A DNA stretch of 64,000 bases from an uncultured Coriobacteriaceae bacterium (GTDB lineage Bacteria > Actinomycetota > Coriobacteriia > Coriobacteriales > Atopobiaceae), in contig CADCPM010000023.1 of assembly GCA_902803315.1 (NCBI GenBank), positions 1 through 64,000 on the forward strand. Direction: 5' to 3'. Of the stretch, positions 1-64,000 are shown piece after piece. Positions within the stretch are counted from its first letter, which is position 1; each line of letters starts with the position of its first letter. The notes under the pieces are model-generated. The model had not been told where the DNA came from. It was given only the letters and a program-made list of their open reading frames with translations, and searched no databases. Position numbers and translations under genes: made by a program.

Positions 1-1
1 C

Positions 2-439
2 AGTGGCCGCGAGGGCATGGCCCTTGGCCAATACATTGCCGGCATGGGCTTCTCCAACGTGGGCCTGGGCATCGATCACGCCATGGCACACACCCTTTCC
101 GCGCACTACGACACCCCGCACGGCGTTGCCTGCGCGATGCTGCTCCCCATTGCCATGGAGTACAACAAGCCCGTCGTGACCGAGCGCCTGGCTGACGTTG
201 CCGTTGCCATGGGTGTGGACACCGCTGGCATGAGCACCGACGAGGCAGCCGACGCTGCCATCGCCGCCGTTCGCCAGCTCTCCGCCGACGTGAACATTCC
301 CAAGACCTGCGATGGCCTGGTGGAGGCCGACCTCGACCAGCTCGCGAGCGACGCGCTTGCCGATGCCTGCTATCCTGGCAACCCGCGTGAGGCCGATCAC
401 GAGACCGTGAAGGAGCTCTTCCGTAAGATTATGGCGTAG
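2..439 (+). CDS. Iron-containing alcohol dehydrogenase, C-terminal part (5' end outside window)
   Basis: Only the last 145 or so residues are present; the frame is open from base 2, so the gene begins before the window. The stretch GQYIAGMGFSNVGLG followed by DHAMAHTL and TPHG is characteristic of group III Fe-dependent alcohol dehydrogenases of the FucO (lactaldehyde reductase) type. The histidines in HAMAH and TPHG correspond to metal ligands of that family. The expected reaction is NAD(P)H-dependent interconversion of an aldehyde and an alcohol in the cytoplasm. The substrate cannot be told from this fragment. The gene is followed by a perfect 72 bp palindrome and a convergent neighbour. 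Confidence 0.85.
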   Translation, partial: SGREGMALGQYIAGMGFSNVGLGIDHAMAHTLSAHYDTPHGVACAMLLPIAMEYNKPVVTERLADVAVAMGVDTAGMSTDEAADAAIAAVRQLSADVNIPKTCDGLVEADLDQLASDALADACYPGNPREADHETVKELFRKIMA

Positions 440-454
440 TGCCAATCCCGGAAA

Positions 455-526
455 CCCCAAATAGGGGACAGGCCCCAAGTTAGGGTTTTGCAAAACCCTA
501 ACTTGGGGCCTGTCCCCTATTTGGGG
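455..526. repeat. Perfect 72 bp palindrome, GGGGACAG family
   Basis: Two 36-nt arms (455-490 and 491-526) are exactly complementary, with no loop; the centre is TTTTGCAAAA. Each arm contains GGGGACAGGCCCC, the core shared with other dyads in this window. It lies between two convergent genes and could end transcription from both sides, although no long T run follows. Confidence 0.9.
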
Positions 527-548
527 TCACGGCCGTACGGCGAGGAGA

Positions 549-914
549 CTAGTTCTCGTTGGGCCGGATGACGGAACCGACGATGGCGGAGACGATGGAG
601 ATCACGATCGATCCCCACAGGGCCGCCCAAAAGTCAGTCACATAGACGCCTATGCCAAAGACGTTGAGCGACAGCCAACTTGCGATGTTGAGCGCCAGGG
701 CGTTGATCACAAAGTGGAAGATGCCGAGCGTAAGTATGGTGATGGGAAGCGATATTGCGTGCATGATGGGGCGGATGATCGCGTTAACCAAGGCGATGGA
801 AAGCGCAAAGATAATGATGCCAGGAATCCCGCCGAGCACGACCATACCAGGGACGAGCCACGTGGCAACGGCCGCTGCGATTCCGGTTACGAGCCAGGTC
901 AAGAGGAAAGACAT
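549..914 (-). CDS. Phage-holin-like small membrane protein (4-TM family)
   Basis: This 121-residue protein is almost entirely hydrophobic, with about four transmembrane segments. Its N-terminus (MSFLLTWLVTGIAAAVATWL) and the central NAIIRPI...LPITILTLGIF pattern match the small 'phage holin family 4' membrane proteins (Pfam Phage_holin_4_2). These are widespread chromosomal proteins of unknown function and do not imply a prophage. I start at the ATG at 914 because AAGGAGA lies 6 nt upstream; the frame stays open further upstream without a convincing ribosome site. It is convergent with the alcohol dehydrogenase. Confidence 0.75.
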   Translation of the reverse strand: MSFLLTWLVTGIAAAVATWLVPGMVVLGGIPGIIIFALSIALVNAIIRPIMHAISLPITILTLGIFHFVINALALNIASWLSLNVFGIGVYVTDFWAALWGSIVISIVSAIVGSVIRPNEN

Positions 915-1068
915 AGGCTTCTCCTTCGTAGAGTAAATAGGGAAAGAACAATATACTGCATATTTTCGGAATGAGCGAGCGTTGAGCAGTTTGCGGGCCG
1001 TAGCACACGCATGGGTACAAACAGACAGTTCTGACAAATAGCGTATTTGTGGAGAACTAAAATAGTGA

Positions 1069-1472
1069 GCCCTGCCGAATGAACTTATCACTAACATCAT
1101 TCGACTGATGACGTGTTCGGAGGAAAAGATGACGCAAGAAGCCGTTGCTCATGCTATGGTGGTGATGAGTTTTTAGTAATTGTTCCAAATTGGAGCTCGG
1201 ATGCCTTTGAGGACGCGTGCGGGCGACTCCGTAGCCAAATGAGGGAGGTCACCTACGGCGAGGGGCAACGCATCCATTTTTCCGGTGGCTATGTGTATGG
1301 CGTGCCTCAGCTTCAGTCCGACCTCAGGCTCATGATTCGACAGGCAGACGACAGCCTGTATTGTGCCAAGCATGCGGGGAAAGATCGCGTTCAGGGCACG
1401 GAATACAATCGCAGCTATGCGGAGGGGCTTGACTCAGACGGCGGGACCATAAGAGCGGGAGACCGCAGATAA
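1069..1472 (+). pseudogene. Remnant of a GGDEF diguanylate cyclase, frameshifted and N-terminally truncated
   Basis: From the GTG at 1113 the frame encodes YGGDEFLVIVP and then the second half of a GGDEF domain, including a DDSLYCAKHAGKDRV motif typical of its end. The start of the domain is absent. A different frame, open from 1069, encodes ELITNIIRLM...EAVAH, which resembles the segment just before GGDEF (usually D-x-VAR-YGGDEF). A single-base shift near 1155-1160 would join the two. The substrate-binding half is missing, so c-di-GMP synthesis is not expected. This is the remnant of a once larger gene. Confidence 0.65.
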
Positions 1473-1510
1473 AAACGGGGGCTTTCGCTCGCACGAACGA
1501 AAGCCCCGCC
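1473..1510 (-). terminator. Intrinsic terminator for the GH32 gene
   Basis: A stem with arms GGGGGCTTTCG and CGAAAGCCCC, interrupted by a short loop, lies just after the GH32 stop. Read on the minus strand it ends in a run of T (GTTTTTA), as an intrinsic terminator should. On the plus strand no T run follows, so it serves the minus-strand gene. Confidence 0.8.
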
Positions 1511-1544
1511 CCAACTCGGCTTTGCTAGCTATATGATGCGCTAG

Positions 1545-3098
1545 CTATGAGATGTTCTGGAAGGCCCAGCCGTGCTGGTTCCATGCGTGATGCTCGCCGG
1601 TGATCGTGGAGGTTACGGCGAGATTCTTGATGTCGATCGGGAACCAACGCGTGGTCATCGTGGCCTCGCCGCCGTTTACGAAGATCTCTACGCAGGACGT
1701 GTCGACCATGATGCGCAGCGATTCGACCTTGCCCGCGGAAAGAGCGCTAAACGGTAGGCGGCGGATAGAGCGGAAGCGTCCCGCATGGCTGTGGAACACC
1801 AGCTCGGCGTCCGTGTCGTTGATCACGAACTCGAGGTCGCCATTGAGCATGATGTGGCCCTTGCCCTCGATGTTGTCTACGGTTATGTCGCCAATGCCAT
1901 TCAGGCGAACGCCCTTGGCGCCAACCATGCTGAACTTGTCGTAGGTGGAGGAGCCCATGTAGCCAGTGGCGCCGTCTGCGGCTTCCTCGGTCCATTCGAC
2001 CTCGTCTTCGCGCAGGGTGTCCATCTCCTCAACGGGCCATTGACAAATGCGGTTGGCATCGTTGAGCGTGAGCTCGCGCGGCATGGTGAGGGAGTGAGCC
2101 CATTCGGGCGTGGTGGGAACGTCGTACTCAAACTCCATGTCGGCGACGCCAGCCCAGGCCATAAGGATCTTGCGACCCTTCTCGTCCTCGAATACCTGGC
2201 ATGCGTAGAAGTCAAAGCCGTAGTCGAGCTCGATGAACGTGTCGCGATCGATGCACGCGAAGGGCTTGTCTGCATCCTGCTTGCCGGGGTCCTGGGAGAG
2301 AAGGTCGATGACCTTGCCATCGATGGGGAAGTAGCCGGAGTTGTGGATGGTCTGGAACTTGTACTGCTGCTTGGGGACGCCTTGCGGGCAGACGAACAGG
2401 AACTCCTTGTCATCGAACTTTGCGACGCTGGGGCACTCCCACATGTAGCCGAACGGATTCTCGTCGTCCTTGTTGGTGGCAGACCCTGCCATCTCCCACG
2501 CAATGCCGTTGTCGGAGCTATACAGCAGTGCGCAGCCATGGCTTTCCATAGTGCGGCAGCCGAGCAGCATCCACCACTTGTCGTCCTGCTTCCACACCTT
2601 GGGGTCGCGCACGTGGTTTGAGGCATAGGCGGGATACTGGTCGTTGCACAGTACGGGACGCTTCTCGCCCAACGATATGTGACACTTGTCGCCCTCGTCC
2701 TTGCAGACCACGAGCGTCTCGTTGGCCTTGCGTCCCTTGAAGTCGTAGTCAAAGCCCGCTGCCTTGCCACCAGGCTCGAGCTCGTTGCCGGTGTAGTACA
2801 GCCACAGCTCGTCGCCGTTAACGATGCCGGATCCGGAGTAGGAGCCGTTCTTGTCGGTTTGGACGCTGGGCATAATGGCGCCGCCATGCCAGTACCAGGT
2901 AAGGAGGTCGGGGCTCGACCAGTGGCCCCAGCCGTGCCCGGCCTCGCGTGGCCAACGCGGCTCGTATTGGTGGAATATGTGATAGACGCCCTTAAAGTGG
3001 GAGAGGCCGTTGGGGTCGGTAATGTTGCCGGACGGGCACTGCAGGTGGTAGCGCATGCGCCAGTTATGGTGCTGGTCGAGCTTAACGAGCATGGTCAT
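1545..3098 (-). CDS. GH32 beta-fructofuranosidase / sucrose-6-phosphate hydrolase
   Basis: This 517-residue enzyme carries the three GH32 signatures in order: NITDPNGL near residue 25 (Asp nucleophile), VRDPKVW in the middle (transition-state Asp) and WECPSV (Glu acid/base). A beta-sandwich domain follows, ending with VDTSCVEIFVNGG, the usual GH32C signature. It hydrolyses beta-fructosides such as sucrose, sucrose-6-phosphate or short fructans. No signal peptide is visible, so it acts on sugar already taken up. The length is ordinary for the family. It stands alone; no sugar transporter or PTS gene is adjacent, so the exact substrate is open. A palindromic operator lies in its leader. Confidence 0.9.
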   Translation of the reverse strand: MTMLVKLDQHHNWRMRYHLQCPSGNITDPNGLSHFKGVYHIFHQYEPRWPREAGHGWGHWSSPDLLTWYWHGGAIMPSVQTDKNGSYSGSGIVNGDELWLYYTGNELEPGGKAAGFDYDFKGRKANETLVVCKDEGDKCHISLGEKRPVLCNDQYPAYASNHVRDPKVWKQDDKWWMLLGCRTMESHGCALLYSSDNGIAWEMAGSATNKDDENPFGYMWECPSVAKFDDKEFLFVCPQGVPKQQYKFQTIHNSGYFPIDGKVIDLLSQDPGKQDADKPFACIDRDTFIELDYGFDFYACQVFEDEKGRKILMAWAGVADMEFEYDVPTTPEWAHSLTMPRELTLNDANRICQWPVEEMDTLREDEVEWTEEAADGATGYMGSSTYDKFSMVGAKGVRLNGIGDITVDNIEGKGHIMLNGDLEFVINDTDAELVFHSHAGRFRSIRRLPFSALSAGKVESLRIMVDTSCVEIFVNGGEATMTTRWFPIDIKNLAVTSTITGEHHAWNQHGWAFQNIS

Positions 3099-3124
3099 GG
3101 GCGGGTTCCTTCCTCAAGAGAATG

Positions 3125-3157
3125 CAGGCATATGCCTGTGAGAACGATTCCATAATA
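3125..3157 (-). promoter_or_regulatory. Promoter -10 and LacI-type operator of the GH32 gene
   Basis: On the minus strand a TATTAT -10 box (3152-3157) is followed about 13 nt downstream by CAGGCATATGCCTG (3125-3138), a perfect 14 bp palindrome between the probable start of transcription and the ribosome site. The position suits a repressor of the LacI family, common for sucrose genes. The repressor is not in the window. The role is inferred from position and symmetry only. Confidence 0.45.
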
Positions 3158-3491
3158 GGATGGGAAGAGGATATTTCTGTGCCTATTGACGCCATTTCCC
3201 GCCAAGGTATGCGCTGGTTCGGCGGTTGGTAGGCGGGTTAAAATGGCACACTTATCCGCAGGAGTTGGAGTGCCGACAAAAACGGACATCGGGGTCCCGA
3301 GGTTTATGCTGGCCAATTTCGCTCATGGGCATTACCGAGTTTCGGTCAGATTTCTGCGTTTTCGTTCGGGTCTAAAAGTATACTCCCTTTGTAGCGTGAT
3401 TATAAATCTGCAATCGTAGACGACGGAGGCGCTCGTGCCATTTTGGGGATTGTGGATGGTGAACGGAGGCAGAACGAGAAGGGAAGGCGGT
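3158..3491. other. Intergenic region between the GH32 gene and the rightward cobalamin arm
   Basis: These 330 bases hold no convincing gene. A TATACT box at 3379-3384 and an A+T-rich stretch near 3400 may be promoter elements for the rightward operon. I looked for cobalamin riboswitch signatures (CCGGT-hairpin-CCGG and the CTGCC-type B12 box) on this strand and saw none. Confidence 0.4.
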
Positions 3492-3794
3492 ATGAGGGAC
3501 CAGGGAATGGCCATGCCAAACGGTTCTGCGTTCTTCCGTAACACTGACTGCGAGTATTTCCCATGCCACGCCAACGTCGATCCAGACGAGTTCAATTGTC
3601 TGTTTTGCTATTGTCCGTTGTACGCGCTGGGGCCGCGCTGCGGAGGCGACTTTACCTACACCGCCTCGGGTATAAAGGATTGCTCTGGATGCACCGCGTT
3701 GCACAAAGGGGCTGCGGGCGCAGGCTTGGTAAAACAGAGATTCGGGGAGCTTGCGGACCTCGCTCGCTCCCATGGCAAGGAGATGGATGCATGA
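3492..3794 (+). CDS. Cysteine-rich small domain protein of the cobalamin locus
   Basis: The protein of about 100 residues contains GSAFFRNTDCEYFPCH, FNCLFCYCPLY and DCSGC. These cysteine clusters, with eight or more Cys, are the hallmark of the cysteine-rich small domain (Pfam Cys_rich_small). That domain recurs beside cobalamin genes in anaerobes, alone or fused to CobS or CobU. It probably binds metal or an Fe-S cluster; its role is unproven. The ATG at 3492 follows GGGAAGGCGG; a GTG at 3435 is also in frame. It overlaps cobU by ATGA, so the two are translationally coupled. Confidence 0.75.
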   Translation: MRDQGMAMPNGSAFFRNTDCEYFPCHANVDPDEFNCLFCYCPLYALGPRCGGDFTYTASGIKDCSGCTALHKGAAGAGLVKQRFGELADLARSHGKEMDA

Positions 3795-4336
3795 GGGTCT
3801 TGGTAACGGGGGGATCCGCAAGCGGCAAGTCGGCCTATGCGGAACAACTCGCTTGCAGCCTGTCGCCCAGACGTGTCTACCTTGCAACCATGAGCCCGCA
3901 TGGCGCTGAGGCGCAGGAGCGCATAAGGCGGCATCGCTCGCAACGGGCTGACTTGGGATTTAAGACCATAGAGAAGAGCGGCTCGTCGTTGGCGCCTATC
4001 GGTGGGGAAGATGCGGACACTCGCCGCGGCGTCGTCCTTCTGGAAGACTTGGGTAACTTGGTTGCCAACACGCTCTTTGATAAGGGCGATATGACGGACG
4101 ACCCCACGCTCGTGGCAGGAAGGCTGGAGCAGGAAGTGCTTGATCTGGCACGAAGCTTCGAGCATGTTGTGGTGGTTGGCAACGAAGTGGGCTGTGAGGG
4201 TGCTTCCGCCTTTGCGGGAACGCGCATGTGGGTGCATGCCCTTGGGGAGCTGAGCTGTAGACTTGCAACGAACTTTGATATGGTGGTGGAGGTGAGTGCG
4301 GGCGTTGCCTGTGTTGTGAAAGGAGGAATCGCATGA
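3791..4336 (+). CDS. cobU: Adenosylcobinamide kinase / guanylyltransferase CobU
   Basis: This 181-residue protein phosphorylates adenosylcobinamide and transfers GMP to it, activating it for CobS. The N-terminal P-loop TGGSASGKS and the ERIRRHRSQR motif, holding the histidine that carries GMP, are canonical. The later segment departs from the family: CobU normally has NEVG-x-G-I/V-V-P, but here NEVG is followed by CEGASAF. A short CobU-like protein two genes downstream keeps the normal form of that motif. The gene is coupled by ATGA overlaps to the Cys-rich gene before it and to cobS after it. Confidence 0.85.
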   Translation: MRVLVTGGSASGKSAYAEQLACSLSPRRVYLATMSPHGAEAQERIRRHRSQRADLGFKTIEKSGSSLAPIGGEDADTRRGVVLLEDLGNLVANTLFDKGDMTDDPTLVAGRLEQEVLDLARSFEHVVVVGNEVGCEGASAFAGTRMWVHALGELSCRLATNFDMVVEVSAGVACVVKGGIA

Positions 4337-5094
4337 CCGTGCTTCGTTCCATTGCAATGGCCTTTGCCTGCTTCTCGTCTATCCCCATGCCCCAAGTGCC
4401 GTGGACAAAGAGCAATATGAGGTATCTTATGGCGGCGTACCCGCTGGTGGGCGTTGTCATCGGAGGGGCTTGTCTTCTGTGGATTTGCCTCTGCGGGCGA
4501 CTTGGCATGGGGTCGTTTGTGCGTGGCGCAGGGCTCGCGTTGCTCCCCCTGGTGGTGAGTGGCGGTATCCACATGGATGGATTCTCTGACGTGGTGGATG
4601 CCCAGGCGAGCCATGCGGAACCAGCGGAAAAGCGGAGGATTCTTAAGGACCCACACGTGGGGGCCTTTGCCGTTATGGGCGTATGCGGCTATATGGTTTT
4701 GTATTTCGCTTGCGCGTGCGAGCTGGGCGAGCGCTTTGCGCTGCTGGTTGCCTGCGTTCCGGTGGCGAGCCGTGGTCTCGCGGGGTTGGCGGCCCTCTGC
4801 TGGCCAGCCTCGGGCAAGAGCGGAATGCTTGCCTCCATGCGTGAGACGGCCCGCATGGGAGTTGTCAAAGCAGCGCTTGTGCTGCAGCTTGTACTTGCGT
4901 TTGCGGCTATGCTGTTCTGCGCGCCTGTAGTGGGTGGCGCGGCGATCGTTGCCGCCTTCCTTGCCTTTGCGTGGGCGTGGCGTTTCTCCGTCAAACAGTT
5001 CGGCGGCTTAAGCGGCGATTTGGTGGGGTTTTGCTTGCAGGTGTTGGAGTTGGTGATGATCGCGGCCATCGTGATTGCAGAAAGGTTTTTATAA
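4333..5094 (+). CDS. cobS: Adenosylcobinamide-GDP ribazoletransferase (cobalamin synthase) CobS
   Basis: This 253-residue integral membrane enzyme joins adenosylcobinamide-GDP to alpha-ribazole (phosphate), the last assembly step. It opens with SIAMAFACFSSIPMPQ, typical of CobS, and carries the GGIHMDGFSDVVDAQ motif, the acidic metal-binding region of the family. Several hydrophobic segments follow. The length is normal. It overlaps cobU by 4 bases and its stop TAA shares a base with the next ATG (TAATG). Confidence 0.9.
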   Translation: MTVLRSIAMAFACFSSIPMPQVPWTKSNMRYLMAAYPLVGVVIGGACLLWICLCGRLGMGSFVRGAGLALLPLVVSGGIHMDGFSDVVDAQASHAEPAEKRRILKDPHVGAFAVMGVCGYMVLYFACACELGERFALLVACVPVASRGLAGLAALCWPASGKSGMLASMRETARMGVVKAALVLQLVLAFAAMLFCAPVVGGAAIVAAFLAFAWAWRFSVKQFGGLSGDLVGFCLQVLELVMIAAIVIAERFL

Positions 5095-5441
5095 TGATTC
5101 TGGTAACGGGTGGCATTGCATCCGGGAAGCGGACGTATGTGAGGTCGCTGGGCTATGCTGAGAGCCAGATGAGTTCGCACGTTGCGAGCGAAGCGCCCGT
5201 TTTGGTTGGCCTGGAGGAGCTTTTGCGAGAGGGCGAGCCGACCGAGGCCGACCTTCGTGCGTTGATGTCCAAAGACGTCGTGGTGTGTTGCGAAGTAGGT
5301 CAGGGAGTGGTTCCCATGGAGGGGCAAGAGCGTGTCTGGCGGGAACGCGTGGGGCGCACTTGCACGGCTTTGGCACAGGACGCCACGAGGGTCGTGCGTA
5401 TGGTTTGTGGTATACCCGTGGTTATAAAGGAGGAGCGATGA
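5094..5441 (+). CDS. Short CobU-like protein
   Basis: This protein of 115 residues looks like CobU with its middle removed. The N-terminus ILVTGGIASGKRTYV is a P-loop with Arg in place of the usual Ser/Thr after Lys. The second half holds CCEVGQGVVPMEGQ and ends with CGIPVVIK, both close to the C-terminal part of true CobU. The RI-x-x-HR-x-x-R segment with the GMP-accepting histidine is missing, so it cannot be a complete bifunctional CobU. It may be a decaying duplicate, or may supply the motif that the upstream CobU has lost. It overlaps cobS by 1 nt and the next gene by ATGA. Confidence 0.65.
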   Translation: MILVTGGIASGKRTYVRSLGYAESQMSSHVASEAPVLVGLEELLREGEPTEADLRALMSKDVVVCCEVGQGVVPMEGQERVWRERVGRTCTALAQDATRVVRMVCGIPVVIKEER

Positions 5442-6016
5442 GGCGCATTTGTAGTTCGGTTGCGGCCGCGTTGGCCGTTCTTGCGATTTGCTGCTGTTTT
5501 GCGATAACGACAGCTTGGCCAGCACTGGCTCAAGAGTCGCATGGCATCCAAGAGGCGGAGAAGGTGGACCTTGCGGATGGTGACTACACCGTGGAGGTGA
5601 GCCTTGCGGGTGGTAGCGGCCGTGCAAGCGTGGAATCGCCTACGGCAATGGTGGTGCGGCTGGGAAAAGCGACCCTTACCCTGGTGTGGTCGAGTCCCAA
5701 CTATGACTACATGTTGGTGGGTGGAAGGCGATATATGCCAATTAACCAAACGGGCAATTCCACGTTTGAGATACCCGTGCTCTCACTGGGCGAGCCCTTC
5801 AAGGTGGTGGGCGATACGACTGCCATGAGCGCGCCACACGAGATCGAGTACGAGCTCACTATAAAGAGGGACAGCGTCCGTGAGGTTGCCAAGAGGCAGG
5901 TGAACCCTGGCATTATCGCCATGATTACGGCGTTCGTGCTTATTCTCCTATTTGGATTGCTGTGGGCGAAGTACGCTTTTGCCCATCGTAGCCCAAAAGA
6001 CAAGGGCGAGGACTAG
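5438..6016 (+). CDS. Secreted, membrane-anchored NEAT-like protein of the cobalamin locus
   Basis: These 192 residues comprise a signal peptide (MRRICSSVAAALAVLAICCC, then a cleavage region near ALA-QE), a beta-rich ectodomain and one C-terminal transmembrane helix (about 155-180, IIAMITAFVLILLFGLLWA) with a basic cytoplasmic tail. The ectodomain order DGDYTVEVSLAGGSGRA...SPNYDYM...FEIPVLSLGEPF recalls NEAT-type tetrapyrrole-binding folds, and the lipoprotein at 23079-23642 has a similar layout. Corrinoid or haem capture at the surface is an inference from context. Translation is coupled to the previous gene by ATGA. Confidence 0.55.
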   Translation: MRRICSSVAAALAVLAICCCFAITTAWPALAQESHGIQEAEKVDLADGDYTVEVSLAGGSGRASVESPTAMVVRLGKATLTLVWSSPNYDYMLVGGRRYMPINQTGNSTFEIPVLSLGEPFKVVGDTTAMSAPHEIEYELTIKRDSVREVAKRQVNPGIIAMITAFVLILLFGLLWAKYAFAHRSPKDKGED

Positions 6017-6080
6017 GTGTCAAACGAGTCTGCGGCATTGCACCCACATATAGATGGGTCAAAGGAGCATTCCGTTCCTG

Positions 6081-6426
6081 ACCCTAAAGCTGAGTCAAAT
6101 CCTTTCGGGGATGTGGAAAGCGCCATGCTCGAACAGCGCTACGCTGCCTCGGGCGGACGGGACGGGGCGGGAGAGGCTCCGCGTGCTCAAACAGCGCTGT
6201 CCCGTTACGGGCGGGTGGGGCAGGGCGGGAGAGGCTCCGCGTGTTCAAACAGCGCTGCGCGAACTGCGCCCGCGGAGCTCGTCCCGCCCTGCCCCATCTG
6301 CCCGGCACGCTGCGCGAACTGCGCTCGCGGAGCTCGTCCCGTCCGCCCCATCCGCCCGAGGCGCTTTGCGAACTCGCATGGCTTGCTTTCCAGCGTCCCC
6401 TCTCGGATTTGACTCGGCTTTAGGGC
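6081..6426. repeat. Long palindromic element, CCCTAAAGC family, copy 1
   Basis: This 346 bp element begins CCCTAAAGCTGAGTCAAAT (6082-6100) and ends with the complement ATTTGACTCGGCTTTAGGG (6407-6425). Inside are further inverted segments: GGAAAGC against GCTTTCC, and GGAGAGGCTCCGCGTG against CGCGGAGCTCGTCCC, partly duplicated. No credible gene lies in it. It fills the gap between the convergent NEAT-like gene and cobC. Three related copies lie at 16520, 40066 and 44328. Confidence 0.85.
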
Positions 6427-6441
6427 TAGGCACCCGTGCCT

Positions 6442-7047
6442 TTAGGGGCGACCAAACGGATAGATGTCCTCGAACAGGAATCCTTGTTCGCATGCAGCGA
6501 CGTTGGCCACATATCCGCAGCAGTTGTCGGCGTGCCACTGGAAGGGACTTTGAGAGTCGCCGTCCTTTGTAAAGGTGCCAAGCGCGGCCATGATGGTGCC
6601 GCCATGGGCGACTACGACGACCTCACGCACGTCGCGCGTGAGTTCATTGCCCAACAGGTCCAAAAGTGCGGCATTGGAGCGTGTGCGAAATGCCTTCCAC
6701 GACTCTCCTCCTGGGCATTCGCCCATGCAATTTCCCTGCACCCATGTTCGATAATCCGCATCGTGCTCCATCTGCTGCGCCGTCCTGCCCTCGAAGACGC
6801 CAAAGTCGAACTCTTCCAAGCCTGCTAGCGCAACGACGCGCGCCTCGGGAAAGCAGAGGCCAGCCGTCTGCCGAGCACGCAGCAAGGGACTGGCATACAC
6901 CACACTCACTGGTTCCGTAACGGGCACGCACGCTCGTGCGCATTGCGCACGACCGACGACACTCAGCTGCTCGTCCGTGCGTTTTCCCACATAGCGGTGT
7001 TCCTCATTTCCTGCCGTGGCGCCATGGCGCATCATAACGAGTCTCAT
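6442..7047 (-). CDS. cobC: Alpha-ribazole phosphatase-like histidine phosphatase CobC
   Basis: This 201-residue member of the histidine phosphatase superfamily has the catalytic MMRHGATAGNE near the N-terminus, SPLLRARQTA and, later, VAHGGTIMA with the second histidine. Position as the last gene of the cobalamin operon indicates removal of phosphate from alpha-ribazole-5'-phosphate or cobalamin-5'-phosphate. It overlaps cobT by ATGA. Its stop lies 15 bases from a long palindromic element. Confidence 0.85.
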   Translation of the reverse strand: MRLVMMRHGATAGNEEHRYVGKRTDEQLSVVGRAQCARACVPVTEPVSVVYASPLLRARQTAGLCFPEARVVALAGLEEFDFGVFEGRTAQQMEHDADYRTWVQGNCMGECPGGESWKAFRTRSNAALLDLLGNELTRDVREVVVVAHGGTIMAALGTFTKDGDSQSPFQWHADNCCGYVANVAACEQGFLFEDIYPFGRP

Positions 7048-8108
7048 GCCTGCGTCTTTCCTGCTCCAGCCGCTATGCCAAAGTCGGCGTAGGTGGGCCC
7101 GGTGCTATAGAGGCTTAAGGCCATGTCGAGCAAGGGCGCAAGGCATATGGCCCCCGTACCCTCTCCCAGGCGCATGTTGGCATGTAGCATGGGCTGCAAA
7201 CCCATGCGGTCCAAAAGCACTGCCGCGGCAGGCTCTGCCGAGAGGTGCGAGGCAAGCATGGCAACTTTGCAATCCTCGCGCAACTGAGTGGCACAATAGG
7301 CGGCTACCGTGCTAATGAACCCGTCGATGACGATGGGCACGCGGTGGACGGCGCCGCCCAAAAACATGCCGCACATGCCGGCGATGTCGAATCCTCCGAG
7401 TTTGGCCAATACGTCAAGCGGGTCGTCTGGGTTGGGGTCGTTTACCTCAAGCGCGCGACGGATGGCGCCCACTTTGCGAGCCAGTCCCTCATCGCTAAGC
7501 CCAGCCCCGCGTCCGGTAAGCAGCGCTGGGTCTCTACCGGTAAAGGCGCAGGCGATGGCCGTGGAGGTGGTGGTGTTGCCAATGCCCATCTCGCCGGTAG
7601 CTACGAGCCTATAGCCCTTCTTGGCAAGCTCTCCCACGAGCTCCACGCCAGTGCGGATGGCTTGGAGCGCCTGCTCGCGTGTCATGGCCGGACCTTGCGT
7701 AAAGTCGTGCGTGCCGGCGGCGATGCGGAGATTGAGCATCTTCGGCTCGTCTACCGGCTCGAACAGTCCCATGTCAACCGCAACGCATGCTATGTTGGAA
7801 GCCGCGGCCATGCGGCAAACCGACGACTTGCCCTGTGCCACGCTTCGTGCAATAAGGGTGCTCACCTGCGGGTCGCTCTGTGCGACGCCTTGCGCCACCA
7901 CGCCATTGTCGGCGCACAGCACCGCTGCGCAGCATGGTCTTACGCTCACCTGCGAATCGCCGGTAAGGGCCGCGATCTGCACGATGGCATCCTCGAGCAT
8001 CCCGAGTGAGCCCAGGGGCTTGGCAATGGCATCCCACCGAGTGCGTGCGCATGCTGCTGCGTCTTCGTCTATGGGCTGGATGGGCAAGTTGTGAATGTAC
8101 GAATCCAT
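7044..8108 (-). CDS. cobT: Nicotinate-nucleotide-dimethylbenzimidazole phosphoribosyltransferase CobT
   Basis: CobT activates the lower-ligand base as its alpha-ribotide. The 354-residue sequence shows DNGVVAQGVAQSDP, TGEMGIGNTTTSTAI and near the end NMRLGEGTGAIC, with the catalytic glutamate of the family. I place the start at the ATG at 8108, after GAGAGGAAACGGCC; the open frame extends 19 codons further upstream into cbiC. The lower base used is unknown, and no 5,6-dimethylbenzimidazole synthesis gene is seen here. Confidence 0.92.
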   Translation of the reverse strand: MDSYIHNLPIQPIDEDAAACARTRWDAIAKPLGSLGMLEDAIVQIAALTGDSQVSVRPCCAAVLCADNGVVAQGVAQSDPQVSTLIARSVAQGKSSVCRMAAASNIACVAVDMGLFEPVDEPKMLNLRIAAGTHDFTQGPAMTREQALQAIRTGVELVGELAKKGYRLVATGEMGIGNTTTSTAIACAFTGRDPALLTGRGAGLSDEGLARKVGAIRRALEVNDPNPDDPLDVLAKLGGFDIAGMCGMFLGGAVHRVPIVIDGFISTVAAYCATQLREDCKVAMLASHLSAEPAAAVLLDRMGLQPMLHANMRLGEGTGAICLAPLLDMALSLYSTGPTYADFGIAAGAGKTQA

Positions 8109-8139
8109 GGCCGTTTCCTCTCCGGTTTCCTCTTTGGCG

Positions 8140-8793
8140 TTACCAGCGCCTGTCATTGGATGCAAGATAGAGCAGGGCGTTTACGATGGCCGCCGCCACG
8201 GTGGAGCCGCCCTTGCGTCCGCGTGACACAATGTGTTCCACCTTGTCGCCCATAATGAGTTCCTTCGATTCCACCACGTTTACGAATCCCACGGGCACGC
8301 CCACCACGAGCGCGGGCGCCGGCATGGATTCATCGCAAAGCAGTCGATGCAGCGTAAGGAGTGCCGTGGGCGCGTTGCCGATGGCGAACACGAGGGGCTT
8401 CTTAAGGCGCGCCGCTCGCTCCATGCTTACGGCCGATCGGGTGGTTCCTCGCTCGCGCGCTTCCCGTGCCACGTCGTCGTCTGCCACAAATACGTGAACG
8501 CTGCCACCAAAGCTCGACAGCACGCGCTTGTTTATCCCCGCTGCCACCATGGTGGTGTCGGCGACCACGTGCGCCCCGCTCTTTAGGGCGGCCACGCCGT
8601 CTTGCACCGCGCGATCCGAGAAGTGCAGGTTCTTGGCAAAGTCAAAGTCGGCCGTGGCATGAATGACGCGCTTTACCACCAGTGCGGTTTGGGGGTCGAA
8701 CCCATGCGGGCCAAGCTCCTCCTCGATTATCTGGAAGCTTCGTGTCTCGATGTCGCGTGGCAAAGCGTACTCGAGTCGCTCCGTGTTGCTCAT
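8140..8793 (-). CDS. cbiC: Cobalt-precorrin-8 methylmutase CbiC
   Basis: CbiC moves a methyl group from C11 to C12 to give cobyrinate. The 217 residues include RVIHATADFDFA with the conserved catalytic histidine, TTMVAAGIN, and GVPVGFVNVVESKE near the C-terminus, all standard for CbiC/CobH. The length is normal. It overlaps cbiP by ATGA and precedes cobT by 31 bases. Confidence 0.93.
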   Translation of the reverse strand: MSNTERLEYALPRDIETRSFQIIEEELGPHGFDPQTALVVKRVIHATADFDFAKNLHFSDRAVQDGVAALKSGAHVVADTTMVAAGINKRVLSSFGGSVHVFVADDDVAREARERGTTRSAVSMERAARLKKPLVFAIGNAPTALLTLHRLLCDESMPAPALVVGVPVGFVNVVESKELIMGDKVEHIVSRGRKGGSTVAAAIVNALLYLASNDRRW

Positions 8794-10310
8794 ACACCCT
8801 CCTCAAGAATGGAATATATGAGGTCCATGTTCAGGCTCTTCCGCAAACCGTCGGCGAGCAGGTCGTATTGACGCTGCCTATACGCTGCCATGTCTTGGGC
8901 ATGCGTCTCGTATTCGCCGATGCCCTTTGCAATCATAAGGGCCTGCACGAGCGCCTGCGCAACCTCCTGCTCGTCAAAGAGACCATGCAGATAGGTCCCA
9001 TACACGTTATGCAACGCACAGCCGTCCTCAAACGGTGCGCCCTCGCCCTGCTTGAGCAGCAAGAGGGGACTGCCTCCCTCGCGAACGGTCTTTCCTGCGT
9101 GAATCTCGTAGCCACATACGGCATGATGTGACAAGCTCGACAGCACGCCATCCACGGCGCAAAACGTTCCCTCGGACTGAGTCGTGCGCTTATGCGTACC
9201 AAATTCGGTGCGCACGGGCAAAAGGCCCAGTCCTCGCTCCGTTCCGCCGCCGTCGGTGCCAGAGGGGTCCGCAACTTCTGTGCCCAGCATCTGATAACCG
9301 CCGCATATGCCAAGCACGGGAATGCCCTTGCGTGCCGCCTGTTGAACCACGGTGTCCAGTCCCTGGTCCCTGAGCCATCGCAGGTCGTCCAGCGTCGACT
9401 TGGTGCCTGGCAGTATGAGAAGGTCGGGGGTGCCGAGCTCTCGTGTGGAGCGCACGTAGCGCACCCGCACGTCATCCATGGCATCCAGGGCGCTGAAGTC
9501 CGTGAAGTTGGAGATGCGGGGAAGGCGCAGTACGGCCACATCCACAAACGCGGGCGCATGCTCCTCCTGCCCTGAACGCACGTCCAACCTTTCGCCAGCG
9601 CTGTCCTCTTCGTCCACCTGTACCTGCAAGTAGGGCACCACGCCGGCCACCGGAATTCCCATTCGCTCTTCCAGCATGCGAACGCCGTCCTCAAAAAGGG
9701 AAACGTCGCCGCGGAACTTGTTTACCACAGAAGCCCGCACCAGCTTGCGCTCCTCTTCCTCCAAAAGCATGATGGTGCCAATGAGCTGGGCAAAAACGCC
9801 TCCGCGGTCTATGTCGCCCACAAGCAGGACCGGCGCATGTGCCATGCGGGCCATGCCCATGTTCACGATGTCATCGCGCTTGAGGTTGAGTTCCACCGGG
9901 CTTCCTGCCCCCTCTATGAGCACCACGTCAAAGCGTTCCTGCAAGGCGTTGAACGACTCCATGATGGGCTTTCTGAGCGTATGCCTAAACGCAAAGTACT
10001 CCCGTGCCGACATGGTGGCCACGGGCTTGCCTTGCACGATAACCTGGCTTCCCGTGTTGCTGGTGGGCTTGAGCAGCACGGGGTTCATGTTTGCGTGCGG
10101 CTCGATACCAGCCGCCTCGGCCTGGGTTACCTGCGCGCGTCCCATCTCCTGCCCATTGCGGGTGACGAACGAGTTGAGTGCCATGTTCTGCGACTTGAAG
10201 GGCGCCACGGAAACGCCGTCTTGCGCCAGTATCCTACAGAGGCCTGCAACCAACAGGCTCTTTCCGGCGCCGGACATGGTTCCCTGAACCATGAGTGCCT
10301 TGCCTCTCAT
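8790..10310 (-). CDS. cbiP: Cobyric acid synthase CbiP (CobQ)
   Basis: This glutamine-dependent amidase converts cobyrinic a,c-diamide (adenosylated) to cobyric acid by four amidations. The 506 residues contain the N-terminal ATP site VQGTMSGAGKS, the KSQNMALNS signature, and a class I amidotransferase domain with its nucleophile in GICGGYQMLG and the histidine in YGTYLHGLFD. The start at 10310 is just after the P-loop upstream limit and overlaps the cobD stop by ATGA; an upstream extension of 28 codons lacks family similarity. Confidence 0.93.
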   Translation of the reverse strand: MRGKALMVQGTMSGAGKSLLVAGLCRILAQDGVSVAPFKSQNMALNSFVTRNGQEMGRAQVTQAEAAGIEPHANMNPVLLKPTSNTGSQVIVQGKPVATMSAREYFAFRHTLRKPIMESFNALQERFDVVLIEGAGSPVELNLKRDDIVNMGMARMAHAPVLLVGDIDRGGVFAQLIGTIMLLEEEERKLVRASVVNKFRGDVSLFEDGVRMLEERMGIPVAGVVPYLQVQVDEEDSAGERLDVRSGQEEHAPAFVDVAVLRLPRISNFTDFSALDAMDDVRVRYVRSTRELGTPDLLILPGTKSTLDDLRWLRDQGLDTVVQQAARKGIPVLGICGGYQMLGTEVADPSGTDGGGTERGLGLLPVRTEFGTHKRTTQSEGTFCAVDGVLSSLSHHAVCGYEIHAGKTVREGGSPLLLLKQGEGAPFEDGCALHNVYGTYLHGLFDEQEVAQALVQALMIAKGIGEYETHAQDMAAYRQRQYDLLADGLRKSLNMDLIYSILEEGV

Positions 10311-11362
10311 GGCGTCACCTCCCTCAAGGCCAAGCGCATGGCGTCCAAAAGACAGTCGTCTTCCTCGCGTGTGCGTACCGCAATGCGCAGCCACGTTGCG
10401 TCGAGGCCAATGAAGTTCCTGCAGGATCTCGCGAGAATCCTGTGGCGCTCAAGCGCCTCAACAAGACCTGCGGGTCCTTGGAGCAGGAGATAGTTCGCGT
10501 CGCTGGGAATCACCCGCAGGTTCAAAGACTCCAGTATGCCGCGCATCCGCTCGCGCTCAAGGCTCACCGCCGCCACGCTCTTGTGTATAAAGGCGGCGTC
10601 TTTGAGGGCGGCCGTTCCAGCCAGCTGCGCGGGTGTGCTGACTGCCCAGGGTTGTCCCACCTGTCGCAAGCGCCCCACAAGCCCTTCGTCTGCACAGAGC
10701 AGGTACCCCACTCGCAAGCCGGCGAGGGAGTGGGATTTGGTAAGGGCCTTTACCAGGACGAGGTTGGGGTAGTCTGCCAGCAAGGCGGTGGAGCCAGCAT
10801 GCTCGGTTAGCTCCATAAAGCATTCGTCCAGCACCATAAGCGTACCGACCTCAGCCGAGCGTCGAAGGCAGGCATCCAGAACGTCGGCAGAGACGCAGCG
10901 GCCCGTAGGGTTGTTGGGATTGGCGACAAACGCAAGGCCGTCCTTCTCAACCAGGTCGTCTACAAAGCGCATGGTCAAGGCAAAGTCCTCGCTTGCCCGT
11001 AACCGGTGATAGCGAATGCGGGTGGGGGAGCCTGCGCATGTGGCGTCCAGCGCCTCCTCGTATCCGGAGTAGCAGGGAGCGCATACAAGCGCCTGCGTAG
11101 GTCGCAGCACAAGTCCCAGCCGATAGAACGCGTCCGTGGCACCTGCGCAAGGCACGACCCACGAAGTCGGAACGCCCTCATGGGCGGCCATCGCTGCCGT
11201 AAGGGCGCGACAATGTGGGTCCGGATAGGCGGTGCATGCCTGCGCGCAGGTCTCAAGCGCCTGTTGGGCGGCCTCAGGCATTCCCAGCGGATTGAGGCTT
11301 GCCGAGAAGTCCAGACAGTCGGGATGGCCGAACGCGTCGCCACCATGCTCAAAGCGCCTCAT
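10307..11362 (-). CDS. cobD: Threonine-phosphate decarboxylase-like aminotransferase CobD
   Basis: This 351-residue fold-type I PLP enzyme shows FSASLNPLGMP at the N-terminus, FVANPNNPTG, and the PLP lysine in VKALTKSHSLAGLRVGY. These match CobD, which makes (R)-1-amino-2-propanol phosphate for the nucleotide loop, and related histidinol-phosphate aminotransferases. Its place between cbiB and cbiP, whose products use the aminopropanol arm, favours CobD. It starts at the ATG at 11362 with GGGGG upstream and overlaps cbiP by ATGA. Confidence 0.85.
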   Translation of the reverse strand: MRRFEHGGDAFGHPDCLDFSASLNPLGMPEAAQQALETCAQACTAYPDPHCRALTAAMAAHEGVPTSWVVPCAGATDAFYRLGLVLRPTQALVCAPCYSGYEEALDATCAGSPTRIRYHRLRASEDFALTMRFVDDLVEKDGLAFVANPNNPTGRCVSADVLDACLRRSAEVGTLMVLDECFMELTEHAGSTALLADYPNLVLVKALTKSHSLAGLRVGYLLCADEGLVGRLRQVGQPWAVSTPAQLAGTAALKDAAFIHKSVAAVSLERERMRGILESLNLRVIPSDANYLLLQGPAGLVEALERHRILARSCRNFIGLDATWLRIAVRTREEDDCLLDAMRLALREVTP

Positions 11363-11364
11363 GC

Positions 11365-12339
11365 CTATACCCCCTTTCTGGTGTGATGCAATATGGAGGA
11401 GAGGGCGATGCCGAGCGTCAGGGCCAAGACGCTCGTGGCATAGAGCAGGCGTGTGGCCCGCTCGACGTCGGCGGGCTCTATGTTGCGAGTGTCGTCTCCT
11501 ATGGTTGGCTTGTTGTGCAAGACGCCAAAGTAGCTGGCTGGGCCCGCCAGCTGTATGCCCAACGCTCCCGCGCAGGCCGCCTCGGGATAGGCGGCGTTGG
11601 GGGAGGCGTGGCGGTGCCGGTCGCGCAGCATTATGCGCCACGCATCTGCGCCGCTTAATCCAACCGCAGGAGCTGCTAGGCACATGAGCACGCCAGTAAC
11701 GCGGGCTGGTATCCAATTGAGAAGGTCGTCCAGCTTGGCGGCGGCCCAGCCAAAGTCCTTGTAGCGATCGTTCTTGTATCCCACCATGGAGTCCATGGTG
11801 TTGGTTGCCTTGTACAGCATGGCCGCTGGCGCACCGCCTATGGCCATAAACAGGAGGGGAGCGACCACGCCGTCGGAGGTGTTCTCGGCGACTGTCTCCA
11901 CCGCGGCGCGAAGCACGCCGGCCTCGTCGAGCTCTTGGGTGTCGCGGCCCACGATCATGCTCACGGCCACTCGTCCCGCCTCCAGACCGTTATGGCACAG
12001 CTCGTCTCGCACGTGCAGGGCTTCCTTTTGCAGCTGACGCGCGGCGATGAGTTGGTAGCAGGCAAACGCATGCGCCGCAAAGCCCAGTGTGGGGGATGCG
12101 GCGTCGGCCAGGCGTAGCGCCAAAGCCATGCCTGCGCACGAGACGACGTCCACGGTCGTCGCAAGCAGTATGCCCCCGGCGCGCTCGCCTGCAGGCGTGG
12201 CGGGGAGCAGTCGGCGGATCGTGCGCTCAGATGACGCTATGAGCTCGCCCACCAGTCGAATCACATGCGGCATGGAATAGGGGTCGCCTAGTGCGGCGTC
12301 CAGCGCAAAACCACAGACCATGGAAGCGATGCTCCTCAT
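11365..12339 (-). CDS. cbiB: Adenosylcobinamide-phosphate synthase CbiB
   Basis: CbiB is a membrane protein that attaches aminopropanol (phosphate) to adenosylcobyric acid. The 324 residues include FALDAALGDP near the start, the conserved ETVAENTSDGVVAPL, and KATNTMDSMVGYKNDRY, all diagnostic, plus several hydrophobic segments. The length is normal. It overlaps cbiA by ATGA and ends 2 bases before cobD. Confidence 0.93.
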   Translation of the reverse strand: MRSIASMVCGFALDAALGDPYSMPHVIRLVGELIASSERTIRRLLPATPAGERAGGILLATTVDVVSCAGMALALRLADAASPTLGFAAHAFACYQLIAARQLQKEALHVRDELCHNGLEAGRVAVSMIVGRDTQELDEAGVLRAAVETVAENTSDGVVAPLLFMAIGGAPAAMLYKATNTMDSMVGYKNDRYKDFGWAAAKLDDLLNWIPARVTGVLMCLAAPAVGLSGADAWRIMLRDRHRHASPNAAYPEAACAGALGIQLAGPASYFGVLHNKPTIGDDTRNIEPADVERATRLLYATSVLALTLGIALSSILHHTRKGV

Positions 12340-13721
12340 AGCGCATTCTCCTTCCTCGCTTTGCCAAACGCCGCGCAGGCATGCACGAACCGAAGGGCTG
12401 CCTGGGGCGCACTTCGCAGGTAGAGATGCGGAAAGCCTGCATGGAGCGTGGGCGTAGCAATCACGCAGTCCCACGTTTTGGCGGCATAGGGCTTTTGCGC
12501 GCAAAACGAATCGCCTGCATTGGTATTGCCCCAGTAGTGGAACTCGTGGGCGGCAAGGGTCGCTCCCGCGTCGCAAAGGAGGCTGTCGTGCTTGGCCGTA
12601 AGCGTAGCGTAGCCAAAGGTGCCGAGGCGGCTGGTGGCGAATGCCGATCCCTCTAGGGCGCTGACCATGGGCCAGGGGTGCCTGTCCTTGTCTTCCAGCG
12701 TTCCGTGCAAATACAGGAAGCCACCGCACTCGGCTATGGTGGGCATTCCCGCGGCAATGGATGCGCGAATACCTTCCCGCATCGATTCGTTGCCGCTGAG
12801 CTTGCGGGCGTGTAGCTCGGGATAGCCTCCTCCCAAGTACAGTCCGCACGTCCCAGCGGGAAGGCATGCGTCGCGAAGCGGCGAGAAGAACGCGAGTCTT
12901 GCGCCCAACTGCTCGAGCAGCCGCAACGTGCTGTGGTAGTAGAAGCAAAACGCCTCGTCGCGCGCGACGGCGATGACAGGCGAGTTTGCCACCGCCGGCG
13001 GAAGGGATTGTGGCTCATACGCAAGAGCGGGTGCTTGGCGTGCCACGTCGAGCAGGGCATCGAGATCCACGGTTTTGCGAACAACCCTCTCCAAGGCATC
13101 CAGTCTGCGCTCCAGATCCTCCACCTCCGCGGGACGCACCAGTCCCAAGTGACGGCTTGGCAGTGCCGCTTCCTCCAGGTGGGGGAGGTAACCAAGTACG
13201 GGAACGCCGGCCTCGCTCTCCACCAACGAACGCAGGCGCGGATAATAGCCTTCCGACACATGGTTTAGGATGACGCCCGCAATCTGCGAGGGAGCTCTAA
13301 ATTCCAGGAATCCGCGCACCTCCGCGGCCACCGAGAGCGCCTTGCCCCGTGCGTCAACCACGAGGACCACTGGCGTGTTGGTAATCCGGGCGACATCGTA
13401 GGAGGAGGACTCATGCGTGTGGGCGATGCCGTCGTAATAGCCCATCACCCCTTCGATGAGCAAAAGGTCGGCCCCCTGTCCCTGCGTCGCCGCAAGCTCG
13501 CGCACGAGCTCGGGGCCCGCCAGGAAGGGATCGAGGTTGCACGAGGGGGTGTTGAGCACCCGCTCCGTGAAGAGAGGGTCCAGGTAGTCGGGTCCGCACT
13601 TTGCCGCGCGCAGGCACAGCCCACGTGCGGCAAGGGCGCGAAGCATGCCGCATACCACCGAGGTCTTTCCCGATCCGCTGCCAGGGGCTGCCACGAGCAG
13701 CCGAGGGATGTGTGCCTGCAT
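12336..13721 (-). CDS. cbiA: Cobyrinic acid a,c-diamide synthase CbiA
   Basis: CbiA amidates the a and c carboxylates of cobyrinate using glutamine and ATP. The 461-residue sequence begins with a P-loop (VAAPGSGSGKTSV), continues with KCGPDYLDP and LLIEGVMGYYDG, and carries a class I amidotransferase site in PTIAECGGFLYLHG with a late EFHYWG segment. The order of domains and length are normal. It is coupled to cbiB by ATGA and lies 4 bases downstream of cbiET. Confidence 0.93.
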   Translation of the reverse strand: MQAHIPRLLVAAPGSGSGKTSVVCGMLRALAARGLCLRAAKCGPDYLDPLFTERVLNTPSCNLDPFLAGPELVRELAATQGQGADLLLIEGVMGYYDGIAHTHESSSYDVARITNTPVVLVVDARGKALSVAAEVRGFLEFRAPSQIAGVILNHVSEGYYPRLRSLVESEAGVPVLGYLPHLEEAALPSRHLGLVRPAEVEDLERRLDALERVVRKTVDLDALLDVARQAPALAYEPQSLPPAVANSPVIAVARDEAFCFYYHSTLRLLEQLGARLAFFSPLRDACLPAGTCGLYLGGGYPELHARKLSGNESMREGIRASIAAGMPTIAECGGFLYLHGTLEDKDRHPWPMVSALEGSAFATSRLGTFGYATLTAKHDSLLCDAGATLAAHEFHYWGNTNAGDSFCAQKPYAAKTWDCVIATPTLHAGFPHLYLRSAPQAALRFVHACAAFGKARKENAL

Positions 13722-13725
13722 GGCG

Positions 13726-14988
13726 CTACTCCCTTCCCGCTCTCGGTGTGGTCATGCGGTCATCCTGGCCTTCCTCTTGACTCCATGCGGGACCGCAGGC
13801 ACTTATCACATACACGGGGTTCCGTGCCGTCATGAGGTGATAGGATCCGACCTCACGCGCCTTTGTTACGCCAAGCTGCACCACGTCGACCTCACAGAGC
13901 CCAAGCTCGCGTATGCACAGGAGCGCCTGGGTGAGGGTTTCCAGGGTAACGGCGACAATGCAGAGTCGCATACCTGGGTTGGCGTCTAACGCGACGCGCA
14001 GTATGGCCTCCAGATTGGACCCGGAGCCTCCCACGAACACGCGGTCTGGCACCGGTAGTCCTTGCAGGGCCTGTGGGGCCTCTCCTTCCACAACGCGTAG
14101 GTTCGTGAGGCCAAAGCTCCTCTTGTTGGCGTGCAAAAGCTCGATGGCGGCAGGGTTTCTCTCTATGGCGAGAACTTGTCCGTGCGTGGCCATTCGTGCC
14201 GCCTCCACGCTTACGGAGCCCGTGCCTGCGCCCACGTCCCACACCGTGTGGCAGGGCTTAACGCGGAGCTTGCAGAGGGCGAGCGCGCGTACCTCCTCCT
14301 TGGTCATAGGCACCTTGCCGCGTACGAAGGCCCCATCGGGAATTCCCGGCGTCGTGGCGGCAGCAAGCGGGTGGGGGTTTACTATGAGAAGCGCGTTCAA
14401 CGCCGCGAACTCGGATTGCGCCAGCTGCGCGGCCGTGCCCGTTGTAACGCGCTCGTCTTCGTAGGAGAGGCGCTCTCCCACACTAACCAATACGTTCCCG
14501 AGTCCGCGTTGGACTAGCTGTGAGCATACGTCCTGTGCCGTGGTGCTGCCGCCCGAGAGCACGAAGGTCTTGCCGTGCGACTGAACGTGCCCCGCCACGT
14601 CGCAGCTGCGCCCATGGACCGAGACAACATGAGCGTCCTGCCAGCTCTCATGGAGCTTTGCGCAGAGGTACTGCAGCGTCGAGATGCCAGGTATAACATG
14701 CACCTCCATGCCGTCCAGATGCTCATAGAGCCGCGTGGCTCCACTGTAGAAACCCACGTCACCGCTCATGACTACGCTGGCAGTATGGGCGGGCGATTCG
14801 CGTAGCTCGTGTGCGATGTCCTGCGCGCGCGTACGCGCGACCTTGGGCACGTCGTAGGCGTCCAAGGCATCGAGGAGGCGCTGCGAGCCAACGATGAGGT
14901 CACTTTCCCGCAGGGCTTGCAGCGCCTCTTGCGTGAGAGTGCCAGGGTTTCCCATGCCCATGCCCAGCACATGTACCTTACAGACCAT
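13726..14988 (-). CDS. cbiET: CbiE-CbiT fusion: precorrin C5,C15-methyltransferase / decarboxylase
   Basis: The protein has 420 residues. The first half (about 1-210) is CbiE, with VLGMGMGNPGTLTQEAL and VVMSGDVGFYSGA. The second (about 220-410) is CbiT, with the SAM-binding VWDVGAGTGSVSVEAAR. Together they methylate C5 and C15 and decarboxylate the acetate side chain at C12. The E-T order is that of CobL of aerobic producers, but the context here is the anaerobic pathway. The start at 14988 overlaps cbiJ by 11 bases. Confidence 0.9.
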   Translation of the reverse strand: MVCKVHVLGMGMGNPGTLTQEALQALRESDLIVGSQRLLDALDAYDVPKVARTRAQDIAHELRESPAHTASVVMSGDVGFYSGATRLYEHLDGMEVHVIPGISTLQYLCAKLHESWQDAHVVSVHGRSCDVAGHVQSHGKTFVLSGGSTTAQDVCSQLVQRGLGNVLVSVGERLSYEDERVTTGTAAQLAQSEFAALNALLIVNPHPLAAATTPGIPDGAFVRGKVPMTKEEVRALALCKLRVKPCHTVWDVGAGTGSVSVEAARMATHGQVLAIERNPAAIELLHANKRSFGLTNLRVVEGEAPQALQGLPVPDRVFVGGSGSNLEAILRVALDANPGMRLCIVAVTLETLTQALLCIRELGLCEVDVVQLGVTKAREVGSYHLMTARNPVYVISACGPAWSQEEGQDDRMTTPRAGRE

Positions 14989-15739
14989 AGCGCTCCTCCA
15001 ACAATGCCTGTGCCTCCCCAAGCGAGAGGCCCTTCTCTTTGTGTGGTCGCTCCACCACCACGAGCTCGACGCCGCATTCGCGTGCGGCTTGCACCTTTTG
15101 CTCGAACCCACCCGCGGCACCAGAGCGCTTTGTAACCAGCACCTTTGCCTGTAGTTCCTCCAAGAGGGCACGATTGAGTTGGGCGGAGAATGGACCCTGC
15201 ATGGCTATTACGTGACTTGCGGGGATGCCGAGCTCGAGCGTGCGCGCAAGCGACTCCGGCGTGGGCAGGATGCGCACATACAAGCGCTCGGTATAGTCGA
15301 CCATGGCGTCCACGAACGTGCGCAGGTCGTTGGTCCCGGTGGTAAGCAGCACCACGCCCTCTTTTGCCGCTACCATGCGGGCCGCCTCCCGTGCGTTGGC
15401 AACGCTGGTCCAGCTGCCTGTCGGTCCAACCTCGCGCGTAAGGCGAACCACATCCTTTGCGTATGAGCGCGCCAGCTCGTCGATGCTTGCGGAGATGTGT
15501 TCCGCATAGGGGTGGGTCGTATCGACTATGCAGACAAAGTCGTGTTGCTCCATAAGCACGCGCTTGTCATCGTGTGACAAGGGCCCCACCATGCGCGTTA
15601 TGTTCGCGCCTTCAGTTATGAGGCTCGCGCCATACTCCGTTGCCGTGCATGCAACCACGCTGCACGTATTGCGCGCGTCGAGCCATTCCGCGAGCCGCCG
15701 CCCTTCGGTTGTTCCTCCAAACAGCAGGACTTCCATCAT
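14978..15739 (-). CDS. cbiJ: Cobalt-precorrin-6A reductase CbiJ
   Basis: CbiJ reduces the macrocycle with NAD(P)H. These 253 residues begin with EVLLFGGTTEGRRLAEWL, the nucleotide-binding start of the family, and include DTTHPYAEHIS and VLVTKRSGAAGGFEQKV, both typical. Two adjacent ATG codons (15739 and 15736) can serve as start. It overlaps the cbiGH stop by 4 bases. Confidence 0.9.
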   Translation of the reverse strand: MMEVLLFGGTTEGRRLAEWLDARNTCSVVACTATEYGASLITEGANITRMVGPLSHDDKRVLMEQHDFVCIVDTTHPYAEHISASIDELARSYAKDVVRLTREVGPTGSWTSVANAREAARMVAAKEGVVLLTTGTNDLRTFVDAMVDYTERLYVRILPTPESLARTLELGIPASHVIAMQGPFSAQLNRALLEELQAKVLVTKRSGAAGGFEQKVQAARECGVELVVVERPHKEKGLSLGEAQALLEERYGL

Positions 15740-17823
15740 GCCTCCTCGCGTGCGTAGCCGCGTGGGGTAACCATGCGCCCGCCAACCAGCCTCGTGCGCT
15801 CGTTTCCCACAAACACGCAGCAGCTCATGTCCACCTTGGTAGTGCGTAGCTCTTCCAGGGTAAGCGTTTGGCTGCATTGGGCGGGCCTGCCCACGTTGCG
15901 CGCGATGCCGCATATCGTCTGCGGATTGCACGACTCCAGAAGGACGTCACAGGCCTTGCGCAGGTGATCTGCGCGGCCATGAGAACCAGGATTGTAGAGG
16001 CACAAACACATGCCGCTTTGTGCCGCCGCGCGTAGGCGCGCCTCTATGTCCTCCCAAGGAGTCATGAGGTCCGAGAGCGAAATGCAGCACCAATCGTGTA
16101 TGAGCGGCGCTCCGAGGAGTGCCGCGCCACCACAGGCGGCCGTCACCCCAGGAACGATTTCCACTTGCACCTGCGGATACCGCTGCGCAAGCTCGAGGAC
16201 GAGCCCTGCCATGCCGTATACGCCGGGATCTCCCGAACACACCAGGGCCACGCGACGTCCGCTTGCCGCCTGCCTCAACGCCTCCTCGCAACGCTCCGTC
16301 TCCATACGCATGGGCGTAGACAAGAACTCTGTCGAGGGAAACTGGTCACGGACAAGGTCGACGTAGGTTGTGTAGCCCACGATGAGGTCGGCTGTGCCAA
16401 GGGCCTCTCGCGCGCGTTCGGTGAGGTCTGCGCCCGCACCCGGGCCGAGGCCTACGCATCGCAGGACGGAGGTGGGGCGAGTGGGAGTTGTCTCGTCCCC
16501 TTGCTCCCGACCACGAAGAACGTCCAAATCCTTCCGGGGGTGTGGGAAAGCGCCATGCTCGAACAGCCCTGTGCCGCCTCGGGCGGACGGGACGGGAGAG
16601 ACTCCGCGTGCTCGAACAGCGCTTCGCGAACTGCGCGCGCGGAGCTCGTCCCGTCCCGTCCGCCCGAGGCACTTCGCGAACTCGCGTGGCTTGCTTTCCA
16701 GACCCCCTCGCGGACCCGAGCGCACCCTAGGCGCAGGCTCATGCTCGACTGTCGTATCGTCGAACTGCGGGAAGCGAAGCGTGGGGGTCGCGTATGCGAG
16801 CGCGACGGTGACTCCGTCGTTGGCGCATTTTGCGGTGAGCAGCGTGGAGCCGTTGGCGCATGCCGCGCGCTCGCATACGTTGTCGACCCCTACCGTTTTG
16901 CGTACGAAGTCAGAGGAGCTGAACGTACCCTCCACGGCGGCGAGCTCTGCCGCGCTGTAGAAGTGCGCCTGCCAGCCTCGTTGCTCGGCAAGCTCGAGGA
17001 GACCTTGCTCGTTGGCCTTCGCTTCGATACTCGCAATGGCGCAGACAGCCTGCGCTGCCACGTGGGCCCGTTCCAGACACTCGTCGACCTGCCGCGCAAT
17101 GGATTCGTAGGGGGTGTTGCGCTTGCATCCCACGCCTACGGTAACCGTGCGGGGAACGAGGCGCAGCGTACGTGCGAACGGCTTGCGCGTGGGATCGAGC
17201 GACACGCTGATGCCAAGCTCGCATGCGTCCTTGTCATCGACTTGGATGCCTGCGGGAGGGGTGCCGTCTATGGCAAACTCAGATGAGAGACCTACCGTGC
17301 GCCCCTCCAGCAGCGCGGCGCTTATCTCCTTTGCCACGGTGCAATCCAAGATGCTTAGGTCCTGTTCGGCTGCCCATTCGTCCACCGAAAAGACGCCACG
17401 CACATCGGTGGCCGTCGTAATGGCGGCTTGCGCCCCCACATGATCTGCTATGCGTCGGGCAAGCTGGTTCGCGCCTCCCACGTGACCCGATAGGAGGGGG
17501 ATGACAAAGGACGCTGACTCGTCCACGCACACGACGGCAGGATCGCTGAACTTGCTGTGTACATACGGCGAGATGGCGCGCACGGCAATGCCGCATGCAC
17601 ACACAAAGAGAAGTGCATCCGACCGCTCGAACGCACGGGCGGTCCACGCCTGCAGGGAGTCCAGCTCGTCTACGCGAAGTGCGCCTTGCATCTCGTTTGC
17701 CGTCTTGGCAAGGCGGCTCGGCGCACAGAGGGATACCTCGTCCTCCTGCCGAGCCAGGCTCTCTGCCACACGACGGGCGAGAGAGACTCCTTCTTGCGTG
17801 AAGGCAACGCAGGCTATGCGCAT
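15736..17823 (-). CDS. cbiGH: CbiG-CbiH fusion: cobalt-precorrin-5A hydrolase / C17-methyltransferase
   Basis: The protein has 695 residues. Residues 1-360 are CbiG: a central domain with LLSGHVGGANQLARRIA, then the C-terminal CbiG_C domain (TVGVGCKRNTPYESI). Residues 440-695 are CbiH, with VGLGPGAGADLTERA and CSGDPGVYGMAGLV of the SAM-dependent tetrapyrrole methylases. CbiH methylates C17 with ring contraction, and CbiG then opens the lactone, so fusion joins consecutive steps. The linker (about 365-435) is odd: Arg/Gly/Ser-rich and encoded by a copy of the long palindromic element. The frame stays open through that repeat. The gene overlaps cbiF by 10 bases. Confidence 0.9.
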   Translation of the reverse strand: MRIACVAFTQEGVSLARRVAESLARQEDEVSLCAPSRLAKTANEMQGALRVDELDSLQAWTARAFERSDALLFVCACGIAVRAISPYVHSKFSDPAVVCVDESASFVIPLLSGHVGGANQLARRIADHVGAQAAITTATDVRGVFSVDEWAAEQDLSILDCTVAKEISAALLEGRTVGLSSEFAIDGTPPAGIQVDDKDACELGISVSLDPTRKPFARTLRLVPRTVTVGVGCKRNTPYESIARQVDECLERAHVAAQAVCAIASIEAKANEQGLLELAEQRGWQAHFYSAAELAAVEGTFSSSDFVRKTVGVDNVCERAACANGSTLLTAKCANDGVTVALAYATPTLRFPQFDDTTVEHEPAPRVRSGPRGGLESKPREFAKCLGRTGRDELRARSSRSAVRARGVSPVPSARGGTGLFEHGAFPHPRKDLDVLRGREQGDETTPTRPTSVLRCVGLGPGAGADLTERAREALGTADLIVGYTTYVDLVRDQFPSTEFLSTPMRMETERCEEALRQAASGRRVALVCSGDPGVYGMAGLVLELAQRYPQVQVEIVPGVTAACGGAALLGAPLIHDWCCISLSDLMTPWEDIEARLRAAAQSGMCLCLYNPGSHGRADHLRKACDVLLESCNPQTICGIARNVGRPAQCSQTLTLEELRTTKVDMSCCVFVGNERTRLVGGRMVTPRGYAREEA
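16520..16735. repeat. Long palindromic element, CCCTAAAGC family, copy 2, inside cbiGH
   Basis: It shares with copy 1 the run CCAAATCC, GGGAAAGCGCCATGCTCGAA, GCCTCGGGCGGACGGGACGG and, as complement, GCTTGCTTTCCA. The outer ends (CCCTAAAGC) are degraded. It lies wholly within the cbiGH reading frame and encodes the inter-domain linker. Confidence 0.8.
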
Positions 17824-18602
17824 GGTGCGTCACCTCCCGCGGCATGGCTGGAGGTTGCAGTGCGATATTCGTGGGTGAACGTCGCGTCATAGAGCAGCGA
17901 CCGCATCCCGTGCGTGGCGAGCGCGTCACCAACTAGAACGAGGGCGGTTTTCGTTACCCGATGCTCGTTTGCGCAGCTGTGCAACGTGCCAACGGTGCAT
18001 TGGTAAACCGCCTCGTCTGGCCACGTGGCCCGGACTACCAAGGCTGCGGGTGTGTCGGGCTCGTATCCGCCGGCCAGGAGCTCCTCTTGCGCACGATCCA
18101 GAAGCCCTGCACTGAGGAACAGCGCCATGGTGCAGCTGTGGGAGGCGAGGTCCCGTAGCCTTTCCCCCTCAGGCATGGGCGTGCGTCCCTCCACGCGCGT
18201 GACCACGAGCGACTGGGACACCTGCGGCACGGTGAGCTCCACGCGCATTGCGGCCGCCGCGCCAAACAGCGACGATACGCCGGGGACCACGTCGTAGGGA
18301 ATGCCGCGAGCATCGAGTGCGTCCATCTGCTCGCGGTGTGCGCCATACAGTGCCGGGTCTCCCGTGTGCAGGCGCACGCACTCCATCCCCGCTTGGGAGG
18401 CACGTTCCATAACGTCCACGATTTGTCCCAACGTCATGGTGGAGGAGTCGTACACCGTGCAGTCGGGCTTGCACGCGTCCAGCAGCTCTGGGTTCACGAG
18501 CGAGCCAGCGTATACTACCACGTCTGCCTCCTCCAGCAGGCGTGCTCCACGAAGCGTTATGAGGTCTGCCGCGCCCGGCCCCGCACCAACAAAGTGAATC
18601 AC
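17814..18602 (-). CDS. cbiF: Cobalt-precorrin-4 C11-methyltransferase CbiF
   Basis: This 262-residue SAM-dependent tetrapyrrole methylase has the N-terminal FVGAGPGAADLITLRG, VVYAGSLVNPELL and RLHTGDPALYGAHREQM, which identify CbiF/CobM among the paralogous methylases. It methylates C11 of cobalt-precorrin-4. The length is normal. It lies 1 base after cbiD and overlaps cbiGH. Confidence 0.93.
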   Translation of the reverse strand: MIHFVGAGPGAADLITLRGARLLEEADVVVYAGSLVNPELLDACKPDCTVYDSSTMTLGQIVDVMERASQAGMECVRLHTGDPALYGAHREQMDALDARGIPYDVVPGVSSLFGAAAAMRVELTVPQVSQSLVVTRVEGRTPMPEGERLRDLASHSCTMALFLSAGLLDRAQEELLAGGYEPDTPAALVVRATWPDEAVYQCTVGTLHSCANEHRVTKTALVLVGDALATHGMRSLLYDATFTHEYRTATSSHAAGGDAPCA

Positions 18603-18603
18603 G

Positions 18604-19785
18604 CTATGCCTCCGTCTCTACCTGAGCTCGTGGTGTTGACGTCCCTCCGGGGCTTGCAAACCGCGCCACGAGTTTGTCTGCTCCTCCTGTCTTGCAGAGG
18701 AGTCCGTATCTGTTGGAGAATACGATGGCCTCGGTGCGCATGCGGTTTCCCGCACGGAGCCTGAGGTGTTCGGAGAGCTTGCAGGCAAGCGATGCCATGG
18801 TGGACTCCAGAAGGCCCTCCCGGCCGAGAACGTCCAGCATGGCCTCGGTGGTCGGCGCCTCCACGATGGCCTCTATGGTGGAGCGCGTGGCGCCGGCCAG
18901 AGCGGCATGGGTGGCGAGCGTCTCGGCGCGGCCGTCCGCCATGCGGGAATGCGTGTTCATGATGCCTGCGGCAACCTTTGCGAGCTTTCCCACATGACCC
19001 ACGAGCAGTACCGCCTCAAAGCCCAACCGCGCGGCCTCGTCCAGAGCCGCTCCCACGTAGTTCGAGCACGTTACCGCATGCTCGGCGGCGATGCCGAGCT
19101 CGGTTTGTGCAAAGGCCATGCCGAAATTGCCGGGTACCAGCAATGCCTGCGTCGCTCCCCGCGCGTGCAACACGCGGAGCTCGAGTTGCAGCGACTCCAC
19201 GAGGGCGTCTTCGCTCATGGGCCGTACGATGCCGGTGGTGCCCAGCACCGAGAGTCCTCCCTCTATGCCAAGTCGGGGATTGAACGTGCGTGTGGCAAGC
19301 TCTTCTCCGCCCGGTATGGAGATGCATATGTTGAGCCCGCCTTCGTAGCCGTGCTCAGATGCCGACAAAAGAGCCTCGCGCTCTATCATGGAGCGAGGTA
19401 CGGCATTGATTGCGGCACTTCCTGGCGGCTGGTCCAGCCCCTCCTTGGTTACGCGACCCACGCCAACGCCGCCGTCCACGTGCAATCCTTCGCAAGCGGA
19501 AATGCCCACACGCGCCTGCACGAGTATGCCATCCGTTACATCGGGGTCGTCCCCCGCGTCTTTGCGCACCGAGCATTGCGCCCAGCCATTCCCTCGTGAG
19601 GCCTCCTCGACGTCCACTTCCACGCATATGCCCGCTGGCGTGTTGACGCTTATTGTCGCGGGAGCGCTTCCGCCCAGCAACAGGTCTGTGGCGGCGCGCG
19701 TGGCAGCCGCGGCGCACGTGCCCGTGGTGTAGCCACAGCGCAGCAGCTTGCCCTGCGTGCTTATGAACTCGTTAAGCTTACGCAT
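18604..19785 (-). CDS. cbiD: Cobalt-precorrin-5B C1-methyltransferase CbiD
   Basis: CbiD methylates C1 in the anaerobic pathway and is the best marker for it, since the aerobic route uses unrelated CobF. The 393-residue sequence opens with LRCGYTTGTCAAAA and has IPGGEELATRTFNPRLGIEGG and LVGHVGKLAKVAAG, all typical. I prefer the ATG at 19785, which follows AGGGAGG, to one five codons upstream. It overlaps the importer gene by 8 bases. Confidence 0.92.
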   Translation of the reverse strand: MRKLNEFISTQGKLLRCGYTTGTCAAAATRAATDLLLGGSAPATISVNTPAGICVEVDVEEASRGNGWAQCSVRKDAGDDPDVTDGILVQARVGISACEGLHVDGGVGVGRVTKEGLDQPPGSAAINAVPRSMIEREALLSASEHGYEGGLNICISIPGGEELATRTFNPRLGIEGGLSVLGTTGIVRPMSEDALVESLQLELRVLHARGATQALLVPGNFGMAFAQTELGIAAEHAVTCSNYVGAALDEAARLGFEAVLLVGHVGKLAKVAAGIMNTHSRMADGRAETLATHAALAGATRSTIEAIVEAPTTEAMLDVLGREGLLESTMASLACKLSEHLRLRAGNRMRTEAIVFSNRYGLLCKTGGADKLVARFASPGGTSTPRAQVETEA

Positions 19786-21721
19786 GGGCGCCTCCCTCAT
19801 CGTACTCGTTTGTTTGCGGGCTCAACGTTATGGTGCCGTCGAGGGGGTCAAACGTATCCGGCTCAAGGTCGTAGAGCTCGTTGATCATGTTTGCGTTCCA
19901 CACCTGGTCCGGCGTTCCCTGCGCAAGGATGACACCGTCCCTTATGCATACGAGCCAGTCGGAGGCCTGACGAGCCAGCGAGAGGTCGTGCATCGACATG
20001 ACGATGGCTACGCCGCGATCGTGCGCAAGCCGCCGCAGTATTCCCAGCAGCTCGATCTGATAGTGGAGGTCCAGATAGCTGGAGGGCTCGTCCAACACGA
20101 GGACGTGGGGGTCTTGGCAGATGGCACGTGCCAGCAGCACGCGCTGGCGCTGTCCGTCGGAGATGCGCGCAAAGTCGCGTAGGCGGAGGTCCCATACGCC
20201 CACGAGCTCCATTGCTTCGCGCACGGCAATGCGATCGGCGTCGCGCAGAAGCCCCATTCGTCCGGTGTGGGGATATCGGCCTGCCTCCACCACGTCTTGG
20301 CATGTGAGGAGTTCGGTGCGCAGTCGCTCCGTAAGGAGCACCGCACGCTCCAGCGCCAGCTCGCGCTCGGAGAGCTGGGCTATGTCGCGGCCTTCGAGGT
20401 ACACCACGCCATCCAGCGCCTCCAGTTGTCCCGCAACGGTGCGCAGCAAGGTGGACTTGCCGGCACCGTTGGGACCCACCAGCGTCACGATGCTCCCTGC
20501 GGGCACCTCGAGGTTAACGTCGTTGAGCACTCGTTTGGACCCATAGCCTACGCAGAGTTCCTCAGTCCACAGTGGGGACGCCGTGTAGCGCTCGCCTGCT
20601 TGGGGGATGGTATTTGTCGACTGGATGGGAGCCACTTCCTGTACCTCCTCGCCTCGCTGCCGTTTGCTTTGGAGGATGACCGCTATGACGACGGGGGCAC
20701 CGAGGAGTGCCGTTACCGTAGAGACGGACATCTCGGTTGGGGCGAAGGCAGTACGGGCAATGAGGTCGCATAACAGGCAAAACGCCGCCCCACCCAAAAA
20801 CGAGGCCGGGATTACCACCAGCGGCCTGTTGGTGCCCGTCAGTCTACGCGCGATGTGGGGAACCGCCACGCCCACAAAGCTCACAGGTCCTGCAAAGGCA
20901 GCGACGCAGGCGGCCAGCACGCTGGAAAGCAGGATAAGCGCGACTCGGAAGGCGCCCACGTTTACGCCGGCGCTTTGCGCGTATCTCTCACCGAGTTGGT
21001 AGGCGCTGAGTGGCTTGGAGAGAAGGAACACGCATGCGCTTGCCGCCAGTACCACGATTGCCATAACGCTCACGTCGCCCCAGTCCATGCCGGAGAAGCT
21101 GCCCATAGACCAGTTGCGAAGATTCACGATGCTGGCATCGCTGGCAAAGGTCACCACGAAGTCGGTGGCCGCGTTGCAGAGATACCCGATCATCACGCCA
21201 GCGACCACCAGCATGCCAGGTGACCCAATATGGCGAGAGGCCAAAAGCACCAATGCCATGACTGCCAGCGAACCTACGCAAGCTGCCGTTATTGCCATCC
21301 AAGAGGACATGATGCCCTGCGATCCCACCACCACAACCATGGCTATGGCTACGGCGAGCTTTGCCCCGTGAGAGATGCCCAGCACATAGGGGCCGGCGAT
21401 GGGGTTGTTGAAGAAGGTCTGCAGGAGCAGTCCCGAAAGGGCGAGCGCGCCACCAAGGAGTGCGGCTGCCAACAGTCGCGGCAGGCGAATGCTCAGGAGC
21501 ACCTGAGCTGCGGTGCTGCCAGCGTCGCTTCCTGTAATGATGGCTGCGAGCTGGCCGATGGGTATCGGTTGGCTTCCCAAGCAGAGGTTTATTGCCACAA
21601 GCGCGAGGAGCGCGACGCACAAGAGGCCAAGCGAAAGACCAGTGCGGGTGCTGCGCACCACGCGTGTGTCTCGTCGTCCTTCTGTGGTGGGAACTTGCCT
21701 GCGCACCCTTGTCTCCCTCAT
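19778..21721 (-). CDS. Fused ABC importer (FecCD/BtuC permease + BtuD ATPase), probable corrinoid uptake
   Basis: One chain of about 647 residues carries both halves of a class II ABC importer. Residues 25-355 are the BtuC/FecCD permease: about ten hydrophobic segments, RLPRLLAAALLGGALALSG, and GPVSFVGVAVPHIAR. Residues 390-640 are the ATPase: Walker A GPNGAGKST, signature ISDGQRQRVLLARA (a variant of LSGGQ), Walker B VLVLDEPSS and the H-loop MSMHDL. The halves are usually separate genes. The start is uncertain: I use the ATG at 21721, with no strong ribosome site; btuF ends 13 bases earlier. Substrate is inferred from the operon: cobalamin, cobinamide or a corrin precursor. Confidence 0.85.
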   Translation of the reverse strand: MRETRVRRQVPTTEGRRDTRVVRSTRTGLSLGLLCVALLALVAINLCLGSQPIPIGQLAAIITGSDAGSTAAQVLLSIRLPRLLAAALLGGALALSGLLLQTFFNNPIAGPYVLGISHGAKLAVAIAMVVVVGSQGIMSSWMAITAACVGSLAVMALVLLASRHIGSPGMLVVAGVMIGYLCNAATDFVVTFASDASIVNLRNWSMGSFSGMDWGDVSVMAIVVLAASACVFLLSKPLSAYQLGERYAQSAGVNVGAFRVALILLSSVLAACVAAFAGPVSFVGVAVPHIARRLTGTNRPLVVIPASFLGGAAFCLLCDLIARTAFAPTEMSVSTVTALLGAPVVIAVILQSKRQRGEEVQEVAPIQSTNTIPQAGERYTASPLWTEELCVGYGSKRVLNDVNLEVPAGSIVTLVGPNGAGKSTLLRTVAGQLEALDGVVYLEGRDIAQLSERELALERAVLLTERLRTELLTCQDVVEAGRYPHTGRMGLLRDADRIAVREAMELVGVWDLRLRDFARISDGQRQRVLLARAICQDPHVLVLDEPSSYLDLHYQIELLGILRRLAHDRGVAIVMSMHDLSLARQASDWLVCIRDGVILAQGTPDQVWNANMINELYDLEPDTFDPLDGTITLSPQTNEYDEGGAHA

Positions 21722-21734
21722 GCTACGCGAGTCG

Positions 21735-23066
21735 TTACCGTTCACACCCACGCGTCTGCGACTGGCCCGCAAGTGGCGACTCACGAAGTGAGCGAGCGCG
21801 GAGCCGCATGCGGGACGGAGCTGATGCGGGGGCGTGAACGGTAGCCGTGAGTCTCCGCAGGTGGGTCACGCCCTCGTCCGTTCCCCTGAGCGCGCGATTG
21901 AGGTCGGCGATAATGTCTCCCGACTCCACCATCTGCTGATACATATTGTGTTCTGTGACCCACACGTCGCCGCTCTTGACGGCCTTGAAGTCCGCCAGGA
22001 GCTCACTCTTTCGGAGCAGGTCATCCAGCGAGCGCACCTCCTCGTCTATGGAGGTGTTGTACACGAGGACGTCGGCGTCTTTGGCCGTCGCATAGAACTG
22101 TTCCATCGTGAGGGTGGTGGTGCTCGATCCCGCAGCGGCCTGCTCCAGCCCATCGAAGGCGTAGGTGCCGCCGGCCATCTGAATCATCTTGGTTACGTAA
22201 TCCCCGGGCTTGCGCACCACCGGCGTGCCGTTTGCGTTGAAGTAGAAGAACGCCATTCGTTTGCCTGTTGGATGCGCATCAATGGCCTCCACTTGACGTT
22301 CCTGTTGCTCGAGTACCTGTACCGCCTGCTCGTCCTTGTTCAGGAGGGTGCCGTACAGCCGTACCCACTCCACGCGGCCAAGGGGATCGTCCTCGTAGCT
22401 GGAGAGCTCCACGAACACGGGGATACCGAGCTCTTTGAGCTTGTCACGTACGGTAGGGGCGTGGTTGATCATGGTGCTTTCCAAGGCAAGCCTCACGCCC
22501 TTGCCAAGAAGAAGTTCGTAGTCGGGGGTGCGATACTTACCGCCATATACCACGCGACCTTGGTCCATGGCCTGCTGCATGCGTTCGCTGTACCAGTCGT
22601 CGCGCTCGATGCCCGAAACGCTCACCACGTCTTGTGCGTCCAGCGCCTCAAGCAGGCAGAGCGTGTCGCTCGCCGCCAGGTATACGTCCGACAAGGGCTG
22701 TCGGAGCGCAACGATATCGGGCGAGAGGCCTTCGGGCACCTCTTTCGCAGGGGGTATTACCAGGTATCGACTGCCGTCGGCCGTGCATATGAGCGCGTAG
22801 CCACCCTCGAAGTAGTCCACCGTAAAGCAGCGGGCGTGGCGTAACTCCATGCTGCCCGTGGGCTGCCAGCCACATCCCAAGTCTGCATTGCGGAAGTCAC
22901 TCATCAGCGTGGTATGGGGACCGGCCTGCGTTGCGTCTTGGCTCTGGGCATTGTCGGAAGAGGGGCTCTGCGCAGCGTTTGGCGCGCACGACATAAGGGG
23001 TGCTACGAGGAGCACCCCAAGAAGTGCTGCAAGGCAACGTGCTATACGTGTGCGTCCGTCTCGCAT
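21735..23066 (-). CDS. Corrinoid-type ABC substrate-binding lipoprotein (BtuF-like)
   Basis: This 443-residue protein has a lipoprotein signal (LLGVLLVAPLMSC, lipobox at Cys 27) and a periplasmic-binding fold of the FecB/BtuF class: RYLVIPPAKEVPEGLSPDIV, LLGKGVRLALESTM, and late YVTKMIQMAGGTYAF. It should deliver substrate to the fused importer encoded 13 bases downstream. The last 36 residues (about 408-443, Arg/Ser-rich) are encoded by a G+C-rich palindromic element and are unlike the rest, so the original C-terminus was probably replaced. Confidence 0.82.
   Translation of the reverse strand: MRDGRTRIARCLAALLGVLLVAPLMSCAPNAAQSPSSDNAQSQDATQAGPHTTLMSDFRNADLGCGWQPTGSMELRHARCFTVDYFEGGYALICTADGSRYLVIPPAKEVPEGLSPDIVALRQPLSDVYLAASDTLCLLEALDAQDVVSVSGIERDDWYSERMQQAMDQGRVVYGGKYRTPDYELLLGKGVRLALESTMINHAPTVRDKLKELGIPVFVELSSYEDDPLGRVEWVRLYGTLLNKDEQAVQVLEQQERQVEAIDAHPTGKRMAFFYFNANGTPVVRKPGDYVTKMIQMAGGTYAFDGLEQAAAGSSTTTLTMEQFYATAKDADVLVYNTSIDEEVRSLDDLLRKSELLADFKAVKSGDVWVTEHNMYQQMVESGDIIADLNRALRGTDEGVTHLRRLTATVHAPASAPSRMRLRARSLRESPLAGQSQTRGCER
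21736..21843. repeat. G+C-rich palindromic element (GACTCACGAAGTGAGC family) overlapping the btuF 3' end
   Basis: TACCGTTCACACCC (21736-21749) pairs with GGGGCGTGAACGGTA (21829-21843). The centre holds GACTCACGAAGTGAGCGAGC. The same centre occurs in reverse orientation at 27890-27920 and, degraded, at 61328-61350. It encodes the C-terminus of the upstream gene. Confidence 0.75.
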
Positions 23067-23078
23067 GCGACCCGTGGC

Positions 23079-23642
23079 CTATGCCGCATCCTGCGCGCTC
23101 GACGAGCTCGTAGCGGCCTCGTTCGTAGGAGCCTCTTGGGTTGGCGTGTGGAACACGATGGTATGGTCATACCATTTGTTGCGACGTTGGCCGAAGACGG
23201 CAATGGGAAGCTCGGTGTCGAGCGCCTGCACGGGTATGTCGAAGGTGTACTTCTCTTCGTCGTTGAGGTGGTAGTCGTAGACGCCCTCTGTGGCCTTTTC
23301 CGCATCCTGCGCCGAACCGAAGTACAGGCGCGAGTATCCCTTGGCGGGAAGCGAGAGGGATGCCGTATAGGCGCCGTCCTTTACCGTGAGGACACACGCT
23401 TCGGAGCGGAACATGCTGGAGTCGGTGGTTACCTCGATGTTGTACGTACCGTCTGCGGGAGGGGTCGCCTGCGCGGGCTTTGCCTCGCTCGAACTCGAGG
23501 TGCTAGAGCTCGATATGCTCGAGCTTGCCGTACTGTCGTCGCTTGAGCTCGAGGTACCAGTCGCGCATCCCGCAAGGGGAACGGCAAGACCTCCGCACAG
23601 CAAGGCGGAAACGAGCAGGACGGCAACGTGCTTACGATTCAT
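23079..23642 (-). CDS. Secreted lipoprotein of the cobalamin operon, NEAT-like ectodomain
   Basis: This 187-residue protein starts with a lipoprotein signal (LLCGGLAVPLAGC), followed by a serine-rich spacer of about 35 residues. It then has a beta-rich domain beginning DGTYNIEVTTDSSMF and including YSRLYFGSAQDAE, YTFDIPVQALDTELPI and WYDHTIVFH. The layout parallels the membrane-anchored protein at 5438-6016. The pair resembles surface tetrapyrrole-binding modules, but I cannot assign a family with certainty. Its place between cbiK and btuF suggests a role in corrinoid or metal-tetrapyrrole handling outside the membrane. Confidence 0.6.
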   Translation of the reverse strand: MNRKHVAVLLVSALLCGGLAVPLAGCATGTSSSSDDSTASSSISSSSTSSSSEAKPAQATPPADGTYNIEVTTDSSMFRSEACVLTVKDGAYTASLSLPAKGYSRLYFGSAQDAEKATEGVYDYHLNDEEKYTFDIPVQALDTELPIAVFGQRRNKWYDHTIVFHTPTQEAPTNEAATSSSSAQDAA

Positions 23643-23706
23643 GAGAGCTTCTTTCTTTTTTGGGACTTTCTTGCGTGGGTCGTGTGGCCTGCCTGTCCGT
23701 GACGCG

Positions 23707-24627
23707 CTACAGGTGGTTGATTGCTTCCTGCGCGTGCTGGACGTAGAGTTCGTCAACGGCCTCAAGTTGGCCAAGTCCCTCCAGTATGCTCGTCACCTCG
23801 AAGCCCGAGTCGTGCAAAACGGATGCAAACGATTGGTCGTTGCCTGTGTCGGCCATGTCGTTGTGGGCGTGGTCGCCGGCAACGACCATGAGGGGGCGCA
23901 GGATGGCTCTGGTGTAGCCAGCCTGCTTTGCGGCCGCGGCAGCGTCGTCGAAGCTGGGGGAGGCCTCTACCGTGGCCACGAAGTAGTTCTTGTATCCCAG
24001 CTCGTTAAGGGTCTTCTGGAATTCCGTATAGATTCCGTTGGCCTCGGCTTCGGTACCATGGCCCATAAGGCAGACACAGGTGTGCTCATCCTCCAGGGAC
24101 TTCGTGGCGTTCTTTATTGCCTCGGCAATGGCCTTCTGGTCGTCCTTGGTCTTGAGCAGGGGTGCGCCAATGCCACACTTGCTAAAATTGGAGCGGTATT
24201 TCTCCAAGGCGCTTGCGATGTCGTTGTACTCGTAGCCGTCGGTGAGGTGGGTGGGCTGTACGACGACTTCCTTCACGCCCTCGGCCACGATCTTGTCCAT
24301 GGCCTCCTCGAAGTTGTCGATGTGACGACCCGTGTCCTTTTGTATGTGGTCGATGATGGTCTGGGAGGTAAAGGCACGACGGACGTCGTATTTGGAAAAC
24401 GCCTCGCGGATGTCGGACTCAATGGCGCCAATGGTTATGTGGCGGCTGCTACCGTAGCTAGTCCCAAAGCTCGTTACGAGGATGACGGGCTTGGGGGTGT
24501 TTGCGGTGGCTTGCGTTGCGCTGCTTGAGTTGTTTGCGCTGCAGGCGGCAAGTCCCGCGGTGGCAACGGCGGCAACGCCGAGGGCGGACCCAAAGAAGCC
24601 TCGTCTGGAAATGCGGGAATCGTTCAT
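23707..24627 (-). CDS. cbiK: Exported sirohydrochlorin cobaltochelatase CbiK (Tat lipoprotein)
   Basis: CbiK inserts cobalt into sirohydrochlorin at the start of the anaerobic pathway. The 306-residue sequence has the class II chelatase fold: ILVTSFGTSYGSSR, VVVQPTHLTDGYEYN, CVCLMGHGTEAEANGIY (first catalytic His) and LRPLMVVAGDHAHNDMAD (second metal-binding His). The N-terminus MNDSRISRRGFFGSA is a twin-arginine signal followed by the lipobox GLAAC, so the enzyme should be exported folded and lipid-anchored. That is odd for a chelatase feeding cytoplasmic enzymes. Periplasmic CbiK is known in Desulfovibrio. It is the first gene of the leftward operon, with a riboswitch-like leader. Confidence 0.9.
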   Translation of the reverse strand: MNDSRISRRGFFGSALGVAAVATAGLAACSANNSSSATQATANTPKPVILVTSFGTSYGSSRHITIGAIESDIREAFSKYDVRRAFTSQTIIDHIQKDTGRHIDNFEEAMDKIVAEGVKEVVVQPTHLTDGYEYNDIASALEKYRSNFSKCGIGAPLLKTKDDQKAIAEAIKNATKSLEDEHTCVCLMGHGTEAEANGIYTEFQKTLNELGYKNYFVATVEASPSFDDAAAAAKQAGYTRAILRPLMVVAGDHAHNDMADTGNDQSFASVLHDSGFEVTSILEGLGQLEAVDELYVQHAQEAINHL

Positions 24628-24661
24628 GTGTGCCCCTTTCGCTGTGGCTCATTGGCCTTCT

Positions 24662-24822
24662 TGAGGGCAGACATGAGTGAAGACAAACTCGCATGAAGCC
24701 ATCCACGACATGCGATGCCATGGTGGCGACTGGTACCAAGTACGTCTACGACTGGTCCGGAGTTGAACCGGAATCCTTTGAAGCGAGGCCTAACAGCTCG
24801 AAGATCGCACCCTCGTTTATGT
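24662..24822 (-). promoter_or_regulatory. Candidate divergent cobalamin riboswitch upstream of cbiK
   Basis: The minus-strand leader contains, in riboswitch order, GGTGCG, then TTCAAAGGAT, a TCCGG-TTCAACT-CCGGA hairpin, CCAGTCGTAGACG, CAGTCGCCACC, and finally ACTCATGTCTGCC shortly before the ribosome site. Cobalamin riboswitches have the order GGTGC, AAxxGGGAA, CCGGTGxAAxTCCGG, CCACTG, and a closing B12 box ending CTGCC. Several core positions differ, so it is either a diverged switch or a chance likeness. A TATGAT box (24829-24834) upstream could be its promoter. The position at the head of the B12 operon supports the call. Confidence 0.5.
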
Positions 24823-24864
24823 GTCTCCATCATAGCACTTGCGGAAGGCGCAACGCAGACTTGG

Positions 24865-27741
24865 CTATGCCTTGGTGTACGTTACGGCGCAATACCCGGG
24901 ATAGATAATCTGGCGTGCGGAAAAGTGGAATTGTTCGCCGGTAAGTGCGTCGGTGTATTCCTCCTCGACGGTCTCGCCGTCCAGTGCGGCGCGCTTGACG
25001 CTCTCGAACCACCCTTCGCCTATGTGGGGATAGAGTTCCCGTACGCTGTGTCCCTGCACCGCCTTTGCCGAGAGCCCTCCGTATTCCTCGTACATATGGT
25101 TCACGTAGAAGATAACCGCGTCGTACTGCCCGCTGTGCTCGGCGTAGGTGACGTGGTACACGCTGTACGAAAGGGGCAGGTCGTCGAAGAGGTGGAAGAT
25201 TTCCGACGAGTGGGCAAGGCGGCTTTCCGCGGAGATGTTTTGGTCGTGGTCCGCATGGAGGCGTACCTCGGCCTGCTTCTTTTGCTCATCCAGGTTTTCG
25301 ACTTCCGAGAAGAGCACGTATCCAACGGACAAATACAAGCTAAGCGGAATGTTGTCAATCCTTCGGATGGACTGCCCAATGGCCTTTATCCTCTCGCGGA
25401 TATCGTGAGCCTCTTCCCTGCCTTCGGTTTGGTGCAGAACCACAAACCTGTGCCCGGACGTGCGACCCACTGCGCTCGTTCGGCCAAAGCCGCGCTTGAG
25501 CGCCTTGCCAAGGGCGTTCAAGATCTTGTCGCCAAAGTCGAAGCCGTACTGCTCATTGAAGGTGGAGAAGTCATTGATGACAATGTGTATGCGAACGAAG
25601 TCGGTGCCACGAAGGAAGAACTCGTCGCGGAAGAAGCTCGCTTCCTCCGAGATCCCACGCGAATTGAGAAGTCCCGTGAGCATGTCGCGCCGCGGAGCCT
25701 CTTCCCCGCGCTTGTCGTTTACCGTGAGGAGCTCTCGGTCGATGAAGTAGCCAATGAGTCCCTTGATCTCGCCATTGGTGTTGTAGAGCGGAGTCTTGCT
25801 GGCCAAGATCTCCCGGTTCTCGCCATCCTTCATGCAGCGGCCAGGCATGTTGTGGAAGGTTATCCCTTCGTTGATGACCTGGTACTCATCGCTCTTGTAC
25901 AGATCCGGATGGACGTGCCAGCCAAGCTCCTCGTCGTTCTTTCCGACGATGTCCTCCTCGGAGGCAAAGCTGTAGTAGTCCAAGAACGCACGGCTTGCCC
26001 CCAGGAAGCGACGGTCGTCGTCCTTCCAGAAGACGCGAAGCAGATCGGAATGAACGAGGTTGTTCCAAAGCTGCGCGGGTGCGTATGGACCGGTGTCCTC
26101 GACGCTTACGGCGTTGTTCCTAAGCACCTCGCTCACGCTGTCGTGAACCTTGCGAATGAGTGCGAAGTACCTGCTCTCGTCGATTTTGAGGAGGGTGTAT
26201 TCCTTCCAGGCGTACTGCCCGTGCCGCACGCTCGACCGCAGCATAACCGAGAAGCTTACGGCAGACGATGCGGCCAAGTGCTCGGCTGCCGACTTTGGAT
26301 TGAAGAGGCGGCGATACGTCTCCTTGTCTTCGGGATAGACGTATTTTTCGGCATACTCCCTTACGAGCATGTCTACGCCTTTTCTGGCGGAAAGCAGGTC
26401 CTCCCGCGTTGCCGTGTACAGCGGTTGTATGGTGTCTTCCTCTGTGTTTATGAGGGTAATGCGCTCGTAGAGGGCATAGAGCCTGCGGGCATACTCGTCT
26501 AGCGACTCTGTTTTCTTGGACTGCGTGTTCTTGGTGAGGTTCGTAATCTGTATGAGTACGCAGTACCTGTTGAACGTGCTAGCCATGCGACGAATCCTGA
26601 GCTCGTAGTACTGCTCGTTAATGGTAAAGGTCATCTTTCCGTCGCCGCCGGCTCCTACGGAGTCTATGAGGTTGATGATGTTGTCGGAAAGGAGCTGGTA
26701 CGGTTGGGGCTGGCAGAGCATCTCTTGCGTGAAGATGTCGGAGAACATGCCGGTGCCGTTTGCCGTCTCCTCAAAGGCCGTGTTGAAGAACAGCACCTTA
26801 AAATGGCTCTTTGAGAACTCGGCGAGTGCGAGCGGGATACTGTTGAGCTGACGAGCGGTGCTAATGGAGTCATGCTCCTCGCGCGTCATAAAGGGAACTG
26901 CGCTGAGGACATCAATGCGGCCTATCTCGTCGTAGTAGTGCCGGTCTTGGGGGAGCTCAACCTGGATGCCTTGCTCGTGTATGTGCGAAAGCGCCTCCTC
27001 GTAGGGTGCCGGCTTCCCAAAATAGTAGCCCTGCACCTTTTCGCAGCCAATGTCGCGCAGGTAGACGAACTGCTCCTCGGTCTCCACGCCCTCAACTAGC
27101 GTGTGGATGTCTATGTCCTTCGCCATCTTTACCACGGCCGTTGCGATGCGCTTAGAACGCAGGTTAAAGGGCCTCAGGAAGCACATGTCGAGCTTGAGCT
27201 CATCGAACTCGTACTCCTTGAGGGCATTGAGCGAGGAATAGGCGCTGCCGAAGTCATCCATCCAGATTTGGTACCCTGCGGAGCGAAAGCGTTCCACGTA
27301 TTCCTGCAGCAGCTCCTTTTTCTCGGCCATGACGCTTTCGGTAATCTCGAAGTGGATGTAGCTGTGAGGGATCTGATAGTCGCTCACCACGGCATCCGCG
27401 GCAGCAAAGACGTCGCAGAGCGTAAAGTCCAAGCGTGAGAGGTTAACCGAAATGGGGATGGGCGTCTCTCCGCTGGTGACGGCGCTTCTAATTCGTGCAC
27501 AGGCCTGTTGCAGGATTGCCATATCGAGCTCATGGATGACGCCCTCGCGTTCCAGGACGGGGATAAACTCATCTGGATAGATCATACCGATGTTTGGGTC
27601 GATCCATCTCGCGAGCGCCTCAAAGCTGCAAAGTTGACGGGAGGACGTGCGAATAACGGGCTGATAGAATGCCTGGATATGGTGGAAGAGGATAGCCCTC
27701 TTATAGTTTTGCTTGATAAAATCTTCGAGGTTTCTGCTCAT
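24865..27741 (-). CDS. EAL-PAS-GGDEF protein, probable c-di-GMP phosphodiesterase with degenerate GGDEF
   Basis: The protein has about 958 residues. Residues 10-250 are an EAL domain with the catalytic motifs CSFEALARW, ISVNLSR, MDDFGSAYSSL and LVEGVETEEQ intact, so hydrolysis of c-di-GMP is likely. A long sensory middle follows with PAS-like segments (clearest: LLRVFWKDDDRRFLGASRAF). A GGDEF domain (DMLTGLLNSRG) has SGHRF in place of GGDEF, so it is probably catalytically dead and regulatory. A last PAS-like segment ends the protein. There are no transmembrane segments. EAL at the N-terminus is the reverse of the common order. ATG 27741 has GGAGG upstream; an in-frame ATG lies at 27774. Confidence 0.85.
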   Translation of the reverse strand: MSRNLEDFIKQNYKRAILFHHIQAFYQPVIRTSSRQLCSFEALARWIDPNIGMIYPDEFIPVLEREGVIHELDMAILQQACARIRSAVTSGETPIPISVNLSRLDFTLCDVFAAADAVVSDYQIPHSYIHFEITESVMAEKKELLQEYVERFRSAGYQIWMDDFGSAYSSLNALKEYEFDELKLDMCFLRPFNLRSKRIATAVVKMAKDIDIHTLVEGVETEEQFVYLRDIGCEKVQGYYFGKPAPYEEALSHIHEQGIQVELPQDRHYYDEIGRIDVLSAVPFMTREEHDSISTARQLNSIPLALAEFSKSHFKVLFFNTAFEETANGTGMFSDIFTQEMLCQPQPYQLLSDNIINLIDSVGAGGDGKMTFTINEQYYELRIRRMASTFNRYCVLIQITNLTKNTQSKKTESLDEYARRLYALYERITLINTEEDTIQPLYTATREDLLSARKGVDMLVREYAEKYVYPEDKETYRRLFNPKSAAEHLAASSAVSFSVMLRSSVRHGQYAWKEYTLLKIDESRYFALIRKVHDSVSEVLRNNAVSVEDTGPYAPAQLWNNLVHSDLLRVFWKDDDRRFLGASRAFLDYYSFASEEDIVGKNDEELGWHVHPDLYKSDEYQVINEGITFHNMPGRCMKDGENREILASKTPLYNTNGEIKGLIGYFIDRELLTVNDKRGEEAPRRDMLTGLLNSRGISEEASFFRDEFFLRGTDFVRIHIVINDFSTFNEQYGFDFGDKILNALGKALKRGFGRTSAVGRTSGHRFVVLHQTEGREEAHDIRERIKAIGQSIRRIDNIPLSLYLSVGYVLFSEVENLDEQKKQAEVRLHADHDQNISAESRLAHSSEIFHLFDDLPLSYSVYHVTYAEHSGQYDAVIFYVNHMYEEYGGLSAKAVQGHSVRELYPHIGEGWFESVKRAALDGETVEEEYTDALTGEQFHFSARQIIYPGYCAVTYTKA

Positions 27742-27843
27742 GCCCTTTTCGCCTCCTCCGCCGCAGCTAAGCATAAGTATACAGACTGATAGGTGAAAAA
27801 ACGGACCGCACGGCTAATCGGTACGTCCCTTTGCGGGGCTTCC

Positions 27844-27968
27844 GCCCGCGCCATCCGCGCCGCGCGCCCGCGCCCCCCGCATACGGCTCCGCGCTCGCTT
27901 TGCTCGCTCACTTCGTGAGTCGCCGTATGCGGGGGGAGGCGCGGGCGCGCGGCGCGGATGGCGCGGGC
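27844..27968. repeat. Large G+C-rich palindrome (GACTCACGAAGTGAGC family)
   Basis: Arms of about 43 nt (27844-27887 and 27922-27968) carry CCCGCGCCATCCGCGCCGCG and its complement, and CGCATACGGC against GCCGTATGCG. They flank a loop of roughly 34 nt containing GCTCGCTCACTTCGTGAGTC. The element lies between two minus-strand c-di-GMP genes. Confidence 0.85.
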
Positions 27969-27989
27969 TGGGTGACATTATGGCTGCCC

Positions 27990-29552
27990 CTACGCGTCGT
28001 AGATGGTGTAGCCCTTGCGTCCGTTGCGCTTTGTTTGGTAAAGGGCCTCATCGGCGTGGTTGAAGAGCTCAACCGAGTCGCCTGCGTCTTGCCCGTATGC
28101 CACGCCGGCGCTTATGGAAACGGCCGGTAGGCCATCGGAGGTGTCTGCCAACCCATCGTTTATCTGCTGGATTCTAAGGCCAATGAGTTCGTTCTGTTTC
28201 TGTCCGCTGTATGTCATGAGCACCACGAACTCGTCACCGCCAATGCGCGATACGCGGTCGTCCGACCTAAAGCGGTCCAAGGCGATGTTGGCCACCTTTT
28301 GCAAGATCTTGTCACCCGTCTCGTGTCCGTAGGTGTCGTTTACCGTCTTGAAGTAGTCGATGTCGAGCAAGATCATGCACGAGGTGGATAGATCCATACT
28401 GGAGAGCAGCACCTCGTATCCCGCGCGGTTGTAAACCTTGGTAAGGCTGTCGTGTGCGGCGTTGTCCATCTCGCGACGCAGCTTGCGCTCTTCGTCGGTG
28501 TTGTCGCGCACGATTACGAAGAAACCGGCCAGGCGTCCCTTTTCGTCGGTGATTGCGTGCTTTTCCACGATGTAGCTCTTAAGGGTTTCACCGGTTCCGA
28601 TGTTGCGTACCGTTGACCACTCGTCGCCCTCCTCGGTGAGGCTTAGCATCTGTCTGAGGAGCGCTGGCGCCCGCTCAAACTCTTCCTCGCCAATGTGGAC
28701 AAGCTCCCTGCCCCGGTTGTTTGCCCAGATGCACTGGCCAGTGGAGTCAAAGAAGTACAGAGCCTCAGGCATCTGCGAGGCCACGGTGGCCAGCATGCGG
28801 TCGAGTAGGCGCATGGCGCGATACCGTAGCGCAAAGTAATACACGAGTAGGCCAAACACGCCGTATCCGATCATGGAGCGGTCCACGGGCGTGCGCGAGA
28901 AGATGTAGAACGTCTGCCAAAGGCCAATGGCGGCCATGGAGATGAGGATGAGCCAGTACCGCTCGGCGGTGATGCGCGGTGTGCGGATGGCCTTAACAAG
29001 AAAGACGACGAGCACGCCAATGAATATGCTGTAGTCCAGAAGACGGTGGAAGGTCTGTCCTATGTAGGGTAGGAGCCGGTAGTACGACAAGCCCTCAACC
29101 AGGACTGCCTCCGTGCCAAACGCCTGCCCGAAGAAGGGGTTGAGCAGGTATTGAAACACGTCGATGGCAAGAACCGCATAGAACAGGTTTCGCAGCACCT
29201 TGCTTGGCCATTCGATGGCGCAATATTCGGTGGTAAAGTGCACCAGGGCGAACATCATCAAGTCCATTCCCAGAAAGTACACGTAGTAGCCGAATGTGGA
29301 CAGGAGCTCGTTGGTTGAGACAATGATTATTAGGTTGCCGATGAGGGGCGGGATCAGAGAGCACGTGAGCAGCGCCACTGACCGTCCGATGCCCTTATGC
29401 GACCGATACGCCATGAGGGTGCACACCAGGAGCGCCCCGATGATGATTGTAAAAAGAAGCGAGAACCCGATTCTCATGCCTTGGCTAACACCCATCAAAG
29501 ATTGCAAATACCGATGAGACGATTTTACGCCTATTGTCTTCCTCCATGCCAT
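27990..29552 (-). CDS. Membrane-bound diguanylate cyclase (7-TM N-terminus, PAS, GGDEF)
   Basis: The protein has 520 residues or slightly fewer. The first 240 or so form about seven hydrophobic segments like the 7TM region of some histidine kinases. A PAS domain follows (MPEALYFFDSTGQCIWANNRG). The GGDEF domain is complete: DSLTKVYNRAGYE, DIDYFKTVNDTYGHETGD and RIGGDEFVVLM, then ADEALYQTKRNGR. It should make c-di-GMP at the membrane and is the only GGDEF protein here with an intact active site. The first 19 codons may be untranslated; in-frame ATG codons at 29495 and 29477 and a GTG near 29528 are alternatives. Confidence 0.88.
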   Translation of the reverse strand: MAWRKTIGVKSSHRYLQSLMGVSQGMRIGFSLLFTIIIGALLVCTLMAYRSHKGIGRSVALLTCSLIPPLIGNLIIIVSTNELLSTFGYYVYFLGMDLMMFALVHFTTEYCAIEWPSKVLRNLFYAVLAIDVFQYLLNPFFGQAFGTEAVLVEGLSYYRLLPYIGQTFHRLLDYSIFIGVLVVFLVKAIRTPRITAERYWLILISMAAIGLWQTFYIFSRTPVDRSMIGYGVFGLLVYYFALRYRAMRLLDRMLATVASQMPEALYFFDSTGQCIWANNRGRELVHIGEEEFERAPALLRQMLSLTEEGDEWSTVRNIGTGETLKSYIVEKHAITDEKGRLAGFFVIVRDNTDEERKLRREMDNAAHDSLTKVYNRAGYEVLLSSMDLSTSCMILLDIDYFKTVNDTYGHETGDKILQKVANIALDRFRSDDRVSRIGGDEFVVLMTYSGQKQNELIGLRIQQINDGLADTSDGLPAVSISAGVAYGQDAGDSVELFNHADEALYQTKRNGRKGYTIYDA

Positions 29553-29596
29553 GGCGGCGGTGCTCAGTACGCTAAGCGGCCTAAGACAAAAGTGGG

Positions 29597-29616
29597 AAAA
29601 GGGACTGTCCCCTTTT
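29597..29616. repeat. Short GGGACTGTCCCC dyad
   Basis: AAAAGGGACTGTCCCCTTTT, followed by GCACGG, is a short member of the GGGGACAG family. It sits in the divergent gap between the diguanylate cyclase and the MFS gene, so termination is not its obvious role. Confidence 0.6.
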
Positions 29617-29767
29617 GCACGGTTGACGATTGCTCCCAGATGTCCACATCTGGACGCTCAAACGCAAGCATGCGTTGAAAGCGGGCCTTTGCGCACGTAA
29701 CGTAGTGTGAAGAGAAGTATACGTTTGGGTGTGGTCGCCGCATAACGCGAAGAGGGGATACAGGCAT

Positions 29768-31024
29768 ATGGCAAAGAGTCGTTCGAGCTTTCGTTACGTG
29801 GTGGTGGCAGTGGCCGTATGCCTTATGGCCTGCGGCACCATGGGACTTCCCAACGCGTACGGCGTCTTCTACAAACCGATGGCGGATGGCCTAGGCGCCG
29901 GCCTCGGTTCCGTTACCATGCACATGTCAATTTCCAACTTGGCCATTGGCCTCTTCACGCCCATTGTGGCTCGCTCCCTTGCGCGCGGCCATAAGATGCG
30001 CAACGTGCTTATGGTGGCTACGGCGCTCGTTATCGTCTCTGGCGTGGTCATTGCGTTTGCGCCCAACACGCTTATCATGGACGTGGCCGCAGTCGTCCGC
30101 GGTGTGGGATTTGCGGCGGTGGCCATGTTCGTGATCACCCTCTACATTGGCAACTGGTTCCAAAAGGGGCGTGGCACCATTACGGGCATCGCCCTCTCTG
30201 GTTCGGGCATAGGTTCGGCCATCGCGAGCCCCATCGTTACCGCATGCATCGAGCGCTTTGGCTACCAAACGGCCTATTTGGGCTTCGTCGGCTTTACGGT
30301 GCTCACGATTCTGCCCGTTATGCTCTTCTGCCCGCTGACGCCCGAAGAGGTGGGACTCAAGCCGTTCGGCGCGGAAGAGGCGGACGAGGCTTCGACTAAC
30401 GAGGAGGAGGCATCCGAGAATCTGGGACTTAAGCTCGTACTTGCCTCGCCGACCTTTGTCGTGCTGGTGCTGCTCGTGCTCTGCATCGTGCTTATAACCA
30501 CGCTTTCTGGCCATATGGCCTCGCTTGCCCAGGATTATGGCTATAGCGCACAGGTGGGAGCGCTGCTTCTGTCGGCCAGTATGGTGGGCAACGTCTCGAG
30601 CAAGTTCGTGCTTGGCGCGCTTGCCGACCGCATCGGCGCCTTTCGTGCCTGCGCGTGCTCGCTGGTAACGACGCTTGCGGGCCTGTTGCTCATCCTGCTT
30701 AACGTTGGCGGGCAGACGGGACTTCTGATATCCGGCTTCCTCTATGGCACGAGCTTCTCCATCGGCTCGCTGGGCATATCTCTGCTAACGCGCTACATCT
30801 TTGGAGACGATCAGTACTCGGAGGCGTACTCCACCATATCGCTCGTAACGAGCGTGGCTTCTGCGCTGGGCGTTACGGTCGCCGGACTCGCCTACGATGT
30901 AACGGGCTCGTACGCGGCGCCCATCATTGCCGGAATCGTGCTGGTGGGCGTGGCGGGAGGATGCTTGGCCTATTTGAACTGGCGTGTAAAGACGCGTCCC
31001 TGGGAGAGGCGCGCGGAGGCGTAG
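29768..31024 (+). CDS. MFS transporter
   Basis: This protein of 418 residues has twelve hydrophobic segments in two halves of six joined by an acidic cytoplasmic loop (EEADEASTNEEEASE). The first helix region ends GLPNAYGVFYKPMADGLG, and there is a typical loop ARSLARGHKM between helices 2 and 3, as in the major facilitator superfamily. It resembles the oxalate/formate antiporter-like branch, so a small organic acid is a reasonable guess, but the substrate is unknown. The start at ATG 29768 follows AGAGGGG. The next gene starts 35 bases later on the same strand. Confidence 0.85.
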   Translation: MAKSRSSFRYVVVAVAVCLMACGTMGLPNAYGVFYKPMADGLGAGLGSVTMHMSISNLAIGLFTPIVARSLARGHKMRNVLMVATALVIVSGVVIAFAPNTLIMDVAAVVRGVGFAAVAMFVITLYIGNWFQKGRGTITGIALSGSGIGSAIASPIVTACIERFGYQTAYLGFVGFTVLTILPVMLFCPLTPEEVGLKPFGAEEADEASTNEEEASENLGLKLVLASPTFVVLVLLVLCIVLITTLSGHMASLAQDYGYSAQVGALLLSASMVGNVSSKFVLGALADRIGAFRACACSLVTTLAGLLLILLNVGGQTGLLISGFLYGTSFSIGSLGISLLTRYIFGDDQYSEAYSTISLVTSVASALGVTVAGLAYDVTGSYAAPIIAGIVLVGVAGGCLAYLNWRVKTRPWERRAEA

Positions 31025-31059
31025 CGCGACTTGCACGCCCGAATGGAAGTGAAGCGAAT

Positions 31060-32541
31060 ATGCGCGATCGAATGAGAGACGGCAGAGAGTTCGAGGGTGA
31101 CAAGCCCATGCTGAGCAGAAGGGCGTTTGTCTCGGTTGGCGCGATTGGTGGCCTTCTGGCATTGGCTGGCTGCTCGTGGACGCCGCGAGGCGCGACGTCG
31201 TCGTAGTCGGCAGCCCAACCCTCGTCGCAGGCTGCCGGCTCGGATGGGGGCTCGCAGGACATCGGTGACGGGCTTACGTCCATAAAGGGTGGAACCTTTA
31301 CCATGGGAAGCCCTTCGAGCGAGCCGTGGCGCTCGGACGACGAGGGACAGCACGAGGTTACGGTTGGTGACTTCTACCTTGCGCCCAAGGAGGTGACGCA
31401 GGGGGAGTACGGCGCGCTCATGGGCAACGCCGGTGGCTCTGGCGAGCTGCCCGTCGCAAACGTCACCTGGTACGATGCCATAGCCTACTGCAACGCGTTG
31501 AGCGCGCGTGCGGGCCTTAAGCCCGCCTATGTGGTTGATGGCGAGAACGTGACGTGGGACCTTGCGGCAGACGGATATCGCCTGCCAACCGAGGCGGAGT
31601 GGGAGTATGCGTGTCGCGCTGGCACGACGGGGCCGTTCAACCTTAACCATTCCGTGAGCGCCGAGGAGGCCAACTACTACGGTCACTATCCCTACGAGAT
31701 CGAGGGGAACTACTTCGATCAGGAAGTGCTTGAGGTGAAGCCGGGCGTCTATAGGGGAGAGGCGATTGCCGTTGGCTCCTTTGCGCCAAACGCCTGGGGC
31801 CTCTACGACATGCACGGCAACGTGGCGGAATGGGTTTGGGACCGCTATGGTGCCTATGGCAAGGACGCTGCCCAAGACCCCACGGGTCCCGAGGACGGTG
31901 CGCTGCGCGTCAACCGTGGCGGCGGCTGGAACGACTTCGCCAAGAACCTGCGGTCGGCATATAGGGCCTCTCTCTCGCCAACGAGCTCGAGCCCGAGCGT
32001 CGGCTTTCGAGTGGCACGCAGTGCGACGTCTGCCAAGGGTTCTGTTGGTGGCGGCGCGGCGAAGGCGGCGACGGGTGGAGAGCCGCTCGTGGTCTTCTTC
32101 TCGTGGAGTGGCAACACGCGCACGATTGCCGGGGAAGTCGCAAAGCGGCTCGGTGTGGAGGCGGTGGAGCTCGTGTGCGAGAAGCCGTACTCTTCCGACT
32201 ACAACACGTGCCTGGACGAGGCGCAGCGCGACCAAAACCAGCAGGCGCGCCCCGCGCTGACCACCCCCATCGAAAGCATGGATCGTTACGGAACCGTGTA
32301 TGTGGGCTACCCAAACTGGTGGGCCTCCATCCCCATGCCCATTGCCACGTTCCTTGAGTCCTACGACTTTTCCGGCAAGACGATCAAGCCGTTTTGCAGC
32401 AACGGGGGAGGCGGACTCGGCCAGAGCGTTACGGCGATTTCGAAGCTCGTGCCAAGCGCGCAGGTGGCGCAGGGACTTTCCATCTACTACTCTGGTGGGT
32501 CCGAAATGCCCCAACAGGTTGCCGATTGGCTTGCGGGCTAG
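31060..32541 (+). pseudogene. Tat lipoprotein with SUMF1 and flavodoxin domains, interrupted by in-frame TAG
   Basis: The frame encodes a signal (MLSRRAFVSVGAIGGLLALA, lipobox LAGC), then a serine-rich spacer. A TAG at 31204-31206 interrupts the spacer, after which the same frame continues without a shift. Downstream are a formylglycine-enzyme-like SUMF1 domain (IKGGTFTMGSPSSEP, RLPTEAEWEYACRAG, DMHGNVAEWVWD, NRGGGWND) and a flavodoxin domain (VVFFSWSGNTRTIA, VYVGYPNWWASIP). One base change (TCG to TAG) explains the break. The fusion itself is unusual. Whether it is dead, restarted at the ATG at 31303 (without export) or read through is unknown. Confidence 0.8.
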
Positions 32542-32587
32542 CGGCCAGAGCGATATGTGAGGTAAGGCAGTAAGAAAGGAGACAAGT

Positions 32588-33286
32588 ATGACGGACGGAT
32601 TCAAGCAGGAACGCATTGCCAGACGACAGCTTTTGGGGGCAGCGGCCTCAATGGGCGTTGCGGCGTTGGGAGCGGGATTGCTTGCGGGATGCTCGTCGCG
32701 CAACGGCGGTTCGTCTTCCGCGAGCTCATCCTCGAGCGCTAGGCAGGGCGAGGCCTCCAGCTCTTCGTCGTCTTCGTCACCCTCCTCGTCCTCAGCTGCC
32801 TCGGCGCAGGGTGCGGGCAAGGCGCTTGTGGCCGTGTTCTCGTGGTCGGGCAACACGCTCGGCGTTGCGAACCGCATTGTTGAGGACACCCAGTTCGAGC
32901 TATTCCGCATTGAGCCGGCTATCGCCTACACGCAAGACTACAATGAGATGTTGCAGATTGCCCAGGACGAACAGTCGCAGAACGCCATGCCCAAGATTGC
33001 GAGCAACGTGTCGAATTGGGACGAGTACTCTACAATATACCTAGGCTTTCCCACGTGGTGGGGCCATTTGCCCCAAATCGTGAAGAGCTTCTTTTTGGAG
33101 CACGATTGTGCGGGCAAGGTCGTGTATCCGTTCAACACGCACGGCGGTAGCGGCTTTGCGAGCTGTTTGAGCGATCTTGCTGCCGCATGCCCGAATGCGG
33201 ACGTTCGAGAGGGGCTCTCGCTTATGGGTGACAGCGTCCAGTCCAGCGCCTCGCAGATCGAAGACTGGGTGAAGAAGAACGTCTAG
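32588..33286 (+). CDS. Exported flavodoxin lipoprotein (Tat)
   Basis: This 232-residue protein has a twin-arginine signal (IARRQLLGAAASMG), lipobox (GAGLLAGC) and a serine tract of about 40 residues as spacer. A flavodoxin fold follows: ALVAVFSWSGNTLGVANRI binds the FMN phosphate, and IYLGFPTWWGHLP and NTHGGSGFASC contact the flavin. Tat export suits a protein that folds around FMN in the cytoplasm. It is closely similar in arrangement to the flavodoxin half of the gene before it. The probable partner is the DUF4405 membrane protein 24 bases downstream. Confidence 0.85.
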   Translation: MTDGFKQERIARRQLLGAAASMGVAALGAGLLAGCSSRNGGSSSASSSSSARQGEASSSSSSSSPSSSSAASAQGAGKALVAVFSWSGNTLGVANRIVEDTQFELFRIEPAIAYTQDYNEMLQIAQDEQSQNAMPKIASNVSNWDEYSTIYLGFPTWWGHLPQIVKSFFLEHDCAGKVVYPFNTHGGSGFASCLSDLAAACPNADVREGLSLMGDSVQSSASQIEDWVKKNV

Positions 33287-33310
33287 GCGCCTAGGCAGAA
33301 GGGATTGCGT

Positions 33311-33967
33311 GTGAAGAACAACAACAGAAAAGTGCTAAAGATCGCTGTGGACGTTGCGATGGCAGCGGTTCTGGTGGCCGTTATGGCAACGGCGCTGGTA
33401 CAGGAGGTTCCCCACGAGTGGCTGGGCCTGGCGTTGTTCGTGCTTCTGATTGCGCACATCTTACTTAACCGAAGGTGGTTGGGAGCGGTGTTTCGCGGCC
33501 GATATAGCGCGGTTCGCGTGCTGCAGGTCGCAACTATTGTGGGGCTCCTTGTGTGCATGCTGGGACAGGTGGCAAGCAGCCTTGTGATATCAAAGCACGC
33601 GTTTGCCGTCTTGCCGGCGCTGCCGGGGGCGGCGTGGGCAAGAAAGGTGCACCTCATCTGCTCGTACTGGTCGTTCGTGCTCGCCTTTGCCCATGCGGGA
33701 CTGCATGTCCGCGCGCCGAGGAAGCTGCAGGCTTGGCAGGTGTGGGCCCTCCGCATTGCGTTCTTCGTCGTCGCTGCCTTTGGGGCGTACTCCTTCGTTC
33801 GCCTTGGACTGCCGGCGTATCTTGCGGGACAGGTGCAGTTTGCGGCCGTGGATACTACTACACCATTGGGGCTCGTAATCGCGCAATATGCGAGCGTCGC
33901 AGTGTTGGTGGCGGGCCTTTTCTACTACTTGCGCAAGGCGCTCGGTATCAAAAAGGCTGACAAGTGA
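33311..33967 (+). CDS. DUF4405-type membrane protein
   Basis: These 218 residues contain about five or six transmembrane helices with conserved histidines: VPHEWLGLALFVLLIAHILLN and later VHLICSYWSFVLAFAHAGLH. Such paired helix histidines are typical of DUF4405, a cytochrome-b-like family thought to hold haem. Beside two exported flavodoxins it could pass electrons across the membrane; this is inference. The GTG at 33311 has AAGGG 7 nt upstream. Its final codons GCT GAC AAG TGA resemble the dyad that ends two other genes. Confidence 0.7.
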   Translation: MKNNNRKVLKIAVDVAMAAVLVAVMATALVQEVPHEWLGLALFVLLIAHILLNRRWLGAVFRGRYSAVRVLQVATIVGLLVCMLGQVASSLVISKHAFAVLPALPGAAWARKVHLICSYWSFVLAFAHAGLHVRAPRKLQAWQVWALRIAFFVVAAFGAYSFVRLGLPAYLAGQVQFAAVDTTTPLGLVIAQYASVAVLVAGLFYYLRKALGIKKADK

Positions 33968-33977
33968 TTTGTGAACC

Positions 33978-34014
33978 TTTGGGGCAAAAGGGGACAGTCC
34001 CCTTTTGCCCCAAA
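33978..34014. repeat. GGGGCAAAAGGGGA-type palindrome
   Basis: TTTGGGGCAAAAGGGGA and its complement flank CAG. The dyad lies between the convergent DUF4405 and surface-protein genes and belongs to the GGGGACAG family. Confidence 0.85.
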
Positions 34015-34038
34015 ACAGGCTGAAAGGGCCGCGCCCGG

Positions 34039-36627
34039 CTACCTCGCGGACGGGCCGCCCCTGCGGTAGGGGCGCGGGAAGGACTGCGCCGCGCCCCCGT
34101 AGCGCGCGGAGGGGGCCTTCGCGTCCCTCCTCACCAGCACCACCCGGATCGCCTCGGCGCGCCTGCCCTGACCGACCGTGCCGGCGACCCCGCCGCGCGC
34201 CCAGCCGAGCCAGCCCCTGTTGGCCACGTGCGCTCTGCACGACACGCCGCCGCCCATGTTGGCCGCGACGCCGAGCGAGAGGGCCTCCAGGCGCAGGGCC
34301 CGGCCCGTCGTGCCGCCGACGGCGCCGTCGCGCGCCGCGGCGCGCCAGCCGAGGTTCTGCACGTGGGCGCGGTAGGAGGCCGACGCCCGGGGACTCTCGG
34401 TGGAGATGCTGAGCGCCGCCGAGGCCGCGGAGGCGTTGGTGTTGGCGGTGGCGCGCACGCGGCCGACCACGGAGTGGGCGGTGGCGGGCCTAAGGCCGGG
34501 GAAGGTCACCGTGCCGTCGGCGCCGAGGGCCCTCCAGGTCCTGCCCCCGTCGGCGCTGTACTCGCAGCCCGGCTCGCCGTGCACCGATATCGAGGTGGCG
34601 GTGGCGGATCTCAGCCTCGGCGCGGCGGGGGCGGCGGGCGTCGACTTGGCGATGGCGAACTCCACCTCCGCCGCGACGCCTGCGTACTCGCCTGTGCCCA
34701 CCATGCGCACCTTCGCCTTCCTGCCGCCGGACGTGGCGCTCACGTTGTCCTCGTACTCCAGGCGGTAGTCGGCGCCCTCCCTGAGGGGCTGGCCCTCGGG
34801 GCCCGTGACCGTGGGCCTGGGCTCGTGGGGCCTGCCTGTGTACACGTAGCTGGCCGCGACGCCCGTGACGCCGCCGAAGCGTGTCGGCCGCCACTGAGCG
34901 AAGAGCGTGACGTCGGCCTCGCCCATCGTGAGCGTCGCCCGGTCCGCGTAGGCGTCGCCTCCGCCCTGGGCCTGCGTGTCCCACCCGGCGAACGCGTAGC
35001 CCTCCCGCGCGAAGCCGCAAGCGGGGAGGGTGTAGGGGGCCTGCTCAACCACGTAGTCGGAGGCCGCCATCGTCCCCGTGGCCCGGTCCGCGTTCTTGTC
35101 GAACGAGACCCTGTGCGCGTGCGCGCCGCACGCGCACTCGCTGGTCGTGCCGAAGTCGTGGTCGTGCTCGATCGGCTTGCCGCTCTGGTCGCTTCGGACG
35201 TAGAGGCACTGCGTGCACCCCTCCACGTGGTGCAATCTGTCGGCCGTGGGCCTGAGCGTTGCGGTCGAGTCACCGCCGGCGTCTTTGTGTTCGCAGGGGC
35301 CTATCTGCGCCCAAAGGTCGCGGCAGCTGGGTACGCGCTGGGCCGCCGTGCTGATGGCGGCGCCCGCGCCTCCCGCCTGGGCGCCGTGCAGGACCTTGGC
35401 CACGTCGTAGAGTCCGATTGTGCCGGAGGCGTCCGAGCCGCTGCCGTGCCCGATGGCCTGGGCGGCGCTGCCACCAATGGGCTCGCCTGCCTGCGCGGTG
35501 ACCGTGCCGCCGTCGATGGTGACCTTGCGGCCCGCGCCGCCGAGGCCATAAGCTCTAAGACCGCCGCCGATGCCGGCGCCGCCCTCCCCGCCGGTGGCCG
35601 TCACCGTGGCACCGCCGCCGATCGTGACCTCGGCGCCGTCTCCAGACTGTCCGCCACCGATGCCGGCGCCGCGATTGCCGCCGTTTGCCGTTACGGCGGT
35701 ATTCTTTCCGCGGACGAGCACGGTGCCGCCGTCGTTCTTGAAGCCGCCGCCGATGCCTGCAGCATACTCGCCTCCCTGAGCGACGGTCCTGGCGCCGTAG
35801 GCGTTGAACGTGCCGGCCTTCTCGCCCTCGTTTCCGCCGATGCCGGCGCTGTGAGCGGTATCTTCGCCCGTCGCTCGGAGCTCGCCTGTGTGTTCCGCCT
35901 GGCCGTACACGCTCAGCGTGCTGCCTTTGGCGTTGTGGACGCCCTTTTGCGCGATGAGGTTCGCTCCGTCGCAGAGGATGAGGTGCGCGTGGCCCTGGAT
36001 CTCGACGCGCTTGGTGGCGACGACCTGGCTCTGCACGACGTACCAGCCGTTCGCGAGGGTAATGGTCGCGTCACCCTCAGGCTCGGCATCGATGAGCGTG
36101 TATTGGTCGCGGGTCGCGGGCTGGCCGCTCTCGTCGATGTAGGTCACGGCGTTCTGGGCATCCTGGGCGGTAAAAACGACGGCATCGTCCTCGCTTGCGG
36201 CTGTGAGCGCGACCGCTTCTGCGCTTGCGATCGCATCCTTTTCCGCCTCCGCGACTGCGGGTTCATCCGCATCCGCTTCCGCGGCCGCGGCCTGATCCGT
36301 TTGGGAGGGGGTGTTCTCTTTTTTGTCTACCTCGTTGGGGGTATCGTCGGTCGTGCCGTCAGGCTGCGGCGACGTGCCCTGGCCTCTCTGCGTGGGCGAG
36401 GCCTTCTCCTCGGCGGCCGCTTCCTGCTCCTTCGCAACCTCGGCCGGCGACTCGCCCCGGCCCGCGTCGACGCCCGCCTCCTGCGCGATTTCCGCCGGCA
36501 GCGACGTGCCAGCGAGCTGCAGCGCGAGCAGCGCGCTCACCGCCCATGCCGACGCCGCCCTCGGCAGTGCCCTTCCGCCCTTTTGCCCTTGCCCATGCTC
36601 TCTCCCTTGCGATCGGCCCGTCCGCAT
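34039..36627 (-). CDS. Large secreted cell-surface protein with GIGGG repeats and ChW repeats
   Basis: The protein has 862 residues: an N-terminal signal-like segment (ALPRAASAWAVSALLALQLA), an acidic Ala/Glu spacer to about 170, then a glycine-rich region (about 260-400) with repeated GAGIGGG units like a beta-helix. Next come a Listeria-Bacteroides (Flg_new) repeat (GYAFAGWDTQ to LFAQW), Ig/FN3-like domains, and two ChW repeats (751-787 and 796-832; LGWRAAARDG, RGWLGWARGG). The tail is Arg-rich without LPXTG. G+C is much higher than around it and codon use differs, suggesting acquisition. Its role may be adhesion. The start is uncertain; no strong ribosome site is seen. Confidence 0.75.
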   Translation of the reverse strand: MRTGRSQGREHGQGQKGGRALPRAASAWAVSALLALQLAGTSLPAEIAQEAGVDAGRGESPAEVAKEQEAAAEEKASPTQRGQGTSPQPDGTTDDTPNEVDKKENTPSQTDQAAAAEADADEPAVAEAEKDAIASAEAVALTAASEDDAVVFTAQDAQNAVTYIDESGQPATRDQYTLIDAEPEGDATITLANGWYVVQSQVVATKRVEIQGHAHLILCDGANLIAQKGVHNAKGSTLSVYGQAEHTGELRATGEDTAHSAGIGGNEGEKAGTFNAYGARTVAQGGEYAAGIGGGFKNDGGTVLVRGKNTAVTANGGNRGAGIGGGQSGDGAEVTIGGGATVTATGGEGGAGIGGGLRAYGLGGAGRKVTIDGGTVTAQAGEPIGGSAAQAIGHGSGSDASGTIGLYDVAKVLHGAQAGGAGAAISTAAQRVPSCRDLWAQIGPCEHKDAGGDSTATLRPTADRLHHVEGCTQCLYVRSDQSGKPIEHDHDFGTTSECACGAHAHRVSFDKNADRATGTMAASDYVVEQAPYTLPACGFAREGYAFAGWDTQAQGGGDAYADRATLTMGEADVTLFAQWRPTRFGGVTGVAASYVYTGRPHEPRPTVTGPEGQPLREGADYRLEYEDNVSATSGGRKAKVRMVGTGEYAGVAAEVEFAIAKSTPAAPAAPRLRSATATSISVHGEPGCEYSADGGRTWRALGADGTVTFPGLRPATAHSVVGRVRATANTNASAASAALSISTESPRASASYRAHVQNLGWRAAARDGAVGGTTGRALRLEALSLGVAANMGGGVSCRAHVANRGWLGWARGGVAGTVGQGRRAEAIRVVLVRRDAKAPSARYGGAAQSFPRPYRRGGPSAR

Positions 36628-37193
36628 CTAATGTAGCACGCCGGAGACCGGGGTGAGGGCGTCCCCTTCGGGGGAGCGTCCCTGTGTGGCAGGTGGCTTT
36701 CCAGCCAGCTTTGGGGCCGAAGGAGACGGTTTGTCCTCGACTTGCGAAAATGTCACCCGGCCCTGTCCCGCGGGTGACGCCCACGCAAGGCAGCGCCAGG
36801 CGCCGAGACCGGACGTCGAGGGCCAAAACCCGAACAAACGACAGAAAGGGTGGCTGATTCGGCGCAAAGTGCCGCTTGTTCGGTTTTGGTCTGAGCGAAA
36901 ACCGAACAAGCGGCATCTTGGATCCATTTATTGCCGCGAGATGCCGTTTGTTCGGTTTTAGGGGGCTTCTGGAAGGTGCCGGCGGGGGCCAAAACCCGAA
37001 CAAACGGAAAAATTCGAGGCGAGGACGGCCCAAAACGCCGTTTGTTCGGATTTTGGCGAAACGAAAACCGAACAAACGGCATTTCGCGGCAAATCTCAGC
37101 GAAAAACGCCGTTTGTTCGGATTCGAGCAATCGTTGTGGGGTGATACCTTCGCCAGTCGACGACACCAAAGGGTAGCCCCTTTGGCCCGGTTG
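36628..37193. repeat. Gene-free region with eight alternating inverted GTTTGTTCGG boxes
   Basis: These 566 bases lie upstream of the surface-protein gene and downstream of the enoate-reductase gene. From 36823 to 37124 there are eight copies of a 17-20 nt box, (T)GCCGTTTGTTCGG(A/T)TTT(TGG), at about 36823(-), 36870(+), 36898(-), 36942(+), 36989(-), 37037(+), 37064(-) and 37108(+). Orientation alternates strictly, so neighbouring boxes can pair as hairpins. Variants are CTTGTTCGG in boxes 2-3 and an extra G in boxes 1 and 5. A separate G+C hairpin (GGGCGTCCCCTTCGGGGGAGC) lies at 36657-36680. Function unknown. Confidence 0.85.
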
Positions 37194-39143
37194 CTACACG
37201 GCGAGTCCCGCGGTGTAGGCCTCCTTGCCGGCAACCAGCGCGTTGCCAGCCTTTATGGCGCTGCCGATTACCTGGACGTCGTCGCAAACCTTGCGGGCGG
37301 CGTCCTCCAGCGGATTGTGGGCGCGATAGCCAAAGCCGCTCACAACCTGCGCGGCAGGCAGCTTGTGCTCGCCCTCGGCGTCCGTGTACACCACGCCGTC
37401 GGCCTCGATGGCCTTTACGGTGGCGCCTGTCTTCCAGGTCACGCCGTTTTGCACCATCATCTCGATGAGGCAGACCTTGGTAAACGGCATCATGTCCATG
37501 AGGATGTCGTCCTGCATCTCCAACACCGTTACCGGTACGTGGGGCAGCAGCACCTCCGCGATGTATTCGGCCGTCTCGCAGCCAACCTCGCCGCCGCCGC
37601 ACACCACGATGGGGGCATCCTTAACCTCAACCTTGCCCAGCAGCACATCCTCTGCGGTTGCGACATTGGGCCCGTCGATGCCGGGTACGGGCGGAACGAG
37701 CGGCTTGGCTCCCGTGGCAACGATAATTGCGTCGGGCGCGAACGCCGCGATGGCGGCCTCGTCCACCTCGATGCCCAGGTGCACGGGCACCTCAAGCTCC
37801 TCGAGGCTCTTGCGCAGGCTGCTCACAAAGGTGGAGAGCTCGCCCTTGCCCACAGGGAATGCGGCGGAACGGAATTGGCCTCCAAGGTGGTCCTGCGCCT
37901 CAAAGACCTCTGGCCTATGACCACGCAGGGCGAGCGTCTCGGCGGCAATAAGGCCGGCGGGACCGCCGCCGATGACCATTACGCGCTTGGAGGCGGCAGC
38001 CTTGGCCAAGTCGTTCTCGAACTCACGGCCGCAGCGCGGGTTGACGAGGCAGCCCGCCTGGTCGTCCATGAACAGCGGCATCTCGCAACCCTGCAGGCAA
38101 CCGATGCAGTAGCGAATGGCCTCAAAACGGCCTTCCTTGGCCTTTGTGGGCAAGTACGGGTCGGCAAGCGAGCCGCGGGCCATGCCAATGAAGTCGGCCT
38201 TGCCCATCTTGAGCAACGTGTCGGCCATCTTGGGGTCATTGATGCGGTTGGCCAGGATAACGGGGATGCTCACCAGGTTCTTAACCTGAGCCGCGCGCTC
38301 CATGTTGAGGGCGTGGTCGGTAAACATGGGCGCGATGATCTGGTCTTTGGGGTGCGAGGCATACATGCCGTTGGAGATGTGCAGCGCGTCGAAGCCAATC
38401 TCCTCAAAGTGACGGCAAAGCTCGTAGGTCTCGGCCTCGGTGCGACCGCCCGTAACGAAGTCCATGGACGAGAGGCGCACCTGAATGGGGAAGTCGGTGC
38501 CAACCTGGGCGCGCATGGCTGCCAGGATCTCGTCCACGATGCGCACACGGTTGTCAAAGCAGCCGCCGTACTGGTCCACGCGACGGTTGACGGCGGGGCT
38601 CAGGAACTCGGCCAGTAGGTAGCCGTGGGCACAGTGCAGCTCGATGCCGTCGTAGCCAGCATCCTTGGCGCGGCGCGCGGCCGTGCCAAAGTCTTCGACC
38701 AGCTGGTGAATCTCGTCCACGCTCATCTCGCGCGCCTGGAACTGGCACATGGGGTCCTTGGTTGGGCTGGGGGCAACGGGCGTCTCGCCGCCGTTTGCCG
38801 CAGGAGTGGTTTGACGGCCAGGATGATACATCTGGGCAAAGATCTTGGAGTCGTACTTGTGCACGGCGTCGGTAACACGGCGGCTGCTGGCCACGTGCTC
38901 TTCCTTCCAAAAGCCCGGGATGCGGCTATAGCCCTTGCCTGCCGGCTGCACGCAGTAGTCCTCGGTAATAAGAAGCCCCCAGCCGCCTTTGGCCTTCTCT
39001 TCCATGTAGGCAACGTACTGGTCGGTGATCATGCCGTCGTGGGTGCAGTAGTTCATAACCATGGCGGGAACAACCAGGCGGTTGGGTATCTCGCAGGTGC
39101 CGATTTTCATGGGCGAGAACAGCGTGTCGAGCTTCATGTTCAT
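37194..39143 (-). CDS. NADH:flavin oxidoreductase / 2,4-dienoyl-CoA (enoate) reductase family enzyme
   Basis: The protein has 649 residues with the three-part architecture of Old Yellow Enzyme-like iron-sulfur flavoproteins (FadH, BaiCD, enoate reductase). Residues 5-345 are an FMN barrel (PNRLVVPAMVMNYC, FAQMYHPGRQT, DGIELHCAHGYL). A 4Fe-4S site follows (CIGCLQGCEMPL and then GCLVNPRCGRE). A FAD/NAD(P) domain ends the protein (VMVIGGGPAGLIAAE, VVCGGGEVGCETAEY). It reduces an activated C=C bond; fatty enoyl, bile-acid or plant-derived substrates are known for relatives. It is divergent from a MerR regulator that probably controls it. Confidence 0.88.
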   Translation of the reverse strand: MNMKLDTLFSPMKIGTCEIPNRLVVPAMVMNYCTHDGMITDQYVAYMEEKAKGGWGLLITEDYCVQPAGKGYSRIPGFWKEEHVASSRRVTDAVHKYDSKIFAQMYHPGRQTTPAANGGETPVAPSPTKDPMCQFQAREMSVDEIHQLVEDFGTAARRAKDAGYDGIELHCAHGYLLAEFLSPAVNRRVDQYGGCFDNRVRIVDEILAAMRAQVGTDFPIQVRLSSMDFVTGGRTEAETYELCRHFEEIGFDALHISNGMYASHPKDQIIAPMFTDHALNMERAAQVKNLVSIPVILANRINDPKMADTLLKMGKADFIGMARGSLADPYLPTKAKEGRFEAIRYCIGCLQGCEMPLFMDDQAGCLVNPRCGREFENDLAKAAASKRVMVIGGGPAGLIAAETLALRGHRPEVFEAQDHLGGQFRSAAFPVGKGELSTFVSSLRKSLEELEVPVHLGIEVDEAAIAAFAPDAIIVATGAKPLVPPVPGIDGPNVATAEDVLLGKVEVKDAPIVVCGGGEVGCETAEYIAEVLLPHVPVTVLEMQDDILMDMMPFTKVCLIEMMVQNGVTWKTGATVKAIEADGVVYTDAEGEHKLPAAQVVSGFGYRAHNPLEDAARKVCDDVQVIGSAIKAGNALVAGKEAYTAGLAV

Positions 39144-39247
39144 TCCTCTCTTTAGAACAGGGTCTTAACGAATACAATAGGGGTGGGGGTAACCCCCAGG
39201 TCAATTGCGACGTTTGGGCAACGGGTGGTTTTGGCAGGGGATTGGCA

Positions 39248-40048
39248 GTGCGCTATACGCAAAAGGACGTTTGCAAGGCGTTTGACATAAAGAGGGACAC
39301 GCTTCGCCATTACGAACGCATGGGCATCATTGAGCCGGAGATAGACCCGAACAACGGGTATCGCTATTACGACGACTGGCAGATCAACTTGCTGTGGGAC
39401 GCGAAGCGCTATCAGGCCATGGGGTTTAGCCTTGCCGAGGTGCGCGACATACTGCACGGCGACTCTCTGTTGGATGTGCAGGCACGGGTTGGCCAGCGCG
39501 AAAGCGATTTGCAGGAGGAACTGGCGTATTTGGAGAAGCGCATCTCCATGATTGGCTCCTATCGCGCGCTCTTGGATTCCGTAGATGACCATCTTGGCGC
39601 ATACGTGCTCGAGGAGTCGCCCGCGGTTCGCTTTGTTCCCAGGCGTGAGATGCATGACCTGTTGCTGGGCGACCAGCTTACGGCGTCGGGGGCCTTTGCA
39701 AACGCGCACCAGGCCCTCAGCATTCCTTGCGCGCATTTTCCCAGCATAAGCGACGAGCTTTACTACTGGGGCTTTGCGATGCTCGAGGATTGGTACGATG
39801 AGCTGGGAGGCCCCGATGAGGGGAGCATGACCTTGCCGGCTGGGCCCGCGCTGACCACCTGTGTGGACGCGGGCGAGCGCTGGGGCTTTGGTCTGCATCT
39901 CTTTGACGGTTTGGTCGCTGAGGCACGCCGGCTGGGCAAAGAGCCGCTCGGCATGCTTTGCGGTTATCTGCTTACCAGAACCTACGACAAAGACGGTGGG
40001 TATCACCGCTATGTGGAGGCCATGCTGCCGCTAAAAGCTGACAAGTGA
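39248..40048 (+). CDS. MerR family transcriptional regulator
   Basis: These 266 residues begin with a MerR winged helix (YTQKDVCKAFDIKRDTLRHY, then ERMGIIEPE, NGYRYYDDWQ). A coiled-coil dimer helix follows, and then a ligand-binding domain of about 150 residues with LYYWGFAMLEDWYDEL, similar to GyrI-like effector domains. The GTG at 39248 has GGCAGGGG upstream. It is divergently placed from the flavoenzyme gene and probably senses its substrate. The last codons (GCT GAC AAG TGA) and stop come from a GGGGACAG-family dyad. Confidence 0.85.
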   Translation: MRYTQKDVCKAFDIKRDTLRHYERMGIIEPEIDPNNGYRYYDDWQINLLWDAKRYQAMGFSLAEVRDILHGDSLLDVQARVGQRESDLQEELAYLEKRISMIGSYRALLDSVDDHLGAYVLEESPAVRFVPRREMHDLLLGDQLTASGAFANAHQALSIPCAHFPSISDELYYWGFAMLEDWYDELGGPDEGSMTLPAGPALTTCVDAGERWGFGLHLFDGLVAEARRLGKEPLGMLCGYLLTRTYDKDGGYHRYVEAMLPLKADK

Positions 40049-40064
40049 CCTGTCCCCTTGTCAG
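40033..40064. repeat. GACAAGTGACCTGTCCCCTTGTC dyad at the merR 3' end
   Basis: AGCTGACAAGTGACCTGTCC continues to CCCTTGTCAG. CTGACAAG pairs with CTTGTCAG around TGACCTGTCCCC. It encodes the last residues and the stop codon of the regulator and abuts a long palindromic element. Confidence 0.85.
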
Positions 40065-40065
40065 A

Positions 40066-40184
40066 TGAGTCAAATCCGAGAGAGGACGATGGAAAGCAAG
40101 CCATGCGAGTTTCCGCGCGAAGCGCGGACTGTTCGAGCACGGCGCTTTCCACGTCCCCCTCTCGGATTTGACTCAAGCTTTAGC
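40066..40184. repeat. Long palindromic element, copy 3 (short form)
   Basis: This 119 bp element has near-exact ends: GAGTCAAATCCGAGAGAGG against CCCCCTCTCGGATTTGACTC, then AAGCTTTAGC. Inside are GGAAAGC and GCTTTCC and a small CGCGCGAAGCGCG hairpin. It is the minimal form of the family, with the long middle part of copies 1 and 4 missing. Confidence 0.85.
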
Positions 40185-40195
40185 GTCGACTTCGG

Positions 40196-40765
40196 TTAGC
40201 TGTTCTGCTCGAAGGTCACGCTAGCGTTGCCGGATCCGCAGGCGTCTGCGAGTCCTGTGGGGTCGTCGATCTTGCCTACGCGCTTGTAGCTCCAGTCGCC
40301 GTTGGCAAAGGTGTCGTAAAACAGCACGAGGCAGTCCGAGCCAAACACCATCAGGTCGCCCGTCTCAATCGTTTGCGGCACATACTGCTCGCCGCCGAAC
40401 GCCTCTCCCGTATAGCAGTACTTCTCGTTGCCGTGCAGCTCCTCCATGGTAAGGGTGAGGGGGAGGCGCGAAAGGAGCGCTTGCCCGGTCTCGTTGTTCT
40501 CCACAGTCGCCACGAAGGGCTTGCCGTTGACGGTTACCGTTATTTGCATGGAAGAATCCTCCTTGCTCTTCTGTGCGCCCTCCTTTTTCGTTTGGACGCC
40601 TTCCTCTTGTGGCCGTGCGCTGCTGGAAGTCTGACTCGAAGCGCTTGTTTGCGTCCCCGCGCTTGTTCCAGCGCTTGTTCCCGCATTCGCGCACCCTGCA
40701 ATGGCTAGCGTCAGCAGGGAGCAGGCCCCGCCTATAAATGCCCTTCGGCTCATCTGCGCGCTCAT
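40196..40765 (-). CDS. Tat-exported lipoprotein with a cyclophilin-like fold domain
   Basis: This 189-residue protein has the twin-arginine signal MSAQMSRRAFIGGACSLL, lipobox IAGC, and a Ser/Thr-rich spacer. The domain from about residue 70 has ITVTVNGKPFVATVENNETG, LSRLPLTLTMEEL and DLMVFGSDCLVLFYDTF. This matches the cyclophilin-like fold family (Cyclophil_like2), small proteins often beside flavodoxins and aldo-keto reductases. Function is unknown. It overlaps the upstream flavoprotein gene by ATGA; the same type of domain forms that protein's C-terminus. Confidence 0.75.
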   Translation of the reverse strand: MSAQMSRRAFIGGACSLLTLAIAGCANAGTSAGTSAGTQTSASSQTSSSARPQEEGVQTKKEGAQKSKEDSSMQITVTVNGKPFVATVENNETGQALLSRLPLTLTMEELHGNEKYCYTGEAFGGEQYVPQTIETGDLMVFGSDCLVLFYDTFANGDWSYKRVGKIDDPTGLADACGSGNASVTFEQNS

Positions 40766-41697
40766 GACTGCACTCCTTCGGACTTTGAGGTCGGATTGCA
40801 AACGTAGGGTTCCTCGAGGCTGAGCTCGAAGGTAACGTTTTTCGGCAAGGCCCGCATGCGCTCGTTTGACTCCTTGTTCAAGTGGGCGACGACCATGACG
40901 CGATGCCTTTGTGACTCCGCCTGGCCGCTGTGGAGAATGGCAAACCACCCATCCGCCACGCTTACGTCGCCGTCGCTCCAACCCTGTTGCTTCTCTTTTT
41001 CGTCGAACGTGCCCTCCTTGAGCTCGCAGCAGTAGTCGATGCCGGAGTCCGTTCCCGTTACCGTGAGGGGCAGGCGATTCTTAAGGTCCCGCGCCGCCTG
41101 CGTGTTGTTGAGAGGAGCTCGCACCTCCACCTCGCCCGCGCGAATAACGAGATTGGCCACATTGCGCTCGTTGGGATCCGCGAGCGCCGCCCCCGCCATA
41201 CGGAGCCGCTCGAGCAGCTGGGGCGACTTGTTGTCTGTTCCGGCTGCGGTAAAGATGCCCATGTCTTCCAGATGGAGCCATCCCAGGAAGGAGTGCCTAT
41301 ACGTGTAGATCGCGCCATCGTACACGCAATCGCTTCCCGAGCTTAGGATGAGCGCCGCCTTGGTAAGACGTCGCGGGTAGCTAGGGGCGTAGATGCGGTC
41401 GATGGCGCATTTGAGCTGGCCGGAGAGCCCGTGATAATACACGGGGGAGGCGAGCACAAGCATGTCTGCCTCGTCGAGCGCGGGGTAGATTCGCTGCATG
41501 TCGTCGCGCTGCACGCACGATCGCGGCGTCTTTGCGTGGCAGTGCTCGCAGGCAAGGCAGCCCGCTATGCGCATGCGGCACACATCAAAGACGGTGACGT
41601 CGTGGCCGGCCGACTCGGCGCCCTCGCGATAGGCGGCCACCATGGCGGCGGTGTTGCCGTGGGGTCGTGGGCTTCCGTTTAGGATGACTATCTTCAT
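40762..41697 (-). CDS. Flavoprotein: NAD(P)H-dependent FMN reductase fused to a C-terminal domain
   Basis: These 311 residues begin with KIVILNGSPRPHGNTAAMV, the FMN phosphate loop of the NADPH-dependent FMN reductase/iron-sulfur flavoprotein group, then CLACEHCHAKTPRSCVQRDDM and VLASPVYYHGLSGQLKCAIDR. The cysteine pattern C-x2-C-x2-C-x6-C is that of iron-sulfur flavoproteins. From about residue 195 the sequence changes to a second domain (LPLTVTGTDSGIDYC...DGDVSVADGWFAILHSGQ) that looks like a small beta-barrel, perhaps cyclophilin-like. It is cytoplasmic. The start at ATG 41697 has AGAGAGG upstream. Confidence 0.75.
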   Translation of the reverse strand: MKIVILNGSPRPHGNTAAMVAAYREGAESAGHDVTVFDVCRMRIAGCLACEHCHAKTPRSCVQRDDMQRIYPALDEADMLVLASPVYYHGLSGQLKCAIDRIYAPSYPRRLTKAALILSSGSDCVYDGAIYTYRHSFLGWLHLEDMGIFTAAGTDNKSPQLLERLRMAGAALADPNERNVANLVIRAGEVEVRAPLNNTQAARDLKNRLPLTVTGTDSGIDYCCELKEGTFDEKEKQQGWSDGDVSVADGWFAILHSGQAESQRHRVMVVAHLNKESNERMRALPKNVTFELSLEEPYVCNPTSKSEGVQS

Positions 41698-41803
41698 GCT
41701 GGTACGCCTCTCTGTTAGCGTTTCGTTACTTCTACTGTGCATCATGAGACAAGAGAAAACAAATAGCTATTGCTTCTCTCTTGTCATAACTGCACCGCAT
41801 GTC

Positions 41804-41879
41804 TTGGGGCAAAAGGGGACTGTCCCCTTTTGCCCCAACGGACAAGGGCGTGCAAAGGGGACAGTCCCCTTTTGCACGG
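41804..41879. repeat. Two tandem GGGGACAG-family palindromes
   Basis: The first is TTGGGGCAAAAGGGGA-CTG-TCCCCTTTTGCCCCAA (41804-41838, 16-bp arms). The second is CGTGCAAAGGGGA-CAG with its complement (41849-41879). They lie in the 228-base gap between divergent genes, which otherwise holds only a TATAAT box at 41885-41890. Confidence 0.88.
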
Positions 41880-41925
41880 TTCCGTATAATGGGCAAGAAT
41901 TGTGTGCGTACCTAAGGAGATGGCC

Positions 41926-42894
41926 ATGGCTTCATTGCCCCTTGACTATATGGCGGACATTCTACGCGTGGACCTACGGCACATGGGCTGCTCGCGGATC
42001 ATCCTGCTGGGTGGGGAGGAAAGCATGACTTCTGGCGGCCTGCGGACGGCGCTTGCCAAATGGGGCCTGCAGGTGTTCGTGCCACCCGAGGCAGAGCGTG
42101 CGTGGATTGCCTCCCTCGCGGCCACGCCACCCGATGACTCTGCCACGGCAGACGTCGATCGGTTGAGGGCGCTGCTGGCAGACGGGGTGGAGCACGGCGT
42201 AGAGGCAATCGTTGCCACGAGTGACCGGCTCGCCGCGCTGGTAAACGCATGCGAGCTTTCCGTTCCCACGCTCGCGTACGATTCTTGGGGGAGCGCGGTT
42301 CGGCTGAGGAACGTCGTCTTCGACATGGGCGGGGTTCTGTTTCGATGGGACCCCCTTGCCATGGCGCGTCGCGTGTGCGATAGCGACGACGACGCCCAGC
42401 TCTTGTCACAGGCCGTGTTTGGCTCGTCGGAGTGGGTGTGGCAGGATGCCGGCGCGGTGGACGAGAAGACGGTTGCCTGGACGGCCAAGATGCGCGTTCC
42501 GCGGCGTCTGCATGCGAGCGTAGACAAGCTCGTGTACCACTGGCACGACCATCGCGTCCACATCCCAGGGATGGAGGAGCTTATCCGCGACCTGAAAGAC
42601 GCGGGGTTCGGCATCTATTTGCTTTCCAATGCAGGCGAGTCCTTTGCGCGCTACGAGGCGCAGCTGCCTGCGCGCGAGTGCTTTGACGGCACGGTGGTTT
42701 CGTGCTATGAGCACCTGGTTAAGCCCGACGAGCGTCTCTACCGCATTCTGCTGGAACGCTTTGGGCTTGAGGCGGGGGAGTGCCTGTTCATAGATGACAC
42801 GCTGCGCAACGTATACGGCGCGCGACGCGTGGGCATGCGCGCCCATCACTTTAGCGAGGACGTGGATGCCCTGCGCGCCGCGTTGCTGGGCTAG
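41926..42894 (+). CDS. HAD-family hydrolase fused to an Asp/Glu racemase-like N-terminal domain
   Basis: The protein has 322 residues. From about residue 125 it is a HAD hydrolase of the YihX/epoxide-hydrolase-like group: NVVFDMGGVLFRWDP (nucleophile Asp), IYLLSNAGESF, KPDERLYRILLERF, and CLFIDDTLRNVYGA. The first 120 residues (LRHMGCSRIILLGGEESM, VEAIVATSDRLA) recall part of an aspartate/glutamate racemase. Relatives dephosphorylate small sugar phosphates. ATG 41926 is preferred because AAGGAGA sits 5 nt upstream. A TATAAT box lies 36 bases upstream of the start. Confidence 0.75.
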   Translation: MASLPLDYMADILRVDLRHMGCSRIILLGGEESMTSGGLRTALAKWGLQVFVPPEAERAWIASLAATPPDDSATADVDRLRALLADGVEHGVEAIVATSDRLAALVNACELSVPTLAYDSWGSAVRLRNVVFDMGGVLFRWDPLAMARRVCDSDDDAQLLSQAVFGSSEWVWQDAGAVDEKTVAWTAKMRVPRRLHASVDKLVYHWHDHRVHIPGMEELIRDLKDAGFGIYLLSNAGESFARYEAQLPARECFDGTVVSCYEHLVKPDERLYRILLERFGLEAGECLFIDDTLRNVYGARRVGMRAHHFSEDVDALRAALLG

Positions 42895-43032
42895 CGTTGG
42901 CGAAGTCGGGTCAAGTGAAGCGGTCAAGCGAGGCCACAACACCAGGAGCGCAACCATCCGTTGCGTGACAACCCCAAACGCTGCTATTACGCTGTTCTTG
43001 TTTATGAGCGAACAGCAGAGAGAGGGGCGACT

Positions 43033-43851
43033 ATGGGAGTTGGCAAGACGATTCAGGGTGCGCGCAAGAGGGCCGGCCTCACGCAGGAACAGCTTGCGGC
43101 AGAGGTGTACGTTACGCGCCAGGCGGTGAGCCGATGGGAGAACGAAGAGAGCGAGCCGAGCGTCGACATGCGCAAGCTCTTGGCAAGCGTTTTGGACGTG
43201 CCGGTAACCGACCTGTTCGATCTGCCCGAGGGCCGTACCTGCCAGTGCTGCGGCACGCCCTTTGACGTGCCAAACATGCCGTTTGGAACGAATGCGGACG
43301 GAACGGAGAACCCCGACTACTGCGGGTGGTGCTACAAGGATGGCGAGTTTACCAGTTCCGGCCTCGACGAGATCATAGAGCGCAACGTTCCTTACCTCAT
43401 GCAGGCCACGAATTACACGCAGGAGGAGGCGGTCTCGTTTATGGGAGCGCTTCTGCCCACGCTCAAGCGGTGGAGCAACACGAAAAACCGCAACGTGGCC
43501 GCAAATCTTACGAAGAGCTCGCTGTACGTGTGTCCGAGCTGCTCAAATGTGGCGTGGTCGTCGGGCGAGGCAACGGTGAGCTGCTGCGGCAACGTGCTTG
43601 AACCGCTGCGCGCGTCCAGAAACGCCGGCATCCTGGATGCCACGGTGGAAGTGGTGGACGGTTGCCAGTGCGTGTGCATAAACCATCCCATGACCAAGGA
43701 GGACCATTTGCTGTTCATCGCAGCCGTGGGAGACGACCTTGTTCGGATCCGGCGGCTCTATCCCGAGCAGGAGGCGCGCGCCGAGTTCTACCTTCAAGGG
43801 CCTTGCGCGTTGTACGCGTACGGTACCGACTGCGGTTTGGTGAGGCTCTGA
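43033..43851 (+). CDS. XRE-family regulator with zinc-ribbon and desulfoferrodoxin-like C-terminus
   Basis: The protein has 272 residues. Residues 1-65 are an HTH_XRE domain (TIQGARKRAGLTQEQLAAEV, RQAVSRWENEESEP). A putative zinc ribbon follows (CQCCGTPF to YCGWCYKDGEF), with a helical segment. Then come CPSCSNVAWSSG and SCCGN, and a final domain with CVCINHPMTKEDHLLFIA that resembles the metal-binding core of desulfoferrodoxin/superoxide reductase. It could be a metal- or oxidant-sensing repressor. It starts at ATG 43033 with AGAGAGGGG upstream. Its targets may include the small membrane gene 79 bases downstream. Confidence 0.75.
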   Translation: MGVGKTIQGARKRAGLTQEQLAAEVYVTRQAVSRWENEESEPSVDMRKLLASVLDVPVTDLFDLPEGRTCQCCGTPFDVPNMPFGTNADGTENPDYCGWCYKDGEFTSSGLDEIIERNVPYLMQATNYTQEEAVSFMGALLPTLKRWSNTKNRNVAANLTKSSLYVCPSCSNVAWSSGEATVSCCGNVLEPLRASRNAGILDATVEVVDGCQCVCINHPMTKEDHLLFIAAVGDDLVRIRRLYPEQEARAEFYLQGPCALYAYGTDCGLVRL

Positions 43852-43930
43852 TTCCCCGATGGCACACGTATACTTGGTATAACTGTGCCGTCGGGCAAAA
43901 GAAGGACTGCGCAAGCCGGGGGAAGGCAAG

Positions 43931-44284
43931 ATGTGGAAAAGGCTTAAGGCATACAGAGACAAGATCCAGGCGCTTCTAGATGCCAACGACTCCGAGGTCG
44001 ACTGGGAGGCCGAGAGGCGCGAGCACCTGGTGCAGGTTTCGTTCTTCCAGCATGAGCGGCTTATCCACTTGCTGGTAACGCTTGCGTTCGCGCTCATGGA
44101 ACTCGTGAGCGCGGCGGTAACGATTCTCTTTCCCCAGCTCTTCTCGGCAGCGCTTACGGTCTTGTTCCTCGTTTTGCTCGTACCTTACATCGTGCACTAC
44201 TATCATCTGGAAAATGGCACGCAGGAGCTCTATGCACAGTACGACGAGCTGGCACGAAGGGCGAGCGAGCAAAGCGCGCGGTAA
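43931..44284 (+). CDS. Small two-TM membrane protein of unknown function
   Basis: This 117-residue protein has an amphipathic N-terminal helix (WKRLKAYRDKIQALLDANDS), two transmembrane segments (about 48-90: LLVTLAFALMELVSAAVTIL and FSAALTVLFLVLLVPYIVHY) and a charged C-terminal helix. No family is recognised. It lies downstream of the XRE regulator, with its own ribosome site (GGGGGAAGGCAAG). Confidence 0.6.
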   Translation: MWKRLKAYRDKIQALLDANDSEVDWEAERREHLVQVSFFQHERLIHLLVTLAFALMELVSAAVTILFPQLFSAALTVLFLVLLVPYIVHYYHLENGTQELYAQYDELARRASEQSAR

Positions 44285-44327
44285 CGAGCTGGCTTTCGGT
44301 CTATCTTGGCGCAAAGGGCCTGTCTAC

Positions 44328-44585
44328 TGACCCTAAAGCTGGGTCAAATCCGAGAGAGGCGCTGGAAAGCAAGCCATGCGAGTTCGCGGAGCGCCTCGGG
44401 CTGACGGGACGGGGCGGGACGAGCTCCGCGGGCGCAGTTTGCGCAGCGCTGTTTGAGCACGCGGAGCCTCTCCCTCCCCGCCCCGTCAGCCCGAGGCGGC
44501 GCGGCGCCGTCCGAGCGTGGCGCTTTCCACGTCCCCGGAGGGGTCTGACTCAGCTTTAGGGTCAGGGACTGTCCCCTTTTGCCCC
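44328..44585. repeat. Long palindromic element, copy 4, with a GGGACTGTCCCC dyad at its end
   Basis: Terminal repeats TGACCCTAAAGCTGGGTCAA (44328-44347) and TCTGACTCAGCTTTAGGGTCA (44543-44563) enclose about 190 bp with internal inverted copies of GGGACGGGGCGGGACGAGCT and its complement. It ends against AGGGACTGTCCCCTTTTGCC (from 44564), a family (i) half-dyad. The element fills the gap between the convergent two-TM and lipoprotein genes; no gene is seen in it. Confidence 0.88.
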
Positions 44586-44593
44586 GAATATCG

Positions 44594-45142
44594 CTAGTCG
44601 GTGCTGGCTGGCTGCTCGGTTTGCCTTGCGTTGTACTCTGCGATGGTTTGCGCCATGTCCTTGCGAACGGTAGAGATGTTGTTGGCAGCGGTGAGCGTGG
44701 CATCGCCTTTATCGCTAAACGTCATCTTGACCTCACCGGTCTGCGTGTTCCTCTGAGGTGTGGTGTAGGTAACTTCGATGCCCGTTTCGGTATCGGTAAG
44801 CGTGCACGTTCCGTCTTTCTCAATAAACTCACCGTTGAAGAAGGTGACGACGCCGGATGTTGTCTCCTTGAAAACAACCGTGGCATAGGTCTTGTCCACA
44901 TCGCTTGGCCTGCTCTCAAAGTAGAGCACGCCAAACGACCCGTCGTTGGTGGCACCCTCTGCGCCCCATTCGGCAACCGTTGGGTCGCCAGCCAATGCGG
45001 CGTCAGACGAGCTGCTCTGCACCGAACTGGTTGCCTCGGAGCTAGACGAGCTGCTTGTTTGCTGACCACCGCAGGCAATGAGCCCTGGCGTTATGGCAAG
45101 CGTGGCGGCGGCCGCAATTGCTACGAACTTCGATTTGAACAC
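44594..45142 (-). CDS. Secreted lipoprotein of unknown function
   Basis: This protein of about 182 residues starts with a basic, alanine-rich signal (SKFVAIAAAATLAITPGLIAC) with the lipobox cysteine and a serine-rich spacer. A domain of about 130 residues rich in Thr and Val follows (SFGVLYFESRPSDVDKTYA, TYTTPQRNTQTGEVKMTFSD), probably all-beta. The GTG at 45142 follows GGAGAAGG at good spacing and fits the signal peptide better than an ATG seven codons upstream. No family is recognised and there is no operon partner. Confidence 0.65.
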   Translation of the reverse strand: MFKSKFVAIAAAATLAITPGLIACGGQQTSSSSSSEATSSVQSSSSDAALAGDPTVAEWGAEGATNDGSFGVLYFESRPSDVDKTYATVVFKETTSGVVTFFNGEFIEKDGTCTLTDTETGIEVTYTTPQRNTQTGEVKMTFSDKGDATLTAANNISTVRKDMAQTIAEYNARQTEQPASTD

Positions 45143-45415
45143 TTTTCCGCCCTTCTCCTGCACACTTCCTATAACAACTAAAAAGTATAAACCAGGCGCA
45201 GCATATTTGCAAAAACAAGAGTTCAGCTAACTGGAGGCGTCCTGCACCTGCCGTTTACAAAATATTTCAATGAGGTTGGGCACGTTCCCCGACAAAATGA
45301 GCGAAGACGCCGATAAGCATCCATTCAGATGTTTATCATATTCAATTGGCCTGCAACGAACGTGCACGTTGCCAATACAAATCACGAATGAATACTTGCA
45401 AAGTGGGAGAGAAGC

Positions 45416-48352
45416 ATGTACAGGTCGCTGGTTTCTCATGTTGGAAGAGCTTTGTTGTTGGCGTTGCTCTGCGCGCTTGCGCTTGTTGTGGCAATGCCAA
45501 CCATTGCAAGCGCACAGGAAGAGGACGCGCAGGAATCGAACGGAAAGGTCGTGCGTGTTGGCTGGTACGACTCGGCCTTCCATAGCAAGGATGAGTTCGG
45601 AAGACGCTCGGGCTATGGCTACGAATACCAGCAGCGCATCGCCACCTATACCGGCTGGACCTACGAATATGTGGAGGGCAGCTGGTCGGAGTTGTACGAA
45701 ATGCTGGCTGCGGGCAAGATCGATCTGCTGAGTGACGTATCCTATACCGATGAGCGCGCCAAGCAGATCCTGTACTCCGCCGAGCCCATGGGGTCAGAGG
45801 GGTATCACGTCTTTATTTCTCCCACAAACAACGAGATCAAGCCAGACGACTTCTCTACCTTCAATGGCAAGCGGTTGGGCGTAAACAAGAACAGCATCCA
45901 GGAGAAGCTCTTCGTTGAGTGGGCGAATAAGCACGACGTCCATCCCGAGATCGTGGAACTCACGGAAAAGACCCCTGCGCTCTTGGACATGCTAGCCAAG
46001 GGCGAAATCGACATGCTGGTCACCTTGGATACCTACGGGAATTCGGCGGACGTCGTGCCGGTGTGCAAGATCGGATATGCGGAGTCGTTCTTTGGCATCA
46101 ACAAGAACCGGCCAGACATCAAGCGCGAGCTCGACATTGCCATGAACCGCAACCTGGAAGACAACCGCGACTACAACCTGCAGATGGCAGAGAAGTTCAA
46201 TCGTGCGAGCTCGGTGAACAGGTTCCTCACCGACGACGAGCGGGATTGGCTTGCCAATCACGGTACCATTCGTGTGGGATATCGCGACGATTTTCTCCCC
46301 TATAGCGATTGTGACGAAAGCGGCAAGCTCGTCGGTGCTCTTTCGGACTATCTTGAGCAGGCAAAGGGTGCCGAGAAGAACGCCGAGCTCAGCTTTGAGA
46401 CCCGTCCCTTCAAAACGACCAAAGACGCTCTTGAGGCTCTGGCGAAAAACGAGGTAGACTGCGTGTTCCCCATTGGCCTGAGCGCCTACGACGGCGAGCA
46501 GCAGGGGATTATTCTTACGGATCCCTTTGTGAGCACCGAGATGTATGCCGCCATGCGCGCGGCCGATCACGAGGGTATTTCGCCGGACAAGGAAATGAAG
46601 GTGGCCGTCCTCAAAGGGCACCCCAGCCACGAGTCCTTTATAAAGGACCATTTCCCCAAATGGAAGCTTGCGTACTACAATAACAATACCGAGTGCTTTA
46701 AGGCGGTGGGCGAAGGCGCCGCGGACTGTACGCTGGTAAGCAACTATCGAATAAATCGCGTTAACGACCTCTGCTCTCGGTATGGGTTGGCAACCCTTGC
46801 CACAGGCGAAACTCTGGACTTGGAATTTGCCACGCGTCGCGAGGACGATTGCCTGTACTCGATCCTGAACAAGGTTACCCGCTACGTTCCCGAATCCGCG
46901 ATCAACTCCTCGCTCACCAACCATGGCTTTAAGGACGAGAGGGTCACCTTTGGCGAATTCCTGAGGCAGCATCTCGTGCAGTTTATTGCCGTGGTGGCGG
47001 TTGTTGCCGTGGTGATTTTGGTGTTGGTGCTCAGGAACGTTAAGGCGGAGGCAAGGGTGGCCGAGGGCAACCAGATTATCTCCGAGGCCGAGAAGGACCA
47101 GCTTACCGATCTATACAACTGGAACTTCTTCCTCGTGTATGCCAATAGAATCCACCGAGAAGAACCGGCTCGGCCTATGGATGCGGTCGTTATGAACATC
47201 GATCGATTCCACTCCATCAATGCCTTGCATGGACGCGAATTTGGCGATCGCGTCCTGCGTCAGATGGGCGATCAGATACGAGGTTTCCTGAGGGAAACGG
47301 ACGGCATTGCCAGTCGCTTTGAGTCGGATCGCTTTGACATCTTCTGCGATCATCGAGAGGACTGGCAGGCCCAGTTTACGCACTTCCAAAGAGAGGTAAA
47401 CAAGGCGTTCCACAACGCCGGAATACATCTGCGCATGGGCGTGCAGCCGTGGCGGGAGGGGATGGAGCCCGTTCTGCAGTTCGATCGGGCCCGTACCGCC
47501 TGCAACCAGTCGCGCGGTAACTATGCGGCTCAGGCCGTTATCTATGATGCGGAAATGGAACGGCATGAGGAGCGCGACCAACGTCTGCTTAACGATTTGG
47601 GAAGAGCGCTCGAGCAACGCGAGTTTGAGGTGTATTACCAGCCCAAGTACGATATCCAAACGGAGCAGCCCACACTCTCAAGTGCCGAGGCGCTCGTTCG
47701 GTGGCGTCACCCCGAGCTGGGTCTTATCCCTCCGGCGGAGTTCATTCCCCTGTTTGAGCACAGCGGTCAGATCAGCGACCTCGACCACTATGTATGGGAA
47801 GAGGCTGCACGACAGACCGCTGCGTGGCGCGACCGTTACGGAAAGGCGCTGCCGGTCTCGGTCAACCTTTCGCGTGTGGACGTGTTTGACCCCGAGCTCA
47901 TTGCAAGGCTGGACGAAATCGTGGAAAGGCACAAGCTGAGCTATAGCGACCTTAAGCTGGAGGTCACCGAGTCTGCCTATACCGAAAACGCAGACCAACT
48001 CATCAAGGTTATCGAACGGCTTCGGAGCAAGGGCTACCAGATCGAAATGGACGACTTTGGCTCTGGCTATTCCTCCCTCAATATGCTTTCGTCTACGCCC
48101 GTGGACATCATTAAGATGGACATTGCCTTTATCCGCAACATTGAGCACAGCGAGAAGGACTTGCGCTTGGTGGAGCTCATAGTGGACATCGCTCGCTATC
48201 TTGATGTGCCCGTAATTGCCGAGGGCGTAGAGACGAAGACCCAGCTGGACTTGCTTAGGAAGACGGGTTGCAATCTGGTGCAGGGCTACTACTTCTCGCG
48301 TCCGCTCCCTGCCGATGAATTCGAGCAGAAGGTGCTTGGAGACAAGGCCTAG
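45416..48352 (+). CDS. Sensor with two PBP domains, degenerate GGDEF and active-type EAL
   Basis: The protein has 978 residues: an N-terminal signal (ALLLALLCALALVVAMPTIA), then two solute-binding (SBP_bac_3) domains outside the membrane (about 45-270 and 275-515; VVRVGWYDSAFH, GTIRVGYRDDFLPY). One TM helix follows (about 525-545). The GGDEF domain begins normally (DQLTDLYNWNFF) but has ESDRF at the active site. The C-terminal EAL domain is intact (SSAEALVRWRHPELG, VSVNLSR, MDDFGSGYSSL, IAEGVETKTQ). It probably degrades c-di-GMP in response to an extracellular ligand such as an amino acid. The 250 bases upstream hold no further gene. Confidence 0.88.
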   Translation: MYRSLVSHVGRALLLALLCALALVVAMPTIASAQEEDAQESNGKVVRVGWYDSAFHSKDEFGRRSGYGYEYQQRIATYTGWTYEYVEGSWSELYEMLAAGKIDLLSDVSYTDERAKQILYSAEPMGSEGYHVFISPTNNEIKPDDFSTFNGKRLGVNKNSIQEKLFVEWANKHDVHPEIVELTEKTPALLDMLAKGEIDMLVTLDTYGNSADVVPVCKIGYAESFFGINKNRPDIKRELDIAMNRNLEDNRDYNLQMAEKFNRASSVNRFLTDDERDWLANHGTIRVGYRDDFLPYSDCDESGKLVGALSDYLEQAKGAEKNAELSFETRPFKTTKDALEALAKNEVDCVFPIGLSAYDGEQQGIILTDPFVSTEMYAAMRAADHEGISPDKEMKVAVLKGHPSHESFIKDHFPKWKLAYYNNNTECFKAVGEGAADCTLVSNYRINRVNDLCSRYGLATLATGETLDLEFATRREDDCLYSILNKVTRYVPESAINSSLTNHGFKDERVTFGEFLRQHLVQFIAVVAVVAVVILVLVLRNVKAEARVAEGNQIISEAEKDQLTDLYNWNFFLVYANRIHREEPARPMDAVVMNIDRFHSINALHGREFGDRVLRQMGDQIRGFLRETDGIASRFESDRFDIFCDHREDWQAQFTHFQREVNKAFHNAGIHLRMGVQPWREGMEPVLQFDRARTACNQSRGNYAAQAVIYDAEMERHEERDQRLLNDLGRALEQREFEVYYQPKYDIQTEQPTLSSAEALVRWRHPELGLIPPAEFIPLFEHSGQISDLDHYVWEEAARQTAAWRDRYGKALPVSVNLSRVDVFDPELIARLDEIVERHKLSYSDLKLEVTESAYTENADQLIKVIERLRSKGYQIEMDDFGSGYSSLNMLSSTPVDIIKMDIAFIRNIEHSEKDLRLVELIVDIARYLDVPVIAEGVETKTQLDLLRKTGCNLVQGYYFSRPLPADEFEQKVLGDKA

Positions 48353-48354
48353 CC

Positions 48355-48393
48355 AAAAAAGCTGACAAGTGACCTGTCCCCTTGTCAGCTTTC
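48355..48393. repeat. GACAAGTGACCTGTCCCCTTGTC dyad
   Basis: AAAAAAGCTGACAAGTGACC is followed by TGTCCCCTTGTCAGCTTT. The arms AAGCTGACAAG and CTTGTCAGCTT are exact. It stands between two genes on the same strand and could act as a terminator, with only a short T run. Confidence 0.85.
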
Positions 48394-48438
48394 GCGTAGA
48401 ATATGCATCAATGTAATCTAAACGAAGGGTATGCGACT

Positions 48439-49476
48439 ATGAAAAGATTGCTGGCAATAGTGACGGTGTGTACGGCGTTGTGTGTGGCGCTCGCTGGGTG
48501 TGGGGTTGCGGCAACATCGCCCTCTTCCTCGCCATCGTCTTCCTCCACGGCGCAGGCACAGGGCATCGACTACCTGGCCCTGGTGAACAAGCTCAATCCC
48601 TTGCCCCAGGGCTGGGAGGAAGCGCTTCAAATTACGGAGGTCAAGAACTCCCTGGGCAGTGACGTAAAGGTTGAGAAGAAGGCGTACGAAGCCTACCAAA
48701 AGCTCAAGGAAGACCTCGAGAAAGAGGGCGTCAAGGTGGATCTGGACTCGGCCTATCGCAGCGTTGCCGAGCAGCAAAAGATCATGGACGACTTTACCAA
48801 GGAGAAGGGCGCCGACTACGCCAAGAAGACCGTCGCCACCCCTGGATACTCCGAGCACCATACGGGACTGGCCTTGGACTTGTACCTTAACATCGATGGC
48901 AAGGACGTTTACGAGAACGACGAGATGATAAGGCATCCCGAGGTTTGGGAGAAGATTCACGCTAAGCTGGCCGACTATGGCTTTATCCTGCGCTATCTTG
49001 AGGGCGCCGAGCACATTACGGGCTACGGCTACGAGCCTTGGCACATTCGCTACCTCGATGACCCCGCCATCGCCAAGGAAATCAAGGACAAGGGCATCAC
49101 CTTCGAGGAGTACAAGGCGGGCAAGACGTATCCCACAGTTTCGTATGACTATGGTCAGTCGAACCTCTATACCACCGAGGAGCTTGAGCAGGCAGCCATT
49201 CAAGTGAAGTGCGAGTTCGCCACGTTCGCAGGCTGCGAGCTTCACAACCTGCGCTATGCGGGCGACGAGTACAACACCAAGGAGAATCTGGATTGGCTGA
49301 AGGGTCTCGATAACAATGCGAACTACGTCCAGGTTGCCAAGATCCTCACCGACTTCCATTCTCCCGTCGAAGGTGGCGGTGCCTGGGAGGCAGACAAGGA
49401 GATGAAGGACTACGAGTGGTGGCTTGCGCGCGAGGAGGGCAAGGGCTGGCAGCTCGTTAGCTTTGGCTACAACTGA
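48439..49476 (+). CDS. VanY-like D-alanyl-D-alanine carboxypeptidase lipoprotein
   Basis: This 345-residue lipoprotein (VCTALCVALAGC) has a peptidase M15 domain at about 75-215: LDSAYRSVAEQQKIM, YSEHHTGLALDLYL and GYGYEPWHIRYLDD. These supply the zinc-binding His and Asp (HTGLALD) and the final His (EPWH). It trims the terminal D-Ala of peptidoglycan stem peptides. A C-terminal extension of about 120 residues is not part of M15 and is unassigned. The ATG at 48439 is preceded by GAAGGG. It is convergent with a row of cell-wall genes. Confidence 0.88.
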   Translation: MKRLLAIVTVCTALCVALAGCGVAATSPSSSPSSSSTAQAQGIDYLALVNKLNPLPQGWEEALQITEVKNSLGSDVKVEKKAYEAYQKLKEDLEKEGVKVDLDSAYRSVAEQQKIMDDFTKEKGADYAKKTVATPGYSEHHTGLALDLYLNIDGKDVYENDEMIRHPEVWEKIHAKLADYGFILRYLEGAEHITGYGYEPWHIRYLDDPAIAKEIKDKGITFEEYKAGKTYPTVSYDYGQSNLYTTEELEQAAIQVKCEFATFAGCELHNLRYAGDEYNTKENLDWLKGLDNNANYVQVAKILTDFHSPVEGGGAWEADKEMKDYEWWLAREEGKGWQLVSFGYN

Positions 49477-49506
49477 TTCCCGAGGATAAGGGAGCGGTGT
49501 CCGTGC

Positions 49507-49548
49507 GGTGCGCCCTTGGGTACGTCGAGACGTGCCCAAGGGCGCACC
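49507..49548. terminator. Bidirectional hairpin between convergent genes
   Basis: Arms of 20 nt (49507-49526, GGTGCGCCCTTGGGTACGTC, and 49529-49548) pair with one mismatch round a GA loop. It lies just after the VanY gene and cuts into the end of the deacetylase frame, which reads through it. Confidence 0.7.
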
Positions 49549-50048
49549 GACCTCAGCCGCATCTGCCGTTGCTTCGTAGCGTTCATGCATGATGACGACG
49601 GATCCATCCCCAACGTGGCTCAGCACGTGATCGATGGTGCTTTGCGCATTTTCCGTTTCCCAGTCGCGCGGGTCAACGCTCCAGAAGACCGCAGGAAACC
49701 CCATTTTGCCCAAAACGGCGAGGGCATCGTCGCTCCAGGCGCCTCCGGGAGGTCTCATGATCGTTGGCGTCACGCCACAGGCGTCGCGTATGGCATCGCT
49801 TGTTCGCGAGAGCGTATGCCGTAGTTCCCCTTCGGAAATCTTACTTATGTATTCGTGACCCCAAGTGTGGTTTCGATTTGGAACCCTCCTGCAGCCATGC
49901 GCCTTAACTGGCGTTTGTGGCCTGCGACCCTTTTCCCCATGACGAAAAACGTTGCCTTCGCCCCCGCTTCCTCCAATACCGTAAGTACGCGGTCCGTTAC
50001 ATCAGAGGGGCCGTTGTCAAAGGTTAGCGCGATTTGCGGCCTATCCAT
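49549..50048 (-). pseudogene. Polysaccharide (peptidoglycan) deacetylase, frameshifted and 3'-truncated
   Basis: The first part encodes PQIALTFDNGPSDVTDRVL, the TFDDGP motif of NodB deacetylases with Asn for the second Asp, then KATFFVMGKRV, and stops shortly afterwards. In the next frame the protein continues as NHTWGHEYISKISEGEL, with the H-x3-H metal site, then TIMRPPGGAW, VFWSVDPRDWE and GSVVIMHERYE. One missing G near 49870-49875 explains the break. The end of the domain is lost at a hairpin. Relatives deacetylate N-acetylglucosamine or N-acetylmuramic acid. It overlaps the transglycosylase gene by 8 bases. Confidence 0.8.
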
Positions 50049-50865
50049 GGGATGTCTCCATGGGGTTGTGATAGTCCTCGTTTTGGAAGGGGCCAAATCG
50101 CTCGTTTGTAAGCGTGATGTATTGCGGGTAGTTGTTGGTGTACTCGTCGGGCTTCCTGAGGTCGGGGTCGAGGCAATCGGCATGGTACGAGAGGATTTTC
50201 GAGGATTCCTCCTCGGTGAGGATCGGGTCCTTCGGGTTCATAAAGCGCACGATGCGCTTGTTTCGGAACCGCTCGAACACCTCGGGATACTGTATGGGGT
50301 TACCCCTGGTGGGAACAACCGGCAGTATGGCCAGCATGAACATTTGGTTGGCCGTCAGGTCCTTTGGCTCTCTGTTGAAGTAGAAGCGTGCCGCGTCGCC
50401 AACGCCGTACACGCCGTTTCCGTAATATATGACGTTGAGGTACAGCTCGAGTACCTTGTCCTTGCCCAGCCTGCGCTCTGCCTCCAGGGCAATAACGAGC
50501 TCCGTCGCCTTGCGCAGGTAGCTGTGGTCGAAGCTAAAGTACAGGTTCTTTACGAGCTGCTGCGTAATGGTGCTTCCCCCAACGGCGATCTTCCCCTTTT
50601 TGCGATTGATGTTCGCGGCGTCGCGGATTCCCTCCCAACAAAACGCCCCGTGGGTGTAGAAGCCCGAGTCTTCCGACTCCACGGTAAGCTGGACGAGCCG
50701 TTCGGGCAGATCCTGCAAGGCAACAAAGTCGGGCTGCGCCCTCCTTGTTTCGTAGAGTTCCTCGATCGGGCGTTTCTTGAGCAGAAGGAAGGCACGACCA
50801 ACGATTCCGGCTGGCAGGAGCAGTGTGCTGGCGGCGCCAATAAGTAGGGGAGTCGTCTTTTTCAC
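50041..50865 (-). CDS. Monofunctional peptidoglycan glycosyltransferase (GT51)
   Basis: These 274 residues have one N-terminal membrane anchor (LLIGAASTLLLPAGIVGRAF) and a GT51 domain with ESEDSGFYTHGAF (catalytic Glu), GKIAVGGSTITQQLVKNLY, RRLGKDKVLELYLNVIYYG and VYGVGDAARFYF. It lacks a transpeptidase domain, so it polymerises lipid II glycan without cross-linking. It starts 2 bases after the AsnB-like gene and overlaps the deacetylase fragment, forming a cell-wall operon. Confidence 0.9.
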   Translation of the reverse strand: MKKTTPLLIGAASTLLLPAGIVGRAFLLLKKRPIEELYETRRAQPDFVALQDLPERLVQLTVESEDSGFYTHGAFCWEGIRDAANINRKKGKIAVGGSTITQQLVKNLYFSFDHSYLRKATELVIALEAERRLGKDKVLELYLNVIYYGNGVYGVGDAARFYFNREPKDLTANQMFMLAILPVVPTRGNPIQYPEVFERFRNKRIVRFMNPKDPILTEEESSKILSYHADCLDPDLRKPDEYTNNYPQYITLTNERFGPFQNEDYHNPMETSHG

Positions 50866-50867
50866 TT

Positions 50868-52409
50868 CTATTCAGATCCTCTCAGGAAGCAGTCGCGGTA
50901 CCAAACTAGAAACACATAGATAGCGTAGAGTATTTTCCACAAGACGTCGTTTCCGTTTAGGAAAGAATTCCAATAGCGCCGAATTTGATTGACATCGAAA
51001 AGCAGGCTGGCATTGCTGCCAAACAGCATCGACTCGATGCCTTCGCGACGGTCTTCCTCGCGCATCCACGTGCATATGGGAACCGAGAAGCCAACCTTGG
51101 GTCGGAAGGCGATCTCTGGGGGAAGATGGTTTTGTGCGGCCTTGCGCAAGACGTACTTGTTGCAGTCACCCTTGATTCGGAACTCGGCGGGAATGCGGCA
51201 AGCCAAGTCCACCATGCGACGGTCGGCGTAGGGGAGCAGCAGCTTAAGCCCACTGGCTTGCGAGGCGGCATTTGCGCCAAGGAGGATGTCACCCTCGAGC
51301 CATAAGGCGCAGTCTATTGCCTGGAGCCTGCTGAGGTGTTCCCAAGACTCGGTTGCCTTGTAAATACCCTTGACCAGGTCCTCTGCTGGATAGGGATGTT
51401 CCAACCCGAGCAGGCTCTGGGCGGCGTTTTGGTCCATGACCCCGGAACACCCAAAGTGCCACGGGCCTCCGGTGTGTCCGAGTTCAGCCGCCCTGCGGTA
51501 GATGTGATACCCGGCAAAGAGCTCGTCGGCGCCCTCTCCCGAAAGGCAGCACGTGCCGTCGCGCACAACCCGTTCGCACCCAAGCAACAAGGCGACCGTC
51601 GAGGCATCCGCCGTGGGTAAGCCGGCTGCATGCACGAGGCGTGGAATCGCATCGAAGAACATGTCCGAGGCGACTTTGGTCTCCAGGAACTCGACGCCCA
51701 GGCCGCTTGCCGTCTGTGCCGCAAGCGGTGCCTCGCTGCGCTCGCCTTCGTCGTAGCCAATGCCATAGGCATGTCGTGCGCCCGAGAGCGCCAGTAGGTA
51801 CGACGAATCCACGCCGCCCGAGAGGAAGGAGCAGGAACCACCGGACTCAAGCGCCTCTGCGTCGTCTGCCAGTATGTCTTTGAGCGTCTGCTCGACGTCG
51901 TGTACCCATTGCTCCTCGGTGCGGGAGAAGTCGGGTTCAAACGTGAGGGAGTAGTAGGCCTCAACGTGGCACTCTTTTCCGTCGAAGACCAGGTAGTGGC
52001 CAGGCGTCAGCTTTTTGACCCCCGCATAGAGGGTCTTCTCGCCTGCGGGATAGCCGAGCATGAGATAGTGCTGCAGTGCCTCGCGATCGATGCCCTCCCG
52101 TGTTCGTCCCTCTCTGATAACGTCGCCTATGTTGCTGCCGTAGCAAAACGTGCCGTCTGGGTCGTGGCGGTAATAGAATGGTTTCAACCCGAGGGGGTCG
52201 CGTGTGCAGAAGAGCTCATCGCGTTCCTCGTCGTGGATGACAAGGGCGAAGGAGCCAAAGAGGTGGTTGCCAATGTTGTGGCCCCACCTGGCATACGCGG
52301 CTTCCAGGATCTCATGCTCGGCATCCTGTGGGCATGACGGCTGGACGCGAAGCTCCTCGCACAGTTGCGCCTGGTTCCGAATGTATCCGTCGAACAGACA
52401 AATCCTCAT
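50868..52409 (-). CDS. AsnB-like asparagine synthase family protein lacking the catalytic Cys end
   Basis: This 513-residue protein is an asparagine synthase B homologue. The C-terminal synthetase domain is complete, with the pyrophosphatase loop SFLSGGVDSSYLLALSG, CLSGEGADELFAGYHIYRR and a late KYVLRKAAQNHLPPEI. The N-terminal glutaminase domain begins only at CLFDGYIRNQAQLCEEL, which corresponds to the NGEIYN segment some 65 residues inside normal AsnB. The MCGI end with the glutaminase Cys and the HRGPD motif are absent, and no frame upstream supplies them. It may use free ammonia. Beside cell-wall genes it may amidate a peptidoglycan precursor. Confidence 0.75.
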   Translation of the reverse strand: MRICLFDGYIRNQAQLCEELRVQPSCPQDAEHEILEAAYARWGHNIGNHLFGSFALVIHDEERDELFCTRDPLGLKPFYYRHDPDGTFCYGSNIGDVIREGRTREGIDREALQHYLMLGYPAGEKTLYAGVKKLTPGHYLVFDGKECHVEAYYSLTFEPDFSRTEEQWVHDVEQTLKDILADDAEALESGGSCSFLSGGVDSSYLLALSGARHAYGIGYDEGERSEAPLAAQTASGLGVEFLETKVASDMFFDAIPRLVHAAGLPTADASTVALLLGCERVVRDGTCCLSGEGADELFAGYHIYRRAAELGHTGGPWHFGCSGVMDQNAAQSLLGLEHPYPAEDLVKGIYKATESWEHLSRLQAIDCALWLEGDILLGANAASQASGLKLLLPYADRRMVDLACRIPAEFRIKGDCNKYVLRKAAQNHLPPEIAFRPKVGFSVPICTWMREEDRREGIESMLFGSNASLLFDVNQIRRYWNSFLNGNDVLWKILYAIYVFLVWYRDCFLRGSE

Positions 52410-52530
52410 CCTTGGCCTCCGAGTCTCTCGCAGACGCTCGACGCGTTTTCCGCCCTTGCAGGATAGCGCAATGCGAGGTCGAATCTGTTGGGAGGGCGGG
52501 ATAATCCGCTTGCGCTTACGCGCTTCCGAT

Positions 52531-52562
52531 GAGCTGACAAGGGGACAGGTCACTTGTCAGCT
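52531..52562. repeat. GACAAGGGGACAGGTCACTTGTC dyad
   Basis: AGCTGACAAGGGGACAGGTC followed by ACTTGTCAGCT is the inverse orientation of the dyads at 40033 and 48355. It lies in the 209-base divergent gap between the AsnB-like and arylsulfotransferase genes, near where both promoters should be. Confidence 0.85.
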
Positions 52563-52618
52563 TATTGTAAACTAGTCATAGGAAAGTGCTTCCGTCCGCC
52601 CTCGGTCAAAGGTGTCCC

Positions 52619-53863
52619 ATGAAACGAAATCCTGCAATCACACTGTTCTTGTCACTTTTTGTCGCGGCCCTTCTCTTTGGTTGCAGCACGAATCCTGCGC
52701 AGTCCTCGGTTACCAGCCCCTCATCGTCGCAGCAGGGCGCATCTGAGTCCGTTGTGGCCAAGGGGCTGCCCGCCATTCACGTAGAGGGCTCGACGGATTT
52801 GCCTGGCAACTTCTACCTCTCGTGGGTGTACAGCCGCGACATAGCGATGCTCGACGGAAAGGGAAACATCGTCTGGTCCAAGCATGAGGATCAGCCTGCC
52901 GAGGGTCTTACCACGGGTTGGTGGGACTTCAAGAAGCACGTCGTGGATGGCAAGACGTATTACAGCTACCACGACCAGACCGGCGCCTACGACAGCTACG
53001 GCCTTACCGGCTACGCACCCGGCGAGCGCGTGATTCTGGACGAGAACTTCAACGAGGTCAAGCGCATCAAGTTTGAGGCATCCGACGTCGTAGCCAAAGG
53101 TGACCCGCTCGACGGGCACGACTTCTTGATGATTGACCTCGATCACTACATCTTGTCGGGCTACATCCACGAGGAGGTCCACAACGTGCCGGGCCACGAG
53201 AGCGGCTCGAAGGTCGTGTACTCGTACTTGCAGGAGGTTAAGGACGGCAAGGTGGTGTGGGACTGGCGCAGTGCCGACTATCCCGAGCTGTATGGCCTTA
53301 CGGTTACCGACGGCACGCCCGATGCAAACGACTACTCCAACCAACAGACGGACGCGCCCGACATCATGCACTTCAACGCCATGCGACTGGACGACAACGG
53401 CAACCTCGTGTGCTCGTTCCGAAACCTGAGTACCGTCCTCTGTTTGGACCGCACGAAGGACAAGGACCAAATACTGTGGAAGCTGTCGGGCGGAGCCGAC
53501 GAGTTTGGCCTTGCCGACTACCAAAAGAGTTCTTGTCAGCACTACGTTACCGTGGACGGCAACAGAGTCACCGTGTACGACAACGGGAACAAGAACCAGC
53601 TCTCGCGCGTGGTTACCTGGCAGGTTGACGCATCGGCCAAGAAAGCCGAAACCGTTGACATCCACAGCTTCAACAACAAGTTCTCGACTGCCTGCGGCTC
53701 CGCTCAGCGCGTGGACGGGAGCCTCTACGTCGTTAGCTTTGGCGCCGCCACGAAGGACAACGAGTACATGGCCGTAATCGACTTCGCAACCGGCGAGAAG
53801 CTGCTGAGCGTGAAGCTCGACAACCCCCAGGACTTTACCTATCGCTGTACGTACTTTGAGTAG
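52619..53863 (+). CDS. Arylsulfotransferase-family lipoprotein (ASST)
   Basis: These 414 residues start with a lipoprotein signal (LFLSLFVAALLFGC). The rest is a beta-propeller-like arylsulfotransferase (ASST/Arylsulfotran_2): MLDGKGNIVWSKHEDQPAEG, LDGHDFLMIDLDHYILSGY, DIMHFNAMRLDDNGNLVCSF and SSCQHYVTVDG, with the several histidines that form the PAPS-independent active site. It would move sulfate between phenolic compounds at the cell surface; gut anaerobes use such enzymes on aryl sulfates. No DsbA/DsbB-type partner is seen next to it. Confidence 0.8.
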   Translation: MKRNPAITLFLSLFVAALLFGCSTNPAQSSVTSPSSSQQGASESVVAKGLPAIHVEGSTDLPGNFYLSWVYSRDIAMLDGKGNIVWSKHEDQPAEGLTTGWWDFKKHVVDGKTYYSYHDQTGAYDSYGLTGYAPGERVILDENFNEVKRIKFEASDVVAKGDPLDGHDFLMIDLDHYILSGYIHEEVHNVPGHESGSKVVYSYLQEVKDGKVVWDWRSADYPELYGLTVTDGTPDANDYSNQQTDAPDIMHFNAMRLDDNGNLVCSFRNLSTVLCLDRTKDKDQILWKLSGGADEFGLADYQKSSCQHYVTVDGNRVTVYDNGNKNQLSRVVTWQVDASAKKAETVDIHSFNNKFSTACGSAQRVDGSLYVVSFGAATKDNEYMAVIDFATGEKLLSVKLDNPQDFTYRCTYFE

Positions 53864-54004
53864 ACCGTTCGCTTTGTGCTTGGCCAGTATTGGCGCTGCG
53901 GCGCAAGCCGGGACGTTACGGCCGTGGGCTCGTGCGATGAAGGTTTCTGAATTTTATGGAATTTGGGTTTCCTGGGTTGAGATTCGTGTCTCGACAACCA
54001 ATTC

Positions 54005-54052
54005 GTCGAATATTCGACAACTATTGCGTCGAATATTCGACGATGCTAATAT
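54005..54052 (+). promoter_or_regulatory. Promoter with twin GTCGAATATTCGAC operators upstream of the AlbA_2 gene
   Basis: GTCGAATATTCGAC, a perfect 14 bp palindrome, occurs at 54005-54018 and again at 54028-54041, with centres 23 bp apart (about two helical turns). The -35 box TTGCGT (54024-54029) and the -10 box TAATAT (54047-54052) are 17 bp apart, and the second palindrome fills the -35/-10 interval. A repressor bound there would block RNA polymerase. A half site (TCTCGACAA) lies just upstream. Confidence 0.75.
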
Positions 54053-54083
54053 CGAGATATGAAATCGTTCAAAGGAGGTCCTT

Positions 54084-55562
54084 ATGGCGCTGCCCATATC
54101 GGTTGACCGTCTTTTGCATGGCGATGTTGTGGAGTCAACCCGCATCGAGCTTAAGGGCGGCTTCAACCCCAATCCGATCATGCACTCTATCTGCGCATTC
54201 GCGAACGACATAGACAACATAGGCGGGGGATACGTCGTCGTTGGAGTCGATGAGCAGGACGGTCGACCCGTTTTCCCCCCGCGCGGAATCGACGGGCCCG
54301 CAATCGATGCCACGCTCCAACAGCTCCACAATCTCTGCCATCTTATAGAGCCCCTGTACCAACCCATCGTGGAGCCCGTTCAGGTTCAGGGGGCATGGAT
54401 CATAGTCATTTGGGTGCCAGGGGGGTACGGACGTCCTTACAAGGTGCCGAAGGACGTCCAGGCAAAGGATAAGAGCAACAAGCGTTATTACATCCGAAAG
54501 TTCTCCAGCACCGTCATAGCCTCCCCGGACGAGGAGAAGGAACTCTTCTATATCTCCTCCTCTATTCCCTTCGACGACCAGCCAAACCTAGCCGCATGTG
54601 TCGAAGACCTCAGCCGCCCTCTTATGCGCGAACATCTGCGAGAGGTGGGGAGCGACCTCTATGCGCAATCCGAGGGCATGGATACCGTGGACATCGCGCG
54701 CGACATGCAGCTGGTCTCTGGCCCACCAGAAGGACTGCGCCCACGAAACGTGGGCATCCTCATGTTCAGCGAACGCATTGAGTCGTATTTCCGCTATGCT
54801 CGCATCGAGGTCGTGGACCTTCCCGATCCAACAGGCGACGGGATGACGGAGCAGGTGTTCAGGGGTCCCATCCAGCATCAGCTCACGTCAGCGCTCTCCT
54901 TTATTGGTGGTCACGTCATCCAAAGGCGCACCTTCAAACACGACAACACGCCAGTGGCCGAGGTAGTGGCGAACTACCCGTACGCCGCAGTAGAGGAGTT
55001 GCTCTCCAACGCCGTTTACCACCGCTCATACCAGATTGCAGAGCCCATTACCGTGCGCATTACCCCGGAGGCGATGGAGATCACAAGCTTTCCCGGTCTC
55101 GACCGCAGCATCACGCAGGAGAGGATTGACGCTTTCGACCTGCGCTGTGACCGCTACCGCAACAGGAGGGTCGGAGACTTCCTTAAGGAGCTGGGCCTTT
55201 CCGAGGGCAGGAACACAGGGTTTCCGAAGGCGCTCGCGGCGCTCGACGCAAACGGGTCCGCGCGACCGACGTTCAGAATGGACAAAAACAGAGGGTTCTT
55301 GACGGTGCGACTCGAGGTCCATCCCGCGTTTGCTCCGCAACTCCGTGCGCTCAGCCAGAAGGAGGCCGAGTATCGTGACCGTGTGGCCGAGGCACTTGCA
55401 TCGGGACCGCTCTCGCTCTCGGAGCTATCGCGCTCCCTGGGCTACAAAGCCATTCCCAAGCGCCTCACCACAGCACTCGACCGCATGGTTGCGGAGGGTC
55501 AGGTCGCGCGTGTTGCAACAGGTGGTGCGCGCTCCAAGCTCGCCCTTGTTGCTAAGACATAG
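54084..55562 (+). CDS. AlbA_2/Schlafen-type DNA-binding protein with ATPase-like and winged-helix domains
   Basis: The protein has 492 residues. The N-terminal AlbA_2 domain (about 12-130; ESTRIELKGGFNPN, NIGGGYVVVGVDEQDGRPVF) is followed by the ATP-binding C-terminal region common to these proteins (about 270-400; AVEELLSNAVYHRSYQ, EPITVRITPEAMEITSFPG, GDFLKELGLSEGRNTGFP). A last winged helix (about 440-490; SLSELSRSLGYKAIPKRLTT) may bind DNA. Members are transcription regulators or defence-linked proteins. A strong AAAGGAGG site precedes it, and its promoter has twin palindromes, suggesting autoregulation. It stands alone. Confidence 0.8.
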   Translation: MALPISVDRLLHGDVVESTRIELKGGFNPNPIMHSICAFANDIDNIGGGYVVVGVDEQDGRPVFPPRGIDGPAIDATLQQLHNLCHLIEPLYQPIVEPVQVQGAWIIVIWVPGGYGRPYKVPKDVQAKDKSNKRYYIRKFSSTVIASPDEEKELFYISSSIPFDDQPNLAACVEDLSRPLMREHLREVGSDLYAQSEGMDTVDIARDMQLVSGPPEGLRPRNVGILMFSERIESYFRYARIEVVDLPDPTGDGMTEQVFRGPIQHQLTSALSFIGGHVIQRRTFKHDNTPVAEVVANYPYAAVEELLSNAVYHRSYQIAEPITVRITPEAMEITSFPGLDRSITQERIDAFDLRCDRYRNRRVGDFLKELGLSEGRNTGFPKALAALDANGSARPTFRMDKNRGFLTVRLEVHPAFAPQLRALSQKEAEYRDRVAEALASGPLSLSELSRSLGYKAIPKRLTTALDRMVAEGQVARVATGGARSKLALVAKT

Positions 55563-55862
55563 AAGTGTCTGGTTCTTGGCTATTGATGCGTTACAGACGA
55601 AATGCTCATCGGGTACCCAGCAGGGATCGACGTAATTCGAGATGGGGAAGCCCCTCGTCTGAAGGGTTCGTGGGTTAACCTGTTGGTATATGCAAAGCAT
55701 ACCTTATAGGTGGTTGGGTTGTTCGCGAATGAGGACCAGTGGGCGCAACTCTGTTGCAAGTCTGCCTTGCTAAGAGATGGCTTGGATTGAATAATGGTCG
55801 TTGAGTAACGGGCTGGCGCGACGATGGCCATGCCAGAGCAATGAGAACGGAGATCTTTTACC
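55563..55862. other. Intergenic region upstream of the exported glucosidase
   Basis: In these 300 bases I see no credible gene. There is a short hairpin (GGGGAAGCCCC) near 55645 and an imperfect dyad GGTATATGC-AAA-GCATACC at 55685-55703 that might be an operator for the glucosidase gene. No clear promoter boxes stand out. Confidence 0.35.
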
Positions 55863-57683
55863 ATGAACGAGCATACGAACGTCACACGCAGAGGCTTCTT
55901 GTTGGCATCCGCAGCGAGCGCACTGACTCTTGTTGGCTGCGCCGCAGGGTCCAAGAATCAGTCGTCCGTTACTGCGGATGCGACTGCAACGAAAACGACG
56001 ACATCTGTGGAGGACCTGCCGTGGTGGAAGAAGACTATCGTCTACGAGGCCTATCCAAAGAGCTTCATGAGCTCAAAGGGTGCCGAGACGGGTGACATCG
56101 CTGGAGTGACGAGTCGTCTTGACTATCTTAAGGAGCTGGGCGTCGGTGCCATATGGCTTACGCCGGTGTTCGTTTCGCCGATGGCCGACAATGGGTATGA
56201 CGTTGCCGACTACTACAACATTGATCCGTCGTTCGGCACCATGGAGGACATGGACGAGCTCATGGCAAGGGCTGCCGACCGTGGCATTAAGATTGTGCTG
56301 GATATGGTGGTAAACCATACCTCCAACAAGAACGCCTGGTTCGTTGAGTCAAGCTCCAGCAAAAACAACAGCAAGGCCGACTGGTACATTTGGCGCGATC
56401 CCGCGAAGGACGGTGGGGCTCCCAACAACTGGCGCGGCATCTTTGGCGGGAGCGCGTGGACCTACGTCGAGGCGCGCGGTCAGTACTACCTGCATACCTT
56501 CCTGCCCGAGCAACCGGACTTGAACTGGGACAACCCAGAGGTGCGAAAGGAGGTTGCCAACGTCTTCAACTTCTGGCGCAACAAGGGTGCGGGCGGTTTC
56601 CGCATCGATGCGGTGACCTACATCAAGAAGCCCGACGGCCTGCCCGATGGCAAGGCTGAGTCCGATGGCCTTGCGCCCATTCACGACGCCACAGCCAACA
56701 CAAAGGGTATCTTGGACTACCTGCACGAGCTGCGAAACAACACTGTCGCGGGCACGGACTGCTTCATGGTGGGCGAGGCCAACGGTGTCGATGCTTCCGA
56801 GCTTCCTGACTGGGTGGGCGAGAACGGCGTCTTTGACATGGTCTTTGAGTTTAGCCATATGGACTTGGACGGCCACGACGCGAGTTGGATCGACGCTCAT
56901 GACTGGGAGCTCGTGGCGCTCAAGGACGCCCTTTCGGCCACCCAGGCAAACACCGCAACTGATGGCTGGTGTCCGACCTTCTTCGAGAATCACGACCAGC
57001 CGCGCTGCGTAGTCAACTTCTTCCCCGAGGGCAGCAATACCGACCTGGCGGCCAAGTGCATGGCTACCGTGCAGTTGGGTCTGCGTGGCACCCCGTTTGT
57101 GTATGAGGGCCAGGAACTGGGCTTTTCCAACGTTGCCTGGCCGTCTATTGACTACTACAACGACCCTTCGAGCCATAACCAGTACGAATCGGCGCTTGCG
57201 AAGGGCCATACGCAGGAAGAGGCACTTGCATGCGTCCACAGATACAGTCGCGACAACGCCCGTACGCCCATGCAGTGGGACGCTTCTAGCAACGCTGGCT
57301 TTACGACGGCACCGAAGACTTGGCTGCCGGTGCACGACGATTATCGGAATCAAAACGCCGCGGGTGAGTCCGAGCAGGAAAATAGCGTGCTTAATTACTT
57401 CCGCGCCATGGCAAAGCTGCGCGGGAGCAATGACGTCCTGCTGGCCGGTAGTTACGAGGAAGTGGCACACGGCCATAAGCAGATCTATGCCTACGTGCGC
57501 GAGCTCAACGGCAAGAAGGTGCTGGTGATGGGCAACTTCACTAATGAGGAGGCGCCTCTGGGAGAGCTTGCCAGCCAGGTGTCCGATGCGACCACGGTGC
57601 TCATGGACACCTACGACGACAAGCCCGCCGCCACCAGCGCATTGCGTCCGCTGGAAGCTCGCGTCTGCGAGCTGCGCCCATAG
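55863..57683 (+). CDS. Tat-exported GH13 alpha-glucosidase lipoprotein
   Basis: The protein has 606 residues. The N-terminus has a twin-arginine signal (NVTRRGFLLASAASALTLVG) and lipobox Cys. The GH13 barrel follows with DNGYDVADYYNIDPSFGT, LDMVVNHTS, GGFRIDAVTYI (nucleophile Asp), CFMVGEAN (acid/base Glu) and FFENHDQPR (third Asp). NARTPMQWD and the overall order are those of oligo-1,6-glucosidase/trehalulose hydrolase-like enzymes (GH13 subfamilies 23/31). Most relatives are cytoplasmic; this one is a surface enzyme cutting alpha-glucosides outside the cell. No transporter lies next to it. Confidence 0.88.
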   Translation: MNEHTNVTRRGFLLASAASALTLVGCAAGSKNQSSVTADATATKTTTSVEDLPWWKKTIVYEAYPKSFMSSKGAETGDIAGVTSRLDYLKELGVGAIWLTPVFVSPMADNGYDVADYYNIDPSFGTMEDMDELMARAADRGIKIVLDMVVNHTSNKNAWFVESSSSKNNSKADWYIWRDPAKDGGAPNNWRGIFGGSAWTYVEARGQYYLHTFLPEQPDLNWDNPEVRKEVANVFNFWRNKGAGGFRIDAVTYIKKPDGLPDGKAESDGLAPIHDATANTKGILDYLHELRNNTVAGTDCFMVGEANGVDASELPDWVGENGVFDMVFEFSHMDLDGHDASWIDAHDWELVALKDALSATQANTATDGWCPTFFENHDQPRCVVNFFPEGSNTDLAAKCMATVQLGLRGTPFVYEGQELGFSNVAWPSIDYYNDPSSHNQYESALAKGHTQEEALACVHRYSRDNARTPMQWDASSNAGFTTAPKTWLPVHDDYRNQNAAGESEQENSVLNYFRAMAKLRGSNDVLLAGSYEEVAHGHKQIYAYVRELNGKKVLVMGNFTNEEAPLGELASQVSDATTVLMDTYDDKPAATSALRPLEARVCELRP

Positions 57684-57709
57684 GGGGACGCTCCTTCGGG
57701 TACGTCGTA

Positions 57710-57788
57710 GCCTGACTAAGGGACAGTCCCCAAGTTTGGGTTGGGAAAACCCAAACTTGGGGACTGTCCCTTAGTCAGGCTCGTTTTT
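57710..57788 (+). terminator. Intrinsic terminator built from a GGGGACAG-family palindrome
   Basis: Perfect 33-nt arms (57710-57742 and 57748-57780) pair around GGGAA. They contain GGGACAGTCCCC and AAGTTTGGGTT. The stem is followed directly by TCGTTTTTT, so on the plus strand it is a strong terminator for the glucosidase gene. It is the clearest case of a family (i) element with termination ability. Confidence 0.85.
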
Positions 57789-57792
57789 TATC

Positions 57793-57820
57793 TTGTCTTA
57801 TTGTTTGTATCTGCTATGTG
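57793..57820 (+). promoter_or_regulatory. Possible promoter of the leader-Hint gene
   Basis: TTGTCT (57793-57798) and TATGTG (57815-57820) are spaced 16 bp, right after the terminator of the upstream gene and about 110 bases before the start. The match to consensus is modest. Confidence 0.4.
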
Positions 57821-57928
57821 AAGGGTGGCCGAACTGCGCGTCTGCTGAGATAGGCGGGTCGCTCGTGCGTAGTCATCTACAACCTGATAGGAGCCGAACC
57901 AAAGGAGAAGACCATAGCCACCAGGAAA

Positions 57929-58564
57929 ATGAATGCCCAAACCACTAACTTCGACACCACCCCCAAGACGACCATCAACCCGACCGCTACCGCCACCGAA
58001 CTCAGCGGTGAGTCCCTGGACAAGGTGTCCGGCGGGAACGACCCCTCGTATGACCCCTCTGGATCTTGCCTCACGCCCGACACAAAGATTACCCTTGCCG
58101 ACGGTAGCTCCAAGCGTGTCGACAAGCTGACCGACGACGACATCCTGCTCGTTTGGGACTTCGACGCAGGCGCCCTCGCCAGCGCTCCCATCACGTTCTT
58201 CTACCGCGTACACGAGGAGGCTGAGGTCCTGCGCGTGAGCTTCTCGGATGGCACGAGCGTGGGCGTTGTGGACGAGCGCGTGTTCTTCGATCTAACCGAC
58301 CGCAAGTACGTGGCCATAAACAGCGCCGACCAGGAGAGCGAGCTCGCGGGCCATGCCTTCGCAAAGCTCGTGGACGGGCGCATCGAGGAGGTTACCCTCA
58401 CCTCCATTTGCCCGGATGGCACGACCGACAGCTACTACAGCCCCGTGTTGGAGGCTCACTTCAACTGCTTCGCCGAGGGCATGCTGAGCATGTCGGGCTT
58501 CCTCAAGGGCTTCTACAACGTCTTCGACCTCGAAGAGGGCGCGCTCCGCTATGACGCCGCATAG
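57929..58564 (+). CDS. Double-glycine leader peptide fused to a Hint (intein/hedgehog-like) domain
   Basis: The protein has 211 residues. The first 36 end in ATELSGESLDKVSGG, the classic double-glycine leader of class II bacteriocins and related peptides, which is cut by C39-peptidase ABC exporters. After a short spacer, Cys47 opens a Hint-type domain: GSCLTPDTKITLADGSSKRV, DKLTDDDILLVWD, VLRVSFSDGTSVGV, and near the end EAHFNCFAEGML. The usual block B T-x-x-H is missing (VVDERVFFD), and no His-Asn pair ends the domain, so self-cleavage may be impaired. No exporter or peptidase is adjacent. The ATG at 57929 has a weak site; AAAGGAG lies 6 nt before an in-frame ATA at 57914. Confidence 0.75.
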   Translation: MNAQTTNFDTTPKTTINPTATATELSGESLDKVSGGNDPSYDPSGSCLTPDTKITLADGSSKRVDKLTDDDILLVWDFDAGALASAPITFFYRVHEEAEVLRVSFSDGTSVGVVDERVFFDLTDRKYVAINSADQESELAGHAFAKLVDGRIEEVTLTSICPDGTTDSYYSPVLEAHFNCFAEGMLSMSGFLKGFYNVFDLEEGALRYDAA

Positions 58565-58575
58565 GTGCCTGTGGC

Positions 58576-58600
58576 TAGGCTGGGGGTGGTCCTCAGCCTA
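58576..58600 (+). terminator. Hairpin after the leader-Hint gene
   Basis: TAGGCTG (58576-58582) and CAGCCTA (58594-58600) pair eleven bases after the stop. There is no T run after it, so termination ability is uncertain. Confidence 0.45.
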
Positions 58601-58604
58601 ACCT

Positions 58605-58651
58605 GTGACGGGGGACGTTTCTGTTGCGTGACAGAAACGTCCCCCTGCCAC
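58605..58651. repeat. GGGGGACGTTTCTGT palindrome
   Basis: GTGACGGGGGACGTTTCTGT pairs with ACAGAAACGTCCCCCTGCCAC around TGCGTG. It resembles the GGGGACAG dyads in layout (a GGGGGAC start and a variable inner arm) but has a different inner sequence. Confidence 0.75.
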
Positions 58652-58782
58652 AATGGGAGCTGTCGCCGATTTGTTGTTCCGAGCAGCTGGTTCTGACGTA
58701 AATTGTCGTAAGTGTTTTATCTACGAGCGACCGCCAGCAAGTGTAGCGTCGCTCGGGTTTCGTCTGAGGAAGGTGAGCTGTT

Positions 58783-59742
58783 TTGGACATCGATATTCTG
58801 CTCGCGCTGCAGACATTCCGCGAGGGTGTGGGCAGTTGCCTAACGGCGTTCTTCTCTAAGATGACGTGGTTTGGCGAAATGGACGTGGTCATTATTTTCA
58901 TGGGTCTTCTCTATTGGTGCGTGAATAAGCAAATCGGAACCTACCTGCTTATGGGCTGGTCTGGAAACCGCATCGTTAACGGCGTGCTAAAGGTGGCGGT
59001 ATGCGCCTATCGTCCGTGGATTCGCGACCCACGGATTCTCCCGGAACAGAAGGCCTTCGAGACAGCCACTGGATACTCGTTTCCTAGCGGGCATGCGATG
59101 AATGCGGCCTCGCTGTTTGGTGGCTTGGCCATCCGGCGCGACATAAACCGTGTGCTTCGGGTGCTTATGTGGGTCATGCTCTGCCTTGTGGCATTCAGCA
59201 GGATTTTCCTGGGCGTTCATACTCCGCAGGACATCGTGGTGGGCGCGATTGTGGGCGTGCTGGTGATGTTCCTAACGGGAAAGCTCTTAGCGTGGCTGGA
59301 ATCGAATCCAGAAAAGGATGTGCTGATTGCGGTCATTGGGGTTGTCATTGCGATTGCCGCGGCCATATTCTCGGCGGTCAAACCGTATCCCGTGGACTAC
59401 GACGCCAACGGAAAGATTCTTGTGGATGGCCTCAAGATGGCAAATGACACCTTCAAGGCAGTGGGGTGGATGGCCGCGTTTATGGTGGGCTGGGTCCTCG
59501 AGCGCCGCTTCGTAAAATTTACGACTGACGTCACCATGCAGGAGCGCTTCCTACGCTTGGGCGGTGGGTTGTTGGGGTACTACGTCATCAGCCTAGTGAT
59601 AAACCCAACGATCAAAGCGGCGGTTCCCGGCTTTGCGGGAACCGTAACGACGTGCTTCCTGCAGATGTTCTTCATCGTGTTTATCGTCCCGTTTGTGATC
59701 GCGCGGTTTGGCAACAAGTCGAAGAGCGACATCGCGGCGTAA
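58783..59742 (+). CDS. PAP2-family membrane phosphatase
   Basis: The protein has 319 residues with about seven or eight TM segments. The PAP2 active site is in three parts: KVAVCAYRPWIRDP, YSFPSGHAMNAASLFGG and FSRIFLGVHTPQDIVVG, with the catalytic histidines in PSGH and VH. It dephosphorylates a lipid phosphate such as undecaprenyl pyrophosphate or phosphatidic acid phosphate. The start is TTG at 58783, after AAGGTGAG. Its C-terminal third (four extra TM segments) exceeds the minimal PAP2 core. Confidence 0.88.
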   Translation: MDIDILLALQTFREGVGSCLTAFFSKMTWFGEMDVVIIFMGLLYWCVNKQIGTYLLMGWSGNRIVNGVLKVAVCAYRPWIRDPRILPEQKAFETATGYSFPSGHAMNAASLFGGLAIRRDINRVLRVLMWVMLCLVAFSRIFLGVHTPQDIVVGAIVGVLVMFLTGKLLAWLESNPEKDVLIAVIGVVIAIAAAIFSAVKPYPVDYDANGKILVDGLKMANDTFKAVGWMAAFMVGWVLERRFVKFTTDVTMQERFLRLGGGLLGYYVISLVINPTIKAAVPGFAGTVTTCFLQMFFIVFIVPFVIARFGNKSKSDIAA

Positions 59743-59746
59743 ACCA

Positions 59747-59830
59747 AAAAGCTGACAAGTGACCTGTCCCCTTGTCAGCTAGGGACAGTTCCCAAAAGCT
59801 GACAAGTGACCTGTCCCCTTGTCAGCTTTT
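59747..59830. repeat. Tandem pair of GACAAGTGACCTGTCCCCTTGTC dyads
   Basis: Two near-identical copies of the dyad (59747-59780 and 59793-59830, each beginning AAAAGCTGACAAGTGACC) are separated by AGGGACAGTTCCC, itself a small dyad. They fill the gap between the convergent PAP2 and NADH oxidase genes. The last copy ends CAGCTTTT. Confidence 0.9.
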
Positions 59831-59844
59831 CCGAGCGTCTTTGC

Positions 59845-61188
59845 CTACTCCGCCTGCAGGGCCGCGACCGTCATGTAGTTGTACGGCGCGTTGAAGTGCG
59901 GCAGGAAGAAGATGTCCAGCAGGGCGAGCTCGTCTATGGTCACCTTCTTGGCAACGGCGAGGCTGAACATGTTGATGTTGCCGCTCATGTCGTACGTTGA
60001 CGCAAGCTGCGCGCCAAGGATCGCGCGCGTGGTCTTGTCATACACGATCTTTATGGTGGTATCGGGGTTGTCGTGCTCGATGAATGGCGCCTTTTGGCAG
60101 TCGGTAACCGTGGTGGTAAGCACCTCCACGCCCGCGCGCTTTGCGGCAGACTCGGTAAGGCCCGTAGACACCATCTTGAGGTCGAAGATGCAGATGCCCG
60201 AGGATCCCTGGACGCCTGGGGTCTGAATCTCCGTGCCACAGATATTGTGGCCGGCAACGATACCGGAGCGCACTGCGTTGGACGCCAGCGCTATGTAGCC
60301 AGGCGCTCCGTCCAGACCGTTGTTGAATATGGTTGCGCAGTCGCCGACGGCATACACGTCGGGAATGCTCGTTTGCTGGTGGCGATCAACCACGATGGCG
60401 CCGTTGGCGAAGAGCTCCATGCCGCTTTGGGCGACCAGGGCGTTGTTGGGCTTGAAGCCAATGCACACGCACACCATGTCCACGTCGTAGGCGCCCTTAT
60501 CCGTTACGAGCTTGCTGACCTTGCCATCGGTGCCCTCAAAGTGGTCCACGCCCTCGCCAAAGTGGCACTCGATTCCGTTGTTTGCAAGGTTTTGGGCCAT
60601 ACGCTCGCAGAACTCGGGGTCAAAGTTGTTTGCCATGCAGGTGGGTGCCATGTCCACCAGCAGCGTATGGCGTCCGTTGCGCTGGAAGGCCTCGGCGAGC
60701 TCTACGCCAATGTATCCTGCGCCCACTACGGCCACGGTCTTAATGGCGGGATCCTTGAGCTTGTCTACCACTTCCTGCGCGTTTTGGAAGAGCTTGACCT
60801 GCTGGATGTTCTCTAGGTCTCCGCCCTCGAAGCGCGGGATTATGGGCAGCGAGCCCGTTGCCAGAACGAGCTTGTCGTAGGGCTCCGCATACTCGGTGCC
60901 GTCCTTGCCCTTGGCATAGACAACCTTTGCGTCAAAGTCTATGCGCTCCACTGGGCATTCCATGTGCACGGTGGCACCCTTTTGCTCGAACTGCTCCTTC
61001 GTTTGGTAGAAGAGCCCGTCTGGCCCGCTAATCTGGTTGCCGATCCACAGTGCCATGCCGCACCCGAGGAAGCTGATGTTTGAGTTTGCGTCAAAGGCCA
61101 CAACCTCGTTGCCCTCGTAGTTGTCCAGGATGGTGTTGATTGTTGCCGTGCCAGCGTGGTTGGCGCCTATTACGACTATCTTGCTCAT
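59845..61188 (-). CDS. NADH oxidase (Nox/CoA-disulfide reductase family)
   Basis: The 447 residues have an FAD-binding start (KIVVIGANHAGTATINTIL), the redox-active Cys in SFLGCGMALWIG, LVLATGSLPIIPRFEG, NAD-binding VAVVGAGYIGVELAEAFQRN and DVYAVGDCATIF. The single cysteine and overall length fit the H2O-forming NADH oxidases of lactic-acid and gut anaerobes, which protect against oxygen and restore NAD+. CoA-disulfide reductase is a close alternative. It ends 15 bases after a tandem dyad repeat and appears to be monocistronic. Confidence 0.9.
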   Translation of the reverse strand: MSKIVVIGANHAGTATINTILDNYEGNEVVAFDANSNISFLGCGMALWIGNQISGPDGLFYQTKEQFEQKGATVHMECPVERIDFDAKVVYAKGKDGTEYAEPYDKLVLATGSLPIIPRFEGGDLENIQQVKLFQNAQEVVDKLKDPAIKTVAVVGAGYIGVELAEAFQRNGRHTLLVDMAPTCMANNFDPEFCERMAQNLANNGIECHFGEGVDHFEGTDGKVSKLVTDKGAYDVDMVCVCIGFKPNNALVAQSGMELFANGAIVVDRHQQTSIPDVYAVGDCATIFNNGLDGAPGYIALASNAVRSGIVAGHNICGTEIQTPGVQGSSGICIFDLKMVSTGLTESAAKRAGVEVLTTTVTDCQKAPFIEHDNPDTTIKIVYDKTTRAILGAQLASTYDMSGNINMFSLAVAKKVTIDELALLDIFFLPHFNAPYNYMTVAALQAE

Positions 61189-61350
61189 TCTGTTCTCCCC
61201 TCGCGAATCGTAAAACCCTTTCTCAAGGGTACCATGCGCAAGTACGTCCCAGAATGTCGGCCATTGCCATCGTGCTATTTAACAAGGCAGACGTACGCGT
61301 CCCCGCGCCCACGATGCAGTCCGCAGGCGGCGACTCACGAAGTGGGCGCG

Positions 61351-61377
61351 TGACAAGGGGACAGGTCACTTGTCAGA
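61351..61377. repeat. GACAAGGGGACAGGTCACTTGTC dyad at the 3' end of the solute-binding gene
   Basis: TGACAAGGGGACAGGTCACT then TGTCAGA. It overlaps the stop codon of the gene on the minus strand (TCT GAC AAG TGA). Immediately to its left is a degraded GACTCACGAAGTGGGCGC, the family (iii) centre. Confidence 0.85.
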
Positions 61378-62700
61378 TTTTTCCAGGGTGTACGTCCCGA
61401 AGCCGGCAACTGCCTCATCGATTGACGATTCCCCGTTTGCGACCTTATAGGCCGCGACGCGATATTGGATGGTGGCGTCGTCCGAAAGTCCGACTTCGTG
61501 GGTCGATATAATCCGGGACGAGTCTACCTTGCTAAACGGTGCGTACATTCCGTCGTAGGCAAGGTCTTGGGTAACCGTGAGCAGGCGTTTTGCGCGCGCG
61601 ATGTCGTTGAGTTCCTGCGGGCTTACCAAAAACCGCATGAACTCGTTCGCCATATTGAGGTTCTTGCCATCCTTGTTGACCGCAAACTGCACCGAGGGCT
61701 TGTCGAGCAGGCAAGCGCCTTCGTTGGTGAGCGTGAACGGATGGAAGGCGTACGAGAAGGGATGGGCGCCAAACGCCTCGGACTGGCTCTCGCGCTTGGC
61801 CGTGCCCGACGCCGTGTCGGCTGAGCTCAGCGCCATTGGTATGTCGCCTTCGAAGAACCTCAGGATCAGCGCGTTGTAGCCGTCTTTCAGCTCGTTGCAG
61901 ACGTCGAGCTTAATGCATCTACGCGCTATAAGGTCGTTTACCTTCTGGAGGACGGGCCTCATGTACTCGCCAGCCGAAGGGTCGAGCGAGTTGAGCTTCT
62001 CAACCGTTTCGGGATGCTTGGCGGCATTGCCGTACATGAGCTCGCCGACGAGGTTGCCGTATGAGGACGGCACGTTGTAGCACAGAATGGGGGTGGGGTA
62101 GCCGGCCCTGTTGAACGCATCGCATGCCGCCAACAGCTCGTCGTAGGTTGTGGGTACGCTGATTCCCTCCTTTTTGAAGAGGTCCTCGTTCACAAGGATG
62201 CCGGAAGTGCTGGAGAAGATCGGGACCATGGGGCATGCCCCTGCCTTGTCTTTGCAGAGCAAGCTCGGACGAATGCACGACAGGTCGATGTTGAGCGCCG
62301 GATCGGAAAGGTTCTCGGCATGCTTGAACAGCTCATCATAGCTTTCGTTTTCCAGCATGAAGTCTTGCGCAAAAAAGATGTCGGGCGCATTCGGGGAACT
62401 TAGAGTCGTAGAGACGACCTTGTTGTAGTCGTCGAGCTTGGTGTAGCTCAGCTGGACGTTGGGGTAGTACTCGTTGAATTTGTCGAACTCTGCTTCGAGC
62501 GCCTCGAAGTTGTCGTAGCTGCCAGCCACCGAAATGGCGGCCTTCGTGTTGGTGTCGAGTGCGGGGGTGAAGCTCTTCTGATCATTCGCCTGTGACGACG
62601 ACTTTTGTGAAGACCCTGATGGTGCGGCGCAAGCCGCCAATGCCACCAAGACAAGCACAATCGACAGAGCACACAGGCAACGCGTGACGGACTTCTTCAT
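61366..62700 (-). CDS. ABC-type extracellular solute-binding lipoprotein
   Basis: The 444 residues begin with a lipoprotein signal (LSIVLVLVALAAC) and a Ser/Gln spacer. The rest is a family 1 (carbohydrate-type) solute-binding fold: EFDKFNEYYPNVQLSYTKLD, PDIFFAQDFMLE, PIFSSTSGILVNEDLFKKEG, and NKDGKNLNMANEFMRFLV. It overlaps a hybrid histidine kinase by ATGA and no permease gene lies in reach, so it may act as the ligand-sensing partner of the kinase, not a transporter part. The end of the gene (SDK and the stop) is formed by a GGGGACAG-family dyad. Confidence 0.85.
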   Translation of the reverse strand: MKKSVTRCLCALSIVLVLVALAACAAPSGSSQKSSSQANDQKSFTPALDTNTKAAISVAGSYDNFEALEAEFDKFNEYYPNVQLSYTKLDDYNKVVSTTLSSPNAPDIFFAQDFMLENESYDELFKHAENLSDPALNIDLSCIRPSLLCKDKAGACPMVPIFSSTSGILVNEDLFKKEGISVPTTYDELLAACDAFNRAGYPTPILCYNVPSSYGNLVGELMYGNAAKHPETVEKLNSLDPSAGEYMRPVLQKVNDLIARRCIKLDVCNELKDGYNALILRFFEGDIPMALSSADTASGTAKRESQSEAFGAHPFSYAFHPFTLTNEGACLLDKPSVQFAVNKDGKNLNMANEFMRFLVSPQELNDIARAKRLLTVTQDLAYDGMYAPFSKVDSSRIISTHEVGLSDDATIQYRVAAYKVANGESSIDEAVAGFGTYTLEKSDK

Positions 62701-64000
62701 AGCTTGTCCTCCTTTACCCTTCTGATCTCCTTCAAAACGAGCTTAACGTCGAGCGGTTTGGCAAGATGGCCGTCCATGCCGGCGTCCAAACACAACGCCA
62801 CGTCTTCGGAAAACGCATCTGCCGTCGTCGCGATGATTGGAATCGTCGATATCCGCTCATCGGGTAGCGCGCGAATGGCCTTTGTGGCCTCAATGCCGTT
62901 CATAACAGGCATTTGCACGTCCATGAGTACGAGATCGTAGGCTCCGGGCTGCGACGACGTAATCAAGTCTACCGCAATCTGGCCGTCTTCGGCGCGTGTT
63001 GCCTCGATGCCGTACATGTCGAGGAGCATGTTGATGATCTCCCAATTGATGTCGTTGTCCTCCGCAACGAGTACGCGCGTTCCCGCAAGGTCGGAATAGT
63101 CGTCCTCCCGCGTCGCCTGCGTTGCCGTCACGTGTAGCGCGTCGTTGATTGCGCGGTACAACGTGGACCTGAACAGCGGTTTGGATATGAACCCGTCCGC
63201 GCCGGCTTCCTTCGCGCTTTCCTCTATGTCGGACCAGTCGTAGGCCGAGACAAGGACACTTGGCGCCTGGTTTCCGTCCAAGGCTCGAATGCGGCGCACG
63301 ACCTCGATGCCGTCCATCTGGGGCATCTTCCAGTCGACGATAATGACACTGTGGTCCTCGAGCTTGCCGCTCCGCATTTCCAGCATCTCGAGTGCCTGCG
63401 CGCCCGAGGAGGCCACCTCAGCGCGTGCGCCGAGCGATCCCAGCGCGTGCTGGGCGGTTTGGAGAAGGGCCTCGTCGTCATCAACGAGCAGCACGTCGAC
63501 CGACTCCAGCGCCATGTCCTCGTCCTCGCGCTCAGCGATGGGCACGTCGAGATTGATGGTAAATGTCGTTCCCTCGTCCTCCTTGCTGCGGCACTCGATT
63601 GTGCCTCCCATGAGGTCGACCATCTGCTTGGTAATGGCAAGCCCGAGTCCCGTGCCCTGCACCTTGTTTGCGCGGCTGTTGGTTTGGCGCGAGAACGACT
63701 CGTACATGCGCTCCATGAACTCCTCGCTCATGCCGATGCCCGTGTCGGCCACACGGTAGACGAGGTGCACCATGTTTGGCGTGTCGCAGTCAAGCTCCTG
63801 CAGGTCGACGGCGACGCTTCCGTGAGCCTCGGTATACTTGAGGGCGTTCGACAAAATGTTGATGAACACCTGGTTGATGCGCAGCTGGTCGGCATAGAGA
63901 TACTCGTGCTCGATGTCGTTGATGTGGAAGTGGAAGTCCAAGCTCTTCTCTTTGACCATGGGCTGCGAAATGTTGACGAGGTTCTCGGCTACCTCCGCAA
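62697..64000 (-). CDS. Hybrid histidine kinase, C-terminal part (5' end outside window)
   Basis: The frame runs to the edge of the window, so the sensor region and phosphorylated His are not seen. Visible in order: the HATPase domain (INQVFINILSNALKYTEAHG N-box, YRVADTGIGMS, VQGTGLGLAITKQMVDLMGG), a first receiver domain (DVLLVDDDEALLQ, VIIVDWKMPQMDGIE) and a second (RVLVAEDNDINWEIINMLL, DLVLMDVQMPVMNG). Both receivers keep the phospho-acceptor Asp. Such HK-REC-REC proteins relay signals through an HPt domain, not visible here. It is coupled by ATGA to the solute-binding protein. Confidence 0.9.
   Translation of the reverse strand, partial: AEVAENLVNISQPMVKEKSLDFHFHINDIEHEYLYADQLRINQVFINILSNALKYTEAHGSVAVDLQELDCDTPNMVHLVYRVADTGIGMSEEFMERMYESFSRQTNSRANKVQGTGLGLAITKQMVDLMGGTIECRSKEDEGTTFTINLDVPIAEREDEDMALESVDVLLVDDDEALLQTAQHALGSLGARAEVASSGAQALEMLEMRSGKLEDHSVIIVDWKMPQMDGIEVVRRIRALDGNQAPSVLVSAYDWSDIEESAKEAGADGFISKPLFRSTLYRAINDALHVTATQATREDDYSDLAGTRVLVAEDNDINWEIINMLLDMYGIEATRAEDGQIAVDLITSSQPGAYDLVLMDVQMPVMNGIEATKAIRALPDERISTIPIIATTADAFSEDVALCLDAGMDGHLAKPLDVKLVLKEIRRVKEDKL

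Follow-up and report, generated by a model that had tools for sequence, protein, structure and literature searches.

The window analysed here is a stretch of 64,000 nucleotides from the draft assembly of an uncultured Atopobiaceae bacterium (genome G000), and the gene under study is the damaged member of a small protein family (Table 1). The encoded protein begins MNAQTTNF; its leader, residues 1-36, ends TELSGESLDKVSGG and is followed by the linker NDPSYDPSGS and by Cys47, at which a Hint-like region starts. A preliminary description of this DNA had proposed that a double-glycine leader is fused directly to a Hint domain, and this arrangement is confirmed by the open reading frame, the leader statistics and the fold match. 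Synteny with the window gene is found only in the genome G065, where arylsulfotransferase, GH13, PAP2 and pyridine-nucleotide oxidoreductase genes are shared; no common neighbours were seen at the other three orthologue loci, the gene being an orphan outside this one syntenic pair. A long perfect palindrome (GGGACAGTCCCCAAGTTTGGG...CCCAAACTTGGGGACTGTCCC) lies between the GH13 and Hint genes, at 57714-57778 of the window, with a near copy at 465-516, whereas the palindrome found at the corresponding site of G065 is of another kind. The two window copies possibly belong to a small mobile or REP-like repeat family.

Table 1. Features of the Hint gene and its surroundings, in positions of the window
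Feature	Position	Strand	Basis
Remaining open reading frame of the GG-leader/Hint protein, damaged copy, 211 aa	57929..58564	+	open reading frame, coordinates as in the preliminary description
Double-glycine leader, residues 1-36 (E-13 L-12 S-11 ... L-7 ... V-4 ... G-2 G-1)	57929..58036	+	consensus from PMC6959990 and PMC2887384
Linker/N-extein NDPSYDPSGS between the GG site and Cys1	58037..58066	+	family conservation, dN/dS mostly 0-0.2
Hint domain core, Cys47 (Cys1) to Ser189; Ser189 aligns with the intein terminal Asn; end is Met-Ser, not His-Asn	58067..58495	+	
CGC (Arg) in place of the block-B His codon, which is CAC in the orthologue of the syntenic locus	58277..58279	+	
C-terminal tail remnant; 207 bp (69 codons) lost in frame at CGCCGC microhomology 58555-58560	58496..58561	+	alignment
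Shine-Dalgarno-like AAAGGAG, spaced for the start codon position of the orthologues (now ATA), not for the present ATG	57901..57907	+	
ATA at the ATG start position of the orthologues (AAGGAG-6 nt-ATA GCC ACC)	57914..57916	+	
Hairpin 3' of the gene (GGGGGACGTTTCTGT...ACAGAAACGTCCCCC), kept in the syntenic orthologue; possible terminator	58608..58647	.	

In 429 kb of genomic regions of the same genus, from which the leader statistics were drawn, the double-glycine motif was tied to the N-terminal position in 10 of 1914 open reading frames, against 0.09 in shuffled frames, and the strict form of the motif gave 7 frames against 0. A chance occurrence is ruled out by the shuffled frames, and the motif being far above the shuffled expectation, the leader is real as a sequence feature. 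The other matches to the motif are typical leader peptides, some of them sharing stretches with C39 exporters. The leader positions that touch the C39 domain in PCAT1 are -12, -7, -4, -2 and -1 (PMC6959990). All five copies of the family present Leu or Ile at -12, Leu at -7, Val or Ile at -4 and Gly at -1, while Gly at -2 is found in four of the five, the orthologue of G074 having Ser in this position (SG for GG). The combination L(-12), L(-7), G(-2)G(-1) near the N-terminus is present in the window copy and three orthologues; G074 has I(-12) and S(-2). The expectation that homologues would keep the leader pattern in front of the Cys is thus borne out, with the single exception at -2, and the contact positions are kept although the leader region evolves fast (dN/dS about 0.5-1.3). 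The profiles TIGR03793 and TIGR03798 matched neither the window protein (P0001, up to E 10) nor the orthologues (up to E 1), two of which gave weak matches to TIGR01847 (bacteriocin_sig).

Additional precursors with double-glycine leaders were observed in the genus. The contig of the window (C23, about 76.6 kb; L012:14582-14752) carries a 56-aa Nif11/NHLP-like precursor ending AIAGG-SWYDCMNETW. In G062, about 2-3 kb 3' of the Hint gene, there are two such frames (L016:5773-6042 and L016:6665-6856), one with a Cys-rich cargo. Precursors at L090:3720-3929, L090:4588-4803 and L094:8515-8988, which share stretches with C39 exporters (G063, G062), are candidate new export substrates; one of this set is 157 aa long and has a Cys-rich cargo of about 77 aa.

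The window copy alone shows weak Hint matches (TIGR01445, E = 2e-4, below the profile cut-off), and its model, made without an alignment, has a mean pLDDT of 34 and is uninformative. The orthologue P0004 is above the curated cut-off of TIGR01445 (intein_Nterm), with 29.5 vs 24.5 bits, and the family profile matches the BIL2 domain of Tetrahymena by sequence with an E of 1.6e-8. An orthologue modelled with a 15-sequence alignment presents a pLDDT of mostly about 90 over residues 52-195, the leader and the last 60 residues being poor. This model superposes on BIL2 (6y75) and on the DnaB intein (1mi8) with a Z of 18.5 each, and on hedgehog (1at0) with a Z of 17.6; Cys52 of the orthologue coincides with intein residue 1, and Ser194 with the terminal Asn. 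The Hint fold anticipated from the window sequence is therefore recovered by structure prediction with the orthologue.

Considering the intein motifs, blocks A, B (His only) and F are present and block G is absent. Cys1 is found in the four intact orthologues, in every phage relative and in the window copy. The block-B His is present in the same four orthologues and in every full-length phage relative, and its sole replacement among full-length members is that of the window copy. The preliminary description rightly called block B degenerate: the missing Thr of TxxH, which is Val in the Atopobiaceae copies, is a family trait, and the missing His (Arg117) is unique to the window copy. The lack of a terminal His-Asn, also correctly reported, is again a trait of the family, the pair being Met-Ser in 5/5 copies; no subfamily member has His-Asn here, the phage relatives showing Thr-Ser, Thr-Gly or Val-Ser in this region. 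The family presents neither the terminal His-Asn with a +1 Cys, Ser or Thr that marks inteins, nor the conserved C-terminal His-Asn by which A-type BIL domains are defined (PMC7765530).

The conservation of Cys1 and of the block-B His in the intact orthologues and the full-length phage relatives points to retained N-S acyl-shift chemistry, and it argues against a reused, non-catalytic scaffold, one of the roles suggested earlier, as the ancestral state. Judged from these residues, the subfamily keeps the needs of the N-S acyl shift without those of splicing, and cannot splice. The further suggestion of a toxin pre-domain finds no toxin domain after the Hint domain in any homologue and no toxin family among the Pfam or NCBIfam matches of the family; the C-terminal tail, whose pLDDT is low, resembles that of phage Hint proteins.

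Four of the 15 remaining genomes in the genus (Atopobiaceae of rumen or gut) carry an orthologue. Among 140 genomes from the family and a class sample of 398 Coriobacteriia genomes, no other genus yielded one. A scan of the GTDB collection limited to close relatives gave four loci, all in MAGs labelled Atopobiaceae or Coriobacteriaceae; absence outside the genus in this collection holds for such relatives, and as far as they go the gene family appears restricted to the genus. Weak profile matches elsewhere in Actinomycetota are mostly to the N-terminal part of the Hint profile and lie inside much longer frames. No convincing relatives were found by tblastn in plasmids or INPHARED phages, within the limited sensitivity of BLAST. 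The intact orthologues have 275-287 aa, compared with 211 aa for the window copy, and keep the linker as DPSxDPSG. Pairwise dN/dS among the intact copies is about 0.15-0.25 for the Hint domain, 0.04-0.19 for the tail and mostly 0-0.2 for the linker (few sites), which shows that these copies are under purifying selection.

The comparison with the syntenic gene of G065 shows what has happened to the window copy. It has ATA at the conserved start ATG behind AAGGAG, and in block B the codon CAC has become CGC, which turns His into Arg. Between CGCCGC repeats, 207 bp have been cleanly deleted in frame, by which the 69 codons after Tyr-Asp-Ala-Ala are gone and the stop is kept. At sites fixed in the other four copies it carries ten private amino-acid changes, and the Hint part accounts for seven of these (A to S, E to K, D to A, H to Y, H to R at the block-B His, R to C, and S to L). 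The lost codons were sought out of frame downstream in the window, with no match, and a second copy that could rescue the function was sought in G000, which holds one copy only at a genome completeness of 87%. The simplest interpretation is decay, and the window copy is probably a broken member of the family. The single-base lesions could be assembly errors, since the window sequence comes from a draft assembly; the deletion could hardly be one. Separately, a tract of about 190 bp (about 58222-58418 of the window) is identical to G065 except for the His codon, the rest of the gene being much more diverged, and looks like the product of recombination between species.

Activity can survive without the block-B His in some cases, as a bulky residue at -1 can compensate for it (PMC6333167). 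The residue at -1 in the window copy is Ser, and with Arg for the block-B His, no tail and a weak start, we infer that this copy is probably inactive or nearly so. Alternatively, it could be a shortened but working variant that is selected as it stands and serves as a secreted scaffold with a Hint fold and no autoprocessing. Its frame is still open, the deletion is in frame with the stop kept, and the Hint part has a dN/dS of 0.13 against the nearest orthologue, a value that reflects mostly the shared history of a functional gene. Against this stand the ATA in the start position, with the Shine-Dalgarno sequence now about 20 nt from the next ATG, the seven private Hint changes at otherwise fixed sites, the absence of the only His that all full-length relatives retain and the loss of a tail that is strongly constrained elsewhere, and we regard selection for a shortened form as unlikely. 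The non-catalytic state of the window copy was likely reached by decay, not by reuse.

As for the exporter, G000 holds two C39 domains, in proteins above the equivalog cut-off of TIGR03796 (NHLP exporter, NHLM_micro_ABC1), each adjoining a protein whose best match is TIGR03797, slightly below its cut-off. At least one C39 domain is present in each of the 16 genomes of the genus. The exporters are encoded elsewhere in the genomes, and none stands beside the Hint gene in any genome. This pairing by presence is weak evidence, because genomes without the Hint gene have C39 exporters too.

For the intact family we infer the following course of events. The double-glycine leader would be recognised by an ABC exporter of the NHLP type whose gene lies elsewhere in the genome; its C39 peptidase domain would cut after Gly(-1), and the cargo would be exported. 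The mature protein would consist of a conserved peptide of 10-11 residues (xxDPSYDPSGS), the Hint domain from Cys1 and a C-terminal tail some 90 residues long. Aided by the block-B His, Cys1 would then make the N-S acyl shift that yields a thioester. Because there is no terminal His-Asn and no splicing, the thioester would be resolved by water or an outside nucleophile, and the Hint domain would thereby release the short peptide or pass it on, in the manner of hedgehog or B-type BIL domains. That the window gene is a decaying member of an exported Hint family with C39 export, a Cys1 thioester and peptide release or transfer is the explanation we find best, and we hold it with moderate confidence. 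The points against it are the lack of an adjacent exporter gene, SG in G074, Val for the block-B Thr and a cargo (about 245 aa) that exceeds the usual C39 cargo. More tentatively, the intact family might be a two-cut device, in which C39 cuts after GG and the exported Hint domain at Cys1, the peptide being released or attached by its C-terminus to an extracellular acceptor; this is conceivable though not probable.

Among known systems, BIL2 of the Tetrahymena BUBL1 polyubiquitin locus (6y75, 6tmm) has Cys1 and the block-B His in common with the family, and the Hint fold matches along the entire core. BIL2 attaches its N-extein to lysine with no need for ATP (PMC8616854), and this published acyl transfer from Cys1 to an outside lysine is a precedent for the transfer that may occur in the window family. 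BIL2 differs in keeping the terminal Asn (the solved chain carries N143A) and in its ubiquitin-like flanks, whereas the core of the window family ends Met-Ser and is preceded by a peptide of ten residues that follows a GG leader. B-type BIL domains, compared with the family by motifs, have the intein motifs except the C-terminal one; N-terminal cleavage is expected, and despite lacking the C-terminal motif B-type BILs still cleave at the N-terminus (PMC7765530). Their C-terminal tail is different, and a short peptide cargo and a GG leader are not described for BILs in the open-access literature examined. The hedgehog Hog domain (1at0) is alike in its fold and in having Cys1 without a terminal Asn, and its N-terminal cargo is transferred from the thioester, as published for hedgehog; in the window family no sterol-recognition region was identified and the cargo is a short peptide. 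The precursors of NHLP/Nif11 and class II bacteriocin systems (TIGR03793, TIGR03798, TIGR01847) share the leader end E-L-S/T-x-x-x-L-x-x-V-x-G-G, and NHLM exporters (TIGR03796/TIGR03797) as in these systems also occur in G000. Unlike these precursors, the family carries a Hint protein of about 245 aa instead of a short variable core peptide, has no adjacent exporter, and its leader is without a Nif11/NHase domain.

Outside the genus, the Hint domains nearest to the family stand at the C-terminal ends of phage proteins, many of which resemble tail fibres in their N-terminal parts. About 30 distinct proteins of this kind are found at IMG/VR loci (L023-L038 and L096-L125), the successive scans having given 5, then 13, then 35 loci in overlapping sets. 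They are 25-32% identical to the orthologues and share with them D-x-[LI]-[LKR]-V-W-[DN]-F-D, H-x-N-x-[FY]A, the lack of a terminal His-Asn and the C-terminal tail. The phage proteins differ in being viral and in carrying, in place of the GG leader, large beta-rich, collagen or lectin N-terminal parts; these parts range from 9 to over 1600 aa and include Laminin_G_3 (lectin-like) domains and collagen repeats, as in tail fibres. One of them (L033/L114, on a 418-kb contig) is a nearly naked Hint domain with about 9 residues before Cys1. PHROGs gave no family for five phage or bacterial members, no Pfam or PHROG model was above its cut-off for the phage Hint part among the proteins tested, and similar phage folds in UniProt are annotated only as 'Hint domain containing protein'.

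It could be supposed, from this kinship and the common tail, that phage tail proteins are the source of the Hint domain, with its phage-like role kept (to attach or trim a structural protein), the GG motif being incidental; the subfamily is, moreover, in no other Coriobacteriia genome sampled. However, no phage genes are among the neighbours typed, the leader retains its contact positions within a region that evolves fast and the linker is too short for a tail domain, which leaves a retained phage role doubtful. A phage origin of the Hint domain itself is compatible with the exported family that we favour. An intracellular RiPP-type precursor, with a leader that recruits a modifying enzyme, the ten-residue peptide as core and the Hint domain as a self-removed follower, would suit the conserved linker and a leader end resembling the NHLP/Nif11 leaders of the genus, but it seems improbable considering that no modifying enzyme gene is among the neighbours typed, that the core is conserved where RiPP cores are usually hypervariable, and that the leader is without the long helical segment of Nif11/NHLP leaders.

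In the 2012 survey of polymorphic toxins, HINT domains are listed with T2SS, T5SS, T7SS and TcdB/TcaC export, C39/double-glycine export being absent (PMC3482391), and in the open-access literature we found no published description that joins a double-glycine leader or C39 export with a Hint domain. The locus also illustrates that a striking open reading frame can be a decaying copy, the intact orthologues being the ones to study. The phage branch raises the question of why a tail fibre needs an acyl-transfer domain. If the two-cut reading were true, the family would be a bacterial system that dispenses peptides without ATP and is built on a Hint domain of phage type. Should the intact proteins act as proposed for the exported family, gut bacteria would export a self-activating domain that frees or conjugates a short peptide without an extra enzyme, and this would be a simple system to test and possibly to use.
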